Source: a virus. Taken from it: a DNA stretch of 29,496 bases. The notes beneath the pieces were generated by a model, which saw only the letters and a program-made list of their open reading frames with translations, did no database searches and was not told where the DNA came from. Below, piece by piece: positions 1-29,496 of this stretch; positions within the stretch are counted from its first letter, which is position 1; each line of letters begins with the position of its first letter. The stretch covers positions 1-29,496 of IMG/VR virus record IMGVR_UViG_3300027365_000264. One strand, written 5' to 3'. A program made the position numbers and the translations under genes.

Positions 1-280
1 TGGCCTTCCTGCTATCCATGAAGTCTGTTGGGTTGAGAAGCTGCCAGATGGTCGTGTCGATGTGTTTGGACCACTGCAGTTGAAGCGCGGGGAGATCTTT
101 AGGAATCCCCGCACCCCAATAGAAGCGATCATCGTACACAGCAGGGTCAGCCACTTCAGTCACGCCGATGGCAGCACGTTCCTCTGGGCTGGCAAGACGC
201 AGCCAGTTGGCCGGATAGCTGATCTCGTCATGCACGAATGCAGTGTCGAGGCCGAGCGGTTTATCGTTGAGTATGAACAT
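1..280 (-). CDS. Tail-fibre assembly-like protein, N-terminal part (cut by window edge)
   Basis: An open frame starts with ATG at 280, only 3 bases after the stop of the lectin-type tail fibre, and runs off the left edge, leaving 93 residues with no stop. It begins MFILNDKPLGLDTAF and continues with a YPANWLRLASPEER segment and a DDRFYW motif. This layout is familiar to me from small phage and prophage proteins encoded just behind tail fibres, which usually act as fibre assembly or attachment factors. The position immediately downstream of the fibre supports that role, but the function is inferred. The C-terminal part, which would help decide, is missing. The ribosome-binding site is weak (GCGAGA), so translation may be coupled to the fibre gene. 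Confidence 0.75.
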   Translation of the reverse strand, partial: MFILNDKPLGLDTAFVHDEISYPANWLRLASPEERAAIGVTEVADPAVYDDRFYWGAGIPKDLPALQLQWSKHIDTTIWQLLNPTDFMDSRKA

Positions 281-283
281 GGG

Positions 284-2647
284 TTATCTCGCGAGTGAGT
301 ATTTGAATGGGTTTTCGGCAAACGCAGCAAAAATGTAGGTATATCCGCTGTTGTTCGTCGTGGTATTGTTTGCTCTTAGTTTAAATCCGTTTGACGTGAA
401 ATCTACGAGACCAGCTATTGCCTCGGCGTTTGAAGATTCAGCCAGCAAATAATTCGACTCAACGTTATATGTATCTCGAACTGAGTCGTAGATAATCCAG
501 CTTGTTGGGGCGTTGCTGGAACATTTAATCAGTAGGTAACGCGGCCTAAACCCGCAGAACACAAACGGCCCATCAGCCGACCCGTTGCCCGTATACGAAC
601 CGAATTTCGAGAACCCTGCGACTTCGCTGAAGCAGTAGGCGACCATCGTTCCCGCGCCAGCAAATGCGCTGCCAAGCGTGAATACGGAAGATGTTGGCGA
701 TGTATTATTCCAAATGGTTGAACCAGCAGCCGCAGCGTTTGTGAGATTAAGCGAAACGTACTGTGTATTTCCAAGGCTGGCATGATACGTTGTCCATGCG
801 CCCGTGACACTCCGCTGCTTTGTAATGATTAGTTGCGGCGCGACACCTAGCCCATGACCAATAGTTGAAACGCCGGTTCCGGCTGGGCTGAATGTCACCA
901 CGCTAAAGCCCTGCGTCACGCCAGCCGATACCTGCGACGTGATGCTGCCTGCTGTATTTGTTACTGCTGCACCTCCCGCTTTCCATTGCCAGCCGACGTA
1001 TGTATATCCGTTCGTGTTATAGGACGATCCGGTTGTAAAACCATTGGAATTAAAGTCCGATGTACCAGAGTTTCCGGCAGCCTCTGCGTTAGTCAGGTTT
1101 GGAATCAAGATAACCCCGCCGCCACGGACAGCATCAAACAATGCGTGATTCTCTGCGTTGCTTCTTGATTTCTGCCACACAAGATCAGGTTTAAAACCCC
1201 CGGCATTTACAATAGTTTGGCTTGATCCATTCCCCGTATAAGTCGTCGCATCAAAAAACTTCCGCCCATTCGGAATAGTCGAAACCGGCAGATTCTGCGT
1301 GTTCAGTGCTTTGAAGCCTGTGGGTGGCGTGTAGGTGAATGGGCGTTGGCCGAAGTTGTAGTCAATCGAAGTAGTGCCGCTTGAGTTGGCGTGACGGTGA
1401 CCAGGGAAGAAAAGGCCACTCGCTCCACTAAAAGCAACGCCTTGGCTCACATTGTTTTTGTAAAAGGTCAGGGTGCCGAAGTCGAAATCAAGCGCCACGC
1501 CGATCACGTCGCCAGTGCCATACGTTGCGCCGTAAGCAGACAAAGTGCCGTAATCGGATTTGTTGCCAGACGAGCTTAGATAGCCGTATAGACCCAAATC
1601 AGAATTGCCGTTGGTAAACCCGTCTCGGAACATCCCGATCACTACAGGAATTGAAGAGTTTGTGATCGTAGTTGCCGTTACCTCCCAGTACCACTTACCA
1701 CTGGACACGCCGATAGAGCCGTACCTATTCTGCCCGGCGGTTGTGCTTGCATAAGATGACGTAAGGTTTGCATTGGAGAGAGTCGCAGCCGAGCCCAGTG
1801 GGTTAAGCGGACTCAGCACCGCATAGTTCCCCCGCCCGTTGCCGCCATCGGTGTAAGGCGTCGGAACGTCGATCATGGAATCGTAGGTCGCGCCAGCGGT
1901 CACGCTGATATTGTTCGGCGTCCAGTTGTTGCCGTTGCCCGATGAGTCCTTGCCGATAGCCGCAGCAGTCGCCGCAGAGTTATCCGCGAAGTTCAAATAG
2001 AACCCGTTCGTGCCGTATGTGCCAGCGTATTTCTTTGCAGCCCAGACGCCGGTAATCGGGTCAATCTGGCCGAAGGATGACGGGGTTAGGGCTTGGCCGT
2101 CGATGAAATTGACTTCAGAAAGGTAGCCGTCAGAATAAACGGCCTGCGCATTTCTCGCGTCCTTGCCTATCGTATGCAGGCCACCATTCGTAAACCAGCT
2201 ATTGTTGTTTAAGTCTGGAAAGGTTCCAGACAAAGTGATGCGTTGCCCGTTTACATAAATAATGCAACGATCTGCGGAAGTTGCGTTGCCTGAGTCCCAA
2301 ACAAAGACAACGTGATACCAAGCCGACGGATCACGAAAGACGGCACTACTTGATACGTTTGCTTGAAATACATTGCCGACAAAATTGACAATCCCAGCCC
2401 CGCCACTTCCGATTGCGAAATATGATACGGACGTATTATCTGTTCCAGCGCCGTTTGTCGCTGAAAAGCAGTAATGCGAATTGGCTGGATTTCCTAGTTT
2501 AATCCAGCCGCTCCACGTACATTTAGTGACGCCTGTTCCGCTTGCCAGCGTCCGCGACAAATAAGCCGACGCACTAGCCCGCAGCCGCAGCGAACGCTGA
2601 ATCTGGTAGCCGTCGTCACCCCCAGAGGGAAGAATAATATTACTCAT
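284..2647 (-). CDS. Large tail fibre / receptor-binding protein with lectin-type domains
   Basis: The protein has 787 residues and is Gly/Ser/Thr/Asn-rich. Residues about 25-200 look like a LamG/concanavalin A-type jelly roll (CTWSGWIKLG near the start, YHVVFVWDS and IIYVNGQ in the middle). Residues about 300-430 look like a SPRY/B30.2-type domain (GKWYWEVTATT, GDVIGVALDFDFGTLTFYKNN). The C-terminal third holds about three related units with a pattern of F.P..v..K...W..yD..R, N...AE, F.sNGF and GYTYV..qW, resembling DUF7483-type phage fibre repeats. It ends AFAENPFKYSLAR. It probably sits at the tip of the tail apparatus and binds a surface carbohydrate. Its ATG overlaps the stop of the T7-type fibre gene by one base (TAATG), so the two are probably translated together. 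The receptor cannot be predicted. Confidence 0.85.
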   Translation of the reverse strand: MSNIILPSGGDDGYQIQRSLRLRASASAYLSRTLASGTGVTKCTWSGWIKLGNPANSHYCFSATNGAGTDNTSVSYFAIGSGGAGIVNFVGNVFQANVSSSAVFRDPSAWYHVVFVWDSGNATSADRCIIYVNGQRITLSGTFPDLNNNSWFTNGGLHTIGKDARNAQAVYSDGYLSEVNFIDGQALTPSSFGQIDPITGVWAAKKYAGTYGTNGFYLNFADNSAATAAAIGKDSSGNGNNWTPNNISVTAGATYDSMIDVPTPYTDGGNGRGNYAVLSPLNPLGSAATLSNANLTSSYASTTAGQNRYGSIGVSSGKWYWEVTATTITNSSIPVVIGMFRDGFTNGNSDLGLYGYLSSSGNKSDYGTLSAYGATYGTGDVIGVALDFDFGTLTFYKNNVSQGVAFSGASGLFFPGHRHANSSGTTSIDYNFGQRPFTYTPPTGFKALNTQNLPVSTIPNGRKFFDATTYTGNGSSQTIVNAGGFKPDLVWQKSRSNAENHALFDAVRGGGVILIPNLTNAEAAGNSGTSDFNSNGFTTGSSYNTNGYTYVGWQWKAGGAAVTNTAGSITSQVSAGVTQGFSVVTFSPAGTGVSTIGHGLGVAPQLIITKQRSVTGAWTTYHASLGNTQYVSLNLTNAAAAGSTIWNNTSPTSSVFTLGSAFAGAGTMVAYCFSEVAGFSKFGSYTGNGSADGPFVFCGFRPRYLLIKCSSNAPTSWIIYDSVRDTYNVESNYLLAESSNAEAIAGLVDFTSNGFKLRANNTTTNNSGYTYIFAAFAENPFKYSLAR

Positions 2648-4254
2648 TATCGAACGTCCATAGATTTACCCACGAGATACATGTTGGTTCCATCAGAACG
2701 GAACACAAAGAAATCTTTAGCATTCGCAGTGGTTGTAAGAGTCGGAGCAGTCGCAAGAGGAAACTTGAACACAGAGTTCCAAGAGCCTGTACGGGATCCT
2801 GTAGCATCCTGAACAACCATAAGGCCGTAGAAAGATCCTGCCTTCTGATTCGTAGGAGCGCCGAAGGTACGGTTACCAGCCAGAGTTACCTTGGACACCT
2901 GTGCATTCGCAACATTCCAAGCCACCGTAGCGGCATCCGTCAGGGTGGTTTCAGCAGCATACTGTTGAGCGGTAAACTCAGAGACGACATTTGTCTTAAC
3001 GACGTTGGTCAGAGAAGCATCTACCTCAGCCTTCGTGTAGGTGTTGGCTACAGAGAAGTTATTGAAGGCATACACCATCAACTCATCACCTGCATCACAG
3101 GCCACATTCAAGGTCAGGCTTGTGCCAGTAGTTGCCGTGAAATCATCACCTGGACGAAGAGCGACACCATTGAGAGTCACCAAGATGCTGCTAACGGTGT
3201 AACCTAGAGTCAGGCCATTAACATCTGCACCAGTGAAAACCGTTTGACCAGCCGTGGCGACATACTCATAGGTCACCATTGACGCAACCAATGCCGACGT
3301 TGTATCCAGCCAACCAGAAGATGTGTAGACACGCATCTTGCCGTTCGTGCTGTTGAAATACAGAGCACCTAGGACAAGGGTGTTGCCGTCATTGTCTACC
3401 GAAGGGTCGGCAGCTTGCGAGCCGAGATAGCGATCATCGAAGTTGTCCAAGAGAGCAGCTGCGGAGGCTGCAGAGGATGCAGCAGAAACAGCGGAACTTG
3501 CGCTGGCTGTTGCCTGAGCAGTCGCTGTGGATGCAGCAGAAGAAGCCGTAGTTGCACTTGCAGCAGCTTCGCTGGCCTTCGTTGTCGCTGTAGCAGCAGA
3601 GGTGCTCGCAGATGACGCAGAGGTAGCCGCTGAGGTAGCTGAGGACGCAGCAGCAGTAGCAGAACCTGAAGCAGCAGTTGCAGAGGCTTGAGCCTCAGAA
3701 GCTTTAGTTGTCGATACGCCTGCCTGTACAGCAGCTGTGTTGGCTGAAGTAGCAGCAGCAGTCGCAGAAGCAGCACTTGCAGTTGCCTGGGAGGTTGCCT
3801 GCGCTACCTGAGCTGTCGCAGCAGTCTCGGACCAAACCTTAGTCGCTACATCCTGAGGATTCACAGGGTCAGCAACAGCGGCAATCCGTTTGTTCTGTGC
3901 CTGCCAGACTCCAACGGAATCCTGAAGCATACTGGATTCCAGAGAATCCTTAGTCTCCTGAGCCAAGTACAGGTTGTACGTAGCGAGCAGGTCCAAGTCT
4001 CTTTCTAGAAGAATAGAGCCATCTTGGAAGTTAACAATAGGTGAGTCTTTAGGAGTTGTCCTACGGATCTCGATAATAGCGCCAGGCAAAGGTGCGGACG
4101 CAAGGGATATGGTGCTTGTGTTCAGGAAAGTAAACAGGCTTGTTTGGGTACCATCGACACGCACTTCAATGTGGCTGGGGTCGATGTACTGAAAACTGAA
4201 CGTGTAATTTGTAGTCGTACCATTGCTGGTATATCGAACGTAACTGTAGGCCAC
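2647..4254 (-). CDS. T7 gp17-type tail fibre protein with Ala/Ser-rich shaft
   Basis: The N-terminal ~130 residues match the T7 gp17 anchor domain that ties the fibre to the tail: YTFSFQYIDPSHIEVRVDG, an IEIRRTTP strand and the DGSILLERDLD segment. A long Ala/Ser/Thr-rich coiled segment follows (residues about 150-270, with repeated KASEA.ASAT units) and probably forms a trimeric shaft. The C-terminal half is beta-rich and may attach the lectin-type fibre encoded next. I chose the GTG at 4254 (535 aa; GGAG lies 9 bases upstream). The frame is also open from a TTG at 4269, but that start lies in the T-tract of the terminator just upstream. The gene is much longer in its shaft than a minimal adaptor, and it lies after a terminator that separates it from the internal virion protein genes. 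Confidence 0.9.
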   Translation of the reverse strand: MAYSYVRYTSNGTTTNYTFSFQYIDPSHIEVRVDGTQTSLFTFLNTSTISLASAPLPGAIIEIRRTTPKDSPIVNFQDGSILLERDLDLLATYNLYLAQETKDSLESSMLQDSVGVWQAQNKRIAAVADPVNPQDVATKVWSETAATAQVAQATSQATASAASATAAATSANTAAVQAGVSTTKASEAQASATAASGSATAAASSATSAATSASSASTSAATATTKASEAAASATTASSAASTATAQATASASSAVSAASSAASAAALLDNFDDRYLGSQAADPSVDNDGNTLVLGALYFNSTNGKMRVYTSSGWLDTTSALVASMVTYEYVATAGQTVFTGADVNGLTLGYTVSSILVTLNGVALRPGDDFTATTGTSLTLNVACDAGDELMVYAFNNFSVANTYTKAEVDASLTNVVKTNVVSEFTAQQYAAETTLTDAATVAWNVANAQVSKVTLAGNRTFGAPTNQKAGSFYGLMVVQDATGSRTGSWNSVFKFPLATAPTLTTTANAKDFFVFRSDGTNMYLVGKSMDVR

Positions 4255-4267
4255 TCTATAGGTCTCC

Positions 4268-4297
4268 AAAAGAAAACCCCTAGATTTCTCTAGGGGC
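4268..4297 (-). terminator. Intrinsic terminator before the tail-fibre genes
   Basis: Read on the minus strand, CCCCTAGA-GAAA-TCTAGGGG is a perfect 8-bp stem with a GAAA tetraloop, followed by TTTTCTTTT. It lies between the gp16-like stop (4305) and the tail-fibre start. It should reduce read-through into the fibre genes or set their level relative to the virion proteins. Confidence 0.88.
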
Positions 4298-4304
4298 TAA
4301 AACA

Positions 4305-7300
4305 TTAATATGGAATCTTTGAATCGAACATACCAGACTTGGACAAGGCTCTGTTACGGAGCACGTCTTCAATCTGCTGGTTGATGACTTCACCTTCATC
4401 CATACGGACCTTGGCAAAGGCTGCTTCTTGGAACTGCTTCTGGATAGCCTGCAGGGCTTCAGCCTTCTCGCCCTTCTCTGCATAGGTACCAGAGGGTATG
4501 TCAGACTTGGCGATCTCGTACATCGGGATCTCAGGTTTGAGTTCCCTGTAGTTATCCTGCCAGACATCATAGAGAGTTCTCTTGCCGTCCTTGGCCATCA
4601 CTGTGCGAAGATCCAGATCTCCCAGACTTGCATGTGTGGTTGGGGTCTTGAAGGTTGCTCCCATGACACGGGTCAGACGATCCGTCTCCTTGAGAACCTC
4701 CTGCTGTTCCATAGTCATACCCTTGGTCAACTCTTCCTGACTAGCTGTCGAGAAGATGTTCCACAAAGCTCCTGTGTCAGAAGGTCTGCGGGGATTGCCA
4801 AGGATGTCATAGGACTTGGAGGTCTTGGTGAGCTTACCATCGAGACCGAGAGGACGAGCCAGCTTCTCATCGACCATCTGCCAGAAATCTGCAGGGTCTT
4901 TGATGGTCGGATCGTTGTCCTTGGCAACCTTATGGAGCGTGTTAGGCACCAGCAAGAACAGCTTCTCACCGAGGAACTTGAGGAACCTGTCCTCATTCTT
5001 CTCGATGTCCTCAGCATTCACGAGGAGTTCTCCTGTTGTCTTTAAGCCAGACACCAAGTTGGCGTCTTTGATGGCCACGAGAACTGCAGTGACACCCACA
5101 GACACATGCTGGTAGGCATCCTCGATCATGGAGTCAGGAATGTCCTCGCCCTGAGATTGCTTGAGACGCAGCTTGTCAGCCCTCTCCAGTGCATTGATCA
5201 TGATCTTCACTGGTGTGGAGAGGGGATCAAAAAGCTTGTAGGACCAGTAGGAACCATCAGACATCTTGATGCTGTACTGGGGAGCCTCAGGACCATCGGC
5301 ACGGTTTCTCTTCTGCTTGAAATCAGAATAGGCACCATCACCTGTGATACGTCCCTGAGAATACAGAGACATGACGGCCCCAGCGACAGCCAGAGATGTC
5401 ATTGACTCAGCCTGCGCACGAACCTGACGGGCTGTTCCATTCTTACCAGCGAGATCAGCCAAGAACCTTGGAGCGAGGATCTGCAGGCCAGGAGTCAACC
5501 GGATGCCGGCCTCGAAGACACGCACAGGGGTTCTGAAGAACAGCTGTCCGGTGAGTAGTGCCCAGCCAGGCAGCGCCTTGGACATCTTTTCGTAGGCTAT
5601 AGCAGCCTTTGAGAGGCCACCTTCACCAGAGAAGTCACGCTTGTAGAGAACATCGTTTATATAGCCGACAGCCTCTTCACTCGTTGCCTTGCGGAGGGCG
5701 TCAGGATTGCGCACGGCTTCCTTCTCAACCCAGTCAAACAGTTCGTCACCTTTAAGACCAAGGTTGATACCCTTGTTGATGACTGGCTGAATGAGGTCGT
5801 CACCATTCTCAGCGGAACGAGATTCCTTGAGGGCCTTTTCCTTGGCCGCTTGTACGAAGTCATCAAGGCTCTTGCCCTTTAACCCCTTCTCGACACCTTC
5901 CATCGTAGCTTCTGCTGCTGCCTTACCTGCTACAAAAATATCATTGTTGAGGCGGGAAAGAAGTTCATCAGAAGCATTGAGGATACGCGGGATGGTGCGG
6001 ATGATGCTACCTTTCAAACCCTTGATGGCCATCGGGCCTTCAGTGTATTTATTTGCACCACCAGTAAGAAGGGACTGCTCCAGCCGAGCACTGAAAGCTG
6101 CACCCTTTACAGCCTCCATGAACGAGCTTCGCATGGCGCTATAGGATGCCACCAGTTCAGCTCTTGCGGCTTTCTCTAAGGGATTACCAAAGACATACTT
6201 GAGGGCTGGCGTGATGAACGTCTGAATGGCCGAAGGGATAAGGTTGATCTGTGGCGTGGTCGGTGAGAACACGTTGCTGACTGCCAGTTCCTTGGCTTTC
6301 TCTAGGAAGGAAGCACTGCCAGGCGCTACCTGCTCGACCATACCAGCGATCTCTCGCTTCTTCTGGACAGCCAAGCGTACAGCAGTTTCTGAATCCCCTG
6401 CTTCTAAGGCAGCTTGGATCTTGACTTCGTACTCACCGGCAACCTTCTGAACAGCAGCATCCTGTTCAGCCTTAGCGATCACTTCAGCCCAGACTGTGAG
6501 AGCTTCCTCACGACCAAGACCTTTCTCAGCCATGATGTCTTCAACGGTGATCTTGACGTTCCCTGCCCCACCATTGCGGCGGTCATTGAGAATCGTACCG
6601 GCCATAGAGCCAGCAGCGTCATCAGCAAGACCTGGAGTCGCCAAGCGATCCAGCTTCTCTTCGACAGTCGCGGTCAGCTCTTGGAGCTTGATCTCTTCTT
6701 CAGGAGTCCTGTTGGATTTCCCTAGAAGCTTGTCACGTTCAATGATGGCTTCCGTAGCTTCGTTCTTCAGATCCCTGTTGAACAGACGCAAGGCGCTATC
6801 GACAACACGCTGCTGCTCACGAGGATAGGTGCCTGTGCGGAGGTTCTCCAGTTCCTGTGTGAGTTGCTCTGGAGGGAGATCCTTGAGTTGCTGCACGAGA
6901 GGTGCTGCAGTCTGCTCAACATCAGCCTTGGTGACAGCAGCGACAGGCTCACCATTCACACGGGTGGTACGCATCCCTGTGTTTGGTACATCAGGAACTG
7001 TGAGGACAGACTGAGGAGCGGCTGTCATGTCTGGAGCTACCTCATCGGCAGGCAGACGGCCATCCTGTTGACGACCTGGGGCTGCTGCGAGTTCTCTGGG
7101 AGGAACCTCAGGAGACACTGGTTCACCCATAGTCGGCTCAACCCTTGGCTGAGGAGCTTCCTTCCCCTTACCCTTCAGCGCCTCTGTCAATGCACGGGCT
7201 GCTGGAGAGACAACCTTGGTGGCCACAACATCCAGACCAGTACCCAGAGTCAGACCAGCGGCTGCTCCGATAGCTGCATCACCGGCTACCTTGCCGAGAG

Positions 7301-8426
7301 AGATCTCATTGCGACGACCTGCGGAGACCTCAACACCCTGCTTGATGGCGCTTTGAGCACCCCCGTAGAGAGCACCTTCCATACCGGCAACGATACCTGT
7401 ACGGGCAGCACCGGTGACCACAGCATCCTTGGTGGCCTCCAGCATAGACCGTTTTACAACAGCCTTTGCTGCTTCTTTGGCTGCAGTCCTTGCGGCCATC
7501 TTGGCTCCAAAGCCGATACCAAAGGTACCTAGACCAACGAGGTTCAGAGGATCGGTGACGATACCCTTGGCTGCACGACCTGCTCCTTCCAATGACATGT
7601 TCGTATTGTCATAGGTGTCAAGCATGTAGAGAAAGGCTTCCTTCTGCTCTTGCGAACCTTGAGTCACAGCACGAGCGATCCGAGCCATGTCCACAGTGTT
7701 GAAGTTGAAGTAGCCAAGGCGATCCTTACCCCACTCTGCGAGGTCGTTAGGGGCTTTGTCTGTAGGAGCCTTACGCTCCCACAGCTCATACAGGAGTGCA
7801 GAAGCAGCCAACCATTGAGGGTCAGTGTTCAGTGTCTTAGGATCAATGTTCTGACGAACTTGAGCAAAAGGCTTATAGCCAGAACCAGTGGCAGCACCGG
7901 ATCCACCAGCGGGAAACGGAGCACCTTCTACAGGCTCCCTCCCCATCTTTGAATTAACATCTGAAACATACTTGGCAGTCTCTGGGCGAGACCAAGCACT
8001 CTTGTCCCAGCCACCATTGTAGGCACGGAGGGCATCATCCCGATTACCAAACTTCTTCATGTTCTCCATCATCACCTCACGGTGAATCAGGAGTGCATCA
8101 TCGGTGTTCTTAGGATTCAGCGGACGACCGACTCGTGCCTCTATAGAAGCTCTGGTTTTCTTGATGACCTGAGCGACTCCTAGAGCACCTGTAGGACTGA
8201 CCGCATCATCTCTGAAGCGGCTTTCCTGTTCGAGCTGCGCCAAGGAGGTGCCTGGAGTAAGGCCAACCAGACGATCCGTTTCTGCTGCATAGGTCTTGAT
8301 CTTTTCCATGCGAGGGTCTGCTGCAGGTGCTGCTGCTTGTGTTTGTACTACGGGATCTGCATCCCATGGGTTGGCAGCAGGAGCTGAAACAACAGGGTCA
8401 GAATCCCATGGATTCGCTTTAGCCAT
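4305..8426 (-). CDS. gp16-like internal virion protein with lytic transglycosylase domain
   Basis: At 1373 residues this is the largest protein here, close to T7 gp16 (about 1318). Residues about 40-170 form an SLT-type lytic transglycosylase domain: LEQESRF with the probable catalytic Glu68, then SPTGALGVAQV and later ALRAYNGGW. This domain would cut peptidoglycan locally during DNA entry. The rest resembles the ejected core protein of T7 phages, with Gly/Ala-rich stretches near residues 285-400 that could insert in membrane, long charged helices, and a WALLTGQLFFRTPVRV segment near residue 960. The extreme N-terminus carries NPWDxDPVV twice (residues 5-13 and 19-27). Its ATG overlaps the stop of the upstream internal protein (TAATG). 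The call is firm from the domain, size and gene order. Confidence 0.92.
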   Translation of the reverse strand: MAKANPWDSDPVVSAPAANPWDADPVVQTQAAAPAADPRMEKIKTYAAETDRLVGLTPGTSLAQLEQESRFRDDAVSPTGALGVAQVIKKTRASIEARVGRPLNPKNTDDALLIHREVMMENMKKFGNRDDALRAYNGGWDKSAWSRPETAKYVSDVNSKMGREPVEGAPFPAGGSGAATGSGYKPFAQVRQNIDPKTLNTDPQWLAASALLYELWERKAPTDKAPNDLAEWGKDRLGYFNFNTVDMARIARAVTQGSQEQKEAFLYMLDTYDNTNMSLEGAGRAAKGIVTDPLNLVGLGTFGIGFGAKMAARTAAKEAAKAVVKRSMLEATKDAVVTGAARTGIVAGMEGALYGGAQSAIKQGVEVSAGRRNEISLGKVAGDAAIGAAAGLTLGTGLDVVATKVVSPAARALTEALKGKGKEAPQPRVEPTMGEPVSPEVPPRELAAAPGRQQDGRLPADEVAPDMTAAPQSVLTVPDVPNTGMRTTRVNGEPVAAVTKADVEQTAAPLVQQLKDLPPEQLTQELENLRTGTYPREQQRVVDSALRLFNRDLKNEATEAIIERDKLLGKSNRTPEEEIKLQELTATVEEKLDRLATPGLADDAAGSMAGTILNDRRNGGAGNVKITVEDIMAEKGLGREEALTVWAEVIAKAEQDAAVQKVAGEYEVKIQAALEAGDSETAVRLAVQKKREIAGMVEQVAPGSASFLEKAKELAVSNVFSPTTPQINLIPSAIQTFITPALKYVFGNPLEKAARAELVASYSAMRSSFMEAVKGAAFSARLEQSLLTGGANKYTEGPMAIKGLKGSIIRTIPRILNASDELLSRLNNDIFVAGKAAAEATMEGVEKGLKGKSLDDFVQAAKEKALKESRSAENGDDLIQPVINKGINLGLKGDELFDWVEKEAVRNPDALRKATSEEAVGYINDVLYKRDFSGEGGLSKAAIAYEKMSKALPGWALLTGQLFFRTPVRVFEAGIRLTPGLQILAPRFLADLAGKNGTARQVRAQAESMTSLAVAGAVMSLYSQGRITGDGAYSDFKQKRNRADGPEAPQYSIKMSDGSYWSYKLFDPLSTPVKIMINALERADKLRLKQSQGEDIPDSMIEDAYQHVSVGVTAVLVAIKDANLVSGLKTTGELLVNAEDIEKNEDRFLKFLGEKLFLLVPNTLHKVAKDNDPTIKDPADFWQMVDEKLARPLGLDGKLTKTSKSYDILGNPRRPSDTGALWNIFSTASQEELTKGMTMEQQEVLKETDRLTRVMGATFKTPTTHASLGDLDLRTVMAKDGKRTLYDVWQDNYRELKPEIPMYEIAKSDIPSGTYAEKGEKAEALQAIQKQFQEAAFAKVRMDEGEVINQQIEDVLRNRALSKSGMFDSKIPY

Positions 8427-10069
8427 TAGGGCTTCCTTTTGGTGACACCCTCAGGGGTGATGTAAGTGGCTCCAGATGGGAGAGCGTTATAGTCAGCGGC
8501 ATTCTTGATCCTCACAGGTGCGGCGGCAGGAGCTGTTGCTGGACGAGGTGCCGCTGCAGGCTTAGGAGCTGCTGGAGCTGGTGCTGCTGTACTACCCTTA
8601 GATCCCGACAATTGGCTCTGCATGAATTCTTCGGTAGATTTAACGGCCTCATCAACGATCTTGGTTTTGAATGCACCTGTAGGCCACTTACCTGTCTCTT
8701 CGTAGTGCGCATTAAAGCCGTTGCGTATGGTTTGATCGAAGAGATTAACCGTACGACTGCGAAGGGTTGGACTGAGGACGATCATCGGATTCTTAGCGGC
8801 TTCTTCCAGACTCGCACCAATACGTGTGCTGTAGGCGCTCTTGACCATGTCGTCGTTCAAGGCAATCATACCCTCGACCAACTTAGGCATCTCGTTGACC
8901 AGCTTGTCGCGGTCTCCAGGATTCAGGTATGGGTTCTTCAGCGCCTCATCAATCAGCTTGTTGGTGTCCACACCTTCCGTGGTTGCACGGTTCAGCACAG
9001 ACTGACGAATGCGTTGCAGGTTGGCAGAGCTTTCAGCAGCAGGGCGACGAGGGGCTTCGCGCATCGATTGGGCATATGCGAACAACTCAGGGTTGTCTCT
9101 GAACTCTACGGGATCCACATCCTTGCCAGCACTGAAACGCTTGAGGATGTCCGTTTTGCCTGTGCGTACAGTCTCTTCTCGCTGATCAGACTCTAGGGTC
9201 TTGACCAAGCGGTAGTCACTCATCTTCAGCTCTTGGATGGCAGCGCGTGTCTTCGTGATTGATGCCTTGGTTTCAGCATTGAGGAAACGCTCAGGAATCT
9301 TGGCAAGAAGAGCAGGGTCACGATCACCATAGGCTTTCTTGGTGATGGTCTCGACAACCAGCTCGTTGCGACGAGCATTACTGAGAGCTGAGGAACTCTT
9401 CCAAGTGGTATCTAGATTCAACAAGGCTTCATCAGGGTTCGCAGAAGTCATAGCCTCAACGACCTTGTTGGAGAAATCCTTGGTCTGAACTTCGAGGTGA
9501 TAGGCGTTGGACTGTGACTGCCACTTGTTCTCGAAGGAGTCGATCTCCTTGCCAATCCTTGTGACTGCCCCTGAGACAAAGAAGTCATTGTCCTTTGGGA
9601 GTTCTGCAAGGAGCTTGGCTTTCTCTTGCTGGATGTAGGCCGCTCTCTTGGCTGGATCTTGGATCAACTCAGCGTTCTGGTTCACACCATCGATGATCCT
9701 CTGGACGTTGGTACGACCCCACTCATCACCGAGACCATCATTGGTTCTCGCTTGGACAACTGTGGATGTGCCAGGCGCTACTTTGCCAGCCTGTACGCCG
9801 TCAATGACACCAGTGCCTTGTTCCGCCTGCGCCTTTGCGACGAAGGCAGGAACCTTCATGTTATCGAGGATCTCTTTGCGGCGTTGATCTGCCTTCATAT
9901 CCTCATTGAATTTATCCAGCAAAGGCTGCTGCTTTCCAAGGGCCTCAGCCAGTTGGAAGGCAGACGAAGCACGGGGATCGTACTGCGCCTTGACTGCTTG
10001 AATGTTAGGAGCTGCAGTGGTTTGCAGTGCCTCAGCACGGGGATCGTAATCCACTTGAACTCTTGCCAT
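8426..10069 (-). CDS. gp15-like internal virion protein
   Basis: The protein has 547 residues, mostly helical and charged, between the gp14-like and gp16-like genes, which is where T7 gp15 lies. T7 gp15 is longer (747), so this is a short version and the identity rests on position more than on motifs. The N-terminus carries YDPRA twice (residues 8-12 and 30-34). The C-terminus has an Ala/Pro linker (about residues 490-520) followed by a compact tail, YNALPSGATYITPEG and KRKP. That LPxGAxYxxPdG...RKP ending recurs in phage virion proteins and may be a docking or processing tag. In T7 the gp14-gp15-gp16 set is ejected into the cell envelope to form the DNA channel. ATG start at 10069, with AAGGA upstream. 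Confidence 0.85.
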   Translation of the reverse strand: MARVQVDYDPRAEALQTTAAPNIQAVKAQYDPRASSAFQLAEALGKQQPLLDKFNEDMKADQRRKEILDNMKVPAFVAKAQAEQGTGVIDGVQAGKVAPGTSTVVQARTNDGLGDEWGRTNVQRIIDGVNQNAELIQDPAKRAAYIQQEKAKLLAELPKDNDFFVSGAVTRIGKEIDSFENKWQSQSNAYHLEVQTKDFSNKVVEAMTSANPDEALLNLDTTWKSSSALSNARRNELVVETITKKAYGDRDPALLAKIPERFLNAETKASITKTRAAIQELKMSDYRLVKTLESDQREETVRTGKTDILKRFSAGKDVDPVEFRDNPELFAYAQSMREAPRRPAAESSANLQRIRQSVLNRATTEGVDTNKLIDEALKNPYLNPGDRDKLVNEMPKLVEGMIALNDDMVKSAYSTRIGASLEEAAKNPMIVLSPTLRSRTVNLFDQTIRNGFNAHYEETGKWPTGAFKTKIVDEAVKSTEEFMQSQLSGSKGSTAAPAPAAPKPAAAPRPATAPAAAPVRIKNAADYNALPSGATYITPEGVTKRKP

Positions 10070-10080
10070 AATGTCCTTAG

Positions 10081-10584
10081 TTATTTCTTAGATTTGGAAT
10101 AATCGTTATAAGCGCCAGCGATCTTCAGACCAGCTCCGAGATAATCAGGCATAGCTGGAGTCTGCAGACTGTTGATGGTGCTTGCCGCATTGGCATAGAC
10201 GTTCTCACGCTGGTTGCGGATTGCGCCTTCAGCACGGTCAAAGTTCGTGACAACAGAACTATCGTAGCGATTTTCTTTCATGGAGATGTCGCCTATCAGA
10301 GCGTCCACGGACAACCCTGAGATGCCATTCTCACCTGCAGAGACTCGCGCTTTAGATGCTGCCGCTCGTGCTGCAATATCGTTTGCTTCCAACTTCTGCA
10401 TGGAGCCTTCACGCTCCTGTTGCTGCATGAGGTTGGTCTGATTGATGTTCTCGCGGTACGCTCGCATGGTGTTCTCGTACTGCCGCCTATTCGATTCCGC
10501 CTGAGAATCTGCAGCGGACTTTTGGGCAACCACAGAGCCGACTGCGCTGGCAATCTGCAGTGCCGCGATAATTGGAGGACACAT
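10081..10584 (-). CDS. gp14-like internal virion protein
   Basis: The protein has 167 residues. An N-terminal hydrophobic stretch (IIAALQIASAVGSVVA, residues 5-20) is followed by a long, polar, Gln/Asn/Arg-rich helix (residues 25-90) and a GISGLSVDALIGD motif near residue 90. This build is typical of T7 gp14-type core proteins, which are ejected first and insert in the outer membrane. It lies between the gp13-like and gp15-like genes, as in T7. T7 gp14 is 196 residues, so the length is in range. Confidence 0.87.
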   Translation of the reverse strand: MCPPIIAALQIASAVGSVVAQKSAADSQAESNRRQYENTMRAYRENINQTNLMQQQEREGSMQKLEANDIAARAAASKARVSAGENGISGLSVDALIGDISMKENRYDSSVVTNFDRAEGAIRNQRENVYANAASTINSLQTPAMPDYLGAGLKIAGAYNDYSKSKK

Positions 10585-10586
10585 AA

Positions 10587-11024
10587 TTAAGTAACCTTAT
10601 AAAATGGAATGTAGATCTCCTTGTCAGGCCCCATAGGAACACCTGGCTGGAACGTAAAGCCCAACCATGTGAGCCAACGTATGTGCTCTGTGTTTTTGGA
10701 CCACGCAATATTTTGGAGGAGCGAATACTCCTCAGACATCTCTGCAAGAAACTCCCTGCATTCCCTGAGGAACGACTTACGGATCTTCGTGAGTAGTGGT
10801 GAGGCGAGCATCCATGGGACACCCACCTCACCCTTGATTCCAGAGCATCCAAAGATCGCCACTACCTTGCCATCAAGCAGGACGGTGCGGTTGTAGGGAC
10901 AGGCCTCATAGGCAGCCTCAAGGGCATCTCTAGGAGTGAGTCTGGCGAGGTGCCAGATCTCATCCCTGTCTTCCTGCCGCATGGTCTTTGCCAGCATCCA
11001 GCAATGGTCAATGGTTGTGACCAC
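10587..11024 (-). CDS. gp13-like virion/assembly protein (DUF2833-type)
   Basis: The likely product is about 145 residues and resembles T7 gp13, a small protein needed for virion morphogenesis. It shows a VVTTIDHCW strand, the helix ...LARLTPRDALEAAYEAC, a VLLDGKVVAIFGC strand pair, and NTEHIRWLTWLGF near the C-terminus; T7 gp13 has NTSHIRFLKTIGA at the same place. The fold looks like a GNAT acetyltransferase relative, without evidence of activity. The start is uncertain. The frame is open to 11204 inside tail tubular B, but similarity begins near 11033. I used the GTG at 11024. An ATT at 11033 or an ATG at 10997 are alternatives, and none has a well-spaced Shine-Dalgarno. Confidence 0.85.
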   Translation of the reverse strand: MVTTIDHCWMLAKTMRQEDRDEIWHLARLTPRDALEAAYEACPYNRTVLLDGKVVAIFGCSGIKGEVGVPWMLASPLLTKIRKSFLRECREFLAEMSEEYSLLQNIAWSKNTEHIRWLTWLGFTFQPGVPMGPDKEIYIPFYKVT

Positions 11025-11034
11025 GACCTCAATG

Positions 11035-13431
11035 TTAGAGGGCCGGTGCCGGTCCCCTGCTACGCTTGACGTAGAAGCCTTCCCAGTCTGCACTGAGGAA
11101 TGAACTTGGGAGTGCGCTATCATTTTGGATGACAATCGAAGTGCCAATGTTCTGGCTGATAATAGGAACAGAGAAACGTCCTGAAGACACACTGTAGCTA
11201 CCAATGGTAGACGATGCGGATCCTAGGATTTTTCCTGAGTATGTGTAGGTGTATGCTTCGCGACCTGCAGGGGTCACAATGACATCGAACAGTCCTGCAT
11301 CAGCGTAGTTGAAGGAGACCTTACGAAGCTGTAGACGAGCTTCAGTGTCTGACCGTTGGCCACCACCTGGGGCTGGGTTCTTCACGGTGATCGTAGAGAG
11401 CTGATACTTCAACGTGTACTTCTTACCGAATGCCACAGAGGCACCGGTGAGGTTACCTGCAACCCTTGCTGTAGATCCATTCCAGACGACGTTGAAGATC
11501 TCGCCACTCTTGAATGTTGGGTGGTCCTTGATCACGACTTGGTAATTACCAACGCTAGGGTTGAATCCAAGAGTCGTCAGGTTGATTGTCGTGAAGCCGG
11601 ATGCGTAGGTCAGAGCTGAAGAATCCAGCTGAACCTTGCGATCCAAGTGAACCAAGTATGGTTCGTCCTGTCCAATATCACCAAGAGACACGCTGATCTT
11701 CTCGATGTAGACACCGTCTGCACGGTTGATCAGCAGGAAGAGATCCGAGGCAATGAAGTCAGCATTGAGAATCGTGATATCATCGTCAAACGTCCACTTG
11801 GACCATGATGACTGCAGCTTCTCATTGTCTGCCCAGAAGTACTTGTAGACGTAGATCGAGCTTGGCTCGTTACGGGTCAGTGCAACAAGGATGTCCTCAT
11901 TGGGAGCCGTAGCGATCTTGAAGACATTCGCCGGTACATAGGTAGGAAGATGCCCAGTGATGTCCTGAGAATCATTCGCTGCATTGTTAAGATCGGTGAA
12001 GTACTCACGGAATGCTGACCACTCACCCTTATCCACTGCGAAGTAAATGTTCTTGCCGACACCTACAGGCTTGGCCACCACGTTGCACGGGAACTCTGTA
12101 GCCACCTTGATGCCCACGGTCTTAGGAGTCAGCAGGTCATTCTGATCGATGATGAACTGAGACTGCTCAGAGAACAGCAGGAGCTGCTTGTTGAATGGGA
12201 CTGCATGCTTCAGCAGGGATACCTTGGTGTGGCTTGCATTCACATCAATCGGATCGGAATCCAACAGGTCAGTGACGGTGGTGCGCAGGAAGTTGAAGTA
12301 CTCTCCAGCCTCAGAGAAAATCACGCCCTCATCTGCAAGGAAGCCCAGACGGTTTCTGTAGAAGAAGATGTCAGAGATCGTGCGGGTAACGAAGGATGGC
12401 TGCGGGTTGGAGGTGAGATCACCTGCAACTCGGTCAGCCCATGAGGCCTGCTTCATCGTGAAGGAGCCATCAGATTCTCTAACGAGAACGTGCGGCATGG
12501 ATGCATCGGTGAACCCAAGGCTTATGCCTGGCTTCGGGCATTCCTGCCAGACCCCTACTCCACTGGTGCTGTAGTTCGTATTGAATTTCACATAGTAGGA
12601 GTCGAACTTGTTGTTCGTATCTCCAGTACCGGTGATCTCCACAGTGAACCCATTGACATCAGGCTGCGCAGGGAGATCTGCAAACTTCTGCAGACGATCC
12701 TTGATGGCAACCATGCCACCACCGTTGAAGCCATCTTCGGCACGTATAGTGAAATCTGAAGATGTCCTAGAGATGTATATCGTGGCTCCGGCAATTGACC
12801 TTGTCCAACCATTGGCAGTGGTGATGCCGTTAGCATTCAGCGAGGAGTTCAGCTGACCTGCGATGTAGTCTGTTGAGATCTGGCTGACCATCGAAGCGGT
12901 CGAACCATCGGGAGTCGTAAAGGTACCCTTGGTCACACCGTCAATAAGGATGTTGTAGGTCTTGCCATAGTTGCCAGCCTTGACGTTGATCAGGGCCTCA
13001 AAGGGACGAGACGCGGTCAGGGTAGAGTTTGCCGCAACAGTCTTGGTCTTGTTTACAAGGAACGTGTAGTCAGCCACGGTGACAGCAGCGAATGATGCGG
13101 AAGGTGTGGCAGCATCGAGGTAGGACTTCCCATTTGGGAAAGCCACGGTCTTCTCATTGCCAGCCACATCGTAGACCTTGAGATCACCATTGGTGACCAC
13201 AGTGATGTAACGTTCATTCAGATCACGGTTGATCGTGTGGATGAAACAGTCAGCCAGAGGCGTTGACTGGATCTTCTTGAGGTGCTTCGTCGGTGGCCTC
13301 TTCTTCAATCCCTGAGAGACTGTCGAAAGGCCGTTCTCTTGGATCTCTCCTTGAGAACTCAGACGAAGAGTGAAGGGTTGCTGAGATACACCGTTGACAA
13401 AATTAGGAATGTTCGAAGAGACGAGGGACAT
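11035..13431 (-). CDS. Tail tubular protein B (T7 gp12-like)
   Basis: The protein has 798 residues, nearly the same as T7 gp12 (794), which forms the nozzle of the short tail. The N-terminus, PNFVNGVSQQPFTLR followed by GEIQENG and GLKKRPPT, matches the gp12 signature (GGISQQP...GLQKRPP). Later segments such as ISDIFFYRNRLGFLADE and LLLFSEQSQFIID are also typical. The ATG at 13431 has TAGG upstream and lies 2 bases after the tail tubular A stop. The C-terminus overlaps possible early starts of the gp13-like gene. Confidence 0.95.
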   Translation of the reverse strand: MSLVSSNIPNFVNGVSQQPFTLRLSSQGEIQENGLSTVSQGLKKRPPTKHLKKIQSTPLADCFIHTINRDLNERYITVVTNGDLKVYDVAGNEKTVAFPNGKSYLDAATPSASFAAVTVADYTFLVNKTKTVAANSTLTASRPFEALINVKAGNYGKTYNILIDGVTKGTFTTPDGSTASMVSQISTDYIAGQLNSSLNANGITTANGWTRSIAGATIYISRTSSDFTIRAEDGFNGGGMVAIKDRLQKFADLPAQPDVNGFTVEITGTGDTNNKFDSYYVKFNTNYSTSGVGVWQECPKPGISLGFTDASMPHVLVRESDGSFTMKQASWADRVAGDLTSNPQPSFVTRTISDIFFYRNRLGFLADEGVIFSEAGEYFNFLRTTVTDLLDSDPIDVNASHTKVSLLKHAVPFNKQLLLFSEQSQFIIDQNDLLTPKTVGIKVATEFPCNVVAKPVGVGKNIYFAVDKGEWSAFREYFTDLNNAANDSQDITGHLPTYVPANVFKIATAPNEDILVALTRNEPSSIYVYKYFWADNEKLQSSWSKWTFDDDITILNADFIASDLFLLINRADGVYIEKISVSLGDIGQDEPYLVHLDRKVQLDSSALTYASGFTTINLTTLGFNPSVGNYQVVIKDHPTFKSGEIFNVVWNGSTARVAGNLTGASVAFGKKYTLKYQLSTITVKNPAPGGGQRSDTEARLQLRKVSFNYADAGLFDVIVTPAGREAYTYTYSGKILGSASSTIGSYSVSSGRFSVPIISQNIGTSIVIQNDSALPSSFLSADWEGFYVKRSRGPAPAL

Positions 13432-13433
13432 AA

Positions 13434-14018
13434 TTACCTATCAAGAATTCTCATCACATCATAATTGCCTGTGAGGATGTTATAGTCTGCGGTCTTTGAT
13501 TCGAACCGCTTCAGGGCGACACGAGCGCGTACCTCGTCCTTCTCCGAGAATGAACCGAGGAGATCAGAGCCAACGACTCGCTGCTGAAAGACACGGGCAG
13601 CACGTACAGAAATGTAGTGGCGAGCAGCCTGAGGAAGCTCATCGAACTCCAGCAGAAGGGTCATGTCGCAGGAGATGCTTTTTGTGAACACGAAGGTGTG
13701 CTCAGTGCGATTGTAAAGACGGGTTCCACGAATGCTCACATCTAGGTTGCGATCTTTTTCTGACGTATCTATTTCGATACAATTGGACGGCACAGAGATT
13801 GCGCCAGTGTCCGAGCTTGGCGTGAGCACAAAGTTTTTCTCAGTGTTGAAATGCCAACCCTCTTCCTGAACCTGAATGGAAACTTCCTTCAGAATCTGGC
13901 GAGCGATGGATGCATCTACGAAACCCGTAGCAGCATCTAGAGAACTAATCGGTGATTCACCAATGGTCCCTAGCATGATATTAAGAGCGTCGAGTTCCGA
14001 TGTTAAAGTAAGGGCCAT
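13434..14018 (-). CDS. Tail tubular protein A (T7 gp11-like adaptor)
   Basis: The protein has 194 residues, as expected for T7 gp11 (196), the ring adaptor joining portal and nozzle. It starts with the characteristic LDALNIMLGTIGESPI helix-turn and continues with EGWHFNTEKNF, IEIDTSEKD and RHYISVRAARVFQQR. The start is an ATG at 14018. The capsid gene and a strong terminator lie just upstream, so its expression depends on read-through or on a promoter I did not see. Confidence 0.95.
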   Translation of the reverse strand: MALTLTSELDALNIMLGTIGESPISSLDAATGFVDASIARQILKEVSIQVQEEGWHFNTEKNFVLTPSSDTGAISVPSNCIEIDTSEKDRNLDVSIRGTRLYNRTEHTFVFTKSISCDMTLLLEFDELPQAARHYISVRAARVFQQRVVGSDLLGSFSEKDEVRARVALKRFESKTADYNILTGNYDVMRILDR

Positions 14019-14034
14019 AAGTCAATCCAATAAG

Positions 14035-14070
14035 AAAAAAAAGGGCCACCCTATTGCTAGAGTGACCCTT
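14035..14070 (-). terminator. Strong intrinsic terminator after the capsid gene
   Basis: On the minus strand, AAGGGTCACTC - TAGCAATA - GGGTGGCCCTT forms an 11-bp stem (with three G-T pairs), followed by eight T residues. It sits 16 bases after the capsid stop. T7 carries its late terminator at the same place after gene 10, where partial termination makes capsid mRNA the most abundant; the same role is inferred here. Confidence 0.93.
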
Positions 14071-14086
14071 AATTAGTAAGCCGTGA

Positions 14087-15040
14087 TTAGATGGTCTTCA
14101 GTTCGATAGCGCATGAAGGACGCAGGACACCGTGGCCCATAGCGTACTTAGCAACCATCAGAGTACCCTGACGACGGATGTCGTACTCGGACTCCATTGC
14201 CAGATCCATCAGCTTGACGGTACCAACAGCATCCTTGGTAGCCACAACACCGACGGTGTTCGTGAATACGCCAGCATACTTGTTGCTCGTACCAGCTTCC
14301 AACGAAGCGTTAGCAATAGTAGCGCCGAAAGGAGCGTGGTTGGTCTTGACGATCTCGATACCTGCAACGCGCAGAACCTTGCCGTCAGCGTAGACACCAG
14401 CGCCACCCCAGTCCTTGTTCATGACCTTGGTGTTAGCAGCCAGACGGTAGTAAGCGGCAGGAGCCAAGAATGCGCAACGACCATCTTCCGAGATGTTCTT
14501 CTCGTCCATTGCCTGAGCAGCAGCGAACAGCGAAGCAACCAGCGCCTCACCCGTAGCATCGCTCAACAGCGTGGCGGAAGTAACCGAACCACCAGCAGCT
14601 TCGCCAGTGACAGGGGCTGAACCGCGAGCAGCCAGAATGGCCAACTGCAGCAACTGCTTGTCTTTGGTGTAAGCCAGCTTACGACCAATTTCGGTCGAGT
14701 AAGGAGCGCGGACATCGTAGTGGTTCATAGCTTCGTCAATCGAAGCCAAGAATGCATGGCTGATCAGCAGGTCGTCGATGGTGATGACGATCTCGTTTGC
14801 AGGCACAGCCGAACCAACGATCTCTGCGCCAGGCACATGGTATTCAGCACCAATGGAGCCGAGAATAGGGAACTGAGCCGACTTGCCAGAAGCGATAGTA
14901 CGCTCTGCAAAACGACCAGCAGTAACAGTAGCCTCTTGAAAAGCGGTGAGAACTTCACCAGCGAAAACTTTGAGGAATAGAGCCTTAGCGTCGCCAGCAG
15001 TATTAATCTGACCTACGCGGCTAGGAGTAGCATTTGCCAT
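14087..15040 (-). CDS. Major capsid protein (T7 gp10-like, HK97 fold)
   Basis: The protein has 317 residues. Typical features are GQINTAGDAKALFLKVFAGEVL at the N-terminus (shown here only in part), FPILGSIGAEYHVPG, a DDLLISHAFLASIDEAMNHYD helix region and AYYRLAANTKVMNKDWGG. T7-like capsid proteins are 345 residues or slightly shorter, so this one is compact. I chose the ATG at 15040 (MANATPSR). The frame stays open to a GTG at 15097, but the added residues (GRRGCSTFLQ) look non-coding and fall in the hairpin region. The leader is AT-rich, with only GAGA as a ribosome-binding site. I found no convincing slippery site for a longer frameshifted form. Confidence 0.95.
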   Translation of the reverse strand: MANATPSRVGQINTAGDAKALFLKVFAGEVLTAFQEATVTAGRFAERTIASGKSAQFPILGSIGAEYHVPGAEIVGSAVPANEIVITIDDLLISHAFLASIDEAMNHYDVRAPYSTEIGRKLAYTKDKQLLQLAILAARGSAPVTGEAAGGSVTSATLLSDATGEALVASLFAAAQAMDEKNISEDGRCAFLAPAAYYRLAANTKVMNKDWGGAGVYADGKVLRVAGIEIVKTNHAPFGATIANASLEAGTSNKYAGVFTNTVGVVATKDAVGTVKLMDLAMESEYDIRRQGTLMVAKYAMGHGVLRPSCAIELKTI

Positions 15041-15063
15041 AATATATTTATCTCGTGTGAGTT

Positions 15064-15087
15064 GAAGAAAGGTTGAGCAACCTCTTC
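15064..15087 (-). promoter_or_regulatory. Stem-loop in capsid leader containing a promoter-like half-site
   Basis: On the minus strand, GAAGA-GGTT-GCTC-AACC-(TT)-TCTTC folds into a 9-bp stem with a two-base bulge, 24 bases before the capsid ATG. It has no T-tract, so it is not a terminator. It contains AGGTTGCTCA (15074-15083), which is also the first half of the promoter-like element upstream of the primase. It could be an RNase III-type processing or mRNA-stabilising hairpin, or a remnant promoter. Confidence 0.5.
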
Positions 15088-15151
15088 GTCCCGACACACA
15101 TCACGCAGAGTTATCCACCGCAGTGGGCAAAGGTCGTGTAATCGTTTCTTA

Positions 15152-15163
15152 GAATTGCAATTC
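15152..15163. repeat. 12-bp perfect palindrome
   Basis: GAATTGCAATTC is a perfect inverted repeat. It is flanked by CGTT(T)CTTA and TAAGAACG, which can pair as an outer stem. It lies in the gene-free region before the capsid gene. A protein-binding site or part of a larger RNA hairpin are both possible. Confidence 0.5.
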
Positions 15164-15344
15164 CACCGCGTAAGAACGCAGTGCGGAATGTCTCTTCTTC
15201 ACAGAGAAAGGTGCTGGTCTATTCCCAGCTGTCAGACGCTAAACCGTAGCGACAACGGACCTAAGGAGGGTTCGTGGGGAGATTCTTGTACTGGTTCTCC
15301 CGTGACCAGAAATTTCCAAGTGGTCCTTAGGACAAGCAAATGGA

Positions 15345-15770
15345 TTACTTGGTGACACCCTTGATCTTCTCAGCCGTGCGGTATGCACCGAGGCCAAGCA
15401 AACCAAAGAGAAGCGTCATTAGTGTATCAAGATTGAGCATGGGCAAAGTTGCCTCAACCTTATACCAAGCGAGAAAGAATGTTGCGAATGGCAGCACCAC
15501 AAACTGGTACGCCAAGCCCATCACGCAGGTCCAACCTACGGCTGGCCTCCAGCCTGACTTGAAAAGACTGTCAGAGCCTGCCTCGACTTCATTGACCTTG
15601 AGTTGCCCGAGAGCCAACTGCGTCTCAGCTTCGAGAACCTTAAGCTCCCCTGCCTGCTGCATCTCAAAGAGTTTCAGCTTGGCTTCTGCAGCCTGCTGAG
15701 GATTGGGAAAGATCTTGTCAAAGACCTTCCCCGCGAGATCAAAAAGACCTCCGAGGAGAAGGGGATTCAT
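15345..15770 (-). CDS. Holin with C-terminal transmembrane segments (3-TM family)
   Basis: The protein has 141 residues. After an N-terminal hydrophobic patch (NPLLLGGLFDLAGKVFDKIF) comes an Ala/Glu/Leu-rich helix (residues 25-65, with KLKLFEMQQAGELKVLEAE as its core). Then SGWRPAVGWTCVMGLAYQF leads into two strong transmembrane segments, about residues 78-100 and 110-128. The WRPxxGW motif and layout match the GTA_holin_3TM-like family. Holins open the inner membrane and let the amidase reach the cell wall. In T7 the holin (gp17.5) lies after the fibre; here it sits between scaffold and capsid. ATG start with AAGGA 6 bases upstream. Confidence 0.85.
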   Translation of the reverse strand: MNPLLLGGLFDLAGKVFDKIFPNPQQAAEAKLKLFEMQQAGELKVLEAETQLALGQLKVNEVEAGSDSLFKSGWRPAVGWTCVMGLAYQFVVLPFATFFLAWYKVEATLPMLNLDTLMTLLFGLLGLGAYRTAEKIKGVTK

Positions 15771-15779
15771 GGTGTGTCC

Positions 15780-16583
15780 TTAAATGACGTTGGAGCGGCC
15801 AAGCTTGGCTTGAACCTTGGCGCGGTAGGCTGGATCGTTCTTGTACAGAGGATCCTTCATAGCGGCAGTTACCTGAGCCATCGACTCAAAGACATCAGCG
15901 GAAGAAGCGGAGGCCTGACCACCAAGCAATCGCTGGGGGTCTGAACCATTGGCTTTGTCGAACTGAGCCTTGAGACCCATAGCTGCCAGCTTGGCGTTCT
16001 CTGGCTTCCCTGAGCCGATCTGAGTGTTGTACGCATCGATCTCTGCAGGGGTCAGATTGGCCTTGGCCCAAGTGACCATGTCACCATAGGCGTCAGAACC
16101 GCCAACCTCAGCCATGACTTGGCTTTCGAACTGAACAGTGCGAGCCTTCTGGCCCTCGATGAACTGGTCCACCAGCGCCTTGTCATAGCCAGCAGCCGCG
16201 AGCTTCTCGTAGCTGTCCGTTGACAGTTCACCATTCTTGGCAAACTCGGCATTGAAGTCCTGAAGAACCAGACCCTTGGGTGCCAGAGCCTTCTCTACGT
16301 CTGCCTCCGTGGCAGCAGCGGGATCGGCTACCGGCGTTGCTGGGGTTTCTGCAGGTGCCTTAGGAGCACCGAGCTTCGACTCCAGCTCAGAGTAGGCCTT
16401 GGCCATCTCTTCAGCGGTCTTGAATTTCTCAGGGAGCCACTGTGGGCGATCTTCAGGGGGAGTACCTTCAGCGCCCTCGACGGGCAGTGGAGCATTAGCC
16501 TTATCGACCAAGTCCATCATCTTCTGATCGTGATCCTCAGGGGCTTCCTGAGGAGTACTCTGAATAACAACTGTATCTACCAT
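15780..16583 (-). CDS. Capsid scaffolding protein (T7 gp9-like)
   Basis: The protein has 267 residues and is acidic and Ala/Glu/Pro-rich. It has a disordered N-terminus (TPPEDRPQWLPEKFKTAEE) and a long helical part, and ends in a short basic tail (RAKVQAKLGRSNVI). The RPxWLPEKFKtaE.m..aY.eLe motif is typical of T7-type scaffolds. It lies between portal and capsid, as in T7. It should co-assemble with capsid subunits and leave during maturation. Confidence 0.93.
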   Translation of the reverse strand: MVDTVVIQSTPQEAPEDHDQKMMDLVDKANAPLPVEGAEGTPPEDRPQWLPEKFKTAEEMAKAYSELESKLGAPKAPAETPATPVADPAAATEADVEKALAPKGLVLQDFNAEFAKNGELSTDSYEKLAAAGYDKALVDQFIEGQKARTVQFESQVMAEVGGSDAYGDMVTWAKANLTPAEIDAYNTQIGSGKPENAKLAAMGLKAQFDKANGSDPQRLLGGQASASSADVFESMAQVTAAMKDPLYKNDPAYRAKVQAKLGRSNVI

Positions 16584-16593
16584 TGATGTCCTA

Positions 16594-16770
16594 TTAGTAG
16601 GTCACGACAATCATACCGCTTGAATAAACGCGGGTATGTTTGGCTTTTGGATCTACTGTGAATTTAACTTTATCTGCACCCTCACCCACGTACTCGACGT
16701 TGGCTGGAGCCTTAGGGGTTTCCTTAGGCTCTTTCTTAGGGGCAGCACTTGTTGGGATAGCATTAGCCAC
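16594..16770 (-). CDS. Small 58-aa protein between portal and scaffold
   Basis: A GTG start at 16770 lies inside the end of the portal gene (the portal stop is 16763-16765), with GGAG 6 bases upstream. The product begins MANAIPTSAAPKKEPKETPK, is Lys/Pro-rich for 22 residues, and then turns beta-rich with VEYVGEGADKVKFTVD and ends TRVYSSGMIVVTY. It fills the gap between portal and scaffold exactly and has a good ribosome-binding site, so I judge it real. I do not recognise the family. The position suggests a head or connector accessory protein. Confidence 0.75.
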   Translation of the reverse strand: MANAIPTSAAPKKEPKETPKAPANVEYVGEGADKVKFTVDPKAKHTRVYSSGMIVVTY

Positions 16771-18361
16771 CAGGTGCTCCTTCTTGTTGTGCAGCGGCTG
16801 AGTCAGCCATGTTCTGCTTCATCAGAGCGCCACCTTGGTTGATCAGATTTGGCATTGCCTGTTGCATCATCGCCATCTGTTGCTGCTGTTGCATCTCTTG
16901 CTGCAGCTCTTCAGCACTCTTGACGAGGCCCTTCATGTCGATGCCCAGAGACGTACCCAAGCGCATCAAAGCGTCAGGCTTGTTGATCTCTGGAGGCAAC
17001 TGAGCGATCTGCACAGCACCTTGGAAGAACGTGTTGAGCTTGGTCATGTCGTTGCCACGACCCAAGGCCTCCATGCCGGTCACGATGACTGGCTTGACGG
17101 TACCCTTAGGCAGCACAGGAAGCTTCTTCTTGCGCTCCATGGCGAACATGATGCGGTTGACCAAAGGCAACTGAAACTCTTGGGAGAGGATCGAGTAGAT
17201 GCCGCCCAGAGCTGACTCCAGTTCACCCGCCATGTAGCGGATCTCTTCAGCAGTCACCCGTTCTCCGTTGCGTTGCACAGCGGAGTTCAACAGGAAGGCG
17301 TAGGCCAAGCGTTCGTTGATGGTGTTGATGGTCTCCAGAGCAACACGGAAATCATTGTACTTCTGGAGTTGCAGGACCGTGACATCAGCAGCATTGCCCT
17401 CTTCCACTGCCCCGTTAGGAGCTTCTGCAAGAGTCTGCTGGCTGGTGGTGCCATTAGGATTGACGAGGAAGATAACCTTGGCTGCTGCTGCAGAACCCTC
17501 AACGATGGCCTGCGAGAGACCCTCTAGCGACTTGATGTCACCGAGATACTCTTCAACATAACCACGGCCATAGTTCTCACCGTCCACCTTGGTGAAGCGT
17601 ACAGGTATCCATGCGGTCTTCTCTTTCGGGTAAGTACCCTCAGAGCCTGGCACAATCATGCCCTTGATTTCCTGATGAATCTTCCAGCCACCATCTTCCA
17701 GACGAACATGGGTGTAGATGTCACAGGTTTTCGAGTTGCTGACCTTGTCGTGATAGTCGGTGTCTTCCTTATCGTAGCCCAGCATCTCTTGGACATCTTT
17801 GGGAAGCGTGTCTGGTGAGACCACTTCCTTGACGATGATGTCGAGCACATTGCCCATAGGATCTCTACGGACGACATACTTCTCCAAAGGAAACACCCGC
17901 ATACCACCTGTGTCAGGCATGTAGAGGAGAGCGTTACCGGAGACCAGAAGATGCTTCATGGCTTCGAAGGCTGAGACGCGGATAGCGCCTGCTTCGACTT
18001 CAGACTGTACGGCACGTTCAATCTTGTTCAGACCTTCCTCGACCTGTGCTCGCATGCCTTCCTGCTGCGTCAGTTCTTCCAGAGTGAAGTCATCAATCTG
18101 TAGGCGGAAGAATGGCGAGTTAGGAGGCAGCAGTGCAAGCAGCAGCTTTGAGGCAAGGTTGTTCACGCCACGAGCACCAACACCTTGATACGGAGTGTAG
18201 TACTTGGTGGCGCTTGAGTGACCACTAGGAGGGATCAGAGTCGGGAGAGTGTACTTGCTGCAATCCCGTGCTCGATCCAAGAAGGTAAGGCGATCAGACT
18301 CCAGCCTGGCATAAAGCCCTGCTGCAGAGCCTTTCTGCTCATTCGGTTTCTGGTATTCCAT
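16763..18361 (-). CDS. Portal (head-tail connector) protein, T7 gp8-like
   Basis: The protein has 532 residues, as for T7 gp8 (536). Family features include the N-terminal YARLESDRLTFLDRARDCSKYTLP, then GARGVNNLASKLLLALLPPN, GNALLYMPDTGGMRVFPL and RVTAEEIRYMAGELE. The C-terminus is Gln/Met-rich (residues about 490-515), a usual trait of this family. It forms the dodecameric ring at one vertex through which DNA is packaged and ejected. ATG start with AAAGG upstream, 8 bases after the preceding small gene. Confidence 0.96.
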   Translation of the reverse strand: MEYQKPNEQKGSAAGLYARLESDRLTFLDRARDCSKYTLPTLIPPSGHSSATKYYTPYQGVGARGVNNLASKLLLALLPPNSPFFRLQIDDFTLEELTQQEGMRAQVEEGLNKIERAVQSEVEAGAIRVSAFEAMKHLLVSGNALLYMPDTGGMRVFPLEKYVVRRDPMGNVLDIIVKEVVSPDTLPKDVQEMLGYDKEDTDYHDKVSNSKTCDIYTHVRLEDGGWKIHQEIKGMIVPGSEGTYPKEKTAWIPVRFTKVDGENYGRGYVEEYLGDIKSLEGLSQAIVEGSAAAAKVIFLVNPNGTTSQQTLAEAPNGAVEEGNAADVTVLQLQKYNDFRVALETINTINERLAYAFLLNSAVQRNGERVTAEEIRYMAGELESALGGIYSILSQEFQLPLVNRIMFAMERKKKLPVLPKGTVKPVIVTGMEALGRGNDMTKLNTFFQGAVQIAQLPPEINKPDALMRLGTSLGIDMKGLVKSAEELQQEMQQQQQMAMMQQAMPNLINQGGALMKQNMADSAAAQQEGAPGG

Positions 18362-18369
18362 GCCTACCT

Positions 18370-18579
18370 TTACGAAGGGATGTTAAGGCCGCTACCGGTG
18401 GAACCGGTGCCTGGCTGGGTGCGATCAATTCGCAGGGAGTTGCGCCCACGCATAGAATTCAGGTAGCCGGAATCTTTGCGGTTGTTACCATCACTCGGTT
18501 GCACGGTAGCCAAGGGCATTGGAGCCATGGCTGCTGGTGGCGGTGGAGCTGGTGGGGGGCTAGGTGACGAGAAACACAT
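18370..18579 (-). CDS. Small Pro-rich protein upstream of portal
   Basis: The product has 69 residues and starts MCFSSPSPPPAPPPPAA. It has a short middle and then RGRNSLRIDR and GSGLNIPS at the end. I recognise this build (Cys/Pro-rich start, R.sLRI and GsGLNIP end) from small genes just before the portal in T7-like phages; their function is not known to me. ATG at 18579 with GGAG 10 bases upstream. The frame is open to 18693, but that extension overlaps the upstream gene. It is probably a virion component, by inference from position. Confidence 0.8.
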   Translation of the reverse strand: MCFSSPSPPPAPPPPAAMAPMPLATVQPSDGNNRKDSGYLNSMRGRNSLRIDRTQPGTGSTGSGLNIPS

Positions 18580-18583
18580 AAAG

Positions 18584-18772
18584 TTAAGTCTCCAAGATGT
18601 TCTGATTCTGTAAATGAAATTGGTGCTTGAGGAACCGAACGACTGAGATTTGACCTTGCTGGAATCTAATCTGATCCAAGCTGTCCGAGGCATCCGGCAT
18701 AACGTCGGGGAACCTCTTGGAGATCTCGTCTAGAATTGCTTTCGGTATAGTAGGAAACTTAGAGTTATCCAT
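18584..18772 (-). CDS. Small conserved-type phage protein (RFPD...GQxxVVRFL)
   Basis: The product has 62 residues and starts MDNSKFPTIPKAILDEISKRF. It has a PDVMPDASDSLDQIRFQQGQ stretch and ends VVRFLKHQFHLQNQNILE. The RFPD and GQ..VVRFL motifs are typical of a small gene found at this place in T7-like phages. The function is unknown. The frame extends upstream to 18859, but that part overlaps PhoH. The ATG at 18772 is preceded by GGAAAG. It is the first gene after the promoter-like element at 18780-18797, so it opens the structural operon. Confidence 0.8.
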   Translation of the reverse strand: MDNSKFPTIPKAILDEISKRFPDVMPDASDSLDQIRFQQGQISVVRFLKHQFHLQNQNILET

Positions 18773-18779
18773 TTGTTCT

Positions 18780-18797
18780 TTCCATGTGGGCAACCAA
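18780..18797 (-). promoter_or_regulatory. Promoter-like element before the structural genes
   Basis: On the minus strand the core reads GGTTGCCCACATGGAA (18780-18795). It matches the element upstream of the primase-helicase at 13 of 16 positions, and all three differences are transitions. It lies in the 28-bp gap between the PhoH-like stop (18801) and the first structural-side gene (ATG at 18772). If the GG corresponds to the start site, the leader is only about 10 bases. The role as a phage RNA polymerase promoter is inferred. Confidence 0.6.
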
Positions 18798-18800
18798 AGG

Positions 18801-19484
18801 TTACATGCCAACCTTGTCAAAGGCCTTGACCCACATTGCGCAGATGTCTGATCTGACAATATCGTCTATTGTAAATTCGACATGTTCTACAGGAAGTCTC
18901 TGGTTCTTGACCATATCAATAATGGCCTTGAGACCAGAGGTCGTCTTGAGATCTGACTGCTTGATGTCCCCGTTCAGCAGCACCTGAGACTCCTCCCCGA
19001 TACGGGTGAGGAACATCTTCATCTCAGCAGGGCTGGTGTTCTGGGCTTCATCGAGGATCACGAAGGCGTTGTTGAATGTACGCCCACGCATCACCTCGAA
19101 AGGCACAATGTCGATCTGTCGTTTCTTTGCAGCGATCTCGTAGGCAGCAGCTCCGAGGAACTCCTGCAGCACATCAGTGAACGGGATCACCCATGGAGCC
19201 ATCTTCTCTTCCATGGAGCCTGGGAAGAAACCTAAAGATCGTCCAGCAGCCACGTTGGGTCTGGTCAGAATGATCTTGTCGATCTTCCCCGCCTTAAACA
19301 GAGAGGCAGCATAGGTCGATGCAATGTATGTCTTGCCGGTACCTGCTGGTCCTGTAACGATGACCTGAGGTGATGACTTCAGGGCTTTAATGTAGGCGGC
19401 TTGGTTCTCGTTCTTTGGCAGAAGAACAGCCCGTGGGCTGTCCTCCTCCTTAGCACGATATTTCGATGTGCGTTTTGTTGTCAT
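18801..19484 (-). CDS. phoH: PhoH-like ATPase
   Basis: The protein has 227 residues with a PhoH-type P-loop NTPase core: Walker A GPAGTGKT (residues 45-52), then LTRPNVAAGRSLGFFPGS, and Walker B FVILDEAQNTSPAEMKMFLTR in the middle. PhoH-like genes are frequent in aquatic phages. They are often linked to phosphate starvation, but the biochemical role is unsettled and an RNA-related helicase activity has been proposed for relatives. I start at the ATG at 19484, which overlaps the RNR stop as TAATG. The frame continues upstream to 19514 inside the RNR gene and is less likely. It closes the nucleotide-metabolism block. Confidence 0.93.
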   Translation of the reverse strand: MTTKRTSKYRAKEEDSPRAVLLPKNENQAAYIKALKSSPQVIVTGPAGTGKTYIASTYAASLFKAGKIDKIILTRPNVAAGRSLGFFPGSMEEKMAPWVIPFTDVLQEFLGAAAYEIAAKKRQIDIVPFEVMRGRTFNNAFVILDEAQNTSPAEMKMFLTRIGEESQVLLNGDIKQSDLKTTSGLKAIIDMVKNQRLPVEHVEFTIDDIVRSDICAMWVKAFDKVGM

Positions 19485-21445
19485 TAGCGTATTGGGCAAG
19501 CACCAGTTGAACAATCCTCACCTTGGATTTCCTCAAAGCTATTCGCCTTGTCGATCTCCAGAGGCTGGATACGGGAAACATATTCATCAAACACAGCCTT
19601 GGTCACCACTTCCTGCGGCAGGTAGAGGTATCCAAGATCCTTAGCTGTCTTGGTAGGATCAGCACGGAACAGGAAGGATACACCAACGTACACATTCCAG
19701 TTGTCCATCAGCCAATCTACGATGTCGTCAACCTCATCTACCGAGTAGCTGATCGTGGCTGAGACATTCTGCTGACACCAGTTCTCCATCAGCATCTTGT
19801 AGCGTTCCAACTGGCTCAAGGCTGACTCTAGGTTGACTTCCATGTCGATGCCGTCCTTGGTGAACTTGTCGAATGGTACGTCATCCCAGCTTACAGGGAA
19901 GGTGATCAGGATCGATTCAGGGTCAGACGGGTTCTCCAGAACCTTGTAGCCAGAGGCACGGCACAGAGCGACCAACGGGTCATGCTTAGAGAAATTCACG
20001 TTGTTGAACAGGTACTTACCTAGGGGTTTGTGAACACCCTCTGTAGTATCCATGATCTTCGACAAGGTGCCTGATGGTTTAACCGTGGTGACGTTCTTGG
20101 GACGAGGAGTCCCCAGTTCATCAGCCATCATATATGCGCCTGACGTAGCCGTGCGCTGCAGTTCAACGTAGTCGTATGGACCGAGATCTGGACGACGAGC
20201 GATGCCGGTTAGGCCTACACCACACAGCCGCAGGAAGTCGTTGTTCAAGTGCCATGCTTCCTGCAGGATGCCATCTTGAAGATTGACGCAAGTCTGTCTG
20301 TAGTTGGCACGGGCGGCAAGATGGATAGCCCTACGGAGACCCGACGAGTCACCCTTGAACTTACCCACATCTACTTCGGTTAAATTACAGAAGCTCTTAT
20401 TTCCGAGCAGGATCTCAACACATGGGTTCGAACCCTTAAACCACGGAGCACGTTTGATGGCTGTCTGGCTGTTAACAAAACCTGGCTCAGAACCACCAGA
20501 TGCAACCATCAGATCAAAGATAGCTGCGAGTTCAGAACGCAGAGGCTTGTTCTTGAACAGCAGCGAGTTGTTGGACTGCGCTCGCTGGATGTTGTTTACC
20601 CACCAGTCTTTCTTTGCCACGGCAAACTCTTGCCACTCGTCTTCACCGTATTCGAAGAGAGCGATCTCAGCGGAACGGCGAGAACTAAGCACAGTACCAA
20701 GCCAGTTAACAACATCAAGAATATCAATGCGAGTAAGCAGCGAACCGGCACGACGATTAAATATATGAAAGATTGCTTCATAAGCTTTAGCAATCGCTGC
20801 GTCACCGGATGAGATCCAACCATAACCCTTCAGTCTTTCTCCCGCTGGGCGGATGTTCGAAAAATCGAGTACAAGTTTATCGGCGGGAAATGGATGAGCG
20901 GCCAGCTTACCAATGGACTTGGCCCATGCTTCGGCTGAGTCTCCAACGACGATGGTCCAGACTCCGTCTTTGAAGGTTTCAGAGTTATGCTCTTGTCCAC
21001 CTTTCTCGGTACGGCTGGAGTGGATAACTTCCAGTTCCTTGATCGGCTTACGGAATCCCGTAAGTTGACCAATGATAGGGCGGAAGCCAACACCGCAGCC
21101 CTGAAGCAGGAGCCACAGGCAGTCAACAACATCTTGAACAGTTTCGACATGAGTGAATGAACAATTGAATTGAGAAGCTTCGCGCTTCTGTGCGACGGAT
21201 GTGCCGCCCAACCAAAGGGTACGGCCAGACATCAACACCTTGCGATCCAGCATGAGCTTACGGAGTTCTTCGAGTTCACTGTGATTAGCGGAACCAGCAC
21301 GGTCCCAGAGCCAAGCCTGGTGGCCAATGACTCGGTCTACGGTCTGCTCCCAAGTCTCGAAGTTCTTGCCGGTATCGTCTGTAGGGCGATTGTATGTGCG
21401 TCTTGTAATGAGCTGCGCACGTAGCGATGGGTTAGCGATTGTCAC
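19484..21445 (-). CDS. nrdJ: Adenosylcobalamin-dependent (class II) ribonucleoside-triphosphate reductase
   Basis: The protein has 653 residues and is a monomeric class II type like the Lactobacillus leichmannii enzyme. Catalytic cysteines are visible: FNCSF (Cys95), NPCVEI (Cys342, thiyl radical site) and SFCNL (Cys353, 11 residues later as in the Lactobacillus enzyme). The C-terminal redox pair is in DCSTGACPIR (Cys645, Cys650). It reduces ribonucleotides to deoxyribonucleotides for phage DNA synthesis and needs coenzyme B12 from the host. I chose the GTG at 21445 because AAGGA precedes it and it overlaps the MazG-like gene by only 14 bases; another GTG at 21472 is possible. It lies in a block with ThyX and MazG-like genes. 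Confidence 0.95.
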   Translation of the reverse strand: MTIANPSLRAQLITRRTYNRPTDDTGKNFETWEQTVDRVIGHQAWLWDRAGSANHSELEELRKLMLDRKVLMSGRTLWLGGTSVAQKREASQFNCSFTHVETVQDVVDCLWLLLQGCGVGFRPIIGQLTGFRKPIKELEVIHSSRTEKGGQEHNSETFKDGVWTIVVGDSAEAWAKSIGKLAAHPFPADKLVLDFSNIRPAGERLKGYGWISSGDAAIAKAYEAIFHIFNRRAGSLLTRIDILDVVNWLGTVLSSRRSAEIALFEYGEDEWQEFAVAKKDWWVNNIQRAQSNNSLLFKNKPLRSELAAIFDLMVASGGSEPGFVNSQTAIKRAPWFKGSNPCVEILLGNKSFCNLTEVDVGKFKGDSSGLRRAIHLAARANYRQTCVNLQDGILQEAWHLNNDFLRLCGVGLTGIARRPDLGPYDYVELQRTATSGAYMMADELGTPRPKNVTTVKPSGTLSKIMDTTEGVHKPLGKYLFNNVNFSKHDPLVALCRASGYKVLENPSDPESILITFPVSWDDVPFDKFTKDGIDMEVNLESALSQLERYKMLMENWCQQNVSATISYSVDEVDDIVDWLMDNWNVYVGVSFLFRADPTKTAKDLGYLYLPQEVVTKAVFDEYVSRIQPLEIDKANSFEEIQGEDCSTGACPIR

Positions 21446-21746
21446 CGGATCCTTGTAGTTTATTGCGAGCACGGCGGCTCGATAGTTTTGAAATGTTTAG
21501 TTCTGCAATGCGACCGAGGTCGAGGTCGTGATCATCTGCAATCGCTGCGAGATGCCAGAGGACATCCCCCAGTTCCTTCTCCATGTCGTTCAGGTACTCA
21601 GCAGTGTTGCAGCCGTCTCGGATAGACTTGGCGACCAGAGACATCACCTCACCCACTTCACCTGAGAGATTCAGCAGGGCGTACTCTGGGTTGGCGCTAG
21701 GCAGGCGGAAGGCCATGGCATCGCGCTGGTACTCACTTAGATTCAT
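21432..21746 (-). CDS. MazG-like nucleotide pyrophosphohydrolase
   Basis: The product has 104 residues and is all-helical. The metal-binding motif of the MazG/all-alpha NTP pyrophosphatase superfamily is visible: LSGEVGEV (ExxE) followed by EKELGDVLWHLA (ExxD), about residues 28-70. Relatives hydrolyse (d)NTPs, or in some cases (p)ppGpp-type nucleotides. In a phage block with RNR and ThyX, a role in nucleotide pool control is likely but inferred. The ATG at 21746 has GAGG 6 bases upstream and overlaps the DUF3310 gene by 14 bases. The longer open frame to 21839 is antisense-like and rejected. Confidence 0.87.
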   Translation of the reverse strand: MNLSEYQRDAMAFRLPSANPEYALLNLSGEVGEVMSLVAKSIRDGCNTAEYLNDMEKELGDVLWHLAAIADDHDLDLGRIAELNISKLSSRRARNKLQGSGDNR

Positions 21747-22002
21747 AGAGTTCCTCATAGTTGTCTCGCATAAATTCCAGATAGTGGATGGCCTTCTCGA
21801 TGTCCTCAAGCTTGTTCTTGTAGCGGTGACGCAGAACATACTTGACGATATTGCCTTCCCAGTAGTTCAGACCCCATGCACGGATGATGTCCCACGGCTG
21901 GATGGCCTTGAGGTAATGGTCACCGCCAATCTGCTTGGTCGGAAGAGGTGGAACCTCAAAGGCATCCTCACTTCCAAAGAATTGTTTTAGTTGGGGGTCC
22001 AT
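21733..22002 (-). CDS. DUF3310 protein (T7 gp1.7-related domain)
   Basis: The product has 89 residues. The DUF3310 signature is clear: GGDHYLKAIQPWDIIRAWGL, then WEGNIVKYVLRH and KNKLEDIEKAIHYLE. The same domain occurs in T7 gp1.7, which has been described as a dGMP/dTMP kinase, but this short form consists of little more than the domain and may act differently. The start overlaps the exonuclease end by 16 bases, and the end overlaps the MazG-like start, so all three should be translated together. Confidence 0.9.
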   Translation of the reverse strand: MDPQLKQFFGSEDAFEVPPLPTKQIGGDHYLKAIQPWDIIRAWGLNYWEGNIVKYVLRHRYKNKLEDIEKAIHYLEFMRDNYEELYESK

Positions 22003-22715
22003 AGTTTTACCTGTTGATTTGTAAAGTCGTACTCATTGTGGCGGAGGATGCGAGCTACTCGTGCCTGCACCAATGCCTCCTCTTCAGACAGCCCTGCCTT
22101 CTCATAGGCTTTGACTACAGCTTCCCAACCATCACCGTCAGCTAGGAGCTTCTCGGCTGTCTTAGGGCCAATGCCTGGACATCCTGCGTACCCATCGGTG
22201 GTGTCACCGGTCAGGGTCTGCAGCAGATGCCAGTGGTCAGCCTCCTCTTCGGTGATCGTGAAGAACTCATCCTTGCCAAAGTTGTAGTGATGGCCTGGTA
22301 TTGTCTTCAGATCCTTGTCGAGGGAGCAGATGACGAGGTCTGTTTTCATAGGAGCCGTGGCGATCATGCCAAGGACATCATCACCTTCAAGAGTGGGGAT
22401 CGATCGGCAATCATAGCGATTCTCTGCGTACTGCTTGAGGAAGCCCAAGAGCATCGGCTTACGGACACCCACACGATTGCTCTTGTAACTAGCCAGCACG
22501 GTCTTGCGCCAGTTGGCTTTGTCCGAGAAGGCCAGCACCAGCTTGGAGGCTTCGGTCCTGTCCTTGATACGGCCTAGGGCTGACTCAAAGGCAGCTATGG
22601 CATCACTCTCAAAACCGTGGAGGGTCCACATACCATAACCCCAGTCATACGCCTGCTCTGCAGCGGCTGCTGCTTGGTAGGCTAGGATGTCTGCATCTAT
22701 GACACCAAGGCGCAT
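21987..22715 (-). CDS. 5'-3' exonuclease (T7 gp6-like, FEN family)
   Basis: The protein has 242 residues. FEN/PIN acidic residues are visible: VIDADILAY (Asp7, Asp9), FSDKANWRK, TLEGDDVLG and SLDKDLKTIPG. The helix-hairpin-helix GDTTDGYAGCPGIGPKTAEKLL follows (quoted here only as its key part, GCPGIGPKTAEKLL). T7 gp6 is 300 residues and degrades host DNA, removes RNA primers and acts in recombination; the same roles are expected here. The ATG at 22715 has a strong AAGGAG 5 bases upstream, inside the end of thyX. Confidence 0.93.
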   Translation of the reverse strand: MRLGVIDADILAYQAAAAAEQAYDWGYGMWTLHGFESDAIAAFESALGRIKDRTEASKLVLAFSDKANWRKTVLASYKSNRVGVRKPMLLGFLKQYAENRYDCRSIPTLEGDDVLGMIATAPMKTDLVICSLDKDLKTIPGHHYNFGKDEFFTITEEEADHWHLLQTLTGDTTDGYAGCPGIGPKTAEKLLADGDGWEAVVKAYEKAGLSEEEALVQARVARILRHNEYDFTNQQVKLWTPN

Positions 22716-23395
22716 AGCTTCTCCTTCTTCTCGTCAAACATCAGGGCTTTCCATGAGACTGGAAAGAGAGCCGCCATCTCGTTGGCGATGAGCTTTGCGA
22801 CATCACGGGTTTCCTTCTGGGTGTGGGAGTCGAGTCGCAGCTTGCAGACCCGTGCCCAGCCATAGAGACTGCCTGTCCAGATCCACTCGGTCATGGTATT
22901 TTGAGGCAGGACCATGCGAGCCTGCTCTGCACAGACACCGCCACGGAGCATCATCAGGTAGGTCTCTAGACACATTGCGGTAGCTTCTTGACAAGCCGTG
23001 GTGGGCTTTAAGAGAAGCTTGCCGCCAATCACTGGAACGATGTCAGCAGAAGATCCCTGCTTGACGCTCTCTGCCTTGGCTCGAAAGCCTGACGGCATAT
23101 AGAACTCAGGCTCTTCGTCCACATAGCGGCGAGAGACTTCATTCCATGCAAAGCCAACCTGATGCTTTGCCAACTGGCGAGCCACGAAGATCGGTGCCTT
23201 GACACGGAACTTCACCGTTGAGTGTGCAAAGGGTGACCAGTGGTCATGCCTCGCCAAGTAGGAGACCAGCTTGTTGTCGTGGCCATCAAGCCATTCGCCA
23301 TGTTCTTTCTGGAAGCTGACTCGCGCTGCATTCACAGTTGCGAGGTCGTCCCCCATGTGATCAAGATACTCAACGTCCATGTCGGCAATAATCAT
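22697..23395 (-). CDS. thyX: Flavin-dependent thymidylate synthase ThyX
   Basis: The protein has 232 residues and makes dTMP from dUMP with FAD and methylene-tetrahydrofolate. The ThyX core is present: RVSF near residue 25, HDHWSPFAHSTVKFRVKAPIFVARQ (residues 50-74, key part FAHSTVKFRV), then WNEVSRRYVDEEPEFYMP and, near the C-terminus, RLDSHTQKETRDVA. The usual RHRxxSxNExSxRY motif reads KHQVGFAWNEVSRRY (residues 77-91): RHR is replaced by KHQ and there is one extra residue before NE. Ser88 and Arg90 are kept. Relatives of this variant occur in T7-like aquatic phages as far as I recall. The ATG at 23395 follows AGGAC and abuts the upstream stop. Confidence 0.92.
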   Translation of the reverse strand: MIIADMDVEYLDHMGDDLATVNAARVSFQKEHGEWLDGHDNKLVSYLARHDHWSPFAHSTVKFRVKAPIFVARQLAKHQVGFAWNEVSRRYVDEEPEFYMPSGFRAKAESVKQGSSADIVPVIGGKLLLKPTTACQEATAMCLETYLMMLRGGVCAEQARMVLPQNTMTEWIWTGSLYGWARVCKLRLDSHTQKETRDVAKLIANEMAALFPVSWKALMFDEKKEKLCALVS

Positions 23396-23794
23396 TTAGT
23401 CCTCTGTGATGTCGTGTGTGCTCGTTGCGGTAATGGCTGCGAGGTAATCGGCAACCTGTGGATTCTCTGCGAGGACTGAGGACAGACCTGTGGCCAGCCG
23501 ATGAGTGATCATCTCCTCATCCACCTGCCCCATCATGATGTGCATGTAGAACATACACATGTGGATGACTTCATGCAGGAAGGTGTCCAGCTCCTCGATA
23601 GGAGTCAGGCCATCGAGAACACGTATGCGCTGTTCCTTTGGATAGAAGTCTCCATAGACATCTGCGCCCCACGGTCCTTCTTCGATAAACTGAACAGACA
23701 TATGTCGGCCAAGAAATGTCAGGCTGCTTGGTCTGAAGTCTTTGTAATTGTGTATTTCCTGTTCAATCACTTCGACAATTGGATTGTCATTCAT
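23396..23794 (-). CDS. Small HExxH metallopeptidase-like protein
   Basis: The product has 132 residues. Residues 74-78 are HEVIH in LDTFLHEVIHMCMFY, the zinc-binding and catalytic motif of many metallopeptidases. A beta-rich N-terminal part precedes it (VYGDFYPKEQRIRVLDG), and a helix with MITHRLATGLSSVLAENP follows; its conserved Glu/His could give a third ligand. Small phage proteins with this D..LHE..H...A/M layout are known to me but their substrates are not. Host-protein cleavage, or a structural use of zinc, are possible. The start overlaps the stop of the small winged-helix gene (ATGA) and AAGGG lies upstream. Confidence 0.8.
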   Translation of the reverse strand: MNDNPIVEVIEQEIHNYKDFRPSSLTFLGRHMSVQFIEEGPWGADVYGDFYPKEQRIRVLDGLTPIEELDTFLHEVIHMCMFYMHIMMGQVDEEMITHRLATGLSSVLAENPQVADYLAAITATSTHDITED

Positions 23795-24003
23795 AGGTAC
23801 CCTTCGTCACGGAGGAGGCCCAGACCCTCTTCCGTTATTCGCCATATTCGCCCGTATGAATGGGGAGCAATTTTTGTGGTGATCAACCCAAGGCTAGCCA
23901 AGGCTGCAACCTGTTGGTCGTACTGTCTTACGTAGTTCGACTGAAGGCTGAGGCCATGGCAATAAGCCTTGTGAAGTATCTCGTTGGTCGTGGCTCTCGT
24001 CAT
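23791..24003 (-). CDS. Small winged-helix-like protein
   Basis: The product has 70 residues: MTRATTNEILHKAYCHGLSL, then helices YVRQYDQQVAALASLGLI, then a beta hairpin RIWRITEEGLGLLRDEGYL. The order (helix, helix, LGLI turn, RxWxITeeG strand, Leu-rich helix) is that of a winged helix-turn-helix. It could bind DNA or serve as a small regulator, but I see no direct sign of its target. I start at the ATG at 24003, which overlaps the HNH stop as ATGA. The frame continues to 24084 inside the HNH gene, which is less likely. Confidence 0.68.
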   Translation of the reverse strand: MTRATTNEILHKAYCHGLSLQSNYVRQYDQQVAALASLGLITTKIAPHSYGRIWRITEEGLGLLRDEGYL

Positions 24004-24338
24004 AGCTTCTTGGAGACAATGCCGGATGGAAGTTTCCAACGCTGCTTGTTTCCCAAGATTGCGTGCTCCGTACCGTCGATACACTCTAAGTGCTCTACGT
24101 TACAGCAGCCTCTGTTGCTACACAGGTGGTTGATTTCGAAGCCTTCTGGAATAGGACCACGCTTCAACTCCCACATGATCCGATGGAACATCAGAGGCTT
24201 TCCGTTGATTCGGCCACCGAGGTTGTAGCGGAAGTATCCGTCTGGGTTGACCTTATGACTGGCCACAACCCAGCAAGAAGTCGGCAGCTGTACAAAACGC
24301 AAAGGCCGTGGGGTGTTCCGTGAACTAGTGAGTTTCAC
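24000..24338 (-). CDS. HNH homing endonuclease behind DNA polymerase
   Basis: The product has 112 residues with an HNH_3-type core: SCWVVASHKVNPDGYFRY, MFHRIMWELKRGPIPEG, then FEINHLCSNRGCCNVEHLE. The histidines and the Asn/Cys pattern (NHxCxNRxCCNxEHLE) are those of free-standing phage HNH endonucleases. These nick or cut DNA of related phages and spread themselves. I chose the GTG at 24338 because AAGGA precedes it with good spacing; the frame is open to another GTG at 24365. It overlaps the end of DNA polymerase by 14 bases, a common insertion place for such genes. Confidence 0.88.
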   Translation of the reverse strand: MKLTSSRNTPRPLRFVQLPTSCWVVASHKVNPDGYFRYNLGGRINGKPLMFHRIMWELKRGPIPEGFEINHLCSNRGCCNVEHLECIDGTEHAILGNKQRWKLPSGIVSKKL

Positions 24339-26109
24339 TCCAATCCTTTCCGACCTTTGACTCACATGCCAAAGGACAACGAAAGTTAAATGTCAGTTGT
24401 ACTGAGGCCATCGCCTCGACAACCACCTGTTGAAATGCTGCAGCGATCTCAGATGAGCGGACTGCTACCTGAATTTCATCGTGACTGAATGCGCAGAATG
24501 CGAAGTCGCCATCCCAACCATGTTTGTATCCACGGTCCAGCATCATCTTCTCGGCAACAATGATCCACCGCTTACAAACCATCGCACCGGCTGACTGCAG
24601 AAGCGTGTTCAATGCAGCGTGTGAACTTCGAACGTGTACTCTGCGCCCGTCAAGCCCGACAAGATAGCCGCGTTTAGCAGCCTGTTGAACAGCATCGACA
24701 AGTCGTCCGAGGGCTGGCAGCGACTTAAGAAACTTCGTCTTGAGTTTCCGTCCTTCACCTGCAGAACCGCCAACGATGGAACCAATCTTTGCGTCTCCTG
24801 CTCCATAGAGGAATGCATAAATAAATGTCTTTGCTTGGTTGCGAGTCTCTAGGCCAGCAGCCTTTTGATTCTCTGTGTGAATGTCACCGCCGAGGAGAAC
24901 CTCAGCGTACTTGCCACCGTCCCACTTCGCCATGAAGTGAGCCAGGCACCTTAGCTCCAAGCCTGAAGCATCAGCACCAACAAGAGTCCACCCAGCAGGA
25001 ACAGTAAAGAGTTCTCGACACTCATGTCCATAGGGTGATTGCGACGAAGGTACCTGAGAGATGTTGGGGTAGCTATGAGTAGCGCGACCAGTGACAGCAC
25101 CATTAGGATTAATAGATCCATGGATCTTGCCTTTCTTCTCGCAGTTCATCCACGCTTGCTTGCCCTCAAACAGCTGGGAGATACGCTTCTGGACCAAGAG
25201 ATATTCAGTGAGTTGTTTACAAGGTTCATAGGTCAGCTTGCCGAGAACCACTTCATCGACCTGCGGCTTGCCACCTTCGGTAAAGTCCACAGGCTTCCAG
25301 CCGTAGAGAGTCATCAGTCGATCTGCGATGTGATCACGAGACGACGGGTTGAACTCAATGGTCTTAGTCTTCGGAACAGGCACACCCTTCACATACCCTC
25401 TGGCCTTGTTGTTGACCTTAGGTACGAAGTCGGGGAGCTGGATGTCCCAAGAGCCAAAGTACTCCTTGAGTTCTCTCTCCAGCTCCCCACGGCGCTGCAC
25501 TAGGCGAGCCAACAGGGCTGCGGCTTTCTCCATGTCAAAGCAGAAACCATTGCGTTCCTGCTGCGCCATGAGCCAAGCCACCTGATGCTCCAGCTCCAGT
25601 GCTTGTTGAGAATAGTTCTCATTCACCAGCTTCTGATACAGGTGCGCGGTGACCTCTACGTCTTGGACGCAGTAGTCCAGCATCTCCTGAGAGAATGTCT
25701 CCCAGCCACCCGTGTAGTCACCCTTGTAGTTGCCGATGCGATGACCCCATGCAGCCAGTGAGTGTGATCCAAATAGTTTGCCAGGCAGCTTCTCCTGCTT
25801 GAGGAGAATGTTGTCGGTGTCCTTGACGTTGGAATAGACAAGGCGCGTGGCGACTAGGGTATCGAAGACCTTACTCTCATCCACGGTGAACCATGGGTAG
25901 AGCTTCTTGATGACGGGGATGTCGTACTTAATCACGTTGTGCCCAGTGATAGGACCATCAGACCAAAGAAGAGCCTCAATTCCCTCCTCCATGTTCTCTG
26001 CTGTGAACGTCTTTACGATTCCGGTATCAGTCCACTTCATAACCAAGCAATGAATCTTAGAAACTTCATCAAGCAAACCATCTGTTTCCAAATCGAATAT
26101 AAGTGCCAC
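24325..26109 (-). CDS. Family A DNA polymerase (T7 gp5-like)
   Basis: The protein has 594 residues, shorter than T7 gp5 (704) but complete. The 3'-5' exonuclease domain is present with IFDLETDG (Asp6, Glu8), NVIKYDIPV and YCVQDVEVT. In the polymerase domain, motif A is VGADASGLELRCLAHF (Asp380), the O-helix is RNQAKTFIYAFLYGAG (Arg423, Lys427, Tyr431; the spacing equals T7 Arg518, Lys522, Tyr526), and motif C is FSHDEIQVAV (His543, Asp544). The shortening probably affects the thumb and thioredoxin-binding region, so dependence on host thioredoxin is uncertain. The start is a GTG at 26109 with AAAGGG 7-8 bases upstream, just after tRNA-Gly. Confidence 0.96.
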   Translation of the reverse strand: MALIFDLETDGLLDEVSKIHCLVMKWTDTGIVKTFTAENMEEGIEALLWSDGPITGHNVIKYDIPVIKKLYPWFTVDESKVFDTLVATRLVYSNVKDTDNILLKQEKLPGKLFGSHSLAAWGHRIGNYKGDYTGGWETFSQEMLDYCVQDVEVTAHLYQKLVNENYSQQALELEHQVAWLMAQQERNGFCFDMEKAAALLARLVQRRGELERELKEYFGSWDIQLPDFVPKVNNKARGYVKGVPVPKTKTIEFNPSSRDHIADRLMTLYGWKPVDFTEGGKPQVDEVVLGKLTYEPCKQLTEYLLVQKRISQLFEGKQAWMNCEKKGKIHGSINPNGAVTGRATHSYPNISQVPSSQSPYGHECRELFTVPAGWTLVGADASGLELRCLAHFMAKWDGGKYAEVLLGGDIHTENQKAAGLETRNQAKTFIYAFLYGAGDAKIGSIVGGSAGEGRKLKTKFLKSLPALGRLVDAVQQAAKRGYLVGLDGRRVHVRSSHAALNTLLQSAGAMVCKRWIIVAEKMMLDRGYKHGWDGDFAFCAFSHDEIQVAVRSSEIAAAFQQVVVEAMASVQLTFNFRCPLACESKVGKDWSETH

Positions 26110-26137
26110 GCTGTCCCTTTCGACGTGCGTTAATGTA

Positions 26138-26213
26138 TGGAGCGGACATCGGGAATCGAACCCGAGCTGTTTGGGTGGAAGCCAAAAGTGCTACCTTCAG
26201 ACACTCTGTCCGC
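26138..26213 (-). tRNA. tRNA-Gly (UCC)
   Basis: The 76-base minus-strand sequence folds into a full cloverleaf. The acceptor stem is GCGGACA/TGTCCGC, the D-stem GTGT/GCAC and the anticodon stem TTTGG/CCAAA. The loop is CTTCCAC, giving anticodon UCC, and the T-arm is TCGGG-TTCGATT-CCCGA. Discriminator T and an encoded CCA end complete it. It closely resembles bacterial tRNA-Gly(UCC). It lies in the same transcript as the replication genes, 28 bases before DNA polymerase, so it must be cut out of the mRNA by host RNases. It would supply GGA/GGG decoding. Confidence 0.95.
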
Positions 26214-26217
26214 AATT

Positions 26218-26391
26218 TTAAATGTCGTTGACGCAGAGGCCTTTAACCTTCAGGCCTCTCTCAGCGTAATACTTCTGTGCTTCAACGGCTTGCTGCTTGC
26301 ACTCTTCCATCTTGGTGAAGCCTGGGAATGCCTTGACATCCTCCAGATCACCATTGAGTGAGAATAGGAACAACAGCAGGATGACGTTCAT
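26218..26391 (-). CDS. Small secreted or membrane-anchored protein (57 aa)
   Basis: An ATG at 26391 follows AAGGG at good distance and overlaps no coding base of the upstream winged-helix gene except near its stop (TGACATG). The product starts MNVILLLFLFSLNG, a short hydrophobic signal or anchor, followed by EDVKAFPGF and a charged helix with EECKQQAVEAQ. It ends GLKVKGLCVNDI, with two cysteines 23 residues apart that could form a disulfide outside the cytoplasm. I do not know the family by name, though small phage and prophage proteins of this build are common. It fills the space before tRNA-Gly exactly. Confidence 0.78.
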   Translation of the reverse strand: MNVILLLFLFSLNGDLEDVKAFPGFTKMEECKQQAVEAQKYYAERGLKVKGLCVNDI

Positions 26392-26392
26392 G

Positions 26393-26596
26393 TCAGCCCT
26401 TGGTGAGGACGTACCGTGCGTAACGCTGGCCAGTCACTGGGTGCTTCTTGAACTGGGTCATGATGTTGTAGCCCATTGCCTTCAGCTCGCTGATACGTTT
26501 GGTCAAAGACTGGATAGAGTAATCCACCAAGGCTTCACGCTGCGAAATGCTTTTGGCTTTCTTGAAATGCTGGAGGATGATTTCGTTCTGAGTCAT
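26393..26596 (-). CDS. Small helix-turn-helix protein
   Basis: The product has 67 residues: MTQNEIILQHFKKAKSISQ, then EALVDYSIQSLTKRISELKAMGY, then NIMTQFKKH and a final strand RYARYVLTKG. This is the typical compact winged helix-turn-helix (HTH_39-like) of phage genomes, with the recognition helix near SLTKRISELK. It may regulate a phage or host promoter or bind replication DNA; no target is visible. Its ATG overlaps the stop of the primase-helicase as TAATG. Confidence 0.82.
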   Translation of the reverse strand: MTQNEIILQHFKKAKSISQREALVDYSIQSLTKRISELKAMGYNIMTQFKKHPVTGQRYARYVLTKG

Positions 26597-28200
26597 TAGA
26601 ATTCCTGAGTAGTTTCATCTTTAAAATCCACAGTCGTCTCTGAGAGTCGTCCTGTGTCGCGGTCATACTTGAGGTAGCCAGCCATGCCTGTCTCACCTGA
26701 GAATCTGTTTTTGAGGACACGCAGTGTGGTGACATTGGGATCTTCTCCCTGCTGGTTGCGCTCCATGCCAATCACCATGTCGCTCAACTGAGCGATGGAG
26801 TGTGAGCCACGGAGTTGCGAGAGTGATGTCTTGCCACCCTCTTCATGTCCCTTGCCGTCTGAAGGACGCTTGAGGTGTGACACGAGGAACATACCAACGC
26901 CTGTCTCTTCAACCAGTGTGCGCAGCATGGTCATGGCGTTGTCGATCAATCGTCGTTCATCACCATCGCCCAGACCAGACACAACGATACTAAGGTGATC
27001 GAGCATAATCCACTGGCAGCCACAACCCTTAGCCAGAAAGCGGATTCGGGAAAGCAGATTGTCAATGTCGCTAGAACCAAAATGGTTGTAGAGATATAGG
27101 TTACCAGAACCGACAGTAGCCCCGAAGGCACTACGCAATTGGTGTTCATCGACTCCATCCATGTTGAGGTGCAAAGGCTTGTTCATCTCGATGCCCATGA
27201 GGCCGAGAGCGGTACGCTTAGGGTTCTCTTCGAGCATGATCATGCCGACTGTCTCGCCTGCCTTGAGGAGGTGATGGGCAATCTCTCGGACCACTGCTGA
27301 CTTACCTACGCCTGACCCTGCCGTGAGTGTCACCAGCTCACCCTTGCGAGCACCATGGGTCAGCTCGTTGAGAGAGGACCATGGATAGGCAATGGCTTGT
27401 GTGGTGTCAGTCGAGGAGACTTCCTCCCACAGGTCAGTGCCTGCAAGGATACCGTCAGGCCGGAACACTTTCGCATTCCACATTGCGCTGACGATAGCCT
27501 CAGGCTGTCCCTGTGAGAGGCACTCGTTAGCATCCTTGAAGGGAAGGCTGGCGATCTTCGCCTTGCCTGGCTCGAAGAGCTGCACACAATCTGCTGCGGC
27601 CTTCTTGCCTGGCTCGTCCATGTCAAACATGAAGATGACTTCTTCGAACTTCTCGAAGTACTCCAAATTTTTTGCAATGGATTTCTTTGCCCCCTGAGCA
27701 CCGTTAGGGACGGAGACCACAGGCCACTTGTTGCCCTGCACCTGAGAGACAGTCAGACAATCTATCTCGCCTTCAGTGACGACGATCTTCTTGCCTGAGT
27801 TCCATAGGTTTGCACCGAAGAGTTGTGCTGAGGATATGTCTCCGAGGACACTGAAGCTCTTGTCGGCACCACGGATCTTCTGGGCCACCATAGCGCCACT
27901 GGCATCGAAGTACGGGGCAATCTGAACCTTCTTGCCGTTGTGCTCGCCCACTTGGTAGCCGAACTTCCGTGCAGTCTCCTCGCGGATGCCTCGCTTGATA
28001 AGATCCTGATACTGCCCTTGAATGAGGTCTGCTGATTTCATACGTTTTGCTGGTACTTCCGAACATGTGCCGTCACCTTGTACGTGCGTGTTGCAGGCGA
28101 AACAGAACTGGTGGTTATCCGAATACAAACTATTGGCGTCGGACGAACCGCAGTTCTCACAAGCGATGTGTCTTAGAAATGTGCTTTCGTCCTTATCCAT
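26596..28200 (-). CDS. Primase-helicase (T7 gp4-like)
   Basis: The protein has 534 residues, against 566 for T7 gp4. The zinc-binding primase domain has Cys14, Cys17, Cys33 and Cys36. The TOPRIM fold shows VTEGEIDCLT (Glu143) and FMFDMDEPGKKAA (Asp193, Asp195). The hexameric RecA-like helicase has Walker A GSGVGKS (295-301), a following EEN motif, Walker B WIMLDHLSIV and the SHLKRP region. The C-terminus is acidic and ends in Phe (DETTQEF), like T7 gp4, where the tail contacts DNA polymerase. It lays primers and unwinds DNA at the fork. ATG at 28200 with AAAGGA upstream; a promoter-like element lies 21-38 bases before it. Confidence 0.96.
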   Translation of the reverse strand: MDKDESTFLRHIACENCGSSDANSLYSDNHQFCFACNTHVQGDGTCSEVPAKRMKSADLIQGQYQDLIKRGIREETARKFGYQVGEHNGKKVQIAPYFDASGAMVAQKIRGADKSFSVLGDISSAQLFGANLWNSGKKIVVTEGEIDCLTVSQVQGNKWPVVSVPNGAQGAKKSIAKNLEYFEKFEEVIFMFDMDEPGKKAAADCVQLFEPGKAKIASLPFKDANECLSQGQPEAIVSAMWNAKVFRPDGILAGTDLWEEVSSTDTTQAIAYPWSSLNELTHGARKGELVTLTAGSGVGKSAVVREIAHHLLKAGETVGMIMLEENPKRTALGLMGIEMNKPLHLNMDGVDEHQLRSAFGATVGSGNLYLYNHFGSSDIDNLLSRIRFLAKGCGCQWIMLDHLSIVVSGLGDGDERRLIDNAMTMLRTLVEETGVGMFLVSHLKRPSDGKGHEEGGKTSLSQLRGSHSIAQLSDMVIGMERNQQGEDPNVTTLRVLKNRFSGETGMAGYLKYDRDTGRLSETTVDFKDETTQEF

Positions 28201-28220
28201 ATGTCCTTTAAGTTTGAGTA

Positions 28221-28238
28221 TTCTATATGAGCAACCTT
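28221..28238 (-). promoter_or_regulatory. Promoter-like element before primase-helicase
   Basis: On the minus strand the core reads GGTTGCTCATATAGAA (28221-28236), preceded by AA. It ends in TATAG, as T7 and SP6 promoters do (CTCACTATAG; AGGTGACACTATAG). With the G as start site, the leader to the primase ATG is about 23 bases and includes AAAGGA. It overlaps the amidase stop by two bases. A 13/16 match lies before the structural genes at 18780. Function is inferred. Confidence 0.65.
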
Positions 28239-28686
28239 AGAGTCCGCTGGCCTTCAACCATGCAGCAACATCAAAAGATGGGCATGCCTTGGCGACCTTT
28301 GGAAAATCCTTGTGTCCCTGAATCTTGGCCTTCGGGTAACGCACCTTGAGATCAATCAGTAGTTTCTTCAGCGAGACAAATTGCTCAGGCGTGAAGTTGT
28401 TCTCAGCTTTCTTGACATCGTCAGCGTTGACACCACCGACCATGCAGATGCCGAGAGACGAAGCGTTCCAGTTCTCGACATGTGCGCCGATGACCTTCTC
28501 GTCCCTGCCCTGCTCAATTGTACCATCACGCTTGATGACGTAGTGGTAGCCGATGCAGGCCCAGCCCTTGGCGCGGTGCCACTTGTTGATGTCTGCTGCG
28601 CCGATGTTCTGCTTGGGGCCTGTGGCGCTGCAATGAATGGCGATAAAATCAGTTTTGCTACGATTCTTTGTGTTGGAATTATACAT
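28237..28686 (-). CDS. N-acetylmuramoyl-L-alanine amidase (T7 lysozyme, gp3.5-like)
   Basis: The product has 149 residues (T7: 151). Zinc ligands and catalytic residues are all in place: FIAIHCSAT (His18), GYHYVIKRDG (Tyr47), GHKDFP (His125) and AKACPSFD (Lys133, Cys135). It cuts the amide bond between N-acetylmuramic acid and L-alanine for lysis, and needs the holin to reach the wall. T7 gp3.5 also binds T7 RNA polymerase and slows transcription; that second role can be proposed here but not shown. The ATG is 1 base from the endonuclease I stop. Confidence 0.96.
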   Translation of the reverse strand: MYNSNTKNRSKTDFIAIHCSATGPKQNIGAADINKWHRAKGWACIGYHYVIKRDGTIEQGRDEKVIGAHVENWNASSLGICMVGGVNADDVKKAENNFTPEQFVSLKKLLIDLKVRYPKAKIQGHKDFPKVAKACPSFDVAAWLKASGL

Positions 28687-28687
28687 A

Positions 28688-29095
28688 TTATTCTTTCAGC
28701 CACGCATCAGGAATGTCCTTGTCTGCGTAGAGGAACCCATGCTTCTCGCACCAGTCTGCGTAAGTGGTCTTGGACCGCTTTGAGATCTTGGTCTTTGAGT
28801 TACTGAAGACGAACCTGATGTCGTACTCTGGGTGTTGTTTCTGGACGAGCAAATGTTTCTGACGATCCTCCGTGAGGTATCGACCCTTGCTCTCGATAAT
28901 GATGCCGTTGGGTAGCAGGAAGTCTGGCGTGTACTTGGCTTGCTTCTCTGGCTTCACGTAAGGGATAACCAGTTCTTCAAACAAAAACTTCACACCTTTC
29001 AATGTGAGGTTCTCTGCGATTCGCTCCTCTAAACCGGAGCGAAAGCCGTACTTCATACCAACCTGTTTTTCGGACTGTTTCTTTTTCGTGGCCAC
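28688..29095 (-). CDS. Endonuclease I, Holliday junction resolvase (T7 gp3-like)
   Basis: The product has 135 residues (T7: 149). Catalytic residues have the same spacing as T7 Glu20, Asp55, Glu65 and Lys67: here SGLEER (Glu23), YTPDFLLPNG (Asp58) and IIIESKGR (Glu68, Lys70). The C-terminal part YADWCEKHGFLYADKDIP also matches. It resolves branched DNA and helps degrade the host chromosome. The start is a GTG at 29095 that overlaps the end of the HNH gene by 43 bases, with a weak ribosome-binding site. An ATG 13 codons later is possible but would shorten the N-terminus compared with T7. Confidence 0.94.
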   Translation of the reverse strand: MATKKKQSEKQVGMKYGFRSGLEERIAENLTLKGVKFLFEELVIPYVKPEKQAKYTPDFLLPNGIIIESKGRYLTEDRQKHLLVQKQHPEYDIRFVFSNSKTKISKRSKTTYADWCEKHGFLYADKDIPDAWLKE

Positions 29096-29394
29096 AAATA
29101 TTGTCGTCTTATATTTTCTTGCTGCGTAACTGCCTCCAAATGTGATGGGTTTACACAGCGACGGTTACGACAGGCGTGGTCTATCTGCCAGCCTGCTGGG
29201 ATATGTCCAATGAATGTCAGATAGGACAAACGGTGTGCCAAATAGAATACATTCTCTACCCACGCATTGCCGTAGCCGTGACTGCCTAGGGACTTAACCC
29301 AATTCCAGCAGCCACTAGCCTGATCTACGTTGATACGGGAGGAGATGTATTCTTGAGGGTCAGAAGTCCTCAGAATTTTCTTCGGCAAAATCAT
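29053..29394 (-). CDS. HNH homing endonuclease between SSB and endonuclease I
   Basis: The product has 113 residues with an HNH_3-type core: GCWNWVKSLGSHGYGNAW, YLAHRLSYLTFIGHIPAGW, then QIDHACRNRRCVNPSHLEAVT. The DHxCxNRxCVNPxHLE motif is the standard zinc/catalytic region. It overlaps the end of SSB (35 bases with the ATG at 29394) and the start of endonuclease I (43 bases), so it is packed between two T7 core genes. The start is unsure: an ATG at 29430 and a GTG at 29466 are in frame, and none has a clean Shine-Dalgarno. It is likely a free-standing homing endonuclease. Confidence 0.87.
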   Translation of the reverse strand: MILPKKILRTSDPQEYISSRINVDQASGCWNWVKSLGSHGYGNAWVENVFYLAHRLSYLTFIGHIPAGWQIDHACRNRRCVNPSHLEAVTQQENIRRQYLWPRKRNSPKNRLV

Positions 29395-29496
29395 TCTGCA
29401 CTGCGGGGGTAACCTCCGCTTCGTAGCCATCCTCTTCACCAAAGCCGTAGGCTTCAGCACCTGCACCGCCTGAGTATTCCTTCAGGTCGATGATCT
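29360..29496 (-). CDS. Single-stranded DNA-binding protein, C-terminal end (T7 gp2.5-like)
   Basis: A frame open from the right edge ends with TGA at 29360-29362. The last 45 residues start IIDLKEYSGGAGAEAYGFGEED and run into an acidic tail ending NDFAEENSEDF. An acidic C-terminus with a final Phe is the hallmark of T7 gp2.5, where it contacts DNA polymerase and primase-helicase. The position before endonuclease I is also that of gp2.5. Only the tail is visible, so the DNA-binding fold cannot be checked. The start lies outside the window. Confidence 0.85.
   Translation of the reverse strand, partial: IIDLKEYSGGAGAEAYGFGEEDGYEAEVTPAVQNDFAEENSEDF

Follow-up and report, generated by a model that had tools for sequence, protein, structure and literature searches.

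What is the 304-bp stretch that lies directly before the capsid gene of this virus, and what might it do? The window analysed here, a 29,496-base viral fragment from IMG/VR, carries a T7-like morphogenesis block on its minus strand, with all genes in this part running in the same direction:

16763-18361, minus strand: portal (ORF map, Pfam)
15780-16583, minus strand: scaffold (ORF map, Pfam)
15345-15770, minus strand: 3TM holin, upstream of the gap (Pfam PF11351, E 2e-26)
15041-15344, minus strand: non-coding leader, 304 bp, from the holin stop to the start codon of the major capsid protein (ORF map and sequence)
14087-15040, minus strand: major capsid protein (MCP) gene (Pfam Gp10A-like, E 1e-85; start codon at 15040)
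14041-14070, minus strand: intrinsic terminator directly after the MCP gene (13 pairs, then TTTTTTC)
13434-14018, minus strand: tail tube (ORF map, Pfam)
11035-13431, minus strand: nozzle (ORF map, Pfam)

An earlier, sequence-only reading of this locus had placed the gap at exactly these coordinates, with a holin gene upstream, and was right on both counts: the interval runs from the MCP start codon to the upstream stop at 15345, and the Pfam match identifies the holin. By gene order, the gap is the 5' leader of the MCP gene and, as all genes lie on the minus strand, the relevant transcript is the reverse complement of the strand shown. The gap had also been called exceptional; it is real, but the window has further sizeable gaps at 16584-16762 and 26110-26392 (283 bp), the latter, between DNA polymerase and a small gene, holding a tRNA-Gly (tcc) at 26138-26213 (minus). 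Two HNH-endonuclease-like ORFs (24000-24365 and 29053-29466, minus) were recognised by eye; HNH genes are also annotated, close to MCP, in phages CRP-804 and Eyrgjafa.

The sequence-only reading had described a set of nested inverted repeats within the gap. All are present, including CCTAAGGA/TCCTTAGG at 15260-15267/15324-15331, the 12-bp palindrome GAATTGCAATTC and a leader hairpin, AGGTTGAGCAACCT, near 15069-15084, but they are not all nested, since two sets cross on the minus strand (CTGGT/ACCAG with GGGAGA/TCTCCC, and CCGT/ACGG with CGCT/AGCG). Folding both strands of the gap against shuffled sequences, as had been suggested, gave z-scores of -1.35 (minus) and -1.05 (plus); these are unremarkable, and the repeats alone are therefore not above chance. 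A structured region does exist, in that a selected RNA is present, but it occupies 15190-15051, mostly outside the listed repeats. The parts of the leader are as follows:

15260-15331, minus strand: window-specific stem CCTAAGGA/TCCTTAGG, enclosing about 56-60 nt missing from relatives
15211-15266, minus strand: 5' accessory domain, common only to nearer relatives (alignment)
15051-15190, minus strand: conserved RNA core of 140 nt (P1, linker, P2 and P3), the only place matched by the models R1, R2 and R3 described below (136.9 bits; covariation)
15162-15187, minus strand: P1, a bulged hairpin (5' strand 15187-15176, 3' strand 15171-15162)
15140-15161, minus strand: P1-P2 linker, holding most of the palindrome GAATTGCAATTC (15152-15163)
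15103-15139, minus strand: P2, an irregular hairpin (apical stem 15126-15123/15118-15115; UGCG loop 15122-15119)
15055-15099, minus strand: P3, a long interrupted hairpin whose 3' base adjoins the ribosome-binding site (covariation; predicted in single folds)
15051-15054, minus strand: GAGA, a weak Shine-Dalgarno-like site 10-13 nt before the MCP ATG (sequence and alignment)

In P1, single-nucleotide bulges flank one nearly invariant C-G pair, and in P2 an internal loop sets C15127 against AUAA at 15114-15111 (AYAA where conserved), next to the pair G15128-C15110 and a variable outer stem. The GAGA of the window is GAGG, AAGG or AAGGAG in relatives. A hairpin in the 5' accessory domain, GCUGG/CCAGC, becomes GCCGG/CCGGC or GCCCG/CGGGC elsewhere, and the domain is 92% paired (slid registers 12-43%) in a set of only 8 sequences; the same 8 hint weakly at a pseudoknot, CCGU/ACGG at 15244-15258 (minus), with CCGC/GCGG in locus L012. 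The window-specific stem holds the GGGAGA/TCTCCC and CTGGT/ACCAG repeats and does not fold above its shuffles (z -0.35); the most visible repeats of the gap thus lie mainly in a 5' extension that only the window or its near relatives possess. Two further candidates were discarded: the palindrome GAATTGCAATTC as a hairpin of its own, which shares bases with P1 and is not conserved among relatives, and a small ORF in the core, where no frame is stop-free in all 13 sequences compared.

The case for a selected RNA rests on comparison, and both conservation and covariation among relatives, whose lack the sequence-only reading had named as counting against it, are clearly present. A tblastn-confirmed search for MCP relatives yielded 80 IMG/VR loci; upstream of MCP in the nearer ones the gap is about 75-86% identical, and its 3' half can be aligned even where the MCP is only about 60% identical, the 5' part being common to nearer relatives only. 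Model R1, made from a 13-sequence seed alignment and a hand-built structure, found 58 matches in 81 sources, every one (58/58) on the MCP strand and, in loci with a known MCP start, directly before MCP, the weak matches (E 0.001-0.3) included. Within the resulting 58-row alignment 90.4% of 1,443 cells are paired, against 69% when shuffled and 38-48% in slid registers, and two-sided changes occupy 313 cells where 85 were expected. The widened covariance models R2 and R3 behave like R1, and the largest alignment, A4 (70 rows from 70 diverse loci), has 87% of 2,074 cells paired (slid registers 36-51%) with 502 two-sided changes against 152 shuffled. Its P1 is paired in 98.6% of cells, with two-sided changes in 9/9 pairs, and its P2 apical stem in 100%; P3 has two-sided changes in all pairs, yet only 76-83% of its cells are paired.

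These alignments, built with MAFFT and models mostly from metagenomic fragments and with E-values that are roughly calibrated, were fitted to the structure, and for this reason we sought two tests that are free of it. The first is a regular pattern for P2 that leaves two central pairs free: on viral contigs, 64/64 distinct hits among the matches listed are complementary at the free positions, in 9 different combinations. The second, mutual information between alignment columns, is blind to structure and gives its highest ranks to the pairs modelled in P1 and P2; it also adds the P2 pairs 15128-15110 and 15129-15109 (the latter a U-U mismatch in the window) and a pair closing the P1 loop, 15176-15171. 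G-U pairs are many in P1, one pair being U-G in 27/61 sequences, and since these would be C-A mismatches on the other strand, the functional molecule should be RNA in the MCP sense. Taken as a whole, the last ~140 nt of the gap (15190-15051, minus) are almost certainly a real structured RNA under strong selection.

The element is tied to a single gene. On viral contigs, 116/119 matches listed for the P2 pattern are followed, after 83-143 nt and on their own strand, by an MCP start; of the remaining three, one is separated from its MCP by 610 nt that probably include an intron, and two are at the ends of contigs. The same pattern, run over 84,980 bacterial and archaeal species genomes, matched only 3 times, each time 84-99 nt before a phage-type MCP, so that a mimic of a host RNA was rejected; with both collections combined, 119/122 matches listed lie directly upstream of an MCP gene. 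A looser motif for the P2 tip (a stem of at least 3 pairs, a UNCG loop and an ANAMY tail) has 56 occurrences in the 16.9 kb that precede MCP genes, against 4 in 1.05 Mb elsewhere. The RNA is also kept when the upstream gene changes: some relatives that retain it have the 3TM holin replaced or absent, as in L012 and L013, where no holin is found and the scaffold gene stands directly before the RNA.

Among isolates, matches directly before MCP are found in Bordetella phage BB8, in Pelagibacter phages HTVC019P, HTVC134P and Eyrgjafa, in Pseudomonas phage LUZ100, in Rhizobium phages Pasto, TRX32-1 and RHEph01, and in Roseobacter phages CRP-361, CRP-125 and CRP-804, although for the weakest of these (26-30 bits) position is the main support. 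No clear model match was obtained in cyanophages 9515-10a, S-CBP3 and P-SCSP1d, but the P2-tip motif is present where it would be expected. Before the MCP of T7, Konnatiik, ProddE and YIMV22061 there is neither a model match nor the motif (ProddE has one motif match, far from its MCP), and the T7 locus (L218) is unmatched by R2 or R3. Divergent variants were seen upstream of MCP in L033, L039, L040 and L046, where GGCUCUCUGCGGAGAAYACCC replaces the usual P2 and the P1-like hairpin is a different one. Separately, the MCP of some relatives is split near codons 53-56 by an insert of some 500-600 nt (L012 1890-2501; L032 2400-2992; also L013, L014, L015, L027, L034 and L181); in L012 Rfam assigns the insert to the group I introns (E 4e-17), and it does so in L032 below the curated cut-off.

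So strict a linkage might also be expected of an RNA needed for virion assembly or DNA packaging, whose place beside the capsid gene would then be mere genomic neighbourhood. T7, however, manages without the leader RNA, cis action explains the linkage equally well, and we know of no precedent for such an RNA in T7-like phages; nothing was found to support the packaging-related site that the sequence-only reading had listed among its four options, and we consider this explanation very unlikely.

Where transcription begins is known for one carrier. The study that mapped the transcript ends of LUZ100 by ONT-cappable-seq reports that its MCP has a local promoter of the phage and, downstream, a strong terminator (PMC10134795). 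This promoter, phi7, is some 560 nt upstream of MCP, which places the element within the transcript and not at the promoter. A DNA-level element (a promoter, terminator or origin), with its hairpins incidental, would suit an intergenic site before the most expressed gene, and one weak terminator-like site does exist at 15229-15213; against it stand compensatory changes that make use of G-U pairs on one strand, the position of the mapped promoter upstream of the element and the single-copy state of a conserved 16-mer at the 5' end in near relatives, and we find it hardly tenable. The 'promoter cluster' suggested from the sequence is not supported: the mapped promoter and the single-copy 16-mer speak against it too, and no sigma-70 site was found (0 pairs of -35/-10 hexamers in 14900-15500). 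No convincing repeat of a promoter motif common to the gaps of the window emerged, and a phage-promoter reading of ATCCTACTACCTTAGG, which is T7-promoter-like by eye, was dropped as this sequence is single-copy in each genome that carries it and absent from the window.

The 3' ends mapped in LUZ100 bear on processing. Its terminators are annotated as 100-base boxes, which the methods of PMC10134795 suggest to span -60 to +40 around the mapped end; calibration from one terminator, the intrinsic T16, whose T-run at L085 3500-3506 agrees with box start + 60 (3504), is consistent with this. The calibrated end of T15 is L085 2339, within the 5' strand of P1 and beside the bulged A; neither T14 nor T15 is labelled intrinsic, and no intrinsic terminator is predicted at the P1 end. 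T15 is thus a possible endonucleolytic cut, albeit a single site whose exact base depends on a one-terminator calibration, and the chance of an end landing in the 160-nt element is ~9% (22 such ends, 37 kb). T14 (L085 2078-2177) has a calibrated end at 2138, next to the first base of a tRNA-Asn (2140), and is probably a tRNA-processing 3' end and not a terminator. This tRNA-Asn (GTT) sits just before the capsid leader in both LUZ100 (L085 2140-2215) and RHEph01 (L090 2246-2319); it gave rise to the idea of a tRNA-like element, which was abandoned when ARAGORN detected none at the element in the window and 40 relatives. LUZ100 gp40 (L085 2380-2508), annotated 'hypothetical protein', falls within the conserved RNA, and it is unlikely to be a gene.

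With covariation on the capsid strand and a LUZ100 3' end inside the element, the 'processed leader RNA' is the best fit of the four options offered from the sequence alone. A small RNA, another of the four, would be cut from the capsid mRNA and act in trans; the core is indeed compact and conserved, and the LUZ100 ends before a tRNA and inside P1 do look like processing, but the fixed 83-143 nt spacing to the MCP start in very diverse genomes, with almost no copy elsewhere, argues for a role in cis, and we regard release as unlikely.

Synthesising these observations, we propose a model in which the leader acts on its own message. That it is cis-acting on the capsid mRNA is very probable; on balance, we favour the fuller proposal of a conserved RNA in three parts, by which the 5' end of that mRNA, its stability and its translation would be determined. 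Transcription through the gap would give the capsid mRNA its 5' leader, which would fold into P1, P2 and P3. In P1 and P2, unpaired nucleotides that hardly vary keep fixed places, so that a protein probably recognises these two hairpins; it might be a host ribonuclease, a ribosomal protein or a phage protein. P3, because its duplex ends at the ribosome-binding site, would either stop upstream structure from covering this site or be a target for a nuclease. Jointly, the three would tune an mRNA needed in very large amounts, from a capsid unit closed by its own terminator. It is this combination (conserved unpaired nucleotides, P3 at the ribosome-binding site, the cis position and the terminator after MCP) that suggests a leader for processing, stability or translation, and we give about an even chance to these being its main mode of action. 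Two points weigh on the other side: P3 is variable and poorly alignable outside the clade of the window, such that any function tied to it may not be general, and T7 makes abundant capsid without a leader RNA.

The conserved bulges and internal-loop nucleotides also resemble a protein site of another kind, and the leader RNA always precedes one gene, MCP. Coat-protein feedback loops are known from RNA phages, and ribosomal proteins repress on their own leaders; by analogy, capsid or scaffold protein might bind P1/P2 and repress translation when free subunits accumulate. Gp10A-like capsid proteins are, however, not known to bind RNA, and no structure that sequesters the ribosome-binding site, which lies outside P3, is conserved, so we allow such an operator a fairly small chance; it is a little more doubtful still that a coat-protein feedback loop of this type extends to a large fraction of T7-like dsDNA phages. 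A riboswitch that senses a ligand and controls the capsid gene would be compatible with the size and conserved internal loop of the RNA, but the lack of a terminator between P2 and the start codon and of conserved sequestration, with a strong ribosome-binding site left free in many relatives, makes it most improbable, as do a controlled gene that is not metabolic and the want of any Rfam riboswitch match. We return to a cis-acting leader for processing, stability or translation as the preferred reading.

In kind, the leader is familiar; as a family, it is new. Compensatory pairs on the gene strand and a fixed site before one orthologous gene place it among structured cis-regulatory mRNA leaders. 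The covariance models of Rfam 15 gave no match in the window at the curated cut-off (a search that the sequence-only reading had suggested) and none credible near the element at a relaxed E-value, and in relatives found only the group I introns inside MCP and a tRNA; no description was found in the literature, although a large 2017 survey of 224 candidate RNAs may mention it. The gene 10 leader of T7 (phi10 promoter, short stem and ribosome-binding site) likewise stands before the capsid gene, and the capsid units of T7 and LUZ100 are both reported to have a local promoter and a downstream terminator, but the T7 leader has only about 60 nt from promoter to gene and is unmatched by our models. 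RNase III R sites of T7-type phages are long irregular mRNA hairpins without P1/P2 domains; P3 is likewise a long irregular hairpin, but the LUZ100 RNA 3' end falls in P1 and not in P3. Ribosomal-protein leaders share a structured 5' leader tied to one gene for an abundant structural protein, but the present leader has no homology to them in Rfam and is an operator only putatively. The put antitermination RNAs of HK022 are a phage leader with bulged hairpins that act on host RNA polymerase. The bulged hairpins are alike, whereas the MCP of LUZ100 is transcribed by a phage polymerase (PMC10134795). The manA and wcaG motifs, structured cis RNAs of marine phages, are tied to metabolic genes in T4-like cyanophages (PMC2864571); they too are phage-borne structured cis RNAs, whereas the leader belongs to the capsid gene and has no Rfam match.

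The comparisons establish a fold, a strand, a fixed place before the capsid gene and a spread over many T7-like lineages, and the leader RNA probably controls the amount of capsid protein made. Pelagiphages and related phages rank with the most abundant viruses of the sea. Covariance models of the leader would annotate a non-coding region that is now partly filled by doubtful small ORFs such as LUZ100 gp40, and because the leader is carried by cultured phages whose hosts grow readily (Pseudomonas for LUZ100, and the hosts of the Rhizobium phages), its function is directly testable. A conserved, uncatalogued RNA on the structural gene that these phages need most would mean a general point of control over capsid production, one that the T7 model lacks.
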